A stretch of DNA of 64,000 bases, from positions 1-64,000 of the forward strand of contig JAFGRU010000065.1 of the NCBI GenBank assembly GCA_016934985.1, read 5' to 3'. Position 1 is the stretch's first letter; each line of letters starts with the position of its first letter. The DNA is from Deltaproteobacteria bacterium. GTDB taxonomy: Bacteria; Desulfobacterota; Desulfuromonadia; Desulfuromonadales; JAAYDE01. The notes beneath the pieces are model-generated. The model was not told the origin of the DNA. It saw only the letters and a list, made by a program, of their open reading frames with translations, and did no database searches. Below are positions 1-64,000 of this stretch, piece after piece. A program made the translations under genes and the position numbers.

Positions 1-1
1 G

Positions 2-334
2 GACAGAAATGTGCTCAACCTGCCGGGCGTCGGCAAAAGCATGACCTTCCGGGTCATCGGAATCACCCGCTACGGCAGGAGAATTCTTGAGTTTGACCAT
101 GACCCAACGCGTTTCCACAGCCCGATCATCCACAAGATGGGGAAAGTGGTCATCATCGAATCGAAATCTATTAGTGAATACCTCGCCCAGCTTGAAGAAT
201 TGGGAGAGGATATTTCCGAATATGAAGGCCTCTACGGTTACTCCATCGGAGAAACCGAGAAGAGACTGTCCGTTTTTGAATATCCCGAATATGATTTCAA
301 GGTGACGGAAGAGATAACCAACCTGGAAGTGTGA
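2..334 (+). CDS. KamA-like radical SAM protein, C-terminal part (5' truncated)
   Basis: The reading frame is open from the first bases of the window and ends at TGA 332-334, so this is the tail of a longer gene. The 110 visible residues contain LNLPGVGKSMTFRVIG, then FDHD, HSPIIHKMGK and a closing YPEYDFKVTEE segment. From memory this resembles the C-terminal extension of lysine 2,3-aminomutase (KamA/YodO)-like radical SAM proteins in delta-proteobacteria. The radical SAM CxxxCxxC motif would lie upstream, outside the window, so the family call is tentative. A GTG at base 11 could be mistaken for the start, but homology-like sequence continues upstream of it. The 283 bases that follow, up to the next gene, hold no gene I can recognise. 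Confidence 0.5.
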   Translation, partial: DRNVLNLPGVGKSMTFRVIGITRYGRRILEFDHDPTRFHSPIIHKMGKVVIIESKSISEYLAQLEELGEDISEYEGLYGYSIGETEKRLSVFEYPEYDFKVTEEITNLEV

Positions 335-617
335 CAAAACCGGAAGCCTGCCGGGCTCAGCCATGAAGCTGATGCCGACAAGGGTAAGGCGAATCCCATG
401 GCCGGCAGGAATTCGATGGTTTGGTGCGTTCACCACGAACACGCCTGAAATGGCCAGCCATAACTCATGCTCCATTGGAAGCGGCGTTGATCCGGCCAAC
501 AACGCCTCACACTTGCCGTCTTGCGCTGGAAAAACTATCGTGCGAAAATCGACTGATTAGAACCGTAGCTCAAATCCTGTCAGTAAGATCAAAAATCCAA
601 CCACAACGTGGCAAACC

Positions 618-1079
618 ATGAACGAAAAACTCCCGCCCAAATCCGCCAACCTGATGCAAGAGTTCCACCGCGACATCTCCTATCACGTACAGTTGGCGGA
701 AAGCGGCGCTATTTCCCTGACCGGGACCCTGCGCGACCGCTACCACGACATCGAAATGGAAGTCCTGGTCGACAGCGATTCCCTTGAAATTCTCGACATC
801 TGCCTGCAGTTGCGGCGCGTCCCGTCCCCCCACTGCAAGGATGTCGAGAAGCGCCTGGACCTGCTGAAAGGCTGTCCCATCGCCCGTGGACTCAACCGCA
901 AAATGGCTGAAATCTTCGGCGGCCACGAGGGCTGCGGCAACCTGCGCACCATGCTGATGGGCCTCCTCCCGCTGGCTGTCAATGCCCGCGCCGCCATCGG
1001 CCTCGAGGATGAAGGCCGGATGCTGGAAGTCATGCATGCCCACCTGAAAGGCACCTGCGCCGGGTTTCCTGAAACATGA
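618..1079 (+). CDS. DUF2889-like conserved protein
   Basis: This is a 153-residue soluble protein without signal peptide or membrane segment. It has an N-terminal beta-rich half (GTLRDRYHDIEMEVLVDSD), a central cysteine in the SPHCKDVEKRL segment, and a GHEGCGNLRTMLMGL stretch near residue 112. An early RDRYHDIE-type strand, a central Cys and a late GC(T/G)xL motif is the arrangement I associate with DUF2889, whose function is unknown. The ATG at 618 is the first start in the frame, and the ribosome site before it is weak. It stands alone between the truncated upstream gene and a 343-base gap. No activity should be assumed. Confidence 0.5.
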   Translation: MNEKLPPKSANLMQEFHRDISYHVQLAESGAISLTGTLRDRYHDIEMEVLVDSDSLEILDICLQLRRVPSPHCKDVEKRLDLLKGCPIARGLNRKMAEIFGGHEGCGNLRTMLMGLLPLAVNARAAIGLEDEGRMLEVMHAHLKGTCAGFPET

Positions 1080-1422
1080 GAAAGGCTTGCCGAAATTGAG
1101 ATAAAAACCATGGCCCAAGCTTAAAAGCCATTACTGTTCATGAAAAAGGGCGACATAAATTGATGTTCTTTCCCCTTTTTTTCCCAATCCGGATGAAACA
1201 ATCTCTCCGCACCGTCCCTGGCCAAACTTCCTGTTAAATATAAACTTTTCTGAGATGTATTCTCTCCAGAGCAAGGATCTTCGTTTCATTATATTAGCGG
1301 CAGGAAATATGCATACTAAATCCCCCTTTAATCATTAAGCCTTAATGATTGAAAAATCATAAATTGCCCGGCGGAAAAATCTGTCTTGAAATCTCCCCGG
1401 CCCTGGGAAGGGGTGAGTTGAA
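1080..1422. other. intergenic gap without recognised gene
   Basis: This 343-base AT-rich gap precedes the GGDEF-EAL gene. I see no coding frame with recognisable content, no tRNA, and no convincing riboswitch core; I looked for the c-di-GMP-I aptamer sequence and did not find it. An AAGGGG ribosome site precedes the next gene's ATG. Confidence 0.5.
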
Positions 1423-3915
1423 ATGAGTATTTTCCAAAGGAACGTCCTGACCATTTTCCTGTTTTTGATTGTTTCAACGGCCATCACCTGCACCTTTTGG
1501 CTTAATGAGCGGGAAACCGCCATAAACCGAATGCAACTCGAAAGCAGAAAGGCCCTGGAAGCTGACTTCCTGGACCTCTATCAGCAGCGCGGCTCCGAGC
1601 TCGCCGGCATTCTCGAACAAACCCTGGTTGCCCCCCTTTCCCGGGGCGATTTGGACCTTGTGGCCAACTCGGCGATTTTAGTATCAAAACAGCCGTTGAT
1701 AAAAACCGTTGGCATTTTCGATAAACAGAAAAAAGTCTTCTTCAACAGCGAAAACACCGCTTCACCTCTCAGAACCACGCCCCCTCACTATCTTTCCCGC
1801 TTAAACTCCGACAGCAAAGCCCTTGCAAGTTGGCAGGATGAAAATTCCCTCCACTTTCTCAAAAACATTTACCACGACAACAATCTGGTCGGCGGGTTTT
1901 ACTTTGAACTTTCCCTGTCTGACGTCAACCAATCTCTCAACGCCACACAGAACCTTTTTAAGCAGATAAATGGGCAAAAGGACGCCTTCAGCCATGTCGA
2001 GCTCGCCGGAATCGTATTTTTTCTTTTGCTTTTGGGACTCTGGCTCGCTTACCGCCTGAGCCGCCATGTCACCCGGCCAATTCATTCCCTGGCACAAACC
2101 GTTCAAAACCTCAGGGAGGGAAATTTCGATATGGAAATGCCCCCCCATAATACCAATGAAATCGGTCCATTAATCATTGAGCTTGAGGCTTTGGCAGAGG
2201 ATTTAAAAAACGTCACCGTTCCCACCAAGTACCTGGAAACGGTTTTTTCCAGCATGCAGGAACCTCTGATAGTAGTTAATCGGGAGGGAAGAATCCACGC
2301 GGCCAATAACCTTTTTGCCAGTATGGCCGGCACCGACGAGGAAGCTCTGGTTGGGGGAAAAATCTGGGACTACCTGGAAATCAAGGAAGAGGGCCAAAAA
2401 CATTCCTTGGGACAAGGCAAGGCTGTAACAGGGATGGTCTGCCACCTTAAAGTGGGCAGCCGGTCGGAATTGATGGTTTCGGCTTTAAAAATCCCGGAAA
2501 GCGGCAAAACGGAAGCAAACTATGTTTTCGTTCTCCGCGATATCAGCAAGCAAAAATGGCTGGCCGAAATGATCCGCTACAATGCCACCCATGATTCTCT
2601 CACCGGGCTGGCAAACCGCGCTTTCTTTCTCCGCGAACTTGAACTTGAGGTTCAATCTACGCAAGATGGAAAAGACGCGTCTGTTGGCGTGTTGTTCATC
2701 AGTCTGGACCGTTTCAAACATATCAACGATTCCTTCGGCCACCGCTTTGGAGACACCGTGCTGCGGGCTTTCTCGGAACGAATTCAGCAGCTTGTCCGGA
2801 CAGGGGATAAGGTGTCGCGTTTGGGTGGGGACAAGTTTTGTGTCCTGCTGGAAAACATCGAAAGCGAAGCGATGGCCTGGAGAATTGCCCTCCAGCTTCA
2901 TCAGAAACTGACCCAGCCGTTCAACGTCGAGGAGCGGGAAATCCTTTTGGAATCCAGCATCGGAATCAGCTCCAGCTGGCAGGACTTTGAAGATCCGTCC
3001 CAGATTCTCAGCAACGCCGAGCTGGCCATGCATGAGGCCAAAAAAAAGATTTCCGAAAAGGTTGTTCTCTATACCAAGGAAATGCGCTCACAGAATAAAG
3101 CGCTCTTCTCTCTGGAGTCGGATCTGCGCACCGCAATCAAAAACAAAGTTATTGATATCCATTTTCAACCCATTGTAGCGGTTGCCGACAATAGTTTACG
3201 CGGTTTTGAGGTCCTGGCCCGCTGGAATCATCCCCAGCATGGCATGATTTCGCCTTCTCTTTTCATCCCCCTTGCAGAGCACGTCGGGTTAATAGAAAGT
3301 CTGGAGTGGATTATCTTTGAAAAGGTTTTTGCCAAACGCCAGGAATGGCGGCTGAAATTTCCCGGCAAACCCTTTTATCTGGCCGTCAATGTCTCCGGAT
3401 ACCAACTCGGCAAGATTTCCTTTCCCGTTTACGTTGGCCGCTCCTTTCAGAAATACGGCATCTGCCCCGGAGAGATTGTCTTCGAGGTTACTGAATCAAT
3501 GCTGATACGCAATCCTGCCGTGGCCATGCGGGTGTTAAGCGAGCTTAAAAAATCCGGGGCCAAACTGGCTCTGGATGACTTTGGGACCGGCTATTCCAGC
3601 CTCAGCCATTTGAGCCGTTTTCCTTTTGATTTTCTCAAAATTGATCAGTCTTTCATTCGCGGCGCCTGCATAAACCCGGGAAGTCACCACGGAAAGATTG
3701 TGGAGACCATTTCCCGTCTGGGCCATAGCCTGGGAATGGAAGTTGTGGGTGAAGGGGTGGAAACAAGCCAGGATCTCGAGAAAGTTAAAGTTTTCGGCCT
3801 AGATACCTGGCAGGGTTTTCTCAGCACCCGTCCCACTGATGCCGAAAAGGCTGAATTACTTTTAAGAGAAAACGCCCTCAGCCAGGAAGACCACTATTAT
3901 GCCCTGAGCGGATGA
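1423..3915 (+). CDS. membrane-bound HAMP-PAS-GGDEF-EAL cyclic-di-GMP protein
   Basis: This 830-residue sensor probably controls cyclic-di-GMP. A first membrane helix (residues 8-26) and a second (about 193-212) flank a roughly 165-residue periplasmic sensing region. Then come a HAMP linker (about 213-265), a PAS domain (about 270-385), a GGDEF domain and an EAL domain. The diguanylate cyclase signature reads GGDKF at residues 468-472. Lys replaces the Glu that cyclases use for catalysis, so cyclase activity is doubtful. The phosphodiesterase half looks complete: EVL at 596-598 followed by ARW, DDFGTGYSS from residue 718, and a KIDQSFI segment. The best guess is a phosphodiesterase with a GTP-binding or inert GGDEF module. 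AAGGGG lies at good spacing before the ATG. The gene appears monocistronic. Confidence 0.93.
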   Translation: MSIFQRNVLTIFLFLIVSTAITCTFWLNERETAINRMQLESRKALEADFLDLYQQRGSELAGILEQTLVAPLSRGDLDLVANSAILVSKQPLIKTVGIFDKQKKVFFNSENTASPLRTTPPHYLSRLNSDSKALASWQDENSLHFLKNIYHDNNLVGGFYFELSLSDVNQSLNATQNLFKQINGQKDAFSHVELAGIVFFLLLLGLWLAYRLSRHVTRPIHSLAQTVQNLREGNFDMEMPPHNTNEIGPLIIELEALAEDLKNVTVPTKYLETVFSSMQEPLIVVNREGRIHAANNLFASMAGTDEEALVGGKIWDYLEIKEEGQKHSLGQGKAVTGMVCHLKVGSRSELMVSALKIPESGKTEANYVFVLRDISKQKWLAEMIRYNATHDSLTGLANRAFFLRELELEVQSTQDGKDASVGVLFISLDRFKHINDSFGHRFGDTVLRAFSERIQQLVRTGDKVSRLGGDKFCVLLENIESEAMAWRIALQLHQKLTQPFNVEEREILLESSIGISSSWQDFEDPSQILSNAELAMHEAKKKISEKVVLYTKEMRSQNKALFSLESDLRTAIKNKVIDIHFQPIVAVADNSLRGFEVLARWNHPQHGMISPSLFIPLAEHVGLIESLEWIIFEKVFAKRQEWRLKFPGKPFYLAVNVSGYQLGKISFPVYVGRSFQKYGICPGEIVFEVTESMLIRNPAVAMRVLSELKKSGAKLALDDFGTGYSSLSHLSRFPFDFLKIDQSFIRGACINPGSHHGKIVETISRLGHSLGMEVVGEGVETSQDLEKVKVFGLDTWQGFLSTRPTDAEKAELLLRENALSQEDHYYALSG

Positions 3916-4187
3916 TCCGCTTCCGTGCTCTGCCGGCCAATACTGAACCGCCATGTTTTATAGACGCCAGCCTTCTGCCATTGTATGACCCGTCCGCCTT
4001 TCCCCTTTCAAGCCGCCCCGCTTTTTCGGGATTCAGCAATTTTGCAACACCCTCATAGTAAAAAACCCTTGATCATTACCAGATTGACCACCATATTTGC
4101 CATTGCGGGAAAAAACGAGCGGAATATTTGTTCGACGCAAAAGTTTAAGCTCGGGCATAGTGCTTCCAAAAAGCTTTTGGGACCAGG

Positions 4188-5102
4188 ATGGGGACTCAGA
4201 CAACAGCTCTTGAACTGTTCTGCGGCATCGGCGGCTTTGCTGCGGCCGCAGCCCGGATGCATATCCGGGTGGCAGAAGCTCTTGACCAGAGCCCGGTGGC
4301 CCTGGGCGTCTACCGGCTGAATTTCCCCGATCACCACGTCAGGAAAGCGGATCTGGAAAAGATAAGTGCCGGCGAACTGGCGGGCTTTGACGCCGACCTC
4401 TGGTGGCTGTCGCCCCCTTGCCAGCCCTACTCAGTGCGAGGACGCAAGAAAGACCTCGGCGACCCCAGGGCCAGGAGTCTGGCCCGCATTCTGGAGGTCT
4501 TTCCGAAGATTCCCCAAAAGCGGCTGCCGCAACACCTGGCCCTGGAAAACGTGCCCGCCTTTGCAGAATCACAGGCCCGTGCTCTTGTGGTTGGCCTGTT
4601 AAGCGACCGCGGCTACCACATCCATGAACGCCAGCTCTGTCCCACAGAGCTGGGCATTCCTTCGAGACGGCCGCGCTACTATCTGACCGCCTCACGTGAA
4701 GAGCTCACACCGCCTGAACCATTGCTGCTGCAGTCCCAGGCCCGGCCACTCAGCGCCTATCTCGACCCGGAACTGGATGATCCTCCAGCCGAGCTGCTTG
4801 TTCCGCCGGAGGTAGTGGCTCGCTTCGGCGAGGGTTTCCGCATCCTTGATCCGGCCGACCCCAATGCCTACACCACCTGCTTCACCGCAGCCTATGGCAA
4901 ATCCTTCATGCACGCCGGTTCTTACCTGCGCTGCCAAACCGGAGTGCGGCGCTTCTCGCCGATGGAAATAGCCGCCCTTCTACATTTCCCCCCGCAATTC
5001 CGCTTTCCTGAATCACTGCCTCTGCGCAAACGCTGGCACCTCCTCGGCAACAGCCTGTCGGTCGCCGCCGTCCGGGAAGTCGCCAGAATATTTTCCCTTT
5101 AA
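4188..5102 (+). CDS. dnmt2: Dnmt2-type tRNA (cytosine-38-C5)-methyltransferase
   Basis: This 304-residue enzyme has the cytosine-C5 methyltransferase fold. It shows motif I FCGIGGF (11-17), motif IV SPPCQPYS with catalytic Cys78, motif VI ENV (120-122), motif VIII RRPRYY (160-165) and motif X LLGNSL. Several features place it with Dnmt2 rather than with DNA methyltransferases: CFTAAYG at 231-237 (the CFT...YG hallmark), a very short target-recognition region, and a C-terminus (FSPMEIAALLHFPPQF, then GNSL) that aligns by eye with human DNMT2. Dnmt2 enzymes methylate C38 in the tRNA anticodon loop; a Geobacter sulfurreducens homologue has been reported to act on tRNA-Glu. No restriction endonuclease gene lies next to it, which also argues against a restriction-modification role. 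A small hairpin (4167-4181) sits just before the start. Confidence 0.88.
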   Translation: MGTQTTALELFCGIGGFAAAAARMHIRVAEALDQSPVALGVYRLNFPDHHVRKADLEKISAGELAGFDADLWWLSPPCQPYSVRGRKKDLGDPRARSLARILEVFPKIPQKRLPQHLALENVPAFAESQARALVVGLLSDRGYHIHERQLCPTELGIPSRRPRYYLTASREELTPPEPLLLQSQARPLSAYLDPELDDPPAELLVPPEVVARFGEGFRILDPADPNAYTTCFTAAYGKSFMHAGSYLRCQTGVRRFSPMEIAALLHFPPQFRFPESLPLRKRWHLLGNSLSVAAVREVARIFSL

Positions 5103-5124
5103 TGCCCCGGATTTTTTCCTCAGG

Positions 5125-6123
5125 TCAGCGGTCAAGATCGATGACCGTCCGGCCCCTGGACTCTCCCCGCAGCATCTTATCGATACAGCTGTCGAGATCG
5201 TTCAAGCTCACCTCGGTGCGCAAGGACTCCAGGCATTCAAGTTTCCAGTCACCGGCAAGCTTTTGCCAGATTTCCCGGCGCACATCATCGGGAGCTTCGG
5301 CGGCGGCAATGCCAAGAAGGCTCACGCCCCGGAGAATGAAAGGATAGACCGTCAGCGACAGATCGGGGGAGGCAACATTTCCGCAGGTGGTGACCACCCC
5401 CCCGAAACAAGTCGACTTGAGAGCGCCGGCCAGGAAGGGCCCGCCCACGGTATCGACGGCCCCGGCCCAGTGGCTTCTGAGAAGAGACCGTTCGGGGGCA
5501 TCCTTAACCTTGTCGCGGTCGATCACCGCCCGGGCACCAAGATTCTCGAGGAAAGGAGCAGCTCCCGGCTTGCCCGTGGCCGCCACCACCCGGTATCCGG
5601 CTTTGGCCAGCAGTGCTACAGCCATGCTCCCGACCCCGCCGCTGGCGCCGGTAACCAGGACTTCGCCCTCATCCGGCCGCACATGAGGCATGAGTTTTAA
5701 AAGCGAATAGGCTGCGGTAAAGCCGGCAGTGCCGTAAATCATGCTCTCCCTGAGGGACAAAGCGGCGGGACGCCTCAACACCCAGGATGAAGGAATTCGG
5801 ATGTATTGGCCGAAACCGCCCGGCGTATTCATGCCGAGATCGCGGCCGGTCACGATGACTTCCTCTCCCGCTTCGAACCCGGGGACCGAGCTTTCCTCTA
5901 CGACACCGGCCGCATCCACGCCCGGAGTGTGGGGATACTTGCGGGTCACCCCTTTGTTGCCAGTGGCGGAAAGGACATCCTTGTAGTTGAGCGAAGAATA
6001 ACGAACCCGCACCAGGACTTCGCCCGGAGGAAGATCGGATGTCGAGCGTTCGACGATCCTGCGCGTGAAACTTCCTTCTTCCGGCTCCTCGACAAGCAGA
6101 GCCTTAAAGGTTTTTTCCGTCAT
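5125..6123 (-). CDS. YhdH/AcuI-type NADPH-dependent oxidoreductase
   Basis: This 332-residue zinc-free medium-chain dehydrogenase/reductase is of the YhdH/YhfP type, which includes acrylyl-CoA reductase AcuI. The N-terminal catalytic domain has SSLNYKDVL and PGVDAAGVV. The nucleotide-binding fold has VTGASGGVGSMAVALL at 157-172. The structural-zinc cysteines of alcohol dehydrogenases are absent. The C-terminus RGESRGRTVIDLD is typical of the family. The exact substrate cannot be read from sequence; acrylyl-CoA or another enoyl/quinone compound is possible. It converges on the Dnmt2 gene, leaving 22 bases between the two stops, and lies 66 bases downstream of the VTT-domain gene on the same strand, so the two may share a transcript. 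Confidence 0.85.
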   Translation of the reverse strand: MTEKTFKALLVEEPEEGSFTRRIVERSTSDLPPGEVLVRVRYSSLNYKDVLSATGNKGVTRKYPHTPGVDAAGVVEESSVPGFEAGEEVIVTGRDLGMNTPGGFGQYIRIPSSWVLRRPAALSLRESMIYGTAGFTAAYSLLKLMPHVRPDEGEVLVTGASGGVGSMAVALLAKAGYRVVAATGKPGAAPFLENLGARAVIDRDKVKDAPERSLLRSHWAGAVDTVGGPFLAGALKSTCFGGVVTTCGNVASPDLSLTVYPFILRGVSLLGIAAAEAPDDVRREIWQKLAGDWKLECLESLRTEVSLNDLDSCIDKMLRGESRGRTVIDLDR

Positions 6124-6189
6124 GACTATAACCTTTCACCCCCGGAGAAAAATGGTGGTCCATCCCTTAATTTATTTGCCGCCTGAAAT

Positions 6190-6873
6190 CTACCGTCGCG
6201 ATTTGATCAGTTGCAAAATCTTTTTTGCGGCCAGAGGAAAAACTCCGAGAAGAATAAAGGAAAAGAGCAGGCCCGGAGAGAGAATCCCTGCAACGCTTTC
6301 AATCGCACCCAGCTGAGTGCCGGCGTTGACGTAGACGGCGGTACCCGGCAGCATGCCGGCCTGACTGACCAGGTAGAAAAGACCCGTCTTCAAGGGGGTC
6401 AGGCCCATGACCAGATTGATGACGAAAAAGGGGAAAATCGGGACCAGGCGCAAAGAAAAAAGATAAAAAGCGCCCTCTGTTTCAACCCCGCGATTGACCG
6501 CACTCAGCTTGTCGCCGAAGCGGCCCTGCACCCAGTCGCGCAAAAGAAAGCGGGAGACGAGAAAAGCGAGGGTTGCACCGATACTACTGGCGAAGGAAAC
6601 CACGATCAGGGCCGTCCAGAAGCCGAACAGAGCGCCTCCGGCCAGGGTCATGATCGCGGCACCAGGAAGCGAAAGAGCGGTCACCGTGACATAGAGAATA
6701 AAATAAATGCCGATGGTGAGCAGACGATTATCGGCATAGAAGTGATTAAAAGCCTGTTGCTGCGAGCGAAGATGGCCAAGGGTCAGAAACCGGCCAACGT
6801 CGAAAATGAAAAAAGCCGCGATCAGGCAGGCAATTGCCAGGAGCAGGAACCATTTGGATTTCTTCCCATGCAT
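6190..6873 (-). CDS. VTT-domain (DedA/TVP38 superfamily) inner-membrane protein
   Basis: This roughly 227-residue protein has an N-terminal membrane helix after MHGKKSKWFLLLAI and several further hydrophobic segments. The central LSLPGAAIMTLAGGALFGF followed by FASSIGATLAFLVSRFLLRD is the VTT signature, with re-entrant loop glycine/proline and the conserved Arg after the second helix. Relatives are implicated in lipid scrambling or undecaprenyl-phosphate recycling, but this member's substrate is unknown. I prefer the ATG at 6873 because AGG lies just before it; a GTG at 6900 would add nine charged residues. It follows the large regulator gene by a few tens of bases and is probably co-transcribed with it. 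Confidence 0.85.
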   Translation of the reverse strand: MHGKKSKWFLLLAIACLIAAFFIFDVGRFLTLGHLRSQQQAFNHFYADNRLLTIGIYFILYVTVTALSLPGAAIMTLAGGALFGFWTALIVVSFASSIGATLAFLVSRFLLRDWVQGRFGDKLSAVNRGVETEGAFYLFSLRLVPIFPFFVINLVMGLTPLKTGLFYLVSQAGMLPGTAVYVNAGTQLGAIESVAGILSPGLLFSFILLGVFPLAAKKILQLIKSRR

Positions 6874-6914
6874 ATACCACCTGTCACGTCTTTTCGACAC
6901 TGGTCAGAGGTTTT

Positions 6915-9900
6915 CTATTTCCAGAAACTTTCCAGAATTTCATCGATATCTTCGGCCAGATACTCCTGTTTCAGCAACGCTTCTTCGTAACTTTTCAGGA
7001 CCTGACCGGCGCGGGCGGGGTTCTTCTTCTGAACATGATAATTGAAAAGGACACGCACCAGCGGCTCAAAAGTAGCATCCTCTTTGAGAGCCGTCTCGGC
7101 AATCGCTATCGCCTCATTGATCAACCCGCTCCGGCATAAAAGCCCGCTCCACTTGACACAAACGCTCTGAAACAGGCTGAGCAATTCCCGGCGGTTGGTC
7201 TCCTCAAGCTCCTCGAGGTTGGTGTTCGCCATGAAGCTGCCGCGCCAGAGGGAATAAGCGGCACAGAAGGCATTTCCGGCTTGCCAGTATTCTCCCAGCT
7301 GAAAATGTCTCAACCCTTTATTAGCCTGCTGCTTGAAAACATCCATGTCAACCAGACAATTCTTCAGGTAAAGGATGCCTCCATGAAGCTGAATAAAGTT
7401 ATGGGTCGAGATATTGCCCAGGAGAGCGGCAATGGTTTTGCGTAAGCGAAACAGATTAGTGTCAAAACGTTTGCGCCCCTTCTCAACGCCACTTTCAGGC
7501 CACAACATATCCTGAACGACCTCCTGACCCAACTGTTTTCCGGAAGCCGTAAGCAACAGGGAAAGTAACCGCCGTTGCGATTCGCTGAACTGGGGGGCTT
7601 GAAGGGAAGGGCGGTCGCCGAAGGCAATCTCAGTCGGTCCGAGAACCTTGAAATCCAGACAGGGGAAGGTCTCCCCTTTGTCGTCAATTACTATCTTCAT
7701 GCGCTTTCGGGCAAGTTCTCGGCAGAAATCAACTTTGATTCCCTCCCTGACCGCAAAGGACAGCAGCGCCGTCATGACCTCTGGGTCCCAACCGTAAAAA
7801 TGCTCGTATTGCCTGTTGGACAGGTAGCGAAGCACTTCCTTGACATCCGTAAGAGCTTCTTCCCGACAGTCGCGATTCAACTGAAAAAAGGCACGATGGG
7901 CCAAAGCCCCCGGAAGCATCCAGTCGTTTTCCGTACGGCGGAAATCCTCGACCGAATCGTTGAGAAGCCGCTCTGCCTTCCCTGTTTCCCCGAGAAGGGC
8001 ATATGTCGCCCCCAGAAACATCCAATTTAAAGCGGTATAATAACGTCCGCCGGCGGTTTTGCGAAGAGTGGCCGAGTTGTTTGCCCAAGCAGCCGCTTTC
8101 TCTTTGTCGCCTTTGCGGGCAAGAAGATAGGCGCCGTAATGATAGTACTGGCTGCTCAAATGATGACTTGAGGCAGCGAACCCTTTGCCCTGGGCATTGT
8201 CAACCAGCTTCAGGGCTTCCTCATAGCGGCCCTCGGCCATGGCTTGATCCACATCCCAAAGAATGATGACCGACCCTATCAGGCTGGACGAAATATGTTC
8301 ATTCCTGCATACATCGAACAACAGCTGTTTCTGAACCTGGTAGTTGAAAAAATCCCCCGACATGGAGAGGAAATTCAACTGGAACAACCAGAGGTACATT
8401 TTAAAGAAGGGATTGACCATGGGACTGGAAAGCAGGTCAATAGATTTTTCAATCTCCTCGAGGCAGCCTTTGGTATTGCCCGCAAAGAAATGAATATAGC
8501 TGCGCAGAGTGCAGTTGGCGGCGACAAACCGGGCCATCCAACCGGCCCCGCCGAAAGCCGCAGGCAGTTCAGCGTATTTACGGGCCATCGGCAGATTGCA
8601 GTCAAACAGGCAGTAGCCCAGCCCGATAATAGGAGCAATCTGCAGGCGGGCGAAGACATCCAGGTCCTCAAAAAGGGCCAGAAACAGCTCCTCGGCGCGG
8701 GGCAGCAGTTGACTTCCCGCGCCATATCTGGCATCCACAGCGACATGGTAGGTGATCAGCTGAATGAGGGAATAGAGTTCTCCTACCGCATCCCCCGACC
8801 GGCGCAGACATTCATTGGCGCTGTTGAGAAAGCTGAAAGCCCGTTGAGGAGCGGATTCCATGAGGACAATACCGTAAACCAGGGAAATCCACGGCAAGTT
8901 GCGGAAATAAGTCTCGGGAATAGTCTCAAAAAGATTATTCAGGGTGACATGAAGATTCTGAGAAATGAACTGAAATCCGAGATCACGGATGATCTTCTCT
9001 ACAGCAGGGTAGTCCTTCGCAGCCAGAATGTAATGAAGGGCGGTCAGGGGCAATTCCTGCGCCAAATACCAATCGGCCACTCGGCGCAAAAAGCGCTGCT
9101 GCTCCTCTTCATTGATCTCTTTCGAAGCTGCACCACCCAAAGCCTCTCGAAAAAGATTATGAAAACGATAGGAGCCTTGATGCTCATCATTGGCATAAAA
9201 ACGGACAAAGGCGTTTTGCTTGACCAAACGTTCCAGAACCTCAACCATGGATACTTCGTCGCTCAGATACTCGGCAAGGGCGACAGGGATCTCAACGAGA
9301 AGGGCCAGTTGAAACATAAGAACGCGAAGCTTGGGAGAAAAATCCTCCATGAGGTTACGGACGAAATAGGTGGAGAGTTCGGAATAGTCTCCAGGGCTTT
9401 TCAGCCGCTTTCCGTGGCTGATTTCCCGCAAATCGCCGGCGCGCCCCCAGAGCAAGACGCCCGACACCCAGCCCTCGGTAACGCTGTGAACATTGGCAAC
9501 CTCGGCAGGAGACAGGGAAACCCCTAAAATCTCACTGCAGAGGGTAAATGTCTCCCCTTTTGTAAAAGATATCTGGGTGTTGGATAAACTCAGGACCTGG
9601 GGATTTTTTTCAAGGGTTTCGAAAAGGATCGGCACCTTGTGCCTGGTCAGAAGCAGAAAACGAAAACTCTCAGGGGCGCATTTAACCAGTTCCGTCAACA
9701 ACTCACAACTTTTCTCCGAGCCCTCCAGGTGGTGCAGGTCATCAAAGGTCAGAAAAAAAGCAGTGTCTTTGGCATTTTTGATCCCAGCCATCAATTGCGC
9801 GGCCAGAGAAGGGACATCCTGGACCGCGATGGCCCCTTGCAGAATCCGTTCTTCCAATTGCGGAGCGGAAAAGCCATCAAAGGATTCGTGGAAAAGGAGG

Positions 9901-10178
9901 AAAAGGGCCGAAAGAAAAAAAATGGGGTCAAGGTCCTCGGGTCCCGCCTGATACCAGACAAACGGGGTTTCAAAGCGGTTCAATAGTTGAACCGCAAGGG
10001 TGGTCTTGCCCTGTCCGGCTTGAGCCTCCAAAAGGATGTGGCTTTTTTGGGACCAGCGGCCGTTGGTTATTTCCTGAAGCAGGGATTCACGAACAACCTG
10101 TTGAGCAGAATCAAAGCGAGGTGGAGTGAATTTGTTTCCGGGAAGTATTTTTCTGATCTGGCTGATCAGTTCGCCCAT
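6915..10178 (-). CDS. MalT-like ATPase-TPR regulator with C-terminal winged helix and BTAD
   Basis: This 1087-residue STAND-type signalling protein begins with a P-loop ATPase. Walker A GQGKTT is at 55-60 and the Walker B-like FLTFDDLHH at 142-150. A long helical region of TPR-like repeats follows (about 350-830). From about residue 840 there is an OmpR/SARP-type winged helix (FKVLGPTEIAFGD, LLTASGKQLG, LWPES, then FRLRKTI), then a bacterial transcriptional activation domain (BTAD) to the end. MalT-family proteins couple ligand sensing and ATP binding to promoter activation. Here the DNA-binding module is SARP-like instead of LuxR-like. The regulated genes are not evident. The VTT-domain gene follows on the same strand, and a 558-base gap separates this gene from the divergent pqi operon, a possible target. 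Confidence 0.85.
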   Translation of the reverse strand: MGELISQIRKILPGNKFTPPRFDSAQQVVRESLLQEITNGRWSQKSHILLEAQAGQGKTTLAVQLLNRFETPFVWYQAGPEDLDPIFFLSALFLLFHESFDGFSAPQLEERILQGAIAVQDVPSLAAQLMAGIKNAKDTAFFLTFDDLHHLEGSEKSCELLTELVKCAPESFRFLLLTRHKVPILFETLEKNPQVLSLSNTQISFTKGETFTLCSEILGVSLSPAEVANVHSVTEGWVSGVLLWGRAGDLREISHGKRLKSPGDYSELSTYFVRNLMEDFSPKLRVLMFQLALLVEIPVALAEYLSDEVSMVEVLERLVKQNAFVRFYANDEHQGSYRFHNLFREALGGAASKEINEEEQQRFLRRVADWYLAQELPLTALHYILAAKDYPAVEKIIRDLGFQFISQNLHVTLNNLFETIPETYFRNLPWISLVYGIVLMESAPQRAFSFLNSANECLRRSGDAVGELYSLIQLITYHVAVDARYGAGSQLLPRAEELFLALFEDLDVFARLQIAPIIGLGYCLFDCNLPMARKYAELPAAFGGAGWMARFVAANCTLRSYIHFFAGNTKGCLEEIEKSIDLLSSPMVNPFFKMYLWLFQLNFLSMSGDFFNYQVQKQLLFDVCRNEHISSSLIGSVIILWDVDQAMAEGRYEEALKLVDNAQGKGFAASSHHLSSQYYHYGAYLLARKGDKEKAAAWANNSATLRKTAGGRYYTALNWMFLGATYALLGETGKAERLLNDSVEDFRRTENDWMLPGALAHRAFFQLNRDCREEALTDVKEVLRYLSNRQYEHFYGWDPEVMTALLSFAVREGIKVDFCRELARKRMKIVIDDKGETFPCLDFKVLGPTEIAFGDRPSLQAPQFSESQRRLLSLLLTASGKQLGQEVVQDMLWPESGVEKGRKRFDTNLFRLRKTIAALLGNISTHNFIQLHGGILYLKNCLVDMDVFKQQANKGLRHFQLGEYWQAGNAFCAAYSLWRGSFMANTNLEELEETNRRELLSLFQSVCVKWSGLLCRSGLINEAIAIAETALKEDATFEPLVRVLFNYHVQKKNPARAGQVLKSYEEALLKQEYLAEDIDEILESFWK

Positions 10179-10547
10179 GCGGAAACTCCAGAATTTCAGA
10201 GTTGATAACTAAAATCAACATTTCATCAAAATTATCAATTTGGCCAAGCTACGAAACTTCCGAAAAACTCCTAACTAAAATATAGAATTCCAGCAGGATA
10301 TCAAGCCTTTTAATACTTCAAAACGATGTTTTGCCATTTTCCAAAGGGATTAGGACCTTTAAAATTATTCATCCGACAAAAGATTAGAGCCGTCCGCAAA
10401 AAAACTTTCTTTTGAAAAACACATCAACCCATCAGGGATGGTTTTTTCTTCCTTGGCATGCCTGGAAAAAATCAGAAACGTGAGCAGAGGAACAGCTGCA
10501 GCCACAAGCAGGTCCGACTGGAACCGGAATCAAGGCGATTTTTTACC
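10179..10547. other. divergent intergenic region, left part
   Basis: This AT-rich non-coding DNA lies between the minus-strand regulator and the plus-strand pqi operon. It must hold the regulator's promoter, but I cannot assign one with confidence. No small gene or RNA is recognised. Confidence 0.45.
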
Positions 10548-10602
10548 TGACACCCTGTCACATTGAAAATGCTGACATTTTCAGCACAATTTTGGTTATA
10601 CT
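10548..10602 (+). promoter_or_regulatory. pqi operon promoter with two inverted repeats
   Basis: A -35-like CTGACA (10572-10577) and a -10-like TATACT (10597-10602) are separated by 19 bases, about 135 bases before pqiA. Two short perfect inverted repeats overlap or adjoin the -35: TGACA-ccc-TGTCA (10548-10560) and GCTGA-cattt-TCAGC (10571-10585). They look like operator half-sites, but no regulator can be assigned. Confidence 0.5.
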
Positions 10603-10736
10603 AAGCTGCAATCACACAATAATAATTCAACAACCGGCATCTGCCGGGATGATAAATAAACGCTCCCTGATTCTAAAACCGCTCAAGTGTCCAAGAGTGA
10701 GTTCTTTAAAACGCTGAACCCCAAACGGATAATGCC

Positions 10737-11339
10737 ATGAGTTCCCGCATAGCCTGCCATGAATGCGATCTTCTGCAAATCATCCCTGCCCTGCCTGAAA
10801 AGGCAAGTGCCAGGTGCGTTCGCTGTGGCGCGGTGCTCTACCGTCGCAAACCCAACAGCATCAATCGAACCCTGGCCTGGACCTTCACCGGCCTGATTTT
10901 TTTCGTTCTCGCCAATTGCCTCCCCTTTCTCGCCATGAAATCCGGCGGCTTCGTTCAGGAAACCAAATTGGTTACGGGCATCATCCAATTATTCAAGCAG
11001 GGCCTTCCCGGGGTCAGCGCTCTGGTCATGCTCACTTGCGTGATATTTCCTCTTCTCGACATGGCAGGCACCCTTTATGTTCTGCTGCCGTTGAAGCTGA
11101 ACCGCGCTCCAAGGGGCGCCCCTCGGGTTTTTCGCCTGATCCAGCATATCAGGCTCTGGGGCATGGTGGAAATCTTCATGCTCGGCATTCTTGTCGCTCT
11201 CGTCAAGCTGGCCAAGATGGCCGAGATTATTCCCGGCCTGGCTCTCTACTCCTTCATCGCCCTCATGTTTGCCATCGCGGCCGCAGCCAACAACCTTGAT
11301 TCCCATCTGATCTGGGAAAAACTGGGCAGGAAAATATGA
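10737..11339 (+). CDS. pqiA: PqiA-domain membrane protein, first half-size copy
   Basis: This 200-residue protein has a zinc-ribbon-like N-terminus with CxxC pairs at Cys7/Cys10 and Cys27/Cys30, followed by about four hydrophobic helices. That is one PqiA domain. In E. coli a single PqiA of about 417 residues carries two such domains; here the two domains are separate overlapping genes. PqiA works with the MCE protein PqiB and lipoprotein PqiC in moving lipids between the inner and outer membranes. Its stop overlaps the start of the next gene (ATGA, 11336-11339), which points to translational coupling and a 1:1 pair. A promoter-like site lies upstream at 10572-10602. Confidence 0.9.
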   Translation: MSSRIACHECDLLQIIPALPEKASARCVRCGAVLYRRKPNSINRTLAWTFTGLIFFVLANCLPFLAMKSGGFVQETKLVTGIIQLFKQGLPGVSALVMLTCVIFPLLDMAGTLYVLLPLKLNRAPRGAPRVFRLIQHIRLWGMVEIFMLGILVALVKLAKMAEIIPGLALYSFIALMFAIAAAANNLDSHLIWEKLGRKI

Positions 11340-11947
11340 ACCCAACATCCTTGACGGCTCGAAAAGCGAATCTGGTCAGTTGCCATGTTTGCCATCTGCT
11401 CAGTAGGGCCGCAACAACTCACTGCCCCCGCTGCGGCAGTTCATTGCATCAACGCAAGGTCAACAGTATTGCCCGGACCTGGGCACTGCTGATCGCGGCC
11501 TGCATTTGCTACATTCCGGCCAATGTCCTGCCCATGACCATTTCCTCAACCCTCGGCAGCAAGCAGACAGATACCATCATGAGCGGGGTGATCTATTTTA
11601 TCCATTCCGGCTCCTGGGAAATCGCTCTGGTCATTTTTATAGCGAGTATCTTCGTCCCCCTCATAAAAATGTTTATCCTCGCTTTTCTGCTGATCTCGAT
11701 ACATTTTCGCATCCGCTGGAAGCCCCGGGACCGCACCCGTCTCTACCGCCTTACCGAGGCAGTGGGCCGTTGGTCCATGGTTGACGTCTATGTCGTAACC
11801 ATCCTTGTGGGCCTGGTCCACCTCGGCGCCCTTGCCAATGTCGATGCCGGACCCGCCGCGTTCTATTTTGCCGCAGTGGTGGTCATTACCATGTTTGCGG
11901 CTGAAAGTTTTGATCCCAGGCTGATCTGGGATGTCATGGAGCAATAA
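11336..11947 (+). CDS. pqiA: PqiA-domain membrane protein, second half-size copy
   Basis: This 203-residue paralogue of the preceding gene product has CxxC pairs at Cys16/Cys19 and Cys30/Cys33 with QRKVNSIARTWA after them, matching RRKPNSINRTLA in the first copy. About four membrane helices follow. The shared ribbon-plus-helices plan suggests the two proteins together replace the two-domain PqiA of enterics. It overlaps the gene before it by four bases and ends just before pqiB, so it belongs to one tightly packed operon. Which copy corresponds to which E. coli domain cannot be settled by eye. Confidence 0.9.
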   Translation: MNPTSLTARKANLVSCHVCHLLSRAATTHCPRCGSSLHQRKVNSIARTWALLIAACICYIPANVLPMTISSTLGSKQTDTIMSGVIYFIHSGSWEIALVIFIASIFVPLIKMFILAFLLISIHFRIRWKPRDRTRLYRLTEAVGRWSMVDVYVVTILVGLVHLGALANVDAGPAAFYFAAVVVITMFAAESFDPRLIWDVMEQ

Positions 11948-11948
11948 T

Positions 11949-13583
11949 ATGGCCGAACCGAATAGCGATGAAAAAACGCAGCATCAGACTCCCGAAGCCG
12001 AAGTGCGGACGGGGAAGGGCTTTTCTTTTTCCCCGATATGGGTTGTTCCTCTGGTAGCTTTGGCCATCGGCGGCTGGCTGGCTTTCAAAGCCATCACGAC
12101 GCAGGGCCCGACCATAACCATAACCTTCAAAACCGCGGAAGGGCTGGAAGCCGGGAAAACCAAAGTCAAATACAAGGATGTTGACATCGGACAGGTGGAG
12201 AACATCGAGCTTCTGGAAGACCTCAGCGGCGTGGTCTTGAACGTAAAAATGGATAAAGGCGCGACCTCTTATCTGACCGACAAAACCCGTTTCTGGATCG
12301 TCCGCGCCCGCGTCGCGGCAGGCCAGGTTTCAGGATTGGGAACCCTTTTTTCCGGAGCCTACATCGGTATTGATCCCATCAAAAAGGGAAAACCCACAAA
12401 AAAATTCACCGGACTGGAAACGCCTCCCGTAGTCACAACCGAAGCGCCGGGCAGAATGTTTTTTCTGAAAGCGGACAAGATGGGGTCGCTGGATGTCGGT
12501 GCGCCGGTCTATTACCGCGGCATCAAAGTCGGGCAGGTGGTCCATTATGATTTCGATGAAACCGGAAACGCCGTGGATATCCAGATCTTTATTGAAGAGC
12601 CTCACTACCAGGAGGTTACAACCAGCACCCGTTTCTGGAATGCCAGCGGCATCAATGTCTCCCTCAGCGCCACGGGCATCGAAATCAACACCCAATCCCT
12701 GGTCTCCATCGCCGTCGGAGGCATCGCCTTTGATCGCCCGGACAAAATCGCGCCGGGGGAGCCGGCCGAGGAAAATAGTTTCTTCACACTTCACCCGGAC
12801 CATCAGAGCATCAATGAAATGGCTTATACGGCCAAAAACTACTGGTACCTTTATTTCGACGAATCGGTTCGGGGCCTTTCTCCCGGCGCACCGGTCGACT
12901 TCAGAGGGATTCAGGTCGGCAAGGTCATCGATATCAACGTGGAATACCTTGAAAAAGAGGGGAAAATCCGCATTCCCGTTCTCATTGCCGTAGAACCTGA
13001 ACGGCATCTTGAGGAGGACAGGACGGCTCCCCCTGGAACGGAACGCCTCAAAGGGATGGTTCAACAGGGCTTGCGCGCCCAACTGAAAACAGCCAACCTG
13101 TTAACCGGACAACGCTATATCAGCCTCGATTTTACAACCAACCGCCCCAAAAGCGAACTGGCTTTCAAAGACGGCATTCCCATCATGCCGACAAGCCCAA
13201 CCCCCATCGAAGAAGTATCGGAAAATATCGCTAAAATTGCGAAAAAACTGGGGGACGTGCCCTTTGATGAAATCGGCAGCGACCTCCAAAAAGCAATTAT
13301 CTCTTTGAATAAAACCTTACAACAGACAGAAAAATTGGTGCAGAACTTTAACAGAAAGATCACCCCTAACGTCAACGAAACGTTAACCCAGGTGCAGAAA
13401 AGCATAAAGGACCTGGAAGGGTCCTTTGGTTCGGATTCCAGCGTCAACTACAATATGCGGGAGCTGCTGAAAGAACTTACCGGGACAGTCCGCTCCCTGC
13501 ACATTTTAATTGATTACCTCGAGCGCCATCCCGACTCCCTGATCAGGGGCAAAAGACAAGCACCCCGCAGCAAGGAAAGATGA
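11949..13583 (+). CDS. pqiB: PqiB: three-MCE-domain intermembrane lipid transport protein
   Basis: This 544-residue protein has one N-terminal membrane anchor (about residues 25-45, after FSFSPIWVVPL) and three MCE/MlaD domains in the periplasm: about residues 52-110 (GLEAGKTKVKYKDVDIG), 160-215 (LDVGAPVYYRGIKVGQV) and 290-350 (LSPGAPVDFRGIQVGKV). Length and domain count match E. coli PqiB, whose MCE rings stack into a periplasmic tube. A helical C-terminal region (about 420-530) could form the needle. I start at ATG 11949 because GGAG (11938-11941) lies seven bases upstream; an ATG at 11931 lies inside the preceding gene. The stop overlaps the next start. Confidence 0.93.
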   Translation: MAEPNSDEKTQHQTPEAEVRTGKGFSFSPIWVVPLVALAIGGWLAFKAITTQGPTITITFKTAEGLEAGKTKVKYKDVDIGQVENIELLEDLSGVVLNVKMDKGATSYLTDKTRFWIVRARVAAGQVSGLGTLFSGAYIGIDPIKKGKPTKKFTGLETPPVVTTEAPGRMFFLKADKMGSLDVGAPVYYRGIKVGQVVHYDFDETGNAVDIQIFIEEPHYQEVTTSTRFWNASGINVSLSATGIEINTQSLVSIAVGGIAFDRPDKIAPGEPAEENSFFTLHPDHQSINEMAYTAKNYWYLYFDESVRGLSPGAPVDFRGIQVGKVIDINVEYLEKEGKIRIPVLIAVEPERHLEEDRTAPPGTERLKGMVQQGLRAQLKTANLLTGQRYISLDFTTNRPKSELAFKDGIPIMPTSPTPIEEVSENIAKIAKKLGDVPFDEIGSDLQKAIISLNKTLQQTEKLVQNFNRKITPNVNETLTQVQKSIKDLEGSFGSDSSVNYNMRELLKELTGTVRSLHILIDYLERHPDSLIRGKRQAPRSKER

Positions 13584-14218
13584 GTATGAAAACAAAGACA
13601 TATTTTCTTTTGGTGATTTTTTGTCTGGGGGCGGCAGGATGTATCAGCGGCTCCCCGCCGGCCACCTATTACCACCTGAGCCCCGCGGAAACTCTATCCA
13701 GCTCTGCCCAGCCGGAAAAAGCAGACGCGGCACTCTCCCTTGGTGTCGGCCCCGTTAGTTTTCCCGAAGTACTCAACCGGCCCCAGGTTGTGACCCGGTC
13801 CAGTTTAAATCGCTACCGCATTGACGATTTTCAGCGCTGGGGCGGTTCGTTAAAAGAGGAATTCTGCCGGACTCTTTCTCAAAACCTTGCCGTTCTTCTG
13901 AAAACGGAAAGGATAGCGGTTTTCCCCTGGGAAAAACATTTCCAGCCCAGCCACCGCATGGTCATAGAGGTTCTTCGTTTTGACGGCCGTCTGGGTGAGT
14001 CAGCCCGCCTGGAAGCCCGCTGGACTATCACGGATGGCACGGGCCGGCAGGTCCTCCGCGTCGGTATGTCGGCCATCGAAGCACCCCTTGATGCCGACAG
14101 TTATGAAGCCCTGGTAAAAGGCCTGAATCAGGTTCTCGAGCAATTCTCAGCACAGATCGCCAAAGAAGTCCAACACCTGGAACAACTCCGGCCCCTTGTG
14201 GAAGGCAGTTCAAGCTAA
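13580..14218 (+). CDS. pqiC: PqiC-like outer-membrane lipoprotein
   Basis: This 212-residue protein has a lipoprotein signal peptide ending LGAAGC, giving lipidated Cys21. The mature part follows the ABC-transport auxiliary lipoprotein pattern: YYHLSP near the N-terminus, LGVGPVSFPEVLNRPQVVTR, then YRIDDFQRWGGSLKEEF and a C-terminal helix. In E. coli, PqiC anchors the PqiB tube at the outer membrane. The start overlaps the pqiB stop (ATGA), and this is the last gene of the operon. An in-frame ATG six bases later (13586) is an equally possible start. A two-hairpin element ending in a U run follows at 14221-14317. Confidence 0.88.
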   Translation: MSMKTKTYFLLVIFCLGAAGCISGSPPATYYHLSPAETLSSSAQPEKADAALSLGVGPVSFPEVLNRPQVVTRSSLNRYRIDDFQRWGGSLKEEFCRTLSQNLAVLLKTERIAVFPWEKHFQPSHRMVIEVLRFDGRLGESARLEARWTITDGTGRQVLRVGMSAIEAPLDADSYEALVKGLNQVLEQFSAQIAKEVQHLEQLRPLVEGSSS

Positions 14219-14220
14219 GC

Positions 14221-14317
14221 GGGCAGCCCCCCAAAAACCTGTTCAACACCCCTTGGCCCGGAGCGGCCCCTACGCCCGCCGGGTACGTCCTTAACCTTTA
14301 AGACAGGGCTGCTTTTT
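14221..14317 (+). terminator. two-hairpin element with U-run after pqiC; possible structured RNA
   Basis: GCAGCCC (14223-14229) pairs with GGGCTGC (14306-14312), extendable by two G-U pairs and followed by five Ts. Inside the 76-base loop, CCCGG (14257-14261) pairs with CCGGG (14279-14283), and CGG (14264-14266) with CCG (14276-14278). It can act as the pqi terminator. The large nested fold could also be the body of a small RNA, but I recognise no family. Confidence 0.45.
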
Positions 14318-14684
14318 GTTCCCCATTCGACCAGCCTTGAAAATTTCACTCAACTCGCTGATATTTATTTTGAAATCGCCTTTTTTCACCTGCCATAAAA
14401 GCTACAAAAGGGGTTAAAACCCTTCTCGGGGCGTCGAAAAATCAGAGAATTTTTTCAACATGTGAGCGCGCGAAAGAGCAGAACCACGCCACATGAGAGT
14501 CAAAAAAGACTTTTTTAAATCACTTTTCAGACCAGCCGCTTAATAAACAAGTTGTCGGCAGCTCTTCAGAAAAATGCGCCTCTTGAGGTAAACTTTACCT
14601 TACGAAAAAATTCCATGACTGGGAGGGAAGTCTCCAAAGTGTTGGGGCTGGCTTCCGGTAAAAATCACCAGGCTATGAAAAACC
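14318..14684. other. intergenic region before tamA
   Basis: This is non-coding DNA between the pqi operon and tamA. It contains an AAGGGGTTAAAACCCTT inverted repeat near 14409-14425 and other short AT-rich repeats. I find no gene, and no riboswitch I can name. Confidence 0.4.
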
Positions 14685-16472
14685 ATGCATTGTAAAGATG
14701 TACTTTTAAAAACCCACCGTCTGGTCAACCCGCTGATGATGGCCATACTATTGCTGTTGATCTTCACTGGGCCCGCCGGTGGGGAAACCATCAAGCTCAA
14801 CATAGAAGGCCTCAAAGGCGAGGAATTCAAAAACGTCCAGGCGACTTTAGAGCTCCCGATTGGAATAATCAAGGAAGACCTCATCAACTGGCGCTGGCTC
14901 GGCCACTACCAAAAGCAGATTCCCGAGCAGGTATCCAAGGCCCTGGAACCTTTCGGCTATTTCCATAGCCGCAGCGAGGTTGAACTTAAGGAAAAGAGCG
15001 AAGGAGATTATTTACTGGCGGTACGAGTGAACAAAGGGAGGCCGGTGGTCCTTACCAAAGTAGACATCGCCATCGAGGGGACAGCCAAAAAAAACCGGCA
15101 AGTTGCCCGGGCAGTGCGGGATTTTCCCCTCAAAATTGGTGATATTCTGAGACAGGACTACTATACCCAAGGAAAACATGCTATTCGCAATGCCGCCGTA
15201 AATCAAGGTTTCCTGAAAGCCGGATTTAGCCGCCATGAAATTCGTATCTTCCCGGAAAAAAACCAAGCCGAAATTGAACTTCATCTTGCTTCCGGACAGC
15301 AATATTCTTTCGGCGAGGTGACTTTCAACGGGGCAGAAAAATATCCCCGCGATTTTCTCCTCAGATATGTGGATTTTAAGCCCGGGAATATCTATCTTTC
15401 TCCCAAGTGGGACCGTACCCGTGCCAATTTTCAGAACGCCAATCGTTTCTCGGATGTCGTCCTCATCGCCAAAATTGAAGAGGCCGATGAAAATTCCCGG
15501 GTCCCCATTGAAATCAACCTGACCGCGTTGCCGTCCAAAAGGTGGCGCAACGGCATCGGCTATGGCGACAGCACCGGCCCACGCCTGTTGAGCAACTATC
15601 AGGATGTCAATATCTTTGGCGCGGGCCACGAGTTCAACACGGATATCACCTTGGGCGAGAAATACCAGCTCGTCGAATTGCGCTACACCATTCCGGAGTA
15701 TACTCATGTAAAAAATGCCCATGTTCTAAGTACCGGCATTGAGAGGGAAGAAAACGATATTTACCAAAGCACTTCGGGTTTTGTTGAATGGGAAAAAATG
15801 TTTTTCCTGGGGTCCGGCAAGGTTGGCTCCTTTTACACCCGTTATGCCCAGGAAAGTTTCGAAATCAGCGACCAGGAGAACACCTCCAGGCTTTTACTGC
15901 CCGGAATACGTTATATCCAGCGCTCTTATAACGATCCTGTCAATCCCCGCAAAGGTTATCAATTCCGCCTGGAACTTCGCGGGGCGGAAGAGCATCTCCT
16001 GTCCGACGTCAGCCTCCTGCAGGGATTGGCGGCAGGCAACACCTTTTGGCCCCTGTTTGAAAAATTCTCCCTTTTTCTGCGCCTGGAAGCAGGCTATACC
16101 ATCAAAAACGACGCGATTGCGGAAATCCCCACGTCACTGAGGTTTTTTGTCGGCGGCGATAACAGCGTCCGTGGTTATGCTTACAATTCAGAGGGGCCAC
16201 GGGATGAAAATGGCGAAGTGGTGGGCGGCGAGGCCCTTCTCGTGGGCAGTTTGGAGGTGGAGCGTGAAATGGGCGAGCGCTGGGGCCTGGCGGCTTTTTA
16301 TGACATCGGCAGCGCTTTTAATCCTGGCAACGATACCCGATTCATTCAGGGCGCCGGAGCGGGTATTCGCATTTACACTCCCGTCGGCCCCTTAAAAATG
16401 GACATTGCTCGTCAGATCGGCGAGGACGACCCGTCTTACCGCTTCCATCTCAGCATCGGTTTCGATCTATGA
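14685..16472 (+). CDS. tamA: TamA: Omp85-family outer-membrane protein
   Basis: This 595-residue protein has a signal peptide (hydrophobic MMAILLLLIFTGPAGG, cleaved before ETIKLN), about three POTRA domains (to roughly residue 260) and a 16-strand Omp85 beta-barrel. The barrel region carries FVGGDNSVRGYAYNSEGP, the conserved VRGY/F lid-lock motif, and ends in alternating residues with a terminal Leu. TamA pairs with TamB, which spans the periplasm; the pair is implicated in outer-membrane protein assembly and phospholipid transport. The four-base overlap with the next gene, which encodes TamB, supports TamA rather than BamA. Confidence 0.92.
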   Translation: MHCKDVLLKTHRLVNPLMMAILLLLIFTGPAGGETIKLNIEGLKGEEFKNVQATLELPIGIIKEDLINWRWLGHYQKQIPEQVSKALEPFGYFHSRSEVELKEKSEGDYLLAVRVNKGRPVVLTKVDIAIEGTAKKNRQVARAVRDFPLKIGDILRQDYYTQGKHAIRNAAVNQGFLKAGFSRHEIRIFPEKNQAEIELHLASGQQYSFGEVTFNGAEKYPRDFLLRYVDFKPGNIYLSPKWDRTRANFQNANRFSDVVLIAKIEEADENSRVPIEINLTALPSKRWRNGIGYGDSTGPRLLSNYQDVNIFGAGHEFNTDITLGEKYQLVELRYTIPEYTHVKNAHVLSTGIEREENDIYQSTSGFVEWEKMFFLGSGKVGSFYTRYAQESFEISDQENTSRLLLPGIRYIQRSYNDPVNPRKGYQFRLELRGAEEHLLSDVSLLQGLAAGNTFWPLFEKFSLFLRLEAGYTIKNDAIAEIPTSLRFFVGGDNSVRGYAYNSEGPRDENGEVVGGEALLVGSLEVEREMGERWGLAAFYDIGSAFNPGNDTRFIQGAGAGIRIYTPVGPLKMDIARQIGEDDPSYRFHLSIGFDL

Positions 16473-19400
16473 GAAAAACTTGGCGAAAATCTGTTCTTAT
16501 GGCTTTTTTTTCCTTCCTGGTCATTTTGTCCGCGTGCGCCTGGTGGCTGACCATGACGGATAGTGGCGCCCGCTGGCTCATTCAAACCGTCGCATCGACG
16601 AATAAGACCAAACTCACCATCCAGTCCGTAAACGGGTGCCTTGCCAACCAAATTCACCTTTCGGGGGTGAAGCTTGAGTGGGACCATGAAAGTCTTGCCA
16701 TAGGCAGCTTGAAACTTCATTGGCGTCTTTGGAGCCTGCTGCAAGGCAGAGCGGACATCCAGGAACTGCTCATTCAGGACATCCATGTTGCACTAAACAA
16801 CGAAGAAGCTCCAGCCGGGAAAATTTCAGCCGGCAATCAGGCGCCCGCCATGGAGCCTCTGGGTAAGTATCTTCCTAACTGGCTGGTGGCAGAGCTTCAG
16901 CGTTTTAGTATTAAAAACTTCCGGGTGATGAAAGGGGAAAATGAAGTTTTTTCTTTCAAAGACCTGACCCTATCCTTGGCCCTCGCCAATCAAAACCTGA
17001 CCTTCCAACATTTCACCTGCCAAACCCCGTATGTCAAGCTGGACGGCAAAGGCAACTTGCAAGCAAAAACCATGGTTCTCGATATGGAGGCCCAGGTTCT
17101 CCTCCCCAATGAGCTGGTTAATCACGACCTTCTCACCTCCATGGCCATTTCCCCATCTTTTCCCGGCAAACTCAAAGCCCGGGGCAATATCTTCGCCTAT
17201 GAGGGAGATATTACCCTGGGCGACCTTAAAACTCAGAGCTTTCAACTGACCAGCCACATCTCCGGCAACCTTGATGGCCTGCGCCTTGGAAAACTCTACG
17301 GCCACTGGCTTAAAGGAACCCTTCAGGGCGAGCTGCTTCTCGACTGGGAGAGAGATTTTGTTTTAAAAGGAGAGCTTTTCGGGCGTGGCCTGGACCCTGG
17401 CATTATCGACAAAAGTTTGCCTGGAGAGATTAACCTGGATATCCGAGGTCTTCTGGAAGCGCCGGCCAAAAAACCTTTGAAAGCTGATGTTGCCGCCACC
17501 CTTCGTCCCAGCACCCTCTTGTCCCACTCAATATCTGGCGCCATTGAAGGGATTTGGGATGAAAAGGGGTTGAACATCAAACACATTTTGGTTGATGGCG
17601 AGGGGGTTCGCATCAAGGCCGAAGGTTTTTTGGCCGAACGCCTCGATTTTCAGGGTCAAATTGCGGATCTATCCAAATGGCTGCCGCAAAGCCGGGGCCG
17701 AATCAATGCCGGTGGCTGGCTGCGCTGGCACGATCATTACCTGGCTTTGGACGCACAAGGTGAGGCTGAAGGGCTGAAGTACAAGGGCATCAGCAGTCCG
17801 CAAGCCACCTTCCTGGTCCGTCATACCAAGCCCGGCGCCGCGATGGAAGCCCGCTTTTCAGCCCGACGCCTCACCTGGGAAGACGTGGTTTTCGAGGAAG
17901 GGGAAATCCTGGCAGCGGGATTTCCTGATAAACACGGTGTTGATTTCAACTTTGTGACAGCCGCGGGCCAGACCCGGCTCCAAGGCCATTTGGATGCTTC
18001 TTTGCGGGACGGAAGCTGGAGCGCAAGCCTGACCAAACTCCTCGGCCGTGAACCGAACCTGGGACTCTGGACCCTGAGCGACGCTGCGGATTTGATTCTG
18101 AGCAGGGAAGGTCTGGCTTTTTCCCCCATGATTTTTCAAGGAGAGCATGGCGGTGTTTTGCGTTTTGAAGGAAATTATCGATTTCACACCTCAAAAGGAT
18201 ACCTGCAAGGAGCTTGGAACAATCTGAATCTTTCTCCTTTTAGTCACTGGCTCCCCTCCGGCAGCGGCCTCTGGGGTCAATCAACGGGCACGACAACTAT
18301 CCGCCTGGAAAGGGAAAGACTACAGCTGGCGGAAGGGCATATCCAAGCCAGCGGCGGTATCAGAGTGGAAGACAAAAAGGTTCCTTTCGAGCAGATAGCC
18401 CTTAACGCCGTTTGGCAGGAAAAAGGGCTCCAGGGCAGTTTGCTGGTTGATCTCAAAGAAAACGGCAGGCTATCCATGACGGCTTCCTCGAACCAGGCGC
18501 TTTCCTTGAGCGAGTTCCCGGACTGTTTCTTGAGCATGGACCTTCAGGCCCTGGATCTCGGCCTGTTGCGCACACTTTATTCCGAAAGTTTTCCTCCTTT
18601 GTATGGGCGCCTGTTTGCCAGGGGTGAAGGCAGATGGTTGGGAAATAAGCAATTTAACTGGCAGGGCCGGGCCCATGTTGAAAACGGCAGCCTGGGTTGG
18701 CGAGCCGACGAACCGGCTAAAGGACAGATCCTTGCCAACATCGAAAAAGGTGAACTTGTCTGGGACTGGCAAAAGGATGTCCTGAATACGGACCTGGTGT
18801 TGATCATGGGAAAAGGGGGCCGCTTGAAGGCACAGGTCGCAGTTCCCATGGCTGCCCGGTGGCCCATTCATCTCCGGGAGCAAGGCAAAATCAACGGCAA
18901 GATTTCCGCCGGAATGCACGAGTGGGGTCTGCTGACGGCTCTGCTGCCCGATCTTGTCCGCGAAACCAGGGGTGAAATCGCGGCGGATCTGGATCTGGCC
19001 GGCACCTGGCAAGATCCCCTGCTCTTCGGTGAGCTGACGCTGAAAAAAATGGGCGGATACCTCCCGTCCGTCGGCGTGCAGCTGGAGGATATCTCCTTTG
19101 CCGCCGTTTTCCAGGGACAAGAGGCCAAAATAGCCGATTTCCGAGCCCGTTCGGGCCCCGGTTCTCTCCATGGTGAAGGGTCTCTGACCTTCCCGACCAC
19201 CGGAGAGTTCAATTATCAGCTCAAGCTTAGCGGCAAAGATTTTCAGCTTGCCAACCTGCCGGGCATTGAAATGCTAAGCCAACCCGACCTGCTTGTAAAG
19301 GGAAGCACCCATCATTTTTCCTTAACCGGCCAGGTGCTGCTGTACGATCTCAATATTTCGGGAACCCGCAAAACTCCGGAGGTACAGGCCAGCCGGGATG

Positions 19401-20062
19401 CGGTTATTATCAGCCCGCAAGAACCAGAAACGCAAAAACCATCCGATTTTGATTTTAATCTCCAGGTAACAATTAAGCTGGGAAAAAACGCCATCATCAA
19501 TCTTGCCGGTTTGAATGGGCGCTTAGAGGGAGAGGTGATGGTCCTTCAAAACAAGAGCAATGAAGCCCTCGCCACGGGACAGGTGCGGGTGGTCGACGGC
19601 AGCTATACGGCATATGGTGCCAAGCTCAACGTCAAGCGTGGCCATATCAACTTCAAGGACGGACCGGCGGACAACCCCTCTCTCGACATCCTGGCCCTGC
19701 GGGAAGTTGGGACCGTCCGGGCGGGAGTCAAGGTTACCGGCACGGCTGAATTCCCCGAGGTCAACCTCTATTCCCAACCGGCTATGCCGGACAAGGATAT
19801 TCTCGGTTACATTTTCCTGGGCCGCCCCATCCGCTCCGAACAACAGGAAGCAGATATGCTTGCTCTCGGCGCGGGGACATTGATGCCCCAGGGGCCCGGT
19901 TTTTTTCGCCGCCTGGGGTTTACCGATGTCGACTTGGGGGGACTTTTCAAAAAGGGGGGAGCTGTTCGTCTTCGTTACCGGTTAAGGGACAACCTGGAAA
20001 TTGAATCCACTCTCGGCAGCTCCAGCGGCGTGGATCTTTTCCACGTCATCGAATTTGAATAA
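16469..20062 (+). CDS. tamB: TamB: AsmA-like periplasm-spanning translocation/assembly protein
   Basis: This 1197-residue protein has an N-terminal membrane anchor (about 8-28) followed by a very long beta-rich region, the expected beta-taco groove of the TamB/AsmA-like family. The C-terminal TamB domain (about 900-1197) includes GQVRVVDGSYTAYG, GHINFKDGPADNPSLDI and a final stretch ending in FHVIEFE. TamB bridges the inner membrane to TamA and has been linked to phospholipid transport. The length is in the usual 1100-1300 range and I see no frameshift. The start overlaps the tamA stop, so the two are coupled. The PqiABC lipid-transport genes lie just upstream, giving an envelope-lipid neighbourhood. 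Confidence 0.93.
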   Translation: MRKTWRKSVLMAFFSFLVILSACAWWLTMTDSGARWLIQTVASTNKTKLTIQSVNGCLANQIHLSGVKLEWDHESLAIGSLKLHWRLWSLLQGRADIQELLIQDIHVALNNEEAPAGKISAGNQAPAMEPLGKYLPNWLVAELQRFSIKNFRVMKGENEVFSFKDLTLSLALANQNLTFQHFTCQTPYVKLDGKGNLQAKTMVLDMEAQVLLPNELVNHDLLTSMAISPSFPGKLKARGNIFAYEGDITLGDLKTQSFQLTSHISGNLDGLRLGKLYGHWLKGTLQGELLLDWERDFVLKGELFGRGLDPGIIDKSLPGEINLDIRGLLEAPAKKPLKADVAATLRPSTLLSHSISGAIEGIWDEKGLNIKHILVDGEGVRIKAEGFLAERLDFQGQIADLSKWLPQSRGRINAGGWLRWHDHYLALDAQGEAEGLKYKGISSPQATFLVRHTKPGAAMEARFSARRLTWEDVVFEEGEILAAGFPDKHGVDFNFVTAAGQTRLQGHLDASLRDGSWSASLTKLLGREPNLGLWTLSDAADLILSREGLAFSPMIFQGEHGGVLRFEGNYRFHTSKGYLQGAWNNLNLSPFSHWLPSGSGLWGQSTGTTTIRLERERLQLAEGHIQASGGIRVEDKKVPFEQIALNAVWQEKGLQGSLLVDLKENGRLSMTASSNQALSLSEFPDCFLSMDLQALDLGLLRTLYSESFPPLYGRLFARGEGRWLGNKQFNWQGRAHVENGSLGWRADEPAKGQILANIEKGELVWDWQKDVLNTDLVLIMGKGGRLKAQVAVPMAARWPIHLREQGKINGKISAGMHEWGLLTALLPDLVRETRGEIAADLDLAGTWQDPLLFGELTLKKMGGYLPSVGVQLEDISFAAVFQGQEAKIADFRARSGPGSLHGEGSLTFPTTGEFNYQLKLSGKDFQLANLPGIEMLSQPDLLVKGSTHHFSLTGQVLLYDLNISGTRKTPEVQASRDAVIISPQEPETQKPSDFDFNLQVTIKLGKNAIINLAGLNGRLEGEVMVLQNKSNEALATGQVRVVDGSYTAYGAKLNVKRGHINFKDGPADNPSLDILALREVGTVRAGVKVTGTAEFPEVNLYSQPAMPDKDILGYIFLGRPIRSEQQEADMLALGAGTLMPQGPGFFRRLGFTDVDLGGLFKKGGAVRLRYRLRDNLEIESTLGSSSGVDLFHVIEFE

Positions 20063-20286
20063 TAGCCGTCTCTGCCAGAATCCGGCCCCTGGACCTGGGG
20101 AGGAGTATCCTTCCTTGGCCGGAATAAGGATTAAAAAAGTCTGTTGAGCACTCAATTTGAGGAAGCGGGAACCTGTCGCGCAAAACATTTCGGGCTGGAA
20201 AGGGGAAACTTCTGCCCTGAAAGGGAAAACTATCTTAAGGTCTGACAGGCCCCTCTTCTTTCTGAATCGCGCGCCGCATGAAACCA

Positions 20287-20316
20287 ATCCCCTTCCCGGT
20301 TTGCCGGGAAGGGGAT
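20287..20316 (-). terminator. strong hairpin between tamB and the 20.3 kb gene
   Basis: A perfect 13-bp stem (20287-20299 with 20304-20316) has the loop TTTG. It lies seven bases after the stop of the minus-strand gene ending at 20323, with a weak T-rich tail on that strand. tamB converges on it, so it may serve both strands. Confidence 0.7.
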
Positions 20317-20322
20317 CAATAA

Positions 20323-20808
20323 TCACATGATATGAGCCACATTTGCCTGGGGGTATTCAAATTCCTGCTTAATCAGGGAGAGGTTGCCGTCCAGCTTTTC
20401 CAGGCTTTTCAGCAACATCGGCTTGGAAATATACCTGCCGTCTACGGGAGTGTCCTGGGAGAGTACTGCCATCCAGGTCTCATCGTCAAAAAGATCATTC
20501 TCGAGATAGACCTTTGCTCCGGGAACCTGATTTTTTATGAGGAAATAGACGGCCTCTTCCTCGCTTTCAAGATGCTTGATTGGCCCGAGAATGCGGGCAT
20601 AGGAAGTCTTTAATTCATCTTTCAGCACGAAAACATAAAATTTGTTGTTCTGCTGAGTAACAAATTCCATTTTCAGGGGACCATCGTCATAATAGGTATT
20701 GAGTTCCCGGTATCCCAACTCGAAAGCCGCCTCCACTAAAAGAGAAATAAAGCCCTGCCAGGTTTCATTGCCAGTTGTCTCAAAGTCCTGCCCGTTTTTT
20801 CCCACCAT
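20323..20808 (-). CDS. conserved hypothetical protein, 161 residues
   Basis: I do not recognise this protein. It is acidic and soluble, with no signal peptide, cysteine pair or membrane helix. It begins with a segment containing WQGFISLLVEAAFELGY, then predicted beta strands (PLKMEFVTQQNNKFYVFVLK), and an EEEAVYFLIKNQV helix. Helix-strand-strand-strand-helix order with a mid-protein acidic loop is loosely like YbjN/type III chaperone folds, but this is only an impression. I start at ATG 20808 because AGG of AGGTGG lies eight bases upstream; two GTG codons precede it. It ends at a strong hairpin and is monocistronic. An unusual phased T-tract array lies about 220 bases upstream. Confidence 0.6.
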   Translation of the reverse strand: MVGKNGQDFETTGNETWQGFISLLVEAAFELGYRELNTYYDDGPLKMEFVTQQNNKFYVFVLKDELKTSYARILGPIKHLESEEEAVYFLIKNQVPGAKVYLENDLFDDETWMAVLSQDTPVDGRYISKPMLLKSLEKLDGNLSLIKQEFEYPQANVAHIM

Positions 20809-21025
20809 AGCCACCACCTTTTAATAATCCTTCTGGAAAATCGTTACCAATGAAAAACCCTTTGTTAATCCTTTCTTTTCGCCGTCTCAACTTCACCGCC
20901 CCCAGGAATGAAGTAACCGGCAACAACATCACTCGGTAATGTTTTATCGTCCGTCGGGTACTTTAACGCCGTCATTGTAACAAATACATCTTACATTTTT
21001 CTTACACGAGGCGACTGCAGGACCC

Positions 21026-21063
21026 TTTTTTCCCATTTTTTTCCATTTTTTCCAATTTTTTTT
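21026..21063. repeat. four helically phased T-tracts (predicted intrinsic bend)
   Basis: T-tracts of 6, 7, 6 and 8 bases lie at 21026-21031, 21036-21042, 21046-21051 and 21056-21063, separated by short CCCA/CCA/CCAA spacers. Their centres are about 10.5, 9.5 and 11 bases apart, close to one helical turn, so the bends should add up. The array lies in the 431-base gap upstream of the 20.3 kb gene. Confidence 0.7.
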
Positions 21064-21161
21064 GTCTAATGAACCGGCAGAGGCTGTTTTTTCACGGAAA
21101 AATCACTATGGGAAACCGACTCTGAAATGGAGGGAGGGGCGGTGGGGAAAACTGTCTTAAG

Positions 21162-21208
21162 AAAAAAACCCGCTTTTCCCCTCCTTTAAAAAGGGTAAAG
21201 CGGGTTTT
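21162..21208 (-). terminator. terminator of the tol-pal operon
   Basis: AAAACCCGCTTT (21165-21176) pairs perfectly with AAAGCGGGTTTT (21197-21208), with an inner CCC/GGG stem. On the minus strand the hairpin is followed by a T run. It lies about 30 bases after the cpoB stop. Confidence 0.8.
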
Positions 21209-21239
21209 GGGGATGGAATATCTCAGCGGAGAGAACCGC

Positions 21240-22061
21240 TTATTTCCATTCTGGCAATTTTTCTTTGGCCCGGCTTGCTTCTGAGGATTGGGGATAGGTC
21301 TGAATCAATTTTTCGAGAAGCACTCTGGCATTTTGAACATCACCCATGGCATGAAAGGCGAAAGCCTGTTTGTACATGGCAGATGCCGCTTTGGGATGTT
21401 TGCTGAATTTTTGAATGACATCCTGAAACTGGAGAATGGCGTTTTCGTATTGTTTATCACCGTAATAAGCCTCCCCGATCCAATAGGTAGCGTTGACAGC
21501 AAGATGATGGTCGGGATATTCCTTGAGAAACTTTTGAAAGACCTCTCGCGCCTCACCATATTTCTGCGTCTTTAGAACCAGGGCCAGGCCTTCTTTGTAA
21601 AGATCATCAGGGGCTTTTTCGCCACTACTGGCCGCCGGAGCAGGGGCTGGAACCGGAGTTGAAGCGGCAGGAGCTGGGGCAGGGGGCTTACTGAGACGTT
21701 CTTCCAAATCGGCGGTTTTGAGGGCCATATCGTCCCTCATGAGACTCAACTCATCACGAAGTTGACGGTTTTCCCGGACAACCTCCTCCAGCCGTCCCTG
21801 CAAGGTCTGAAGCTCCACTCGAAGGCCGTCCATGTTGGCTTCGACATCGGCCTGCCTTTTGGTCAGTGCCGTCACCCCCCGGCCGGTTTCATCCTTGAGG
21901 TCAAGACTTTGCGAGGTCACCTTCCTCTCCACAAAAGCGAGGCGGCGTTTCACCTCGCCCATATCCTGCTCCAGGCGCATCTGCTCCTGAACCGGCAGAC
22001 AACCGACCAGAAGCCCTGAAAAAGCCAGGCTCCACAGAATTTTTTTCAACATTCTCACCAT
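21240..22061 (-). CDS. cpoB: CpoB/YbgF-like Tol-Pal accessory protein (predicted lipoprotein)
   Basis: This 273-residue protein ends the tol-pal operon. The N-terminus has a lipoprotein-like signal ending GLLVGC (Cys21), whereas E. coli CpoB is a soluble periplasmic protein. A coiled coil follows (about 25-115, Leu/Glu heptads with LEEVVRENRQLRDELS), then a Pro/Ala linker (about 118-145), then three TPR units (about 155-270, including YPDHHLAVNATYWIGEAYY). CpoB links Tol function to septal peptidoglycan synthesis. I prefer ATG 22061, which follows a GGTGG; GTG 22070 and ATG 22052 are alternatives. A terminator follows at 21162-21208. Confidence 0.9.
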   Translation of the reverse strand: MVRMLKKILWSLAFSGLLVGCLPVQEQMRLEQDMGEVKRRLAFVERKVTSQSLDLKDETGRGVTALTKRQADVEANMDGLRVELQTLQGRLEEVVRENRQLRDELSLMRDDMALKTADLEERLSKPPAPAPAASTPVPAPAPAASSGEKAPDDLYKEGLALVLKTQKYGEAREVFQKFLKEYPDHHLAVNATYWIGEAYYGDKQYENAILQFQDVIQKFSKHPKAASAMYKQAFAFHAMGDVQNARVLLEKLIQTYPQSSEASRAKEKLPEWK

Positions 22062-22179
22062 GATCACCACCCGGGGAAACCGGAACCCGCCATCCCGGCA
22101 GATTGCACTCTTGCCTCAGACTTGCAGTTAAGGCGGGTGCCCGGAAAATTGCGTTTAAACTTTATTTTTCAGTTCTTTA

Positions 22180-22214
22180 GCCTCGGGGCGCCATTGAAAT
22201 GGGCGGCCCGAGGC
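22180..22214 (-). promoter_or_regulatory. GC-rich hairpin between pal and cpoB
   Basis: GCCTCGGG (22180-22187) pairs with CCCGAGGC (22207-22214). No T run follows on the minus strand, so it is not a classical terminator. It may stabilise the upstream mRNA or reduce read-through into cpoB. It lies in the 190-base gap between the two genes, the widest gap in the tol operon. Confidence 0.45.
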
Positions 22215-22251
22215 CATTCTCAACATAGTATGCAGCAACGTTTAAACAGGA

Positions 22252-22818
22252 TCAGTTGGCTTGTTTAAAATCAGCCCGACGATTTTTTGCCCAGGCCTCT
22301 TCGCCACTTTGGGGGTCGAGGGGAATTTCCTCGCCATAGGAAATAATCGACATTTGGCTGGCCGGAATACCGAGGGAACCCATATAGTCCTTCACCGCCC
22401 TGGCCCGGCGTTCCCCAAGAGCCAGGTTATATTCGTCCGAACCTCTCTCGTCGCAATGCCCTTCAATAATCACCCTGATAGTGTTGTGAATTTGCAGAAA
22501 TTGGGCATTGCGAGCCAGAATTTCCCGCGCTTCAGCAGTCAGAGTGTACTGGTCAAATTCAAAATGGATGCGCTCCAGACCCCTGATGTCATCACCCATG
22601 CCCGGAATTTTTTCCGTTGCGGCACCTTCTTCGCCAACAGAACTTTCACCGATGGCGCCATAGGCAGGAGTATCGAGTTCGGAGGTGCCAGCTGCCTCCG
22701 TTCCGCTTCCATAGCCCTCTTCCATGGATGTGGTTGCCGGCTTCTTGGCGCAGGCGACGCACAGCAGAACACTCAGCGACATTACCAAAAACAATTTACA
22801 GGCATTGCGTTTTTTCAT
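22252..22818 (-). CDS. pal: Pal: peptidoglycan-associated outer-membrane lipoprotein
   Basis: This 188-residue lipoprotein has a signal peptide ending VLLCVAC (lipidated Cys23), a Glu/Ala/Gly-rich linker, and a C-terminal OmpA-like domain with IIEGHCDERGSDEYNLALG and RRA for binding diaminopimelate in peptidoglycan. It tethers the outer membrane to the wall and interacts with TolB. I choose ATG 22818, preceded by GGAGAGG; the frame is open 30 codons further upstream, but that part lacks a signal peptide and is not plausible as protein. It follows tolB in the operon and precedes cpoB. Confidence 0.95.
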   Translation of the reverse strand: MKKRNACKLFLVMSLSVLLCVACAKKPATTSMEEGYGSGTEAAGTSELDTPAYGAIGESSVGEEGAATEKIPGMGDDIRGLERIHFEFDQYTLTAEAREILARNAQFLQIHNTIRVIIEGHCDERGSDEYNLALGERRARAVKDYMGSLGIPASQMSIISYGEEIPLDPQSGEEAWAKNRRADFKQAN

Positions 22819-22931
22819 CTTTACCTCTCCTGTTGAAATTAGGACACCAAAACGAACCATTGGCGTTAGAAGTCTGTCGGACTCCTGGAAATCGCAAAAA
22901 TTATACAATATGGCTGGTTAAAAACAAACCG

Positions 22932-24224
22932 TCACCAGCGGGGCGACCAGGCAGGGTGAAGGCAGTTGCTTCCTGAAGAGGAAATGCGCCGCTGTCCGCT
23001 GCCATCGGCCCGCATAATATAAATGGCCTTCTTACCACCCGCATCCGAGGAGTAGGCCAGAAAACGCCCATCAGGACTCCAGCGCGGATGTTCCTTGTTT
23101 CCCGCACCGAAAGTCAGCCTCCGTTCATCGCTGCCGTCGGGACTAACCGTATAAAGATCGAACGTCCGCCCTTCCAAACGACTGAAAACGATGCGATCCC
23201 CCTTGGGACTCCAGGCGGGGGTAGCGTTATATTTACCGGCAAAGGAAATGCGTTCCTCTTTTAGAGAGAAAACATCGAGGACGAAAATATGGGGATTGCC
23301 AAGACGGTCGGAAACAAAAGCGATCTTATCGCCATCGGGATTCCAGCTCGGGTCCACATCAATCCCCCAATTGCGGGTCAGGCGCTTGAGAATATGTCCG
23401 CTCGTACCGATAAGATAGATCTCTGCATTGCCATCCTTGGAAAGAGTCAGGGCCACGGCCCGTCCGTCGCCTCGAAAGCGGCCGGCGATATTGAGGCCCT
23501 TTTGGCTTGATATCTTTGCTTCGCGGCCGGTGTAGATCTCTTTGCGGTAGAGATCCGGAGTGCCGGTTTTATAGGAAGTAAAGATGAGTTCCTTGCTGTA
23601 CGGAGAAAAATCAGGATTCAGAACGATGGCATTATGATCGGTTAGACGCACAGGCTCATGACCATCGACATCCATCAGGTAAAGCTCCTTGCGCCCGCTC
23701 TGGTCGGAAATGAAGGCAATTTTGGCTTTAAAAGGCCCCATGTCGCCGGTCATGGATTTGAGAATCTGATCGGCAAAGGCGTGGGCCATGGTTCTTACAT
23801 CTTTGGCTGTTCCTGAATAACGCTGGCCGGTCAGGAGCCTGCGGCGCAGGACGTCGTAAAGCCGCGCTTCAATGACCACCTGCCCCCCTTGGAGAGACAC
23901 CCCGCCTTTGATCAGGGCCTGAGCCCCCAGGGTACGCCACTGTTCGAAATCGACCCGGCGGCTTTCCAGGCCGAGCCGTCCGGCATCGGACAAAAAGGCA
24001 CCGGGATCGACCAGCCGGAAGAGACCGCAAAAATCGAGGTCGTTCGACAGTACTTCATGAAACTCCCGCGCCACCTCGGCTGGAGGATTACCTTCCATAG
24101 CCGGAAATTGGGTCACCGCCAGGGGAATGGCCTGCTGTCCCGGGGAGCGCACCTCGAGTTGATAGGCAAACCCGGAAAAAGGCAGGAATAATAGGACTAA
24201 AAAGCCGAGCAGACGGCAACGCAT
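22932..24224 (-). CDS. tolB: TolB: periplasmic beta-propeller of the Tol-Pal system
   Basis: This 430-residue periplasmic protein has a signal peptide (MRCRLLGFLVLLFLPFSGFA). The N-terminal D1 domain includes PLAVTQFPAMEG and a LSDAGRLGLESR segment. The C-terminal six-bladed propeller has repeated xPxWSPxGxxIxF units, such as DPSWNPDGDKIAFVSDR, TPAWSPKGDRIVFSR and HPRWSPDGRFLAYSSD. TolB cycles between Pal and TolA, powered by TolQR. Its start overlaps the tolA stop by one base (TGATG), showing translational coupling. Family length is normal. Confidence 0.96.
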   Translation of the reverse strand: MRCRLLGFLVLLFLPFSGFAYQLEVRSPGQQAIPLAVTQFPAMEGNPPAEVAREFHEVLSNDLDFCGLFRLVDPGAFLSDAGRLGLESRRVDFEQWRTLGAQALIKGGVSLQGGQVVIEARLYDVLRRRLLTGQRYSGTAKDVRTMAHAFADQILKSMTGDMGPFKAKIAFISDQSGRKELYLMDVDGHEPVRLTDHNAIVLNPDFSPYSKELIFTSYKTGTPDLYRKEIYTGREAKISSQKGLNIAGRFRGDGRAVALTLSKDGNAEIYLIGTSGHILKRLTRNWGIDVDPSWNPDGDKIAFVSDRLGNPHIFVLDVFSLKEERISFAGKYNATPAWSPKGDRIVFSRLEGRTFDLYTVSPDGSDERRLTFGAGNKEHPRWSPDGRFLAYSSDAGGKKAIYIMRADGSGQRRISSSGSNCLHPAWSPRW

Positions 24225-25165
24225 CAGTTCTTCTCCGGAAGGTCCTTAAGGTTGAAAATAATGTCGAATTCCACTCTCTGAGGAAAGGTAATTGGCAGTT
24301 TACTGGACTTCAAAACCGCATTCTCCACGGAACGATCGAAAACCTTATCCCCGGAAGAACGGACCAGCCTTTTCCGAATCAGGTTCCCCTCGCGGTCATA
24401 TTCCACGTGAATCTCGGCCTCCAGATCCTGGCGGCTCAACTGGTATTTGGACAGGCTCCAGTTGGAAGTCAGGTAGGTCTGCAGCCACAGGCCGTGGGAA
24501 ACACCTGCCTGATCACCCCGGCCATCCGGTACTCCCAGCGGGGCATCGGAGGCGCCCCCGGCCGAACGGCTGTCCTGAGTGGTCATGGCCGCGAGCTTGT
24601 TTTTGAGGGCTTCTATCTTGGCTTTTCTGGCTATTTCTGCCTGTTCAGCTTTTTTTTTCGCCCGCAAAGCCTCCACCGCACCCAGGACACTCTGCTGATA
24701 ATCTTTTTCCACCGACCTGGGTTTCACTTTGGGCGTGTCTTTTTTCTTTACCTCATCCTTCTTTACTGCCTCCTTCTTAACCGCTTCCTTTTTGACGGGA
24801 GTTTTAACTGCAGGAGGCTTCTCTTTAACGGCCGGCGTTTTTTCAGGCGCCAGCTTCACCTTTTCCGCCGCTTTTGCGGGTGGGGGCTTTGGGGGTTCAA
24901 CCGCTTTGGGTGCGGCTTTTTTTGCTTTAGCCGGCTCGCTCTTGCTGCCGTCCGGACGCCCGGCCTGGGGTCTTTCGACCGGCAGGTTGACGAGATCGAC
25001 ATAATAAACCGGACGGTCCTTCTTTTTTGTCAGGGGCACAAATATACCCGAAAAAAGAACAACCACCAGCGCATGCACTACCAGCGAGGCGATAATCATG
25101 CGCCCGAAACCGGCATAGGCCGTGCCACCCGAAGCGGAATGGAAAACCAGCTTTTTCTGAGCCAT
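24224..25165 (-). CDS. tolA: TolA-like energy-transducing protein (TonB C-terminal domain)
   Basis: This 313-residue protein has a cytoplasmic N-terminus, one membrane helix (about 26-47, MIIASLVVHALVVVLFSGIF), a long Lys/Ala/Pro-rich and coiled-coil domain (about 65-200, repeats of VKKEAVKKEAVKK), and a TonB-like C-terminal domain (about 220-310, DLEAEIHVEYDREGNLI and ENAVLKSSKLPITFP). TolA spans the periplasm and pulls on TolB-Pal using the TolQR proton motor. Position between tolR and tolB confirms TolA rather than TonB. The central domain is shorter than in E. coli, as is common outside the enterics. Confidence 0.93.
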   Translation of the reverse strand: MAQKKLVFHSASGGTAYAGFGRMIIASLVVHALVVVLFSGIFVPLTKKKDRPVYYVDLVNLPVERPQAGRPDGSKSEPAKAKKAAPKAVEPPKPPPAKAAEKVKLAPEKTPAVKEKPPAVKTPVKKEAVKKEAVKKDEVKKKDTPKVKPRSVEKDYQQSVLGAVEALRAKKKAEQAEIARKAKIEALKNKLAAMTTQDSRSAGGASDAPLGVPDGRGDQAGVSHGLWLQTYLTSNWSLSKYQLSRQDLEAEIHVEYDREGNLIRKRLVRSSGDKVFDRSVENAVLKSSKLPITFPQRVEFDIIFNLKDLPEKN

Positions 25166-25200
25166 TACAAAAGGACCTTGCCCGTTGAAGCCGATCCGGC

Positions 25201-25623
25201 TTAGGTTTCCGGCTCCCTGGAAACCATGCCGAGGCGTTGAACGCCGGCCCGCCGGATAGCAGCCAGAACCTGCACCACCCGGCCGTAATTGACATCCCGG
25301 TCCGCTTCCAGAAAAACAGCTTTATCTTGGCGGGTGCTGAGAATCTGCCGAATAACCGGCGTCAATTTTTCCACTTTCTCAACCCGCGTTTTGCCGATGG
25401 AGATACTTCCCTGCTTATCCACTGTCACGATCAGGGGTTCCTTGGACTGGGGCAGGCCAGGGGCGTTTTCGACCTCCGGCAGGTTGACATCGACGCCCGT
25501 TTCAAGCATCGGTGCCGTCACCATAAAGATAATCAGCAGTACCAGCATGACGTCAACAAGGGGCGTTACGTTTATCTGCGAGAGGGTCTGACGCGGCCCG
25601 CGGCCCCTATTGCCCACTTCCAT
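25201..25623 (-). CDS. tolR: TolR: ExbD/TolR-family proton-channel subunit
   Basis: This 140-residue protein has one membrane helix (about 20-40). The helix carries NVTPLVDVMLVLLIIFMV with the conserved Asp that conducts protons, and a periplasmic domain follows. TolQ and TolR form the ion-driven stator that energises TolA. The ATG directly follows the tolQ stop (TAGATG), giving tight coupling. Length matches the family. It could be mistaken for ExbD, but the gene order tolQ-tolR-tolA-tolB-pal settles it. Confidence 0.95.
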   Translation of the reverse strand: MEVGNRGRGPRQTLSQINVTPLVDVMLVLLIIFMVTAPMLETGVDVNLPEVENAPGLPQSKEPLIVTVDKQGSISIGKTRVEKVEKLTPVIRQILSTRQDKAVFLEADRDVNYGRVVQVLAAIRRAGVQRLGMVSREPET

Positions 25624-26289
25624 CTAAGCCCTCCGCTGCAGACGCTCGACAATATTGAGAAACTCCTGGCAGAAGTTGTCCATCTCTCCGCTCAAGACAT
25701 TGACTTTATGAACAAAATGATTGTAGCCGACAACTGCGGGAATGGCGGCCACCAAACCGATGGCCGTAGCGATCAAAGCCTCGGAAATACCGGGTGCAAC
25801 CACCGCCAGGGAGGCACTGCCCGTCTGACCGATACTGTGAAAAGAGTCCATGATCCCCCACACGGTGCCGAAAAGACCGATGAAGGGAGCCGTGGAACCG
25901 GTAGTAGCAAGAAAAGGAAGAAATTTCTCCAGCCGTTGGGTCTCAGAGGTTGTGGCCCGCTTCAGGGCTCGACCGACGTAATCGCTGCTGCGGAAAACCG
26001 CTTCGCTGGGTTTTTCTTCTGCTTTCTGCCGCTGGGTCCGGGCAAATTCCTGGTAGCCTTCACGAAATAGAGTGGCCAGGGGTGAGCGGGAAAAGTCCTT
26101 GAGGTTCTGACCGACGGTCTCAAAATGTTTTTTGCTCCAGAAAAATTCCAAAAAACGGTCGGAATCCTTCATGGCGCGGTGAACTACCCGCCATTTGTAG
26201 AAAATAATGGCCCAGGAGACAACCGAAAAGTAGACCAGAACAATGAGGACCAGCTTGACCACCAGTCCGGCGCCCATGATAATTTCCAA
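25624..26289 (-). CDS. tolQ: TolQ: MotA/TolQ/ExbB-family proton-channel subunit
   Basis: This 221-residue inner-membrane protein has three helices (about 8-28, 125-150, 165-190) and the family signature TGSTAPFIGLFGTVWGIMDSF around the second helix. It is the first gene of the operon. The probable start is TTG 26289, because GAGGAGAGG lies at correct spacing before it; the in-frame ATG four codons later would be too far from that site. A good promoter candidate lies 38 bases upstream (26327-26355). Confidence 0.94.
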   Translation of the reverse strand: MEIIMGAGLVVKLVLIVLVYFSVVSWAIIFYKWRVVHRAMKDSDRFLEFFWSKKHFETVGQNLKDFSRSPLATLFREGYQEFARTQRQKAEEKPSEAVFRSSDYVGRALKRATTSETQRLEKFLPFLATTGSTAPFIGLFGTVWGIMDSFHSIGQTGSASLAVVAPGISEALIATAIGLVAAIPAVVGYNHFVHKVNVLSGEMDNFCQEFLNIVERLQRRA

Positions 26290-26326
26290 AGCAGACCTCT
26301 CCTCTTGGATGGTTGACGTTCCACCA

Positions 26327-26355
26327 ATTATTCAATATAGCTCAAGCCAAGTCAA
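26327..26355 (-). promoter_or_regulatory. tol-pal operon promoter
   Basis: On the minus strand a -35 TTGACT (26350-26355) and a -10 AATAAT (26327-26332) are separated by exactly 17 bases. Each matches the sigma-70 consensus at five of six positions. The TTG start of tolQ is 37 bases further downstream. Confidence 0.62.
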
Positions 26356-26492
26356 CGGCCGATCCAATTTGTCGCTGCGGAGAAACAAAGAAAAGATCAC
26401 CTGCCGTTATCCGGACAGCGAACAGACTTCAAAAGACATCAAAATTATTTACTTTTCAATGGATAAACAGAACCCCGCCGGCCATGTATGAC

Positions 26493-27413
26493 TTAACCGA
26501 CAAGTACATCTCCGGGCTTGATGGCAGCCTCTCCGAAATGGCGATCCTGACTAAGAAAAACGCCGAGGAAAACCAGGCCGCCGGCAACATACTGGAATGG
26601 CGTGAAGTTCTCATGGAGAACGAGCCAGGCAAGAACCAAGGTCAGAACCGGTATCAGGTTGACGTAAGCGGCCGCCTGATTGGCCGGGATGCGGCTGACA
26701 GCAAAATTGTAGAGGCCGTAAGCGCCCAGGGTAACAAAAACCCCGAGGTAGAGCACCGCCAGGGTCGGCAACAGGGCGAGGGCGGGAGGAACCCCCTCAG
26801 GGATAAAGAGTAAAAAGGGAAAAAAGAAAAGACTGCCGATAAAGGCCTGAAAAGCGGTGAGGAAAAACGGGGAATAGCTCGAGGTCAGCCTTTTCAGGGC
26901 CAGGGTGTAGACGGTGGCGCACGCCATGGCCAGAAATTCACAGAAATTCCCCCACAAAGGCCGGGGCGCGGTGGCGGAGGCGTCTCCGGCCAGGCTCAAC
27001 AAAACAGCGCCGATAATGGCCAGAACGAAGCCGCCGACGGTCCGTCGGGAGATTTTTTCGCGAAGAAAAAAATGGGCTCCTATGGCTACCATCAGCGGCA
27101 GCATGGCGGTAATCATGCCGGCCTGAGAGGCCGTGGTATTTTCCAGAGCTTTGGCCTCGAAAAGGAAATAGAGGCAGGGCTCACTCACGGCCATTACGAG
27201 AAGAAAGGGGAAATCCGCCCGGCGCAGACGGACGCCCCAAAATTGTCTGAAGAAAAACAAAAAGACAATACTGGCCACGAGCATGCGGCCAAAAATGACA
27301 AACATGGGATGATAAAACTGAAAGGCCAGCTTGAGGGCAATAAAAGAACTCGCCCAGAGGGTCATGGCCGCCAGCAGACTCAGGCTCGGAAGGGTCGAAC
27401 GCAATACTGCCAT
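26493..27413 (-). CDS. EamA/DMT-family transporter
   Basis: This 306-residue membrane protein has ten predicted helices arranged as two EamA repeats. The first repeat begins LSLLAAMTLWASSFIALKLA, with AMLPLMVAIGAHFFLREK at its end; the second has a matching VNLIPVLTLVLAWLVLHENF segment. These are typical drug/metabolite transporter motifs; relatives export amino acids, metabolites or unknown compounds, and the substrate cannot be told here. I start at ATG 27413, preceded by AAGGA; a TTG six bases earlier is also open. It is 80 bases downstream of the FMN reductase-like gene on the same strand. Confidence 0.9.
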   Translation of the reverse strand: MAVLRSTLPSLSLLAAMTLWASSFIALKLAFQFYHPMFVIFGRMLVASIVFLFFFRQFWGVRLRRADFPFLLVMAVSEPCLYFLFEAKALENTTASQAGMITAMLPLMVAIGAHFFLREKISRRTVGGFVLAIIGAVLLSLAGDASATAPRPLWGNFCEFLAMACATVYTLALKRLTSSYSPFFLTAFQAFIGSLFFFPFLLFIPEGVPPALALLPTLAVLYLGVFVTLGAYGLYNFAVSRIPANQAAAYVNLIPVLTLVLAWLVLHENFTPFQYVAGGLVFLGVFLSQDRHFGEAAIKPGDVLVG

Positions 27414-27480
27414 CAACAACTGTTCCTTTTCATTTCACACTATCCAGCACCGCAATGCGGATATTAATTTCAAAGGCTCC

Positions 27481-28092
27481 TCAGGGCAACCCGGATAAAA
27501 GCAAACGAGCCAGTTCGGCACCCGCCTCCCGGCACTCCTCCAACGCTTCCCGCCTCTGGAGAATGTCACCGCATCGATCCACCCCCGCATAAAGAAGGGA
27601 TTTCCACAACTCCACATCAAGGGCCGCGAAAAAATGGCGGACACTGGCAAGAGTGCCGTCAAAATTATTGCGCGGACTCTGCCTTGCCGCCGCGGAAATA
27701 AAAAGCCCCTTGCGAACCTGTCCCGACTTGTCCTGCAGACTGTGGCCGAGAAGATTTTTCCTCACCCAGAAGGACTGACAGCGATCCATAAGGATCTTGG
27801 TGTGCGCCGACACCGCGCAGAAAAAAACCGGCGAAGAGAGCATAAGCCCCTGGCAGGAAGAAAGCCGGTCATAGACCTCCTGAAAATCGTCGTCAATAAC
27901 ACAGCGGCCATTTTTCAGGCAACCGTAATCCTCGGCACAGGGAGCCATATTCAGTTCGCGAAGAAATACTTCCTCAACATCAACACCGCCTTTCCGGGCC
28001 CCTGTCACAGCCTGCGCCAAAAGAAGGTCGGTATTGCCTCCACCGCGGGGGCTGCCGTAAATGGCCAGAACCTTGGGGTTAGGGGGTATCAT
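27481..28092 (-). CDS. NADPH-dependent FMN reductase / flavodoxin-family protein
   Basis: This 203-residue flavodoxin-fold protein has the phosphate-binding loop GSPRGGGNTDLLL (residues 14-26), a mid-protein CAEDYGCLKNGRCVIDDDF cysteine motif, and SSPVFFCAVSAHTKILMDRC. These features fit the NADPH-dependent FMN reductase/iron-sulfur flavoprotein group. The cysteine spacing is not a clear [4Fe-4S] ligand set, so I call it only a flavin reductase-like protein. The start overlaps the stop of the upstream glycosyltransferase-like gene by four bases, so the two are coupled. The partner electron donor and substrate are unknown. Confidence 0.8.
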   Translation of the reverse strand: MIPPNPKVLAIYGSPRGGGNTDLLLAQAVTGARKGGVDVEEVFLRELNMAPCAEDYGCLKNGRCVIDDDFQEVYDRLSSCQGLMLSSPVFFCAVSAHTKILMDRCQSFWVRKNLLGHSLQDKSGQVRKGLFISAAARQSPRNNFDGTLASVRHFFAALDVELWKSLLYAGVDRCGDILQRREALEECREAGAELARLLLSGLP

Positions 28093-28778
28093 ACTGAGAA
28101 CTTGCCCTCAAAAAAACTGACATTTTGTCGTACATAGAGAGACACCGGGGAGTCAGGCGAGCGTCGCAGAAACCTCTCCAGGGAAGCAGCATCGTCAATA
28201 TCCTCCCATCCTTCGATCTCCATCAGGGTCAGGCCCTTTTCTTTCGCCCTGCACCGGGTTTCCCTCAAAACCCGGTCACTGCCCCAGGGAATAGCACGGA
28301 AGATCTCTGGATGATGGCGGCTTTCACCCAGGAGGACATAACCACCGTCACGAGCGGGGGCGACCACGACCTCTTCCCGTTCCAGAATCGAAAAGGCCTT
28401 TTCAATGATGTCGGGGGGAAGATCGGGACTGTCGCTCCCGATCACCACCATTTTGCCGGCCCCGTCCCTCAAGTGGTCGGCAAAAGCCCGTTCCAGGCGT
28501 TCCCCCAGATTTCCTTCCCCCTGGAAGCGAAGGGGAAGGTTGGGAAAAACACGATGGAAATAATTTTTTCGGCCGGAGTAAAACAGGGTCGGCTGAAAAC
28601 CCGCCCGAGTCAGGCGTTCTATGGTTTCGAGGAGAGCCAGCCGATAGAGCTCCGCCGCCTCCTCGTGGCTCAAAGGAGGAGAAAGGCGGGTCTTGACCGC
28701 TCCAGCCACCGGCTCCTTGGCGAAAACAGCAAGAAAACCCTCGGGTTTGCTATCCGGAAAAGGGAAAGATACTATCAT
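28089..28778 (-). CDS. TIGR04282/DUF2064-family glycosyltransferase-like protein
   Basis: This 229-residue soluble protein has a GT-A nucleotide-diphospho-sugar fold. The N-terminal FAKEPVAGAVKTRL is the glycine/lysine loop typical of TIGR04282. VVIGSDSPDLPPDIIEKAF carries the DxD-like motif, and PARDGGYVLLGES the second conserved block. Members are often described as glycosyltransferases or cofactor guanylyl/thiotransferase-like enzymes, mostly without proof. The ATG has a weak ribosome site. Ten bases upstream lies a triple DnaA-box module (28788-28817), which is unusual for such a gene. It is followed, with a four-base overlap, by the FMN reductase-like gene. Confidence 0.82.
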   Translation of the reverse strand: MIVSFPFPDSKPEGFLAVFAKEPVAGAVKTRLSPPLSHEEAAELYRLALLETIERLTRAGFQPTLFYSGRKNYFHRVFPNLPLRFQGEGNLGERLERAFADHLRDGAGKMVVIGSDSPDLPPDIIEKAFSILEREEVVVAPARDGGYVLLGESRHHPEIFRAIPWGSDRVLRETRCRAKEKGLTLMEIEGWEDIDDAASLERFLRRSPDSPVSLYVRQNVSFFEGKFSV

Positions 28779-28787
28779 GTCGCCATG

Positions 28788-28817
28788 TTATCCACCGTTT
28801 CCACAGACTTTTCCACA
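28788..28817 (+). promoter_or_regulatory. triple DnaA-box module A
   Basis: Three DnaA-box-like 9-mers in the same orientation: TTATCCACC (28788-28796), GTTTCCACA (28797-28805) and TTTTCCACA (28809-28817). Start-to-start spacing is 9 and 12 bases, identical to the module at 37983-38012. It lies 10 bases upstream of the minus-strand gene starting at 28778, probably over its leader or promoter. Confidence 0.65.
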
Positions 28818-28908
28818 TATTTCAACAACGTTGGAAAAGAAAAAACCACTTTCTGCCAGCCGTAACTACAAAAGCGGTTTTACGAGAAAAACCTGTGAAA
28901 AATCCAGC

Positions 28909-29685
28909 CTAAATGTCTCCCTGCTCTACCATGGCATAGGCGGAATGGTTATGGATCGACTCAAAATTTTCACATTCCACGCGAAAACCGAGAATTTCGG
29001 GGACAGCTTGAAGTTTTTCGGTCACAGCCCGGACCACATCCTCGACAAACATGGGATTGTCATAAGCCATTTCCGTGACAGCCTTTTCATCCTCCCGCTT
29101 GAGCAGGGAAAATACCGGCGAACTGGCACAGCCCTCCACCCAAGCGATAAGATCCTCGATCCAGACAAGCTTCTGGGCTTTGATTTCAACCCGCACCGCG
29201 CTGCGCTGATTGTGGGCACCGCGATGGCTGATCTCCCGTGAACAGGGGCAAAGGGTGGTCACGGGAATGGTTACGGCGAGAAAAAAATCTTTTTGTTCAC
29301 CCAGCACACCCCGCAGCCGACACTGGTATTCCATCAGACCTCGAGCACCGGAGACCGGAGCCTGCTTCTCAATAAAATAGGGGAAGCGAAGCTCCATATG
29401 TGCGCAACTGGCATTGAGGCGCTCCTTCATCTCGGCGATGATATGCCAGATATTCTGAATGGTGATCTCGCCGCGGTATTGGTTGAGAACCTCAATAAAC
29501 CGGCTCATGTGGGTTCCCTTGAACTGGTGGGGGAGGTCGACATACATGTTGATGCGCGCCACGGTACTCTGTTTAACCCGGCTTTTGTCCCGTACGACAA
29601 TGGGATAGCAGATGTCCTTGACCCCGACCTTGTCGATGGAAATGCGCCGGGAATCAGGTGAATTCTGGAGGTCCGCCATGGTCAT
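28909..29685 (-). CDS. folE2: FolE2: GTP cyclohydrolase IB
   Basis: This 258-residue type IB GTP cyclohydrolase opens the guanine ring of GTP to make 7,8-dihydroneopterin triphosphate, the entry step for folate and for queuosine/preQ0. Hallmarks are [14 protein letters not shown] (51-64), the metal-binding Cys in [11 protein letters not shown] (Cys146/Cys148), and the C-terminal [12 protein letters not shown] start at ATG 29685, eight bases after AGGAGG. It overlaps the stop of queC by four bases (ATGA). The coupling suggests that its product feeds the queuosine pathway, though folate use is equally possible. Confidence 0.95.
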
Positions 29686-30374
29686 GACCGATTCCTCCTA
29701 AAATAGGGGACCGGATCCTCGACGCCGGCCTCTTCAAACCCTTTGAGGCGAAGAAGACAGGAGTCGCATTCCCCGCAGGCGAGCCCGTCGGGGGTAGGAT
29801 CGTAACAGGAGTGGGTCAGCTTGAGATCAACATCCAGAGCCAGAGCCCGACGGACAATCTCTCCCTTGGTCAAATGAAGAAGAGGGGTATGGATGCGCAA
29901 TGGCCGTACCCCTTCGACTCCGGCCCGGGTGGCCAGATTGGCCATCTTTTCGAAAGCGGCGATAAACTCGGGGCGGCAGTCGGGATAACCGGAGTAGTCG
30001 AGGCTGTTGACCCCGATATAGATGTCGAATGCGCCGAGAACCTCGGCCCAACCCAGGGCCACAGACAGAAAGATGGTGTTGCGGGCGGGCACATAAGTGA
30101 TTGGGATGGAGTCATCCATGGCCCGGTTTTTGGGCACCTCCAGCTCCGAGGTCAGGGCACTGCCACCAATAATACGAAGATCCATGGTCATGACCCGGTG
30201 TTCGGCGGCACCGGCCGGAATGGCGTTTTGGCGCGCCTTTTCCAACTCCACGGTGTGGCGTTGGCCGTAATCAAAACTGAGAGCGTAGGGCTCGAAGCCA
30301 TCCGCCCGGGCCTCGGCCAGGCAGGTGGTGGAATCGAGACCACCGCTGTAGAGAACTACTGCTTTTTCCTTCAT
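29682..30374 (-). CDS. queC: QueC: 7-cyano-7-deazaguanine (preQ0) synthase
   Basis: This 230-residue enzyme converts 7-carboxy-7-deazaguanine to preQ0 with ATP and ammonia, a step toward queuosine in tRNA. The PP-loop SGGLDSTT (10-17) binds ATP, and the C-terminal [17 protein letters not shown] cluster binds zinc. I start at ATG 30374; a TTG six codons upstream (30392) is possible but has no better ribosome site. It is coupled to folE2 by a four-base overlap. QueD and QueE are not in this window. Confidence 0.95.
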
Positions 30375-30449
30375 ATTGATATTACTCTTCAAAAAATTGT
30401 GGAATCAATCCACCTTGTTTGTTGATAACCGGTTACTTTTCTCAGGGGT

Positions 30450-31877
30450 TCATCCTCCCAGGCGCTGGACCTTGATGAGGTTGGTGGTGCCGGCAGCGGG
30501 AACCGGACTTCCCATGGTGATGACCACAATATCTCCCTGGTGCAGAACCCCGGCTTCCAGAACCGCTTTCTCCAGAGAGGCAATCTGGGTTTCCGTATCG
30601 CCATGGGTTTCCACCCGCAGGGAACGAACACCACGGAAAAGCACCAGCCGCCTCTCTACTTCAGCAGACGGCGTCACAGCAAAGACCGGCAAGCCGGGCC
30701 GGTATTTGGCCACCAGAGCGGCCGTGCTGCCCGTCTGGGTAAAAGCCAGGATAGCAGAAGCACCCGCATTTTCCGCCACCTCGCAGGCTGCGGCGGCAAT
30801 AATTTCCGGCAGACTGCGATCCCCTTCTTGCGGAGCAACGGGGCTGAATATCCGCTCCCGCAAAATCGGGTCCTTTTCCACATCATCAGCCACCCGTCCC
30901 ATCATTTTCACTGCTTCAATGGCATACTTTCCGACAGCCGTCTCCCCCGACAGCATGACCGCATCGCTGCCATCGATAATAGCGTTGGCGATATCCGAGG
31001 TCTCGGCCCTGGTCGGACGCGGGTGGTAAATCATGCTTTCCAGCATCTGGGTCGCGGTAATGACCGGTTTGCCGGCCTTGTTGCAACTGCGGATAATCCT
31101 TTTCTGGATGAGCGGCACCTTCTCCGGATTCATTTCCACGCCCAGATCGCCCCGCGCCACCATGACAGCGTCGACTTCCGCCAGAATGGCCTCAAAATCC
31201 TCAAGGGCCTGGGGTTTCTCAATTTTGGCGATAATGGGAATAGAGGCATTTTGCGCGGCCATGAGAGCACGCATTTCACGGATGTCCTCAACCCGGCGGA
31301 CGAAAGACTGGCCAAGGTAATCAACGCCCTGGCCGATGCAGAACGTCAGATCCTCTTTGTCCTTGTCTGTCACCGCGGGTGCCGAAACCCGGCTTCCCGG
31401 CAGATTGATCCCCTTGTGATCCCGCAAGACGCCACCGACCTCCACCCGACAGCCAACCTCGTCGTCCCCGGTTCTTACCACTGTAAGTTCCAGGTTGCCA
31501 TCATCCAAAAGGATCCGGTCACCGACGCAGACATCCTGGGGCAGATTTTTATAGGTGGTGGAAAACATATCCCCTTTTCCCAGCTCCTCCCGGGTAGTAA
31601 TGGTTACTTCCTGTCCTCGTAGCAATTCCAGCTCGCCGTTCTCCATAAGCCCTGTACGAATTTTCGGCCCCTGAAGATCACCTAAAATGGCAATGACTCG
31701 CAGCTGCTTCTCCGCCTCTTCGCGAATTATCTGAATAATTTCCGTTTTTTGCGCCTGGGTTCCGTGGGAAAAATTAAGCCGGAATACGTCCACTCCCATT
31801 TCCATCAGAGTGCGGATTTTATCGCGTTTTTCACTGGCGGGACCCAGAGTTGCCACTATTTTTGTGCGCCGTATCAC
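30450..31877 (-). CDS. pyk: pyruvate kinase
   Basis: This 475-residue pyruvate kinase catalyses the last ATP-forming step of glycolysis. It has the N-terminal RRTKIVATLGPAS, the barrel motifs IIAKIEKPQAL, VMVARGDLGVE and PVITATQMLESM (active-site signature), ISNAIIDGSDAVMLSGETA-like text, and a normal allosteric C-terminal domain ending near residue 475. No extra phosphohistidine domain is attached. I start at GTG 31877, five bases after AGGAGG; the GTG two codons earlier overlaps that ribosome site. It stands between queC and a small cytochrome gene on the same strand. Confidence 0.95.
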   Translation of the reverse strand: MIRRTKIVATLGPASEKRDKIRTLMEMGVDVFRLNFSHGTQAQKTEIIQIIREEAEKQLRVIAILGDLQGPKIRTGLMENGELELLRGQEVTITTREELGKGDMFSTTYKNLPQDVCVGDRILLDDGNLELTVVRTGDDEVGCRVEVGGVLRDHKGINLPGSRVSAPAVTDKDKEDLTFCIGQGVDYLGQSFVRRVEDIREMRALMAAQNASIPIIAKIEKPQALEDFEAILAEVDAVMVARGDLGVEMNPEKVPLIQKRIIRSCNKAGKPVITATQMLESMIYHPRPTRAETSDIANAIIDGSDAVMLSGETAVGKYAIEAVKMMGRVADDVEKDPILRERIFSPVAPQEGDRSLPEIIAAAACEVAENAGASAILAFTQTGSTAALVAKYRPGLPVFAVTPSAEVERRLVLFRGVRSLRVETHGDTETQIASLEKAVLEAGVLHQGDIVVITMGSPVPAAGTTNLIKVQRLGG

Positions 31878-31943
31878 GTCCACCTCCTGGGAATGGGATA
31901 ATCAGGCACTGGAAATGCAAAGGCCTGCTAAACCAAAGATCAG

Positions 31944-32279
31944 CTAGAAAAAAGCTTTGTGGTGATAACGCCCACGATACTCCTTATGCGTCCGGTTGGG
32001 GCTTTTGTGACAGCGAAAGCACTGTTGCTCGGTCACCTTTTTCTGCTCCAGGGGTGATGGTTGAGGGGGGAGAATCGATTCTTCCTTCTGCCAGTTTTTC
32101 AACCCTCTTTCATCGTTGATTTCGGCAGGCGTATAAGCAATGGTCCAATCATTGGAAATCTGTTTCCGGTGGCACTGATCACAACCGCCGGGAGCGGGAA
32201 TCGCTCTCCAGCTTCCGAGCATGGCACAACCAAAGAAAATAAAAAGGCAGAAACCAAGAAATATCGCTACGGTCCGCAT
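31944..32279 (-). CDS. small di-heme c-type cytochrome
   Basis: This 111-residue protein has a hydrophobic N-terminus (AIFLGFCLFIFFGC) that reads as a signal anchor or lipoprotein signal (possible lipid Cys18), and two CXXCH haem sites, CDQCH (33-37) and CFRCH (87-91). Additional His residues near the C-terminus (YHHKAFF) may be axial ligands. It would carry electrons in the periplasm or at a membrane face. I start at ATG 32279, preceded by GGGAGG; the frame is open further upstream but with no signal-like sequence. I recognise no named family; short di-heme proteins are common in Desulfuromonadia. Confidence 0.82.
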   Translation of the reverse strand: MRTVAIFLGFCLFIFFGCAMLGSWRAIPAPGGCDQCHRKQISNDWTIAYTPAEINDERGLKNWQKEESILPPQPSPLEQKKVTEQQCFRCHKSPNRTHKEYRGRYHHKAFF

Positions 32280-32421
32280 TAAAGCACTCCCTCCCATACA
32301 ATGGCATGGCGGTGAATATAGCACAGAATGTTGGTGGAAAAAACGGCAAAACAATTGCCGTTTTCCTTGAAGCTATGTTATGAATGTTTATTCAATAGTA
32401 GGATATGAATAGAATTTTTCC

Positions 32422-34827
32422 ATGCCCGTTTCCAAATTAATCCGCAATCTTTTCTTTTTGGGAGTCTTTGCTCTCCTATTTTTCTCCCTAACTCTGGTCG
32501 GCGTCTACCTTTATTTTGCGTCTTCCCTGCCCAAAGTGGACACCTTGGAGGACTATCGTCCTCCGGTAATTACCACTGTTTACAGCCGTGACGGACAGCT
32601 TATCGGCGAATATTTCCGCGAACGCCGGATTATCGTGCCCATCACAAAAATGCCAAAACAATTGATTCAAGCTTTTGTCGCCGCCGAGGACGCCAATTTT
32701 TTTAAACACCGAGGCCTCGACCTGCCGTCTATTTTTCGCGCCGCCCTGAAAAACATTAAAGCCGGCGGTATTGTCCAGGGCGGCAGCACCATTACCCAAC
32801 AGGTGGCCAAAAGCCTCCTTCTAAGTCCGGAAAAAACCTTCACCCGCAAATTCAAGGAAGCCATTCTCGCCTGGCGCATGGAAAACAGGCTCAGCAAGGA
32901 GGAGATTCTCTACCTCTACCTCAACCAGATCTACCTGGGACATGCTTCCTACGGGGTCGAGGCTGCTTCTGAAACCTATTTTGCAAAAAATGTCGAAGAG
33001 CTTTCCCTGGCCGAATGTGCCCTTTTGGCGGGCCTTCCCCAGGCCCCCAGCCGCTATTCGCCCTACCGCCGCCTTGAGCGCGCAAAAAAACGTCAGAGAT
33101 ATGTTTTGCAGCGCATGCTCAAAGAAGGTTTTATTACTCGCCTGGAAGCCGAAAGCGCCGAAAACGAGAAGATCGTCATCCACTCGAAAGAGAACCAGGG
33201 ACGCTACCTGGCACCATATTTTTCTGAGCAGGTCCGGCGCTACCTTGAAACTACATATGGCGAAGACCGCCTCTACAACGAGGGTCTCCAGATTCACACC
33301 ACCCTCGATCTGGCTATGCATGAGGCCGCCCAAAAAGCGGTGCAGGAAAACCTGCGCAACTACGACAAACGCCAGGGATTCAGGGGACCGGTAAAAATTC
33401 TCCCCTTGGAGGAGGAAACCTCCTTTCTCCAAAAACAGAGCGAAACCTTTGAACAAAACCCGCCAAGCAATGGAGATATCCTGAAAGGGGTTGTCAGAAG
33501 CCGTTATGAAGACGGGTTGCTGATTGATTTGGGCTCGTTTGAGGCTGTCCTGCCGGCAAAGAATTACCAGTGGGCGGGCGACATACGCATTGGCAAGCGC
33601 GGCAGCACCTATAAACGCGATGACAAGGGAAAATCCTTCGAACTACCAGAAGGCTCCCAGGTGTGGATCAATATCGAGAAACAGAGAGCTGACAAGCGAT
33701 TCCTTGCCAGCCTTGAACAACAACCCGAAGCCCAGAGCTGCCTGGTAGCTCTCGACCCCCGTAGTGGAGAAATCAGAGCTATGGTGGGGGGCTACGATTT
33801 TGACGAGAGTCAGTTCAACCGAGTTCTGCAGGCCGTCCGGCAGCCGGGTTCTGCTATCAAGCCGATAATTTACGCCGCCGCCCTCGATAAGGGTTATACC
33901 CCCGCAACCATCATTCTCGATACCCCGATTATTTATAAAGAGCATAAAACCTCAGGAGAAGAGGTGGTGTGGAAACCGAAGAACTACAGCAAGCGCTTCA
34001 CCGGCCCTACTTCGCTTCGCAAAGCCTTGACCCATTCCTATAATGTCGTGACCATCAAGATCCTGCAGGATATAGGGGTCGGTTATGCCGCCAATTATGC
34101 CGCCAAACTCGGCGTTTCATCAACCATAGAAAAAGACCTGACCCTTGCCTTGGGATCTTCCCCGCTCACCCCCATGGAGCTGGCAACGGTTTTCAGCGTA
34201 TTTGCCAATGGCGGGGTAAAAATCGCTCCTCAATATATTGTCAGGATCCTCGATCGCAACGGCCATGTCCTCGAGTCGTCCGATCCGGCCGATTTTCCTA
34301 ATGGGCCTCAGCGCAATCAATATCTCATTCCCCAATCCAGGGAAAGAGTCCTCTCACCTGAAACCGCCTATCTGATCACCAACCTCATGGAAAGCGTGGT
34401 CCGCAACGGTACCGGCTGGCGGGCCAAGGCCCTGCAGCGGCCGGTTGCCGGAAAAACCGGGACCACCAACAACCTTAAAGATGCATGGTTTGCCGGCTAT
34501 ATCCCGGAACTGGTCTGTGTGGTTTGGGTCGGTCATGACAAAAACGACCCCTTGGGACGCAAAGAGACCGGCTCAAGGGCTGCCGCACCTGCCTGGGTGG
34601 CGTTCATGAAGGAAGCGGTAAAAGACATTCCGGTTGAGCAATTCAGCGTACCCGACACTATCGAGTTTCGCCCCATCGATCCCCTGACCGGCCTGCTGGC
34701 CCCGGAAGAGGCGCAACTGCAAAACATAGAGGCCTTTTCCCCCGGCACTGCGCCCAAACGTTACGCTCTCGAAAGCAAGAAACTTCATGCTCGAGATTTT
34801 TTCAAAATCGACCTCGAAAACAATTGA
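32422..34827 (+). CDS. mrcA: PBP1A-type class A penicillin-binding protein
   Basis: This 801-residue bifunctional peptidoglycan synthase has a membrane helix at about 10-33. The glycosyltransferase 51 domain has the catalytic Glu89 in AAEDANFFKHRG, and GGSTITQQVAK (120-130). An inserted OB-like region follows (about 330-420). The transpeptidase domain has SxxK at Ser477-Lys480 (SAIK) and the KTGTT box at 678-682. It polymerises and crosslinks cell wall. Length and motif order match PBP1A. It is divergent from the cytochrome gene, with only about 140 bases for both promoters. Confidence 0.95.
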   Translation: MPVSKLIRNLFFLGVFALLFFSLTLVGVYLYFASSLPKVDTLEDYRPPVITTVYSRDGQLIGEYFRERRIIVPITKMPKQLIQAFVAAEDANFFKHRGLDLPSIFRAALKNIKAGGIVQGGSTITQQVAKSLLLSPEKTFTRKFKEAILAWRMENRLSKEEILYLYLNQIYLGHASYGVEAASETYFAKNVEELSLAECALLAGLPQAPSRYSPYRRLERAKKRQRYVLQRMLKEGFITRLEAESAENEKIVIHSKENQGRYLAPYFSEQVRRYLETTYGEDRLYNEGLQIHTTLDLAMHEAAQKAVQENLRNYDKRQGFRGPVKILPLEEETSFLQKQSETFEQNPPSNGDILKGVVRSRYEDGLLIDLGSFEAVLPAKNYQWAGDIRIGKRGSTYKRDDKGKSFELPEGSQVWINIEKQRADKRFLASLEQQPEAQSCLVALDPRSGEIRAMVGGYDFDESQFNRVLQAVRQPGSAIKPIIYAAALDKGYTPATIILDTPIIYKEHKTSGEEVVWKPKNYSKRFTGPTSLRKALTHSYNVVTIKILQDIGVGYAANYAAKLGVSSTIEKDLTLALGSSPLTPMELATVFSVFANGGVKIAPQYIVRILDRNGHVLESSDPADFPNGPQRNQYLIPQSRERVLSPETAYLITNLMESVVRNGTGWRAKALQRPVAGKTGTTNNLKDAWFAGYIPELVCVVWVGHDKNDPLGRKETGSRAAAPAWVAFMKEAVKDIPVEQFSVPDTIEFRPIDPLTGLLAPEEAQLQNIEAFSPGTAPKRYALESKKLHARDFFKIDLENN

Positions 34828-35191
34828 CGGTCCTTAAAACCCAGCCGAATTCAAAACGTCCCGCATCTCTCAAAAACCATTGAATATTTCCCTCTAAAAA
34901 AGGGGCCTCTTTAGGAATGCCGCCTATTCTGATTCATTCCAGCCAGCCATTCAGATCAAAAACCGTCCACCCAAAAAAGCCCAGGAATTCACTGGCATTA
35001 GTGCTTCAAAACCAGCCACCGTTGCAAGGGAAACTGCAGGACATTCTTGCCTTGAAGGGTTGTGAAAAATCCGCCTATACCCAATTATGACCCACCCAAA
35101 GGACGTGGGAACTACTATTTGAACACGTTATACCTATCCAGCATTCCGCCTTGACAGAGACCACAAACCTGGTCCTGCAGATTGCTTCCCT
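34828..35191. other. intergenic gap between convergent genes
   Basis: This 364-base non-coding stretch lies between PBP1A and the minus-strand amidohydrolase gene. I looked for a gene, RNA or clear terminator and found only short imperfect repeats near 34889-34913. Nothing can be assigned. Confidence 0.45.
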
Positions 35192-35905
35192 TCAACCGCC
35201 GGAACACCACCCCATCCTTCGGCAAAACTCTTCCAGCGCCGCAAGAACCTTCACCCCTTTTTCGTCTGATGGGATGCTTTGGTCACGGGAAATTTCCAAT
35301 TGGATCCAGGGCATCTGCCTGCCATGAAAACGGATGATCCACCCCCCGGAGAAAGGCCGGTTGACAGTTACCGATCTGCGGAAAAAGGGAGAAAAACAAG
35401 CCGCCAGAAGTTCAACCCACTCTTTGCTGCAACTTTCATGATGCGTATTTCCGAGACATACCCACGGCCTTTTTCTATCATGACCGGGACCAAGAGGCGG
35501 TCCATATTCTGCCATGGTATGACAGTCGATGCCAAGCATTGGCCCGGTTCCGGCAAGGTTGGTGAGACGCTGATGATAAGGAAAATAATAACGATCCAAC
35601 AAAATTCGGGTTAATTCAGGGCCTGGCTGCTTTCGATAAATGGGTAAACCCCAGCAGGTGTGGCTCTTGATGACGCTATCCTGCCTGAAATCATCCGTGC
35701 CGCGGTTTAGATCCACAAAAACCCGTGCAATATCCGTTGTGACAAAGTGTTCCACGCGGCCGCCAAGCTCCAAATATACAGCAGCAGCCCCCTCGTCTCC
35801 ATCAGCGGCAATCTGTTCCGGTGTCAGCAGATTCAAAGGTTCCAGTTCTTCGGGGACACGAAGGCCAGTATGGGGTAAGGAAATCAGCAGGGGTAATCGT
35901 TTCAT
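35192..35905 (-). CDS. N-formylglutamate amidohydrolase-family protein
   Basis: This 237-residue protein of the N-formylglutamate amidohydrolase (FGase/HutG) fold has LLISLPHTGLRVPEEL near its N-terminus, ARVFVDLNRG, a YFPYHQRL segment, and GIDCHTM with probable metal-binding His and Asp. The C-terminus WIQLEISRDQ matches family members. FGase hydrolyses N-formylglutamate from histidine breakdown, but no hut genes lie here, so the true substrate is open. I start at ATG 35905 (MKRLPLLIS); the frame extends upstream, but without recognisable sequence. The gene appears single, with a hairpin far upstream of it at 36121-36150. Confidence 0.78.
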   Translation of the reverse strand: MKRLPLLISLPHTGLRVPEELEPLNLLTPEQIAADGDEGAAAVYLELGGRVEHFVTTDIARVFVDLNRGTDDFRQDSVIKSHTCWGLPIYRKQPGPELTRILLDRYYFPYHQRLTNLAGTGPMLGIDCHTMAEYGPPLGPGHDRKRPWVCLGNTHHESCSKEWVELLAACFSPFFRRSVTVNRPFSGGWIIRFHGRQMPWIQLEISRDQSIPSDEKGVKVLAALEEFCRRMGWCSGG

Positions 35906-36120
35906 ACCAGAACCCCAGGGCAGAGCTATTCCTTCAAGGGTCAGCCACGCCGGTAAAAGTTCCAACCTCTTCCATAAACAGTTAAACTGAACCGAGACAA
36001 AAAGATCACGCACACCGGTATTTGAAAGTACTCATGTAGACATTATACAGAAAATCCAGATCCGGGTATTCGGAGGGCACAATACCTGTTTTCTTATTTT
36101 TCCCGACATTAAAAACACAC

Positions 36121-36150
36121 AACCCCCTCCCGGATTCCCAGGAGGGGGTT
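36121..36150 (-). terminator. terminator downstream of efpL
   Basis: AACCCCCTCC (36121-36130) pairs perfectly with GGAGGGGGTT (36141-36150) around a 10-base loop. On the minus strand a T-rich tail follows. It lies about 80 bases after the efpL stop. Confidence 0.75.
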
Positions 36151-36228
36151 TCTCATAATGGAGGGCTTTTTTCACATGGGAAAAAGTAACTGATCAGAAG
36201 GCCAACGGGTCCGGAAAGGTTGGCTGGC

Positions 36229-36792
36229 TCAGGCGCGCGAGATGTAGCGCCCTTCGCGGGTGTCGACCTTGACCGTCTCGCCCGCTTCCAGGTAGGCGGG
36301 GACCTGCAGGCGCAGCCCGGTTTCCAGGAGCGCTTCCTTGCTCTGTGCGGTGGCGGTGGCGTGTTTGATGGCCGGGGCGGTTTCTACTACCTTCAACTCC
36401 ACGGTTAGCGGCACCTCAATGCTGACCACACGCCCCTCGAAGAGCCCCAGTTGTGCCTCCGACCCTTCCAGCAGATATCCCCGGATGTCCTCAAACAGCT
36501 CACCGGCAATCTCAAACTGCTCAAAGCTGGTCAGATCCATGAACACCCCCTGCTCACCGTCGGCGTACAAAAACTGGCCCTTGCGTTTCTCGAAGTCGGC
36601 CACATCGACTCGGTCGCCCCCCTTGAAGGCCTTTTCCAGAACCTGCCCGGTGAGGAGATTGCGGTATTTGGTTTTGACGAGGGTATTCCCGCCGCGGGCC
36701 GACGGTGTCTGGTTGGCCACATCCAGTACCAGACAGGGAGCCCTGTCGATCAGAATTACCAGGTTGCGTTTCAGATCAACAGTGGTGGCCAT
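36229..36792 (-). CDS. efpL: EfpL/YeiP: elongation factor P-like protein
   Basis: This 187-residue three-domain (KOW plus two OB) translation factor is related to EF-P. The domain I loop reads TPSARGGNTLVKTKY with Arg33 at the tip, matching YeiP/EfpL (PTARG...) and not canonical EF-P, which carries a modifiable Lys. Later blocks (VFMDLTSFEQFEI, LTVELKVVETAPAIK, RYISRA end) also match YeiP. EfpL is reported to relieve ribosome stalls at proline-containing motifs without lysine modification. I start at ATG 36792, nine bases after GAAGGAG. It is transcribed alone and followed by a terminator. A separate canonical efp may exist elsewhere in the genome. Confidence 0.87.
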   Translation of the reverse strand: MATTVDLKRNLVILIDRAPCLVLDVANQTPSARGGNTLVKTKYRNLLTGQVLEKAFKGGDRVDVADFEKRKGQFLYADGEQGVFMDLTSFEQFEIAGELFEDIRGYLLEGSEAQLGLFEGRVVSIEVPLTVELKVVETAPAIKHATATAQSKEALLETGLRLQVPAYLEAGETVKVDTREGRYISRA

Positions 36793-37251
36793 GCTCGTTG
36801 CTCCTTCTCCTTTTGGATAAATCATGATGGTTGACGGAAACTGAATTTATCACAAACAACACAGAATGGGAATCACGACCGTTCCATAAATTCGCTCGCG
36901 ACCCTTTCACCACATAATAAGCTCCAGGCAACTGTCATTCTGTTTGCGGGGGGGGAACGCCGGGGCATTCTTACTTCATCGCTTTAGCCGGGAGCGAAGG
37001 GGAGAATAATCCCTCTCATTAGTCACCGTTTTTCAGACACACAAACGGCCAACCTCAACATCGGGGTGGACCATTCCATTGGTTTGGGCCTTCTTAATTG
37101 TTGTGCCGGCTCAGGTTCTCGGATTATCAAAGGAATTATCAGACGCCAGGCAAGAAGATTTTACCTCGGTGAGGGGACTGGTTCTGGGCAGGAACAGAAG
37201 GTAATGAGTACGCGTTGTTTGAGAACCAGATTCTTGTTTTTCAACACCCAC
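36793..37251. other. intergenic gap without recognised gene
   Basis: This 459-base region lies between nth and efpL, both on the minus strand. It contains a run of eight G's near 36948 and several open stretches on either strand, but no frame I can relate to a protein family. The efpL promoter should lie at its left end. It could hold decayed sequence. Confidence 0.4.
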
Positions 37252-37962
37252 CTAGCGCGACTTTTTCAAACCCTTTTTTGGACAATAAGGCGCCACGGGG
37301 CATTCACTGCATATCGGCACCGGCGCCTTGCAAATGCGACGGCCATGAAAGATAAGCAAGTGACTGGCCTCAACCCATTTTTTTTCGGGTAAAATGCGGC
37401 CGAGATCCATTTCTATCTTGTTCGGATCGGTGTTTTTGGTCCATCCAAGGCGGAACGATATTCTTTTCACATGGGTATCGACCACCATGCCGGGAATTTG
37501 AAAAGCGTTGCCCAGAACCACATTGGCGGTTTTTCGCCCCACGCCGGGAAGCTCTGTCAATTCCTCCAGACTGCTGGGAACCTGGCCGTTATGGCGGTCA
37601 CGAATCATCCTGGCACAAGCTATGAGACTGTGGGCTTTGTTGCGGAAAAAACCGGTGGAACGAATGACGTCTTCAAGAACGGTTTGATCAACCTCCGCCA
37701 GAGAATCGGCATCCGGATATGACAAAAAAAGTCGTTCGGTCACCAGATTGACACGAATATCGGTGCACTGAGCCGAAAGAATGGTAGCTACCAGAAGCTG
37801 AAAAGGGCTGTTGAAATGAAGAGCGCAATGAGCATCGGGATAAGTCTTTTCAAGTATATGGAGTACCTGAAGGACATGGTCGAGAGGCCCGGAAAGCTTT
37901 TGAGGTCTTTCCGGGACGTAAGAATGGTCCGGAATTTGCTTATTTTCCTGCCCTTTTTTCAA
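37252..37962 (-). CDS. nth: endonuclease III
   Basis: This 236-residue base-excision-repair DNA glycosylase/AP lyase acts on oxidised pyrimidines. Hallmarks are LLVATILSAQCTD, the helix-hairpin-helix LPGVGRKTANVVLGNAF with the catalytic Lys, VDTHVKRISFRLG with the catalytic Asp, and a C-terminal [4Fe-4S] cluster with C-x6-C-x2-C-x5-C spacing (CKAPVPICSECPVAPYC). The start is probably TTG 37962; no ATG or GTG lies between it and the conserved core. A triple DnaA-box module (37983-38012) lies 21 bases upstream, which suggests DnaA could influence its transcription. Confidence 0.94.
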   Translation of the reverse strand: MKKGQENKQIPDHSYVPERPQKLSGPLDHVLQVLHILEKTYPDAHCALHFNSPFQLLVATILSAQCTDIRVNLVTERLFLSYPDADSLAEVDQTVLEDVIRSTGFFRNKAHSLIACARMIRDRHNGQVPSSLEELTELPGVGRKTANVVLGNAFQIPGMVVDTHVKRISFRLGWTKNTDPNKIEMDLGRILPEKKWVEASHLLIFHGRRICKAPVPICSECPVAPYCPKKGLKKSR

Positions 37963-37982
37963 AAACGACTCTTTTCAAAAAG

Positions 37983-38012
37983 TTATCAACCATTTCCACA
38001 GATTTATCCACA
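37983..38012 (+). promoter_or_regulatory. triple DnaA-box module B
   Basis: Three same-orientation DnaA-box-like 9-mers: TTATCAACC (37983-37991), ATTTCCACA (37992-38000) and a perfect TTATCCACA (38004-38012). Spacing is 9 and 12 bases, as in the module at 28788-28817. It fills most of the gap between the nth start and the end of the next upstream gene. Confidence 0.7.
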
Positions 38013-38016
38013 ACTC

Positions 38017-38772
38017 CTATGCTTCCGTCCTCTTACGAAAGCAGCCGGGGGCGGTTTCCATGCGGCTATTGCGAATCTTTTTCGTTTTAAGATATTCAAG
38101 GCTGTCTTTCACCTGGAAGGTCAAAATCAGGGGAAGGTGCGAGGAGGCCAGGCGGACCTCGGAGTTCTTCAAAACCCTGCAGTCCAGCACCTTAAAACTT
38201 CCCTGAAAATATATACGGTCCCTGGGAAAAACTGGAAACCGAGAAGGAAAGGTCGGCCGCCAGAAAGAAGAGGCGGGTCGAAAAGCGAGAAAAAGCTCAA
38301 TGGTCCCCATGCCAAACCAGGGATCGGCAAAATCCCCCAAAAGCATTTTGGGGCACACCAGGTCGGAATTTCCAAGCAGGTCAGTACTCATAAGCTTGAC
38401 GATTTGCCGGCGCCGCGGAAAAGGAAATGCCTGGAGACGAACATTAAATAGATGCAGTCTTTTATCGTGAATATCCGCGTCCGCCCTGAGACAGACCCCA
38501 CCATTTCCCAGGTCATACTCCTGAAGGCCGCTCAAGGGGAAACGGGAAAGAAAGGCATTACCGCCCTGGCAGGTACTTCCAAAGCTTTCCAAACCAAGTT
38601 TTTCGCTTAAGAAAGCCAACTGGTCGGGGATACTACCACTCGCCACTTCCTGCAAAGCGACAATATCAGGTTGCTCCTTTCTAATGGCGGCAACAATACG
38701 CTCAGGATCGACCCGGCCATCGGTGCCCCGGCATCCCCGTATGTTGAAAGTCATGAGGCGAATGGAATACAC
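38017..38772 (-). CDS. endonuclease/exonuclease/phosphatase (EEP) family protein
   Basis: This roughly 251-residue protein of the DNase I-like EEP fold has RLMTFNIRGCRGTDG near the N-terminus (Asn metal ligand) and PDIVALQEV with the catalytic Glu. The middle VCPKMLLGDFADPWF contains a GDF block in place of the usual GDFN, and the C-terminus has SSHLPLILTF with the catalytic His. Substrates of this family range from DNA to phosphoinositides to other phosphoesters; none can be assigned. I start at GTG 38772, eight bases after GGAGG; a TTG five codons earlier overlaps that ribosome site. No signal peptide is seen, so it is probably cytoplasmic. Confidence 0.82.
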   Translation of the reverse strand: MYSIRLMTFNIRGCRGTDGRVDPERIVAAIRKEQPDIVALQEVASGSIPDQLAFLSEKLGLESFGSTCQGGNAFLSRFPLSGLQEYDLGNGGVCLRADADIHDKRLHLFNVRLQAFPFPRRRQIVKLMSTDLLGNSDLVCPKMLLGDFADPWFGMGTIELFLAFRPASSFWRPTFPSRFPVFPRDRIYFQGSFKVLDCRVLKNSEVRLASSHLPLILTFQVKDSLEYLKTKKIRNSRMETAPGCFRKRTEA

Positions 38773-38999
38773 CCGCTTTTCCTCCAAAGCTGAAAAACAC
38801 CTGCATCAGTGAGTCATGACCGGGCAACAGCGCAAGTCATTGACCTGCCTAAGCATAGCAAAAATCACCGACGAACCTATGGGTGCGGCTTAAAATTTTT
38901 GCAACACTTGTTCATGGCACGCACTTACAATCTTTTCCCGCCCCGAACCCAAGAATTCAGGTAATAAAACGCGCCGGCCGCCGAAAATGTCGCCATAAC

Positions 39000-40001
39000 C
39001 TATTCGGCTTTCAAGGTTCGCAACATGAGATCGTTGAAAGCCTGCCGGGGGTCTTTGTGGTTGTAGAGGATGTCGTGCATCTGTTCGGTAATAGGAACTT
39101 CAACGCCAATCTTTCCGGCCAGCTGATAAGCCGAAAGAGTTGTTTTGACCCCTTCAGCCACCATTTTCATCCCTGCGAGTATTTCTGTCAAGGATTTGCC
39201 CCGGCCCAGCTCCAAACCCACCTGACGGTTGCGTGACAAACCTCCGGTACAGGTCAGCACCAGGTCGCCCATACCGGCCAGACCGGCCAGGGTCGCCATT
39301 TCGGCTCCCCGGGAAACGGCCATCCGAGTAATTTCCGCCAAACCGCGGGTAATCAGGGCGGCCCGGGCATTATTACCAAAACCGAGACCGTCGGAAACGC
39401 CGCAGCTCAAAGCCATGACGTTCTTTAGAGCACCTCCCAATTCAACGCCGACGACGTCAGTATTGGTATAAACGCGGAAATAGTCCGTGCTGAAAAGCTG
39501 TTGAACATGACGGGCGACCTCCTCATCCCGGCACGCCGCTACGGCAGCTGCAGGAAGCTGATTGGCCACCTCAAGGGCAAATGTCGGCCCGGAGATAAAT
39601 GACGCCTTGTCGGCCAAGCTGGAAGGCAGAATCTCCCGGATGATCTCGGCCATGGTCAAAAGCGAGTCGTTTTCAATACCCTTGGATGCCGAAACCAGAA
39701 GTGTTCCGTTGTGAAGATAGGGGCGAGCCGCTTCCAGAAGGCCCCGAAAAACCTGCGAAGGGGGTACGAAAAGAACCATATCCTCGGCACCGGCGGCACG
39801 CTCCAGATCATCGGTAAAAAGAAGATTATCCGCCAGGGATATTTGGTTTAGATATAGAGCATTTTTCCGCTCGACCGCCATACTTGCGGCCAATTCTTTT
39901 TCATAAGCCCAGAGAGTAACGGAATAACCTTTTCGGGCTAAAAGATCGGCCAAAGCCGTACCCCAGCTTCCCGCACCGATGACACCGATATTTTTTGTCA
40001 T
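39000..40001 (-). CDS. gpsA: GpsA: glycerol-3-phosphate dehydrogenase [NAD(P)+]
   Basis: This 333-residue soluble dehydrogenase reduces dihydroxyacetone phosphate to sn-glycerol-3-phosphate for phospholipid synthesis. It has the Rossmann loop VIGAGSWGTALADLL (7-21), VSASKGIE, the catalytic Lys in ELGGALKNVMAL, and RAALITRGLAEITR. The C-terminal domain has MVAEGVKTT. I start at ATG 40001 (MTKNIGV); a longer frame (to 40043) overlaps the upstream TPR gene and adds a basic stretch unlike the family. It sits four bases after the TPR gene's stop, suggesting co-transcription. Confidence 0.95.
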   Translation of the reverse strand: MTKNIGVIGAGSWGTALADLLARKGYSVTLWAYEKELAASMAVERKNALYLNQISLADNLLFTDDLERAAGAEDMVLFVPPSQVFRGLLEAARPYLHNGTLLVSASKGIENDSLLTMAEIIREILPSSLADKASFISGPTFALEVANQLPAAAVAACRDEEVARHVQQLFSTDYFRVYTNTDVVGVELGGALKNVMALSCGVSDGLGFGNNARAALITRGLAEITRMAVSRGAEMATLAGLAGMGDLVLTCTGGLSRNRQVGLELGRGKSLTEILAGMKMVAEGVKTTLSAYQLAGKIGVEVPITEQMHDILYNHKDPRQAFNDLMLRTLKAE

Positions 40002-40005
40002 ATTT

Positions 40006-40896
40006 TCAGATCGCCTTCTTTTTTTTCCGTATCCGTTCTTCAAGTCGTTTGATGGTCCGGTTCAGAACCGCCGCACGAGGATACTCCCCCTCCAAATCAC
40101 GAAAAATCTTCAAAGCTTTCGCCAGTTTTTCCTGCCGCGCCAACAGTGTGCCCATCTCGAAACGGGCCTCGAATGAAAGGGGATTCTCAGGAAAATCATC
40201 CGCCAGGGAACGAAAAGCCTCCTCTGCCAAATCAAATTTATCCTCAAGGGCATAAGCCGTTGCAAGCCGGTAGCGAGCTTCCGGAATTATGGGACTTTTG
40301 GGATAGTTTACCAAAAAGGTTTCCAGCTCAATGCGGCTCTGCTCGAAATTGTTGAGACGGAAATAGCAATCCGCCAACTCATATTGAATGATATCCTTGC
40401 GGATAAAATCTTCTTCCAGAATGCGCTGATAATAGACCGAGGCCTGCTCATAATCACCCAATCGGTTTTTGTAGATATCAGCTATTTTTTTTTGGGCATT
40501 GGTGGCGCTGGGCGTCAGGGGATAATCGCGAATAAGCAGAAGATAGGCGTGCACCGACTCATAAGGGCGGTCGAGAAAAAGATCAAGGATTGCGGCCGCC
40601 TCCATCATGGCCTGGGGGGCTTCCGCGGCATCGGGATATTGGCGCGGCACAGCCTGAAAACTGTGCAGGGCTTTCTGATAATTCCCTTTAGAAGCTTGGA
40701 CTTTCCCTTCGTCCAGGAGAGCCTGAGCCTTGGGGGAAGGTACCATTTCCCCGACTATCCTGTCCCAATAGAGAAATCCGCCACTAAGGAGGAGCAGGAA
40801 AACGGTAAAAAAAAGGACTTTATGAAGGGTTCTCCTCGGGATCAATGGGGTTTTCCTCCAGAAGGTCCAGAAGCGATCCGTTTTCCGTCTCTTCAT
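40006..40896 (-). CDS. single-pass membrane TPR protein
   Basis: This 296-residue protein has a basic N-terminus, one membrane helix (about 25-43, [18 protein letters not shown]) and five or six tetratricopeptide units (about 60-280). One repeat reads [31 protein letters not shown] in outline, with spacing and YPxS/A motifs as in BamD/YfgM-type proteins. There is no lipoprotein cysteine, so it is an inner-membrane-anchored periplasmic scaffold of unknown partner. The start overlaps the end of gyrA by 77 bases; no better start occurs before the membrane helix. Its location between gyrA and gpsA hints at transcription from the gyrase unit. Confidence 0.78.
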
Positions 40897-43327
40897 CGTC
40901 GCTTTCCGCCAACTTGGCCACGGCGACTATCTTTTCTTCACTATCCAGTTCCATAAGGCGGACGCCCTGGGTATTGCGCCCGATAATGGAAAGATCGCCG
41001 ACCCTGGTGCGAAGAATCTTGCCTTTGTCGGTGATGAACATGAGATCTTCTTCATCCCCGGCCAGCTTGATGTCGATCACCTTGCCGTTGCGTTCCGAGG
41101 TCTTGATGGTAATTACCCCCTTGCCGCCCCGACTCTGAGCCCGGTATTCCTCAATCTTGGTCCGTTTTCCATAACCATTTTCAGTAACCGTCACCAAGGA
41201 TGCCGAAGTGTTGCTCGAGACAGTCTCCATGCCGATGACCTCGTCGTCACCGGCTAGGCTCATACCCCGAACACCCCGCGCCGTTCTCCCCATTGGACGG
41301 GCCGTTTTTTCCGGGAAGCGGATAGACTGCCCGTTACGGCTTGCCAGAAGAATGTCATAGCTGCCATCGGTCAGGCGGGTGGATACAAGCCTGTCTCCCT
41401 CGTCGATATGAAGAGCGATTATGCCTCCCGCCCTGGGGTTGGCGTAAGCCATGAGTTCAGTTTTTTTGACGGTTCCGCGACGGGTCGCCGTAACGATATA
41501 CTGCCCCTCCCGAAACTCCTTGACCGGGAGGATATTGGTCACGTTTTCATCCGGACCGAGTTGGAGAAGGTTGACGATGGCTTTTCCCCGGGAAGCCCTG
41601 CCGCCTTGGGGAATTTCATGCACCTTGAGCCAATGGAGCCGTCCTTTGTCGGTGAAAATTAAAACGTAGGAGTGGGTGGAGGCCACAAACAACTGCTCAA
41701 CGAAATCCTCCTCCCTGGGCCGAATCCCGCTGCGGCCTTTTCCTCCCCGCCGCTGGGCGCGATAGAGGGAAACGGCATTACGCTTGATGTAACCGGAATG
41801 GGTCACAGTCACCACCATATCCTCTTCAACGATCAGATCCTCGAGGGAGAGGTCAGCCTGCTGCTGGATGATTTCCGTCTGCCTGGGATCGGCAAACTTC
41901 TCTTTGATTTCAAGAAGTTCATTACGGATAATTTTAAAGATCTCGACTTCGCTGGCGAGTATCTCTTTCAGGCGGGTGATAAGAGCCAGTATCTCCGTAT
42001 ATTCGGTGAGGATCTTATCCCGCTCCAGCCCGGTCAGGCGCTGCAGTCTCATATTGAGAATCTCTTGCGCCTGAATCTCGGAAAAGTCAAAACGCTCTAT
42101 GAGGGAAGCTTTGGCAGTAGCCGGACTTTCTGAGGTTTTGATGATCTGGATGACTTCCTCCAGGTTTTCCAGAGCGACTTTCAATCCTTCCAGAATGTGA
42201 GCACGCGCTTCGGCTTTTTTCAGTTCGAAAATACAGCGGCGGATAACCACATCTTTGCGGTGTTCAAGAAAACGGTCGAGAATGGTCCGCAGATTCAGGA
42301 TCCGGGGCTCACCATTGACAATCGCAAGAAGAATGATCCCGTAGGAAGACTGCATAGGGGTCATTTTATAGAGCTGGTTAAGAAGTATCTCCGGATAGGT
42401 GTCCTTTTTCAGTTCCACCACGATGCGCATGCCGTCGCGGTCGGACTCGTCGCGAAGATCGCTGATGCCCTCTATTTTCTTGTCTTTGACCAGTTCGGCT
42501 ATCTTTTCAATGAGACGGGCCTTGTTGACCTGATAGGGAATTTCGGTTATGACGATTTTTTCCCGCCCGGTACGGCGGTCCTTTTCGACCAGGGCACGGG
42601 CTCTCATCTGGATGATCCCCCGCCCGGTACGGTAGGCCTGGTTGATACCTTCGCGGCCCAGAATAACCCCGCTGGTGGGGAAATCGGGTCCGGGAATGAT
42701 GGCCATCAAATCATCAATATGGAGGGCACGGTTATCGATGATGGCCACCAACCCGTCAATCACCTCGCCAAGGTTGTGAGGAGGTATTTTTGTAGTCATG
42801 CCGACGGCAATCCCCTCGGAACCGTTTACCAGGAGGTTTGGATACCTGCAGGGCAAAACCAAAGGCTCTTCCAGAGAGTCATCGTAGTTCGGTCCGAAAT
42901 CGACGGTCTCCTTTTCCAGGTCGGCCAGAACCTCGTGGGCGAGACGCGCCATCCGCACCTCGGTATAACGCATGGCCGCCGCCGAATCGCCGTCAATTGA
43001 GCCAAAATTCCCCTGGCCGTCAACCAGGGGGTAACGCATGGAAAAATCCTGGGCCAGACGGACGATGGTATCGTAAACCGCGGAGTCGCCATGGGGATGA
43101 TATTTACCGATAACATCTCCAACCACGCGGGCGGATTTTTTATAGGGTTTGTTGTAATCATTGCTAAGCTCGTGCATGGCGAAAAGAACCCGTCGATGAA
43201 CAGGTTTGAGCCCGTCACGAACATCCGGTAAAGCCCGCCCGATAATGACGCTCATAGCATAATCCATATAGGATTTCTGCATTTCGTCTTCAATGTTGAC
43301 GGGAATTATGTTTTGCTGTGTCAGCAT
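40820..43327 (-). CDS. gyrA: GyrA: DNA gyrase subunit A
   Basis: This 835-residue subunit breaks and rejoins DNA for negative supercoiling. The catalytic Tyr121 is in [11 protein letters not shown], and the quinolone region reads [11 protein letters not shown] with Ser82 and Asp86, the sensitive-type residues. The C-terminal beta-pinwheel carries the GyrA-box QRRGGKG, which marks it as gyrase and not topoisomerase IV ParC. The acidic C-terminal tail ([18 protein letters not shown]) is typical. It follows gyrB by 48 bases in the dnaN-recF-gyrB-gyrA cluster on the origin's left arm. Confidence 0.97.
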
Positions 43328-43375
43328 TTATTTCCTCATTGCTAAAAAAAGTTCCCGACCTGCCGTTGGCCGGTT

Positions 43376-46880
<3,505 letters not shown>

Positions 46881-46920
46881 GCAACGTGGCGCCTTTACCT
46901 TGAGAGGGTCTTTCAGCGGC

Positions 46921-48039
46921 CTACAGCCTCATGGGCATGACCACCGCTAGACAGTCCTGGTTTTCAAAAGGGGTTATGAGTCCCGGTGAAAGATTATCCT
47001 TCATTTGAAAACGAATTTTTTCACACTCCTGAGAATTCAAAATATCAAGGAGGTAGCGGGCGTTAAAACCGATGGACGTTTCTTCTCCTTCATACTCCAG
47101 GTCCATGGTTTCCCGAGCTTCACCAAATTCGGGGTTGGATGATACCACCTCCATACTTCCAGGAAAGAAAGAAATTTTTACGCCTCGAGATTTTTCACTG
47201 GCCAAGGTGGAAACCCGGCGTACCAGCCTCAAAAAATCTTCCCTGGGGACGATGGCAGAAGGCTCCGAAACAGCGGGGATGACTTTTTGATATTCAGGAA
47301 ATTCCCCGTCAACCAGCCGGATAATCAGGGTGGCTTCATTGGCCATAAGCGCAGCATTGTTGTCGGAAAAGCCCAAAATAAGATCTGTTTCTGCTTCTTC
47401 GATAATCTTACGAAGTTCCATTACTCCTTTGCGAGGGAAAATCACCCCTTTTTTAAGCTGTTCAATATCTGGAATGTCCGCGAGCGACTTGGCTAAAGCC
47501 AGACGATGACCGTCGGTAGCCACCAAACATAAACAAGTCCTCTCCTCCTCTTTTAATGAATGGAAAAAGATGCCGTTAAGGTTGTATTTACTATCGTCAC
47601 TGGACATGGAAAAAGATGTATGTTCAAGCATTCTTTTCAAATTTGGACCATCGATAGGGAAAGAAGAATCTCTTTCCACCTCGGGAAATTTCGGGAACTG
47701 CTCAGGTGAAAGACCGGCCAATTTAAAAACTGCTTTTTCACATTGGATTTCCATGCGAAAATTTTCCAACACCTTGAAACAGATATCCTTTTCCGGAAGT
47801 TCTCTCACTATCTCATAAAGTTTTTTGGCTGACAGAGCAATTTTCCCCGGAGTTTTTACCGAAGCCGGATAATTGGCTTTCATGCCAACTTCCAGATCAG
47901 TGGCGGTCAAAAATATTTTCTCTTCCTCCCCTTCAATCAAAACATTTGAAAGAATCGGAATCGTAGTCCGTTTTTCCACAATACTCTGGATGCGGGACAA
48001 TCCTTTTAAAAGAACTTCTTTCTTGATGGAAAATTCCAT
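46921..48039 (-). CDS. dnaN: DnaN: DNA polymerase III sliding clamp (beta)
   Basis: This 372-residue beta clamp has three topologically similar domains. It begins MEFSIKKEVLLKGLSRIQSI and ends PFENQDCLAVVMPMRL, the conserved MPMRL C-terminus that forms part of the hydrophobic binding cleft. It has DLEVGMKA and YLLDIL blocks in the usual places. I start at ATG 48039, preceded by AGGAGGGG; the frame extends eight codons upstream without a better site. The 500-base gap to dnaA contains origin-like elements. Confidence 0.96.
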   Translation of the reverse strand: MEFSIKKEVLLKGLSRIQSIVEKRTTIPILSNVLIEGEEEKIFLTATDLEVGMKANYPASVKTPGKIALSAKKLYEIVRELPEKDICFKVLENFRMEIQCEKAVFKLAGLSPEQFPKFPEVERDSSFPIDGPNLKRMLEHTSFSMSSDDSKYNLNGIFFHSLKEEERTCLCLVATDGHRLALAKSLADIPDIEQLKKGVIFPRKGVMELRKIIEEAETDLILGFSDNNAALMANEATLIIRLVDGEFPEYQKVIPAVSEPSAIVPREDFLRLVRRVSTLASEKSRGVKISFFPGSMEVVSSNPEFGEARETMDLEYEGEETSIGFNARYLLDILNSQECEKIRFQMKDNLSPGLITPFENQDCLAVVMPMRL

Positions 48040-48539
48040 GACCCCTCCTGTACCTGTACACAAGATACTGTTTCTATTTTATATATCATTTAAAGATAGT
48101 AGTAGTAGTAACAGGTTGCTGTTGAATTGTTGAAAAAGAAAAAAAAGTTCTATTAATTAAATGGTTATAGATCAATATTGGCCCCTGTTTCCTTGTTGAT
48201 AAACATTTTTAAAACTGTGGAAGAATTGGATAAATAAATTTTTTAATGACTTATCCGCATTTCGTTTACATGTTCTTCAACAGGTTATAAACCTCATTTA
48301 AGAGATTAGGCGCAAACAGCAGTCCTTATCTGGGCCGCCCATAAAACCTGAATAATTTCAAAAATAATAAAAAAGTCAAATATGTAAAATAGTTTGATTT
48401 TATCAAAGTCGAAGAGAATTTTTCTTTGCCAGAAAAAAAAACTTGTTGCAGGCAGATTCAGCTTCGGTAAAACCCAACCCTAACGAAAAATCTTTGGTTA
48501 TTTTAGCAAAACTTTGGGATTAAAAAAAAGACGGTTTTA
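48040..48539. other. dnaA-dnaN intergenic region, probable unwinding part of oriC
   Basis: This is a 500-base, very AT-rich gap. It holds an AT tract and a tandem TAG array (48071-48111), weak DnaA-like boxes TTATCCGCA (48249-48257) and TTATCAACA (complementary strand, near 48197-48205), and further AT runs at 48360-48420. In B. subtilis-type bipartite origins the unwinding element lies in this same interval. It should also contain the dnaN promoter. Confidence 0.65.
48071..48111 (-). other. DnaA-trio-like array with adjacent AT-rich unwinding tract
   Basis: Four TAG triplets and one TAA (48097-48111) directly abut a 24-base nearly pure A/T tract (48071-48094). Read on the minus strand the order is weak DnaA-like boxes (TTTTCAACA type), then CTA repeats, then the AT tract. 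That is the order and polarity of box, DnaA-trio and unwinding element. Confidence 0.6.
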
Positions 48540-49925
48540 TTAAAGAGTCATGGATTTTTTAATATTTTCCAGGGTTGAACGAAGTCGAAAGTCGTCTTCC
48601 AGGGCTTTTTCAATCTTTTTTATGGCGTGAATTATAGTTGAGTGGTCCTTACCTCCGAATTTTTCACCAATTTCGGGGTAGGAACAGGAAGTCATCTGGC
48701 GGGCGAGATACATGGCAATTTGGCGAGGAATTACCAGAGCTTTAAGGCGTTTAGATGATTTAAGCTCCGTTAGTTTGATATTAAAATGGGAAGCAACCAC
48801 CTTTTGGATTTGTTCAACGGAAATTTCGCGGTTCTTTTCAACAAGAATATCCTTAAGGATTTCCTTGGCCATGGAAAGAGAAACCGAAGTTGCCGTCAGT
48901 TTAGCGTAAGCACCGATTCGGTTGAGAAGACCTTCCAATTCACGGACATTGCTGGTAATGGAATTGGCAATAAAAAAAGCCACATCTTCAGGAAGTTTGA
49001 TGCCGATCTGTTCGGCCTTCAGATTGAGGATGGCCTGTTTCGTTTCCACATCCGGGGCCTGGATATCAGCGATTAATCCCCACTCAAAGCGGGAACGGAG
49101 ACGTTCTTCCAAGCCGGGAATATCTTTTGGAAATTTGTCCGATGTAACGACAATTTGTTTTTGTGACTCGTAGAGTGCATTGAAAGTATGGAAAAACTCC
49201 TCCTGGGTTCTTTCTTTGCCGGCAATAAATTGGACATCGTCAATTAACAGGACGTCAACCGATCTGAATTTTTTGCGGAAATCGTCCATTTTTGCGTAGC
49301 GCAGGGAATTGATCAGTTCATTCATGAATTTTTCCGAGGTATAGTAACTTACCTGCATATGAGGTTTGTTCTTGGAAACAAAATTTCCTATGGCACTGAT
49401 CAGATGAGTTTTCCCTAGGCCGACACCGCCGTAAATAAAGAGTGGGTTGTAGGTGGTTGCCGGGTTGTTGGCTACAGCCATGGCAGCGGCATAGGCAAAC
49501 TGGTTGGATGATCCGGCAACAAATTCTTGAAAGCTGTATTTCGGATTAAGATTAAAATTACTGGTATTGTTTTTTTCCGTTTCAATGTTAACTTGGGAGG
49601 AGAGGTTGGCATCGTCTCTCAAGAATGAATTATCCTCCGACACCCTGGTTTTTTCCATATCCGGTTCAGGGCCTTCTGCATCTTGGGAGACTCCGACTTT
49701 AAGCTTAATTTTTATTGGGACTGCCAAAAGTTCGGAAAGAGTGTTTTCCAGAAGATCGAAGTAATTTTCCTGGATCCATTCGAGAACAAAACGGTTGGGA
49801 ACTTCCAATGTTATTTTATCAGGGGTTAAATCTATTGGACGGATTGATTTAATCCAGGTGGAAAAAAACGGAGACTCAATAACCTGCTCAAGTTGAGCAA
49901 TGGCTTGCTTCCAAATTTGATTCAT
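48540..49925 (-). CDS. dnaA: DnaA: chromosomal replication initiator
   Basis: This 461-residue initiator has domain I (1-80), which interacts with helicase and regulators, and a variable linker (about 85-130). The AAA+ domain has Walker A GGVGLGKTHL and Walker B VLLIDDVQF with EEFFHTFN after it. The C-terminal DNA-binding domain IV has the signature FGGKDHSTIIHAIKKIEK. It is transcribed away from the origin region at 49926-50067, which carries DnaA boxes likely to autoregulate it. Length is typical. Confidence 0.97.
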   Translation of the reverse strand: MNQIWKQAIAQLEQVIESPFFSTWIKSIRPIDLTPDKITLEVPNRFVLEWIQENYFDLLENTLSELLAVPIKIKLKVGVSQDAEGPEPDMEKTRVSEDNSFLRDDANLSSQVNIETEKNNTSNFNLNPKYSFQEFVAGSSNQFAYAAAMAVANNPATTYNPLFIYGGVGLGKTHLISAIGNFVSKNKPHMQVSYYTSEKFMNELINSLRYAKMDDFRKKFRSVDVLLIDDVQFIAGKERTQEEFFHTFNALYESQKQIVVTSDKFPKDIPGLEERLRSRFEWGLIADIQAPDVETKQAILNLKAEQIGIKLPEDVAFFIANSITSNVRELEGLLNRIGAYAKLTATSVSLSMAKEILKDILVEKNREISVEQIQKVVASHFNIKLTELKSSKRLKALVIPRQIAMYLARQMTSCSYPEIGEKFGGKDHSTIIHAIKKIEKALEDDFRLRSTLENIKKSMTL

Positions 49926-49974
49926 AGAAAAAGTGTAATTCTAACTTGACGGGAAACAATGAAGAAAGACGATT

Positions 49975-50067
49975 TTATCCACAAAACTATCCACAGCTGT
50001 GGATAAAATACTTTCTTTGACATTGTAGTTGGATTGGCTACTATCTGACGCACTTCGTGGTGGATAA
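49975..50067. promoter_or_regulatory. DnaA-box cluster upstream of dnaA (oriC part and dnaA control)
   Basis: Boxes: perfect TTATCCACA (49975-49983), CTATCCACA (49987-49995), inverted perfect TTATCCACA (49998-50006) and inverted TTATCCACC (50059-50067). The middle two form a near-palindrome around AGCT. The rest of the 335-base gap to rpmH (49926-50260) holds the dnaA and rpmH promoters. Confidence 0.85.
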
Positions 50068-50160
50068 GAAGCTATCAAAGCTTTCATTTCTTTGCAAGAT
50101 TTTTTTCCTTGAATGCTGGTTCGAAATTCACAGGGCAATGGGGGGAAATTTTTTTCATTC

Positions 50161-50191
50161 TTGACAAGGAAAGAAAAATATGGTTGATAAT
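50161..50191 (+). promoter_or_regulatory. rpmH-rnpA promoter candidate
   Basis: A consensus -35 TTGACA (50161-50166) and a -10 GATAAT (50186-50191, five of six matches) are 19 bases apart, 70 bases before the rpmH start. The spacing is at the long end of the usual range. Confidence 0.5.
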
Positions 50192-50260
50192 GCGTTTTCT
50201 AGAAATTCCTTTAAAAAGAGAGCAATTTAGCCTTATTTTTGATTGTGGAGTAGACCTGTT

Positions 50261-50410
50261 ATGAAAAGAACTTACCAACCCAGCAGAATAAAAAGAAAAA
50301 GAACCCATGGGTTTAGGAAAAGAATGCTTACCTTCAACGGCCGCAACGTGCTTAAAAGGAGACGTCAGAGGGGGAGAAAAAGCCTTGTAGTTAGCATTCC
50401 TAAAAAGTAA
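50261..50410 (+). CDS. rpmH: ribosomal protein bL34
   Basis: This 49-residue, very basic protein begins [18 protein letters not shown] and continues [18 protein letters not shown], the standard bL34 sequence, with a slightly longer C-terminal tail (SLVVSIPKK) than the 44-46 residue norm. It is a large-subunit ribosomal protein. The gene is the first of the conserved rpmH-rnpA-yidD-yidC cluster and is divergent from dnaA, as in most bacteria. GTGGAG lies before the ATG. Confidence 0.97.
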
Positions 50411-50438
50411 ATTATTTTTTCAGGAAAAAGGTCGGCAT

Positions 50439-50819
50439 ATCTCACAGAAAAAAACTTTTCCGGTCCAATATAGGGTCAGGCACAGTTGGGAATATCGGAA
50501 AATTCAGCAAACTGGCCGTAAAATAAGACTTAAAAACTTTACCGTTCTCTACCAAACCCGGGTGGAAGGGCCCGTTCGCCTGGGTTTGATCGTCAGTCGG
50601 AAGGTCGGCGGAGCTGTTCAGCGTAACCGAGTAAAACGTTTGGTTCGAGAGTTTTTTAGACTTAACCTTGAGCGGTTACCGGAGAAGCGGGATTTTGTCG
50701 TCATCGCTAAAAAAGGAACCCATCAATTAAGCTATTTCTCTGTCGCGGGCGAATTGGCCAGCCTTTTCAGTATTAGAAACACGCATCCTGAAGGCGGAAA
50801 ATGTTTGCAAAACAAATAA
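50439..50819 (+). CDS. rnpA: RnpA: RNase P protein component, apparent non-canonical start
   Basis: This RNase P protein subunit helps mature tRNA 5' ends. The conserved core is present: [18 protein letters not shown] with [25 protein letters not shown] and RLVREFFRL, the RNR motif. The frame is open from 50391 to the stop at 50819, but contains no ATG, GTG, TTG or CTG until GTG 50562, which would delete the conserved N-terminus. The best start I can see is ATC 50439 (then [11 protein letters not shown]), seven bases after AAAAAGG, giving 126 residues; ATT 50502 is less likely. A sequence error or frameshift is also possible. The 3' end overlaps yidD. Confidence 0.8.
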
Positions 50820-51013
50820 TACGCCTCGTGATTTTTTATCAGAAGTATATTTCTCCCTTCAAGGCTCCTACCTGTCGTTTTTATCCTTCTTGTTCTCAGT
50901 ATGCCTGTGATGCTGTTAAAAAGTATGGGGCTTTAAAAGGTCTCTGGTTAGCGACCAAGAGGCTTTGTCGTTGTCATCCCTTTCATCCCGGAGGGTATGA
51001 TCCTGTTAACTGA
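50801..51013 (+). CDS. yidD: YidD: membrane protein insertion efficiency factor
   Basis: This 70-residue protein has the family signature [19 protein letters not shown], then [23 protein letters not shown]. Its N-terminal segment ([15 protein letters not shown]) is amphipathic. It helps YidC-dependent insertion of membrane proteins. It overlaps the end of rnpA by 19 bases and precedes yidC by about 40 bases, the standard cluster order. Confidence 0.95.
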
Positions 51014-51054
51014 TTTAAGGGGAACTCGCTCCTTTCGGACCGGAGTTGCAATTT

Positions 51055-52716
51055 ATGGAAAACAAGAATATTAGTCTAGCTTTTACTTTGGTGTTTGGAA
51101 TTTATCTCGCCTACATCATGTTTTTTTCTCCAACGCCTCCCCCAAAATCTGAACAGGTTGTGACCCCTCCAGTTGCGACACAAACCCAGGATCAAGAAAA
51201 AGATTCAATGGCGCAACTACCTGTTGAGGTGGTTGAAAAACCAGTAGTTGAAAAAATAATACCAACCGAGTATCAAAATATTACTACGCGCGATATTACC
51301 GTTGAAAACCCTTTTTTTAAAGCGGTTCTCAGTAATCATGGCGCTAAAATAAAACAATTTGAGTTAAAAAAATTCCCTGCCACTCAGGCTGCTGATTCCC
51401 CTAACATTTTTCTAGTTGATACCGAAAACCAAAAAATGGCCACCCTGGGCATATCCGGAAGTGAGGGAATTTTATTTTCTTCCGAAGCCATGTATAAGGT
51501 CGCAGATTCCGATGGGAGAATTGAAATTGGACCCGGGGGTTCAAAAAAGGTTGTTTTCTCAACCGTTCAGGGAGATTTATTGATCAATAAAACCTACACC
51601 TTTTATGGTGATGGTTATAAGTTTGATCTTGACCTGGAAATCAGCAACCTCGGGGCAACTCCTTTAAGCGGTAGTGTACAAGCCTTTTTAAAAGAACCTT
51701 GGCAGAGTGAAAAAGAAGAAGGAGGAGGAGGGTTCCTTACTGGTAGTTTTTCTTTTGTCGGCGCTGCCACTTATGTCGATGAAGACCTTAAAACAGATAG
51801 TGTCAAGGACCTCGGCAAGGCAAGTGTCGCATATGAAGGAAACATCAAATGGACCTCCTTCGAGGATAAATATTTCATTAAGGCCTTGGTGCCGGCCAGC
51901 GATTCCGGAGAAAAAAAGGTTTTTCTGGAGAAGGGGGAAAATTACGTTCAGAATCGACTTGAGGTCCGTAATCAAACAGTTAATCCCGGGAAAATGATTC
52001 AGTTAAAACTCCTTGGATATTTTGGACCCAGGGACACGGACAACCTTAAGTTGGTAGGATTCAAACTTGAAGAAGCGGTTGATTTCGGCTTTTTCCACAT
52101 TATTGCCAAGCCCCTGTTGGAAGTTTTAAAGTTTTTTAATTCTTTTGTGGGGAATTATGGTGTGTCAATCATTATCCTTACGGTTCTGATCAAAATTCTT
52201 TTCTGGCCTTTGACTCAGAAGAGTTACACTTCCATGAAGGCCATGCAGAAGGTTCAACCGGAAATGGCCAAAATTCGGGTTAAGTACAAACACGATAAAG
52301 CCCGCTTAAATAAAGAGGTTATGGACCTTTATAAGAAATATAAGGTTAACCCCTTGGGTGGATGCCTTCCGATGGTGATACAGATTCCCGTCTTTTTTGC
52401 CCTTTATAAGGTTTTATTGGAGGATATCGGGCTTCGGCACGCACCTTTTATGTTTTGGATTCAGGATCTTTCCGCCAAGGATCCATATTATATAACGCCG
52501 GTGGTTATGGGTGTCACAATGTTTGTGCAGCAAAAGTTGACCCCCACCACGATGGATTCGGCCCAGGCAAAAATTCTCCAATATATGCCTCTTATTTTCA
52601 CCTTTATGTTTTTAAGCTTTCCTTCGGGGCTGGTAATTTACTGGCTGGTCAACAACCTCCTAACCATTTTGCAGCAGTATCTGGTTAACCGCAAAGCAAA
52701 GGCTGCCGAAGCCTGA
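51055..52716 (+). CDS. yidC: YidC: membrane protein insertase
   Basis: This 553-residue Gram-negative-type YidC has an N-terminal membrane helix (about 5-25), a large periplasmic beta domain (about 75-330) and the conserved five-helix insertase core. The core has KILFWPLTQKSYTSMKAMQKVQP, then NPLGGCLPMVIQIPVFFALYKVL with the hydrophilic-groove region. It inserts proteins such as F0 ATPase subunits into the inner membrane. I start at ATG 51055, nine bases after CGGAG; a TTG three codons upstream is the alternative. The next gene is mnmE, with no jag/khpB gene between. Confidence 0.96.
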   Translation: MENKNISLAFTLVFGIYLAYIMFFSPTPPPKSEQVVTPPVATQTQDQEKDSMAQLPVEVVEKPVVEKIIPTEYQNITTRDITVENPFFKAVLSNHGAKIKQFELKKFPATQAADSPNIFLVDTENQKMATLGISGSEGILFSSEAMYKVADSDGRIEIGPGGSKKVVFSTVQGDLLINKTYTFYGDGYKFDLDLEISNLGATPLSGSVQAFLKEPWQSEKEEGGGGFLTGSFSFVGAATYVDEDLKTDSVKDLGKASVAYEGNIKWTSFEDKYFIKALVPASDSGEKKVFLEKGENYVQNRLEVRNQTVNPGKMIQLKLLGYFGPRDTDNLKLVGFKLEEAVDFGFFHIIAKPLLEVLKFFNSFVGNYGVSIIILTVLIKILFWPLTQKSYTSMKAMQKVQPEMAKIRVKYKHDKARLNKEVMDLYKKYKVNPLGGCLPMVIQIPVFFALYKVLLEDIGLRHAPFMFWIQDLSAKDPYYITPVVMGVTMFVQQKLTPTTMDSAQAKILQYMPLIFTFMFLSFPSGLVIYWLVNNLLTILQQYLVNRKAKAAEA

Positions 52717-52774
52717 AAATAGCGATGATTAATTATTACTGCTGCCAAATTCCGCAAAATAGTTTAATTGCAGC

Positions 52775-54142
52775 GTGAACCGAGACGATACCATAACTGC
52801 TCCGGCCACCCCACATGGTGAAGGGGGTATAGCCATTATCCGGGTTTCAGGTTCTCAGGCTGAAAACCTGATGAAGTTGTTCTTCCGGCCTTCCTCCAAA
52901 TACTCTGAGATTTATTCCCATTATTTTTATCATGGCCTTTTCCTCAATGAGGAGTCGGAACCCCTTGATGAGGTCATGGCCGTGCTGATGAGAAAACCGC
53001 GCTCCTATACAAGGGAGGATGTCCTTGAAATTCATTGTCATGGAGGCTACCTTTCCATGCAGAGAATTTTGGAAACCTTTCTTAAAGGGGGTGCCCGTTT
53101 GGCCGAGCCTGGTGAATTTACATTGCGGGCCTTTTTAAACGGGCGTATTGATCTCACTGAGGCTGAAGGGGTAATTGACATCATCAGTGCGCGCTCGGAC
53201 CGGGCCGCGCGTAACGCCTTCCGCCATCTCCGTGGGGATCTTTTCAAACTTCTTGGGAATATTCGAAGTCAGCTGGTTGATCTTCTGGTTTTGCTTGAAG
53301 CCTATATTGACTTTCCCGAGGAGGAAGTTGCCATTCCTCATTTTCATGATTTTTCCCATGGGGCCCTATCAGCCGAAAAGGCCATTAATGAATTGTTAGG
53401 CTCGTTTAATGTTGGCAAAATACTTAAGGATGGGCTTGTTGTTCTTCTTTTAGGAAAGCCTAATGTTGGGAAAAGCTCCCTTCTCAACCGGTTGCTTGGG
53501 GAGGAGCGTGCCATCGTAACGGAAATTCCCGGGACTACTCGGGATACTATAGAGGAATATCTGTCTCTGGGAGGGTTTCCCATAAAATTGATTGACACGG
53601 CAGGTGTTCGTGATTCAGACGACCCCATAGAAGTGGAAGGTGTGGAAAGGGCCAAGGGGAAAATTACCTCGGCTGACGTTGTTCTTCTTTTGGTGGACGG
53701 AAGCCAGGGTTTGACACCTGAGGACTATACTGCGCTTGAATTTAGCCACGGGACTCGACGTATTCTTGTCATCAATAAACAAGACCTTGGGGCGGTGGCT
53801 CTCCCTGGTGATTTACTTCAATTACCCCATGTCAATGTGTCAGCAAGAACCGGGCAGGGTTTTGAAAAATTGCAAGATTTGATTATAGAGCAAGTCGCTC
53901 CCGCCCAAGGTCCAGATATTGGCGAATCCGTTATTCTTTCTTCTCTTCGGCAAAAAGAGGCTCTCGGCCAGTCTCTTGAAAGCCTCGGTCGTTTTAAAGC
54001 TGGTCTTAAAGAAAGGTTACCTCTCGAATGCCTTGCCACCGATTTAAGAGATGCTATTCAGTCTCTCGGGGAGGTAACCGGCGAGACCCTTTCCGAAGAA
54101 GTCCTTGGCAGGATATTTTCCCGATTCTGTATTGGAAAATAA
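52775..54142 (+). CDS. mnmE: MnmE: tRNA wobble-uridine modification GTPase
   Basis: This 455-residue GTPase works with MnmG to add the aminomethyl or carboxymethylaminomethyl group at U34 of certain tRNAs. The N-terminal tetrahydrofolate-binding domain begins DDTITAPATPHGEGGIAIIRVSG. The G domain has GKPNVGKSSLLNRLLGEERA, TEIPGTTRDT and INKQD. The C-terminus is the conserved CIGK, whose Cys is essential. Start is GTG 52775 with a weak ribosome site. It lies between yidC and the parS-mnmG segment. Confidence 0.96.
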   Translation: MNRDDTITAPATPHGEGGIAIIRVSGSQAENLMKLFFRPSSKYSEIYSHYFYHGLFLNEESEPLDEVMAVLMRKPRSYTREDVLEIHCHGGYLSMQRILETFLKGGARLAEPGEFTLRAFLNGRIDLTEAEGVIDIISARSDRAARNAFRHLRGDLFKLLGNIRSQLVDLLVLLEAYIDFPEEEVAIPHFHDFSHGALSAEKAINELLGSFNVGKILKDGLVVLLLGKPNVGKSSLLNRLLGEERAIVTEIPGTTRDTIEEYLSLGGFPIKLIDTAGVRDSDDPIEVEGVERAKGKITSADVVLLLVDGSQGLTPEDYTALEFSHGTRRILVINKQDLGAVALPGDLLQLPHVNVSARTGQGFEKLQDLIIEQVAPAQGPDIGESVILSSLRQKEALGQSLESLGRFKAGLKERLPLECLATDLRDAIQSLGEVTGETLSEEVLGRIFSRFCIGK

Positions 54143-54166
54143 ACAATGTTTCACGTGAAACATTGT
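54143..54166. promoter_or_regulatory. parS centromere site
   Basis: The 16-base core TGTTTCACGTGAAACA (54147-54162) is a perfect palindrome identical to the consensus ParB-binding parS. The symmetry extends to a perfect 24-base palindrome (54143-54166). It lies between mnmE and mnmG, 3.5 kb from parB and about 5 kb from the origin region. Confidence 0.97.
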
Positions 54167-54198
54167 GTTTAATTGTTTTTTTAAGAATGTGCGCATAA

Positions 54199-56070
54199 AT
54201 GTTGACCACAAAAATTACCTATCAAAAAAAATATAAAGTAATTGTTGTTGGGGCAGGTCATGCTGGGTGTGAGGCGGCACTTGCCACGGCAAGAATGGGT
54301 TTGGATACTCTCCTCTTGACCATGAACCTCGACACCATAGCCCAGATGTCATGCAATCCGGCAATTGGGGGGTTGGCTAAGGGACAGTTGGTTAAGGAAA
54401 TAGATGCCCTGGGCGGAGAAATGGCATTAAATACCGATGCCACGGGGTTGCAGTTCAGGATTTTAAATACCAAGAAAGGTCCGGCGGTTCGAGCTTCACG
54501 CGCTCAGGCAGACAGGAGTTTGTATCACCAAAGAATGAAGGGGGTTTTGGAACAACAGCCTCTTCTGGATATTAAACAGGGGGCGGTAGAGCGTTTGGCC
54601 TTGGTGGGACAGCGGGTTGCAGGGGTTGAAACACGAGAGGGTGTTGTTTTTTTAGGTGAGAAGGTGGTTTTGACTTCGGGAACATTTTTGCGGGGCTTGA
54701 TTCACGTCGGGATGAATAATTTCCCGGGTGGGCGCGCGGGGGAACCTGCGGCAATGGGTCTTTCGGGCCAGTTAAAGAATTTAGGTTTTGAGGTGGGGCG
54801 CTTAAAAACCGGCACGCCACCACGTTTAGATGGTAAAACAATTAATTATTCAAACCTTCAGCCCCAGTATGGTGATGACCCGCCCAGGCCATTTTCGTTT
54901 TTAAACCAAACAATAGATGGCAGACAACTCCCCTGTTTTATAACCTACACCAACCGTCAAACCCATGAGTTGATTACCGGGGGTTTGGACCGTTCACCCC
55001 TCTATAGTGGGGTGATTGAAGGGGTTGGCCCGCGCTATTGCCCTTCGATAGAGGATAAAATAGTCAGGTTTCCGGAAAAGGACCAGCATCAAATTTTTCT
55101 GGAGCCGGAAGGATGGAATACGACGGAGGTATACCCTAATGGTTTGCCAACCTCATTGCCCGTGGATGTCCAAGTAGCTTTTTTAAGGACGATCCAAGGT
55201 TTGGAGCGTGTAGAGGTGGTCCGTTTTGGTTATGCCATTGAATACGATTATGTGGACCCAGTTCAATTAAAACCGAGTCTTGAGACTAAATTAATAGAGG
55301 GACTTTATCACGCGGGGCAGATTAACGGAACGTCGGGTTACGAAGAAGCCGCTGCCCAGGGACTTTTGGCTGGCATTAATGCAGGGTTGGCGTGTAGAGA
55401 GTGTGCCCCTCTTGTCCTTGGTCGAGATCAGGCCTATATTGGGGTGCTGATAGATGATTTGGTCAACCTTGGAACCAACGAGCCGTACCGGATGTTTACT
55501 TCACGGGCGGAATATCGTTTGTTATTGCGAGAAGACAACGCGGATCAGAGATTAACGGAAATAGGGCGTAAGGTTGGATTGGTTGCGGAGGACCGTTGGC
55601 GTCTATATGTAGAAAAAGTAGCTGATCTGAATGCCGCCGAAGAAAAATTGAAAAATATCAGAGTAGGGCCTGCCGATAAGGAAATTCTCGCAAGGTTGAA
55701 AATAGAAGACCTGCAGAACGGATTGAGTGGTAAGGAATTGTTGAAGCGGCCTGGCATCGATATGACGGATTTAAAGGTCTCCGCTGTTGAGTTAAAAGCT
55801 TTTTCCGAAGAGGTTTTGGAGCAACTCGAGATTGCTGTGAAGTATGAAGGCTACATAAAAAGGCAAATTGAACAAGTTGAGAGGTTCCGAAAAACCGAGA
55901 ATGTTGCTATTCCGGAAAATATAAATTATGATGCCATCTCGGGTTTGACTGCCGAGGTTCGCGAGAAGTTGAATAAGGTTCGACCCCTGACATTGGGGCA
56001 GGCATCGAGAATCCGGGGGATGACTCCGGCCGCAATGGCTATCCTGTCCGTGGCGATTCGTCGAGTTTGA
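54199..56070 (+). CDS. mnmG: MnmG: tRNA wobble-uridine modification FAD enzyme
   Basis: This 623-residue FAD- and NADH-dependent partner of MnmE has the dinucleotide fold VIVVGAGHAGCEAALA near the N-terminus, the CNPAIGGLAKG signature, TGTPPRLDGKTI, and the C-terminal domain that binds MnmE and tRNA (AISGLTAEVREKL, with RIRGMTPAA near the end). It modifies U34 of tRNAs such as Glu, Gln, Lys and Leu. It follows the parS site by 33 bases, so ParB loading may affect its transcription. Confidence 0.97.
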   Translation: MLTTKITYQKKYKVIVVGAGHAGCEAALATARMGLDTLLLTMNLDTIAQMSCNPAIGGLAKGQLVKEIDALGGEMALNTDATGLQFRILNTKKGPAVRASRAQADRSLYHQRMKGVLEQQPLLDIKQGAVERLALVGQRVAGVETREGVVFLGEKVVLTSGTFLRGLIHVGMNNFPGGRAGEPAAMGLSGQLKNLGFEVGRLKTGTPPRLDGKTINYSNLQPQYGDDPPRPFSFLNQTIDGRQLPCFITYTNRQTHELITGGLDRSPLYSGVIEGVGPRYCPSIEDKIVRFPEKDQHQIFLEPEGWNTTEVYPNGLPTSLPVDVQVAFLRTIQGLERVEVVRFGYAIEYDYVDPVQLKPSLETKLIEGLYHAGQINGTSGYEEAAAQGLLAGINAGLACRECAPLVLGRDQAYIGVLIDDLVNLGTNEPYRMFTSRAEYRLLLREDNADQRLTEIGRKVGLVAEDRWRLYVEKVADLNAAEEKLKNIRVGPADKEILARLKIEDLQNGLSGKELLKRPGIDMTDLKVSAVELKAFSEEVLEQLEIAVKYEGYIKRQIEQVERFRKTENVAIPENINYDAISGLTAEVREKLNKVRPLTLGQASRIRGMTPAAMAILSVAIRRV

Positions 56071-56071
56071 G

Positions 56072-56725
56072 GTGATAAATAAGCAGAATAATCTTCGTGT
56101 TCTTTTGTTGAAGATGAATATTAAAGCATCTTCAACTGACATCGAAAAATATTTGATTCTCCTTGCTGAGTTGTTTTTATGGAATAAAAAGTTCAACCTG
56201 ACGGCAATTATAGATCCAGAGGAGGCTCTGGAAAAACATATTGTCGACTCTTTGACCTTATGTTCCTTGCTTCAAAATACGCAATATCTTCTTGATATCG
56301 GTTCCGGGGCCGGATTTCCAGCTATTCCTGTGAAAATCGCCTGCCCGCAAATCAAAATATATTCCGTAGAGGCCTCCAGAAAAAAGGTGTATTTTCAACG
56401 CCATATTGCCCGTAAGCTGGGCCTGAAGGGGTTGAAAATTATTCATTGTCGGGCAGAGGAATTAAAAGAAAAATGTTTTGAATTACCGCCTTTTGATGTC
56501 GTTGCTTCAAGAGCTCTGACGTTTCTTCCTGAGTTTCTGAATCTGGCCCGTCCGTATTTGTCAACATCGGGCCGGGTCATCGCTATGAAAGGCCCCGGTT
56601 GCAATGAGGAGCTCAATGCGGCTGTTGCAAGAGGTGAATGGATAAAGAAAGATCAAAGGACATTTTCTTTGCCGTCATCCGGATCAATACGAGAGTTATT
56701 AGTTTTTGAGCCAAAATTGAAATAA
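56072..56725 (+). CDS. rsmG: RsmG: 16S rRNA (guanine-527-N7) methyltransferase
   Basis: This 217-residue SAM-dependent methyltransferase has NLTAIIDPEEALEKHIVDSL, the SAM loop LLDIGSGAGFPAIPVKIA, and VEASRKKVYF followed by the DVVASRAL block. RsmG methylates G527 of 16S rRNA, and its loss gives low-level streptomycin resistance. The start is GTG 56072, one base after the mnmG stop, so the two are co-translated. The ATG 14 codons in would remove a family-typical helix. Order mnmG-rsmG-parA-parB is widely conserved. Confidence 0.94.
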   Translation: MINKQNNLRVLLLKMNIKASSTDIEKYLILLAELFLWNKKFNLTAIIDPEEALEKHIVDSLTLCSLLQNTQYLLDIGSGAGFPAIPVKIACPQIKIYSVEASRKKVYFQRHIARKLGLKGLKIIHCRAEELKEKCFELPPFDVVASRALTFLPEFLNLARPYLSTSGRVIAMKGPGCNEELNAAVARGEWIKKDQRTFSLPSSGSIRELLVFEPKLK

Positions 56726-56854
56726 GTATTTGGCAGAAATTTTGATTTGGGGATATGTTATTGGCTCTTGGATTCGTTTTTAAATACTTTGAGGGTACTG
56801 CAAATCAACCTGGGGTTGACCGGGAGTTGCTAGTCTCTGTTCAGGAGAATTTTG

Positions 56855-57619
56855 ATGGCACGGATAATGGCAATAGCCAACCAAAAAGGCGGAGTAGGTA
56901 AGACCACGACGGCGGTCAACCTGGCCGCCTCTCTCGCAGCCGCGGAAAAGTCTACCCTCTTAGTCGATTTAGACCCCCAGGCAAATGCGGGGAGCGGTGT
57001 TGGCGTTGATAAAAGATCTTTAAAAACAAGTATTTACGACGTTTTGGTGGGTACATCAAAGGTCACGGAGATTTTATTAAAGACGGAACTAAATTGCCTC
57101 GACGTATTTCCATCCAACCATGATCTGATTGGTGCGGAAATCGAACTTGTCCCGGTCAAAGCACGGGAAAAAGTCCTGAAAGGGGTTCTTCAGGAGGTTC
57201 GAGACGATTACCAGTTTATTCTCATAGATTGTCCCCCATCTTTAGGCCTGTTGACCTTGAATGCCCTTTCCGCCGCCGATGAAGTTTTGATTCCTGTCCA
57301 ATGTGAATATTACGCCATGGAAGGCCTGAGCAGCCTGATAAAAACCATCCAGGTGATTCAGCGCGGATACAATCCAAGGCTGACCATCGGCGGCATTGTT
57401 TTGACCATGTTTGACAAAAGAAATAACCTGTCTCACCAGGTGAGTCAGGATCTGCGCAATCATTTTCCTCAAAAGGTTTTTAAAACGGTCATTCCCCGCA
57501 ACGTTAAACTTTCAGAGGCTCCCAGCCATGGTCTGCCGGCATTGCTTTATGATGTTTCATCGCGTGGGGCCAAGGCTTATCTTGATCTGGCCGGGGAAAT
57601 TATGAACGGGAGTCATTAA
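56855..57619 (+). CDS. parA: ParA: chromosome partitioning ATPase
   Basis: This 254-residue ParA/Soj ATPase has the deviant Walker A NQKGGVGKTTTAVNLAA (Lys11 and Lys16), LLVDLDPQANAGSG and IDCPPSLGLLTLNAL. It forms a nucleoid-bound gradient that moves ParB-parS complexes. I start at ATG 56855, seven bases after AGGAG; a TTG three bases upstream is less likely. parB starts two bases after its stop. Confidence 0.96.
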   Translation: MARIMAIANQKGGVGKTTTAVNLAASLAAAEKSTLLVDLDPQANAGSGVGVDKRSLKTSIYDVLVGTSKVTEILLKTELNCLDVFPSNHDLIGAEIELVPVKAREKVLKGVLQEVRDDYQFILIDCPPSLGLLTLNALSAADEVLIPVQCEYYAMEGLSSLIKTIQVIQRGYNPRLTIGGIVLTMFDKRNNLSHQVSQDLRNHFPQKVFKTVIPRNVKLSEAPSHGLPALLYDVSSRGAKAYLDLAGEIMNGSH

Positions 57620-57621
57620 GT

Positions 57622-58470
57622 ATGGCGAAAAAAGCGGCATTGGGAAAAGGCATAGGAGCACTTCTTGAGTCATCTGGCGAAGAGGAAAGCCAGAAATTCT
57701 TTGTCTGTCCGATTGAAGATCTTAGGCCGGGGAAAAATCAGCCTCGAAAACATTTTGATGACCAGAGGCTTTTGGAGTTGTCGGCTTCAATTCGTGAAAA
57801 AGGTATAATTCAGCCCCTGGTGGTCCGCAAAAAGGAGGGTTTTTTTGAAATTATAGCTGGAGAGAGGCGCTGGCGGGCTGCCCAAAAGGCAGGTCTTCAC
57901 GAGGTTCCCGTTATTTTGGAGAACATGTCGGAGGCGTCGGCCCTGGAAATCGCGCTAATTGAAAACCTTCAGCGAGAAGACCTGAACCCAATTGAGGAAG
58001 CAGAAGCTTATAAAGAACTGATAGAAAATTTCAACATTTCGCAGGAGGAGGTAGCCAAAAAGGTCGGCAAGGAACGCAGCACCGTCACTAACGCCCTCCG
58101 CCTTCTCAAGCTGCCATTGGAAATCCGGGCAGACGTGGCTTCGGGATTTCTTAGCATGGGTCATGCGCGGGCCCTCCTGGCTCTGGAGATGGAAGAAGAT
58201 ATCCTGGAGGCGCGCGACGAGATCATCCGTAAGGGTATGTCGGTCAGGGAAACAGAGGGACTGATCAAAAGACTCCGCAAACATACGTCAGGCCTGGCGC
58301 GCAAACGGACCAAATCTCTCGACCCTGAAATTCTCGATTTAACCGACCAATTGAAGCAGGCGCTGGGAACCCAGGTTAAAATTACCCCGGGAAGCAAAGG
58401 GGGGAGAATAGAAATAAGCTACTTTTCGGACCAGGATTTTGAGAGACTTCTTGGTATTTTGGGCGTGTAG
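57622..58470 (+). CDS. parB: ParB: chromosome partitioning CTPase and parS-binding protein
   Basis: This 282-residue ParB/Spo0J has KAALGKGIGALL at the N-terminus (ParA-stimulating basic peptide), the CTP-binding segments NQPRKHFDDQRL and GERRWRAAQKAGL with the arginine patch, ENLQREDLNPIEEAEAY, and the helix-turn-helix region SQEEVAKKVGKERSTVTNALRLL that reads parS. The C-terminal dimer domain follows. Its site is the perfect parS at 54147-54162. Confidence 0.96.
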   Translation: MAKKAALGKGIGALLESSGEEESQKFFVCPIEDLRPGKNQPRKHFDDQRLLELSASIREKGIIQPLVVRKKEGFFEIIAGERRWRAAQKAGLHEVPVILENMSEASALEIALIENLQREDLNPIEEAEAYKELIENFNISQEEVAKKVGKERSTVTNALRLLKLPLEIRADVASGFLSMGHARALLALEMEEDILEARDEIIRKGMSVRETEGLIKRLRKHTSGLARKRTKSLDPEILDLTDQLKQALGTQVKITPGSKGGRIEISYFSDQDFERLLGILGV

Positions 58471-58511
58471 TCGCCAAACAATTTTTTCCAGAAGGACTCT
58501 ATTCGAGGCAA

Positions 58512-58949
58512 ATGGTTATGTTTGGTAAAAACCGCGAAAAAAAAACCACAAAGGATGTTTCAATGGGAAAAGGGGATATCAAGGCTTTTTTAGGGGCGGG
58601 CAGCAGTTTCGAAGGCAAACTTGTTTTCGATGAAATAGTCCGCCTGGATGGCAATTTTACTGGGGAGGTCAGTTCGAAGGGCGCTCTTATCATTGGCGAG
58701 TCGGCAATGGTCAAAGCCGAGGTAGATGTGGAATCTTTGACCGTTAGCGGCAAGTTTAAGGGTAATATTCGGGCCCGAAGCAAAGTGGAACTGAAAAAAC
58801 CGGCCCAGGTGGAAGGCAACATAGACACTCCTGCCCTTAGTGTCGAAGAGGGGGTTATGCTTAACGGCACCGTTTCCATGGGGGGTCAAAAGCTGACGCC
58901 TCTGACTCCCGAAAAATCTTCCATTAAAACTGTAGAACCCCCCAGCTGA
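58512..58949 (+). CDS. bactofilin
   Basis: This 145-residue polymer-forming bactofilin (DUF583) has a short charged N-terminus and a right-handed beta-helix of short repeats (about 25-115, with IKAFLGAGSSFEGKL, GALIIGESAMVKAEVDVESL and SGKFKGNIRARSKVEL), then a Pro/Thr-rich tail. Bactofilins make cytoskeletal filaments; in Myxococcus xanthus some position ParABS. It sits 41 bases after parB, so a role with chromosome segregation is plausible here. Start is ATG 58512 or 58518 (both in frame). A promoter for the atp operon lies downstream. Confidence 0.93.
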   Translation: MVMFGKNREKKTTKDVSMGKGDIKAFLGAGSSFEGKLVFDEIVRLDGNFTGEVSSKGALIIGESAMVKAEVDVESLTVSGKFKGNIRARSKVELKKPAQVEGNIDTPALSVEEGVMLNGTVSMGGQKLTPLTPEKSSIKTVEPPS

Positions 58950-59010
58950 AAATTATCTGCAAATTCCCGGTTCTACACCCGTTTCCATAAACGCCTGGGA
59001 ACAAAAGGGG

Positions 59011-59039
59011 TTGACAAGAAAAAGGCCATGTGATAGCTA
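59011..59039 (+). promoter_or_regulatory. atp operon promoter candidate
   Basis: A perfect -35 TTGACA (59011-59016) is followed after 17 bases by TAGCTA (59034-59039), a weak -10 that carries the TGA of an extended -10 (59031-59033). It lies 105 bases before the first atp gene. Confidence 0.48.
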
Positions 59040-59143
59040 AACGATGCTTTAATCTTTAACGACTGCCCGGCTCAGAAAAAATCCTCCTTAAGCCTGGTTC
59101 CAATTTTCAATGCTCCACAAAGCAGAAGCACAGAGGTGAAGCT

Positions 59144-59569
59144 TTGATTGATTTCAATTCAACGCTGTTCATTCAGTTTGCCAACTTCATTATCCTTATT
59201 TTTATTTTGAATTACCTTCTTTTCCGGCCCTTGCGCAATGTCCTCCGGCAGCGCCGTGAAGAGGTCGACGGCGCTCATGCCAGGGCGGACTCCCTTGCTG
59301 AAAAGATAACAGCCAAAACGGCAGATTATGAAGCCCGCCTGGCTGAGGCAAGAGCGAAAGGAAATGAGGAGAGGACATCCCTTCGCAATGCCGCTCTTGA
59401 AGAAGAAAAAAAACTTTTTGAGGAAGCTCAGGCTATGGCTGCCGAGAAAAGAGCTGCTGTGAAAAAGCAGGTCGGCGAGGAGATGGTTGAGGCCCGCAAA
59501 ATTCTCAAGGGTGAAGCGGATGTTCTCGGCCAGGAGGTTGCCTCCAAGGTTCTAAGAAGAGCCGTCTAA
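59144..59569 (+). CDS. F0F1 ATP synthase subunit b'
   Basis: This 141-residue peripheral-stalk subunit has one N-terminal membrane helix (FIQFANFIILIFILNYLLF) ending in RPLRNVL, then an all-helical coiled coil rich in Ala, Glu, Lys and Arg. Two different b-type genes in tandem (b' then b) is typical of delta- and alpha-proteobacteria and cyanobacteria. Start is TTG 59144, six bases after GAGGTG. It opens the atp operon. The a and c subunit genes are not here and must be encoded elsewhere. Confidence 0.92.
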   Translation: MIDFNSTLFIQFANFIILIFILNYLLFRPLRNVLRQRREEVDGAHARADSLAEKITAKTADYEARLAEARAKGNEERTSLRNAALEEEKKLFEEAQAMAAEKRAAVKKQVGEEMVEARKILKGEADVLGQEVASKVLRRAV

Positions 59570-59596
59570 ATCAATAAATAATATTCCAGGAAAGCT

Positions 59597-60184
59597 GTGC
59601 AAATGAGAAGAACGACCATTGCGGTAATGATTACAAGTTCAGCCATCTTATTAGGGATGGCGACCATGGTAATGGCGTCCGGCGGCGGTCATGCAAGTGA
59701 GGGAGTCCTTCTAAAGGATTTCCTTTTCCGGTGTTTGAATTTTGCGGTGACCTTGGGCATTCTGGGCTATTTCACGATAAAGCCGATCAAAAAGGCACTG
59801 GCTGATCGTAAGGAAAATATCGGCAAAACTTTGGACGAAGCCAAGACGGTTCGTGCCGAAGCTGAATCCAGATACCAGGAGGTCGAGGAAAAACTCAAAG
59901 CGGCCAGCGCAGAAATCGAACAAGTCTATGCCGCAATTCGTGAAGAAGGGGAGCAGGAGCGCCAGCGGATAATTGCCAATGCCAATGCCATGGCTGAAAA
60001 GGTCCAGGTTGAGGCGGAAAAGTCAGCCCAGCGTGAAATTGAGAATGCTCGACTGCAACTTCGCACGGAGGTGGCGAGCCTGGCGATCAAACTGGCTGAA
60101 CAGCTTATCAAGAAAAACATTAGTCCCGAAGACCACGACCGCTTGCTGAATGATTATATTAAGAGCGTAGGAGAACTGCATTGA
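59597..60184 (+). CDS. atpF: F0F1 ATP synthase subunit b
   Basis: This 195-residue second stalk subunit has an N-terminal signal-like hydrophobic segment (about 8-25, TIAVMITSSAILLGMATMVMA), a Gly/His-rich loop, a second hydrophobic helix (about 35-55, FRCLNFAVTLGILGYF) and a long coiled coil. The extra N-terminal helix is a variation seen in Geobacter relatives. Start is GTG 59597, five bases after AGGA; ATG 59603 is an alternative. The stop overlaps atpH (TTGA). Confidence 0.93.
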   Translation: MQMRRTTIAVMITSSAILLGMATMVMASGGGHASEGVLLKDFLFRCLNFAVTLGILGYFTIKPIKKALADRKENIGKTLDEAKTVRAEAESRYQEVEEKLKAASAEIEQVYAAIREEGEQERQRIIANANAMAEKVQVEAEKSAQREIENARLQLRTEVASLAIKLAEQLIKKNISPEDHDRLLNDYIKSVGELH

Positions 60185-60723
60185 GTATCAACGCGATACC
60201 CAGAAGGTATGCAAGAGCATTAGTTGGGTTGGCCGAAGAGCAAAACAAGGTAGAAGAGTTTGCCGCTGAACTGGAAAAGGTTCAGGAAGCCTTTGCCGCG
60301 AATAAAGAACTGAAAACCGTTCTTATCAATCCCACCTATTCAGCGGGCAAGAAGACCGCACTCCTAAACGATGTGACTGAATATCTTGGCCTTTCCGAGG
60401 ATATCCGCAAATTTCTGGGGCTTCTTTTGGAAAAGGATCGTTTGAAATATTATCTGCAGATTCTGGAAAGCTATCGCCAGTTGGCGGATGAAAGCAGCGG
60501 CATCGAAAGAGCTCAATTGACTTCCGCAAAAAGACTTACCAAAGAGCAGAAAGAACAAATTAAAGCAGAGTTGGAAAAACAGACAGGAAAGAAGGTCGAC
60601 CTTGAGGTAAAGGTTGATTCCTCTTTGCTTGGCGGTATTAAAACGGAAATCGGCGGAAGGGTTGTTGATGGCAGTTTGGAAACCCAGCTTAAACGGATGG
60701 GAGATACCTTAACAAAGGGGTGA
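60181..60723 (+). CDS. atpH: F0F1 ATP synthase subunit delta
   Basis: This 180-residue subunit (OSCP) caps the F1 head and links it to the stalk. It has INAIPRRYARALVGLAEE at the N-terminus, a KFLGLLLEKDRL block, and the C-terminal PDLEVKVD-like segment read here as VDLEVKVDSSLLGGIKTEIG. Start is TTG 60181, overlapping the stop of atpF by four bases (TTGA), showing translational coupling. Length is normal. Confidence 0.94.
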   Translation: MSINAIPRRYARALVGLAEEQNKVEEFAAELEKVQEAFAANKELKTVLINPTYSAGKKTALLNDVTEYLGLSEDIRKFLGLLLEKDRLKYYLQILESYRQLADESSGIERAQLTSAKRLTKEQKEQIKAELEKQTGKKVDLEVKVDSSLLGGIKTEIGGRVVDGSLETQLKRMGDTLTKG

Positions 60724-60726
60724 TAG

Positions 60727-62247
<1,521 letters not shown>

Positions 62248-62267
62248 GCGGGAGAAGGTGCTGCCAA

Positions 62268-63137
62268 ATGCCCAGTTTGAAGGATATTAAAAAGCGAATC
62301 AACTCGGTAAAGAATACCCAGCAGATCACCAAAGCGATGAAAATGGTGTCTGCCGCCAAACTGCGTAAAGCCCAGGAAGCTGTAGTTGCCAACCGACCCT
62401 ACGCAGAAAAAATGCAGGAAGTTCTTTCCAGCCTGGCTTTAAGGGTAACCGACAGCCAACATCCGCTCCTGCAGCAACGGGAAAAAGAGCGGGCGCTGAT
62501 TGTTCTTTTGACCGCAGACCGAGGTCTTTGCGGCGGTTTTAACAACAACATCTCCAAGGCGGTCGAGAAATTCATCGCGGCCAATCCGCAGGAATACAAA
62601 GAAATCGATCTGATGATCATTGGCCGGAAAGGTAACGAATACCTTAAACGGCGGCCAGGCCTGAATATCGTCAAGGTATATGAAAATATAACTGGCGATA
62701 TCAACTATCAGACAGCGTTGCTCCTGAGCGAAGAGATTATCGCTCTCTTCGCGGACGAGGAAAAATATGATGTTGTGCACCTCGTCTATAATCATTTCAA
62801 AAGTGTCATTTCTCAGGTGATAACTTTTTCCCAACTCCTTCCAGTGGCTCCCAGGGAAGTGGAGGAAGATACCCATATAACCGATTATATCTTCGAGCCG
62901 AGTGCCGAGGATATTCTCAAGGATATACTCCGTAAGAATGTGGAAGTTCAGATTTTCAAGGCTTTGTTGGAGTCTTCGGCTGCCGAGTTGGGGGCGCGCA
63001 TGAGCAGTATGGACAGTGCCACAAAGAACGCATCGGAGATGATTGGCAAGTTGACCCTGGCTTACAACCGTGCCAGACAGGCGGCTATTACCACGGAACT
63101 TATGGAAATTATTTCCGGTGCCGAATCAATAAAATAA
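62268..63137 (+). CDS. atpG: F0F1 ATP synthase subunit gamma
   Basis: This 289-residue central-shaft subunit begins [20 protein letters not shown] with [15 protein letters not shown]. The middle has [14 protein letters not shown], and the C-terminus [18 protein letters not shown] and [15 protein letters not shown] is the conserved coiled-coil partner that contacts the catalytic head. It rotates to couple proton flow to ATP synthesis. Length and order (alpha, gamma, beta) are normal. Confidence 0.97.
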
Positions 63138-63176
63138 GGAATAAGGGGCTTCGATTTCCCCCAGACCGGGGAATAA

Positions 63177-64000
<824 letters not shown>

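Follow-up and report, generated by a model that had tools for sequence, protein, structure and literature searches.

One open reading frame in the 64,000-nucleotide stretch of DNA analysed here (the window) encodes a protein that resembles cytosine-C5 methyltransferases, and the question that it raises is whether the enzyme modifies DNA or tRNA. Dnmt2, one family of such enzymes, methylates the tRNA anticodon loop in animals, yeast and one Geobacter. Because annotation pipelines lean to the name "DNA methyltransferase", which would predict 5-methylcytosine in DNA, correct naming matters. The best explanation, which we hold with high confidence, is that the gene encodes a bacterial Dnmt2 that probably methylates C38 of tRNA, with tRNA-Glu(UUC) as the most likely target.

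The reading frame and its family

The reading frame is real, intact and conserved. It starts with ATG, contains no internal stop codon and has no alternative in-frame ATG, GTG or TTG start upstream, and the N-terminus of its product agrees with those of the homologues. Seventeen orthologues from the class align with the product over the full length at 46-70% identity, which is far beyond chance. The protein consists of one catalytic domain and has no N-terminal regulatory domain. The first-pass annotation, which had proposed a Dnmt2 homologue that acts on tRNA, named the C5-methyltransferase motifs, and motifs I (LELFCGIGGF), IV (PPC within SPPCQP), VI (ENV within LALENV), VIII (RxR within RRPR) and X (GNSLSV) are indeed all intact (Table 1). 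The CFT...YG signature was placed correctly as well; C231, F232, Y236 and G237 are invariant across the 18 aligned class-level sequences, as are Cys78, Glu120, Arg161 and Arg163, and T233 is nearly so. The "very short target-recognition region" that had been claimed is only mildly true, as motif VIII and CFT are 54-92 residues apart (median 58) in bacterial Dnmt2, while the nine DNA methyltransferases compared have 59-86 residues (median 75).

Table 1. Positions in the window of the dnmt2 gene and of the motifs that it encodes
Feature	Position	Strand	Remark or source
Dnmt2 (TRDMT1-type) C5-cytosine methyltransferase gene, 304 aa	4188..5102	+	
Motif I, SAM binding, TALELFCGIGGFAAA, residues 6-20	4203..4247	+	contains LELFCGIGGF
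Motif IV, SPPCQP, residues 75-80, catalytic Cys78 and Dnmt2-conserved proline after CQ	4410..4427	+	PMC5995894
Motif VI, ENV (within LALENV), residues 120-122, catalytic Glu120	4545..4553	+	
Motif VIII, Arg161/Arg163 (within RRPR)	4668..4676	+	
CFT...YG Dnmt2 signature, residues 231-237	4878..4898	+	PMC3227630
Motif X, GNSLSV, residues 287-292, Dnmt2-like, not GNAVPP	5046..5063	+	

The proposed homology with Dnmt2 was borne out by motif, by ranking against solved structures, by predicted fold and by phylogeny. When the protein was searched against the PDB sequences, five Dnmt2 sequences came first (E 4e-43 to 7e-31), followed by HhaI at 2e-13, and a profile of the orthologues gave 1e-65 to 7e-49 for Dnmt2 versus 5e-27 for HhaI. 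The AlphaFold2 model was confident (pLDDT 91.1, pTM 0.89), and a Foldseek search of the PDB with this model returned Dnmt2 chains from human, Entamoeba, S. pombe and Spodoptera at ranks 1-9 (E 8e-28 to 2e-24, 25-31% identity) before the next match, HhaI, at 1e-19. Two DNA methyltransferases of the class served as control queries, and these retrieved HhaI or HaeIII at the top and Dnmt2 far lower. The strict CFT motif is present in the window protein, in 64 of the 79 bacterial rows and in all four eukaryotic sequences, and in none of nine DNA methyltransferases. Some bacterial Dnmt2 relatives (L116, L124, L144, L149, L156 and L166) carry TFT or TVT in its place, and the CFT rule is thus not absolute in bacteria. 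We conclude that the gene product is a Dnmt2 (TRDMT1-type), a member of a known family, and not a Dcm-type DNA methyltransferase.

The predicted substrate and the alternatives

By analogy with its family and with the published Geobacter enzyme, we infer that the window protein acts on tRNA rather than on DNA. S-adenosylmethionine would serve as the methyl donor in the chemistry of the DNA methyltransferases, with Cys78 attacking C6 of a flipped base and Glu120 contacting that base, and C5 of cytosine 38 in the anticodon loop would become methylated. Following tRNA-Glu(UUC), tRNA-Asp would be the second candidate and tRNA-Val(GAC) an outside one. The likely effect would be a fine tuning of the charging, decoding or nuclease resistance of the target tRNA, and the patchy presence of dnmt2 suggests that the gene is dispensable in many relatives.

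The organism's own assembly, which is about 90% complete, yielded no detectable gene for either tRNA-Glu or tRNA-Asp. Two genomes of the same family encode a tRNA-Glu(UUC) with the anticodon loop CTTTCAC, which includes C38, and a four-nucleotide variable loop, CGAC, along with a tRNA-Asp that has C38 and a five-nucleotide variable loop, AGGTC. The four-nucleotide loop ending in GAC in the tRNA-Glu of the relatives resembles that of the preferred Dnmt2 substrate. No co-variation of the tRNAs with the presence of dnmt2 was found, as C38 and the loop types, CGAC among them, occur equally in relatives with and without the gene; the tRNAs therefore permit the proposed activity and give it no support. 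Genomes of the Geobacter type carry two tRNA-Glu(UUC) isoforms that differ in the variable loop (CGAC in L079, L080, L082 and L088 versus TAAC in L076, L083 and L089), and only one of the two may be a Dnmt2 substrate.

One could envision that the main substrate of this Dnmt2 is something other than C38 of tRNA-Glu, namely another tRNA (Asp or Val-GAC), another RNA or DNA. We regard this as unlikely, yet as the alternative that deserves the most weight. Five basic residues, R95, R275, K295, K367 and R371, are important for the activity of human DNMT2 (PMC5995894). The window protein has R94, R212 and R280 at the positions of R95, R275 and K367, whereas K295 and R371 are replaced by Ala234 and His284, so that the tRNA contacts are only partly conserved; the position of human Lys295 is not basic in bacterial Dnmt2 in general, being mostly Ser or Ala, which favors a different substrate. 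So does the occurrence of C38 in every tRNA-Asp found in the relatives and in the organism's own tRNA-Val(GAC) (L042, 1498-1572), a possible minor substrate that also has A37 and a five-nucleotide variable loop. The Geobacter sulfurreducens Dnmt2 is reported to methylate C38 of tRNA-Glu and to differ from the eukaryotic enzymes in its choice of tRNA (PMC5372726 and its reference 6). The latter point would fit a departure in substrate, but the former means that the single characterized bacterial relative acts on tRNA-Glu. In addition, the variable loop of four nucleotides ending in GAC, presumably the preferred form, is found in the tRNA-Glu of the relatives and not in their tRNA-Asp.

Alternatively, the gene product could be a solitary DNA C5-methyltransferase of the Dcm type, with a short motif as its target. 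The catalytic chemistry is identical, and the generic models do match: PF00145 scores 101 bits, TIGR00675 (dcm), the sole NCBIfam model matched, 89.4 bits, and the PADLOC Type II methyltransferase models reach E 2e-29. These models pull the protein toward "dcm", and the earlier warning that it is easily misannotated was therefore fair. However, the TIGR00675 score lies under the cut-off of 100.65, with its best stretch at residues 8-172, and the best stretches of Pfam, NCBIfam and most PADLOC models fall in the N-terminal half, which both kinds of enzyme have in common (about residues 4-180). Dnmt2 sequences are ahead of HhaI by 17-29 orders of magnitude and are also first by fold, the protein has the CFT motif and GNSLSV rather than GNAVPP, and no restriction endonuclease is encoded beside it: among six neighboring proteins, a search for an endonuclease or defense gene gave no PADLOC match and no endonuclease domain.

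The trees also separate the window protein from the DNA methyltransferases. The larger one held 92 rows (the window protein, 78 bacterial relatives, four eukaryotic Dnmt2 sequences from the PDB and nine DNA methyltransferases), and the smaller one 39 rows, with HaeIII added and seven DNA methyltransferases. Dnmt2 was split from the DNA enzymes at 100/100 in the former, by a long branch, and at 100/99 in the latter. The window protein did not fall within a DNA methyltransferase clade; it grouped with Desulfuromonas-type proteins at 99/89 in the 92-row tree, and joining it to the HhaI group in the 39-row tree was rejected by the AU test (p = 0.014). A topology with the window protein and all DNA enzymes on one side was not rejected (p = 0.22), but this is a weaker test that only requires the window protein to be the first Dnmt2 branch, and the best tree sets it deep inside Dnmt2 and not at the base. 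Taken with the motif and structure rankings, these results make a Dcm-type enzyme very improbable. Least probable of all is a decayed or inactive copy, as suggested by a gene that is solitary, patchy among relatives and of deviating composition (G+C 61.5% versus 50.7% for the window), because the gene is full length, has every catalytic residue and retains the invariant columns.

Genomic setting, bacterial distribution and the origin of eukaryotic Dnmt2

The window gene accounts for the only PF00145 match found in its own assembly. It lies downstream of a gene for a PAS-GGDEF-EAL protein and is followed by a convergent gene for a YhdH-type reductase. The region from 4100 to 6115, which holds dnmt2 and yhdH, is the only stretch of the window in which G+C over 915 bp is at least 60%, and both genes may come from a G+C-richer relative. 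Across about 80 Dnmt2 loci the neighborhood is not conserved, and the only families that recur near the gene have generic domains or come from groups of close relatives. In three Sulfurospirillum loci (L118, L120 and L121), queC- and queE-like genes for queuosine precursor synthesis lie about 2-6 kb from dnmt2; these loci are close relatives only, so the proximity is not independent. The own genome gave two strong matches to tgt (tRNA-guanine transglycosylase) of 539 and 517 bits, at G000:C57:30005-31078 (L174) and G000:C64:1568-2632, which are a paralogue or a binning duplicate. A search of the window against Rfam gave no RNA family match. The first-pass annotation had also pointed to mnmE and mnmG in the window. 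Both are present (52775-54142 and 54199-56070). They lie 47 kb from dnmt2, beside a cluster of yidC, dnaA and parAB that is itself about 45 kb away from it, and their co-occurrence with dnmt2 is a positional accident that gives no evidence of linkage.

Bacterial Dnmt2 genes had been called rare, and they are patchy but not confined to Geobacter. Dnmt2 was found, fragments included, in 22 of 277 genomes of the class, and 7 of 395 sampled genomes of the phylum reached 1e-30, one of them weakly (2e-32). A scan of the GTDB 220 contigs with a single sequence gave no match, while a scan based on an alignment identified 142 Dnmt2 loci. The best 80 of these 142 come from Desulfuromonadales, Geobacter, Syntrophales, Sulfurospirillum, Acidobacteriota, Planctomycetota, Myxococcota and Lujinxingia, and include single MAG contigs labeled Actinobacteria, Riflebacteria, Obscuribacterales and others; as many loci are from MAGs, the taxon labels may be wrong. 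One record titled Klebsiella pneumoniae (MAG) (L155, CAMAWH010000036.1) groups with the Dnmt2 of Acidobacteriota and Planctomycetota and is probably mislabeled. Isolates are also represented (Geobacter argillaceus, Sulfurospirillum arcachonense and Lujinxingia vulgaris). Among the plasmid, phage and viral rows listed, full or partial matches were DNA-methyltransferase-like and only 21-31% identical, with the exception of short pieces of less than 70 residues that reached up to 49% identity, and the best viral protein has GNAVAV and no CFT. A search of the open-licence literature found no paper on a wider bacterial spread. The family is thus far more widespread in bacteria than the open-licence literature states.

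This breadth, and its bearing on the origin of eukaryotic Dnmt2, is the part that could surprise specialists. A phylogeny published in 2011 had Geobacter as the sole bacterial holder of Dnmt2 and suggested a transfer from eukaryote to bacterium (PMC3227630). The exclusive grouping of eukaryotes with Geobacter and Desulfuromonas that this idea predicts was rejected (AU p = 0.008). The eukaryotic proteins, represented by four sequences only, form one clade at 100/99, and the Acidobacteria protein L169 joins them at 98/96 in the 39-row tree; by translation, the neighbors of L169 on its contig look bacterial (pyruvate phosphate dikinase, ABC-F, ComEC and NtrC types). A topology with bacterial Dnmt2 as a group opposite the eukaryotes and the DNA enzymes was not rejected (p = 0.34), and the eukaryotic proteins may either be nested in bacterial Dnmt2 or stand beside it. 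One tentative hypothesis, to which we give slightly less than even weight, is that Dnmt2 is an old and widespread bacterial tRNA-modification family from which the eukaryotic Dnmt2 branched (nearest here to L169), rather than an invention of a eukaryotic ancestor that was later passed to Geobacter. Cultured isolates that carry Dnmt2 allow direct tests of the origin of eukaryotic Dnmt2 and of what m5C38 does in bacteria.

Comparison with characterized enzymes

The window protein shares its catalytic domain and chemistry with M.HhaI and the other Type II C5 DNA methyltransferases (TM-score 0.75-0.81 to the HhaI chains), but those enzymes are without CFT, have in most sampled cases a GNAVP-type motif X, and fall outside the Dnmt2 clade. 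With human DNMT2/TRDMT1 (1g55, 9hgm), S. pombe Pmt1 (6fdf), Entamoeba Ehmeth (3qv2) and Spodoptera DNMT2 (4h0n), it has in common the fold, the motifs, CFT, the GNS of motif X and R95, and the bacterial rows mostly have R or K at the positions of human R275 and K367. It differs from these eukaryotic enzymes in its identity of 25-31%, in its length (304 aa versus 327-348 aa for the PDB chains) and in the Ala and His at the positions of Lys295 and Arg371. The closest known system is GsDnmt2 of Geobacter sulfurreducens (Shanmugam et al. 2014 NAR, as cited in PMC5372726). Of the two proteins, GsDnmt2 is the one with demonstrated activity. Both belong to the same bacterial Dnmt2 family and to the Desulfuromonadales/Geobacterales lineage, and the nearest rows to the window protein in the tree are proteins of Desulfuromonas and Geobacteraceae.
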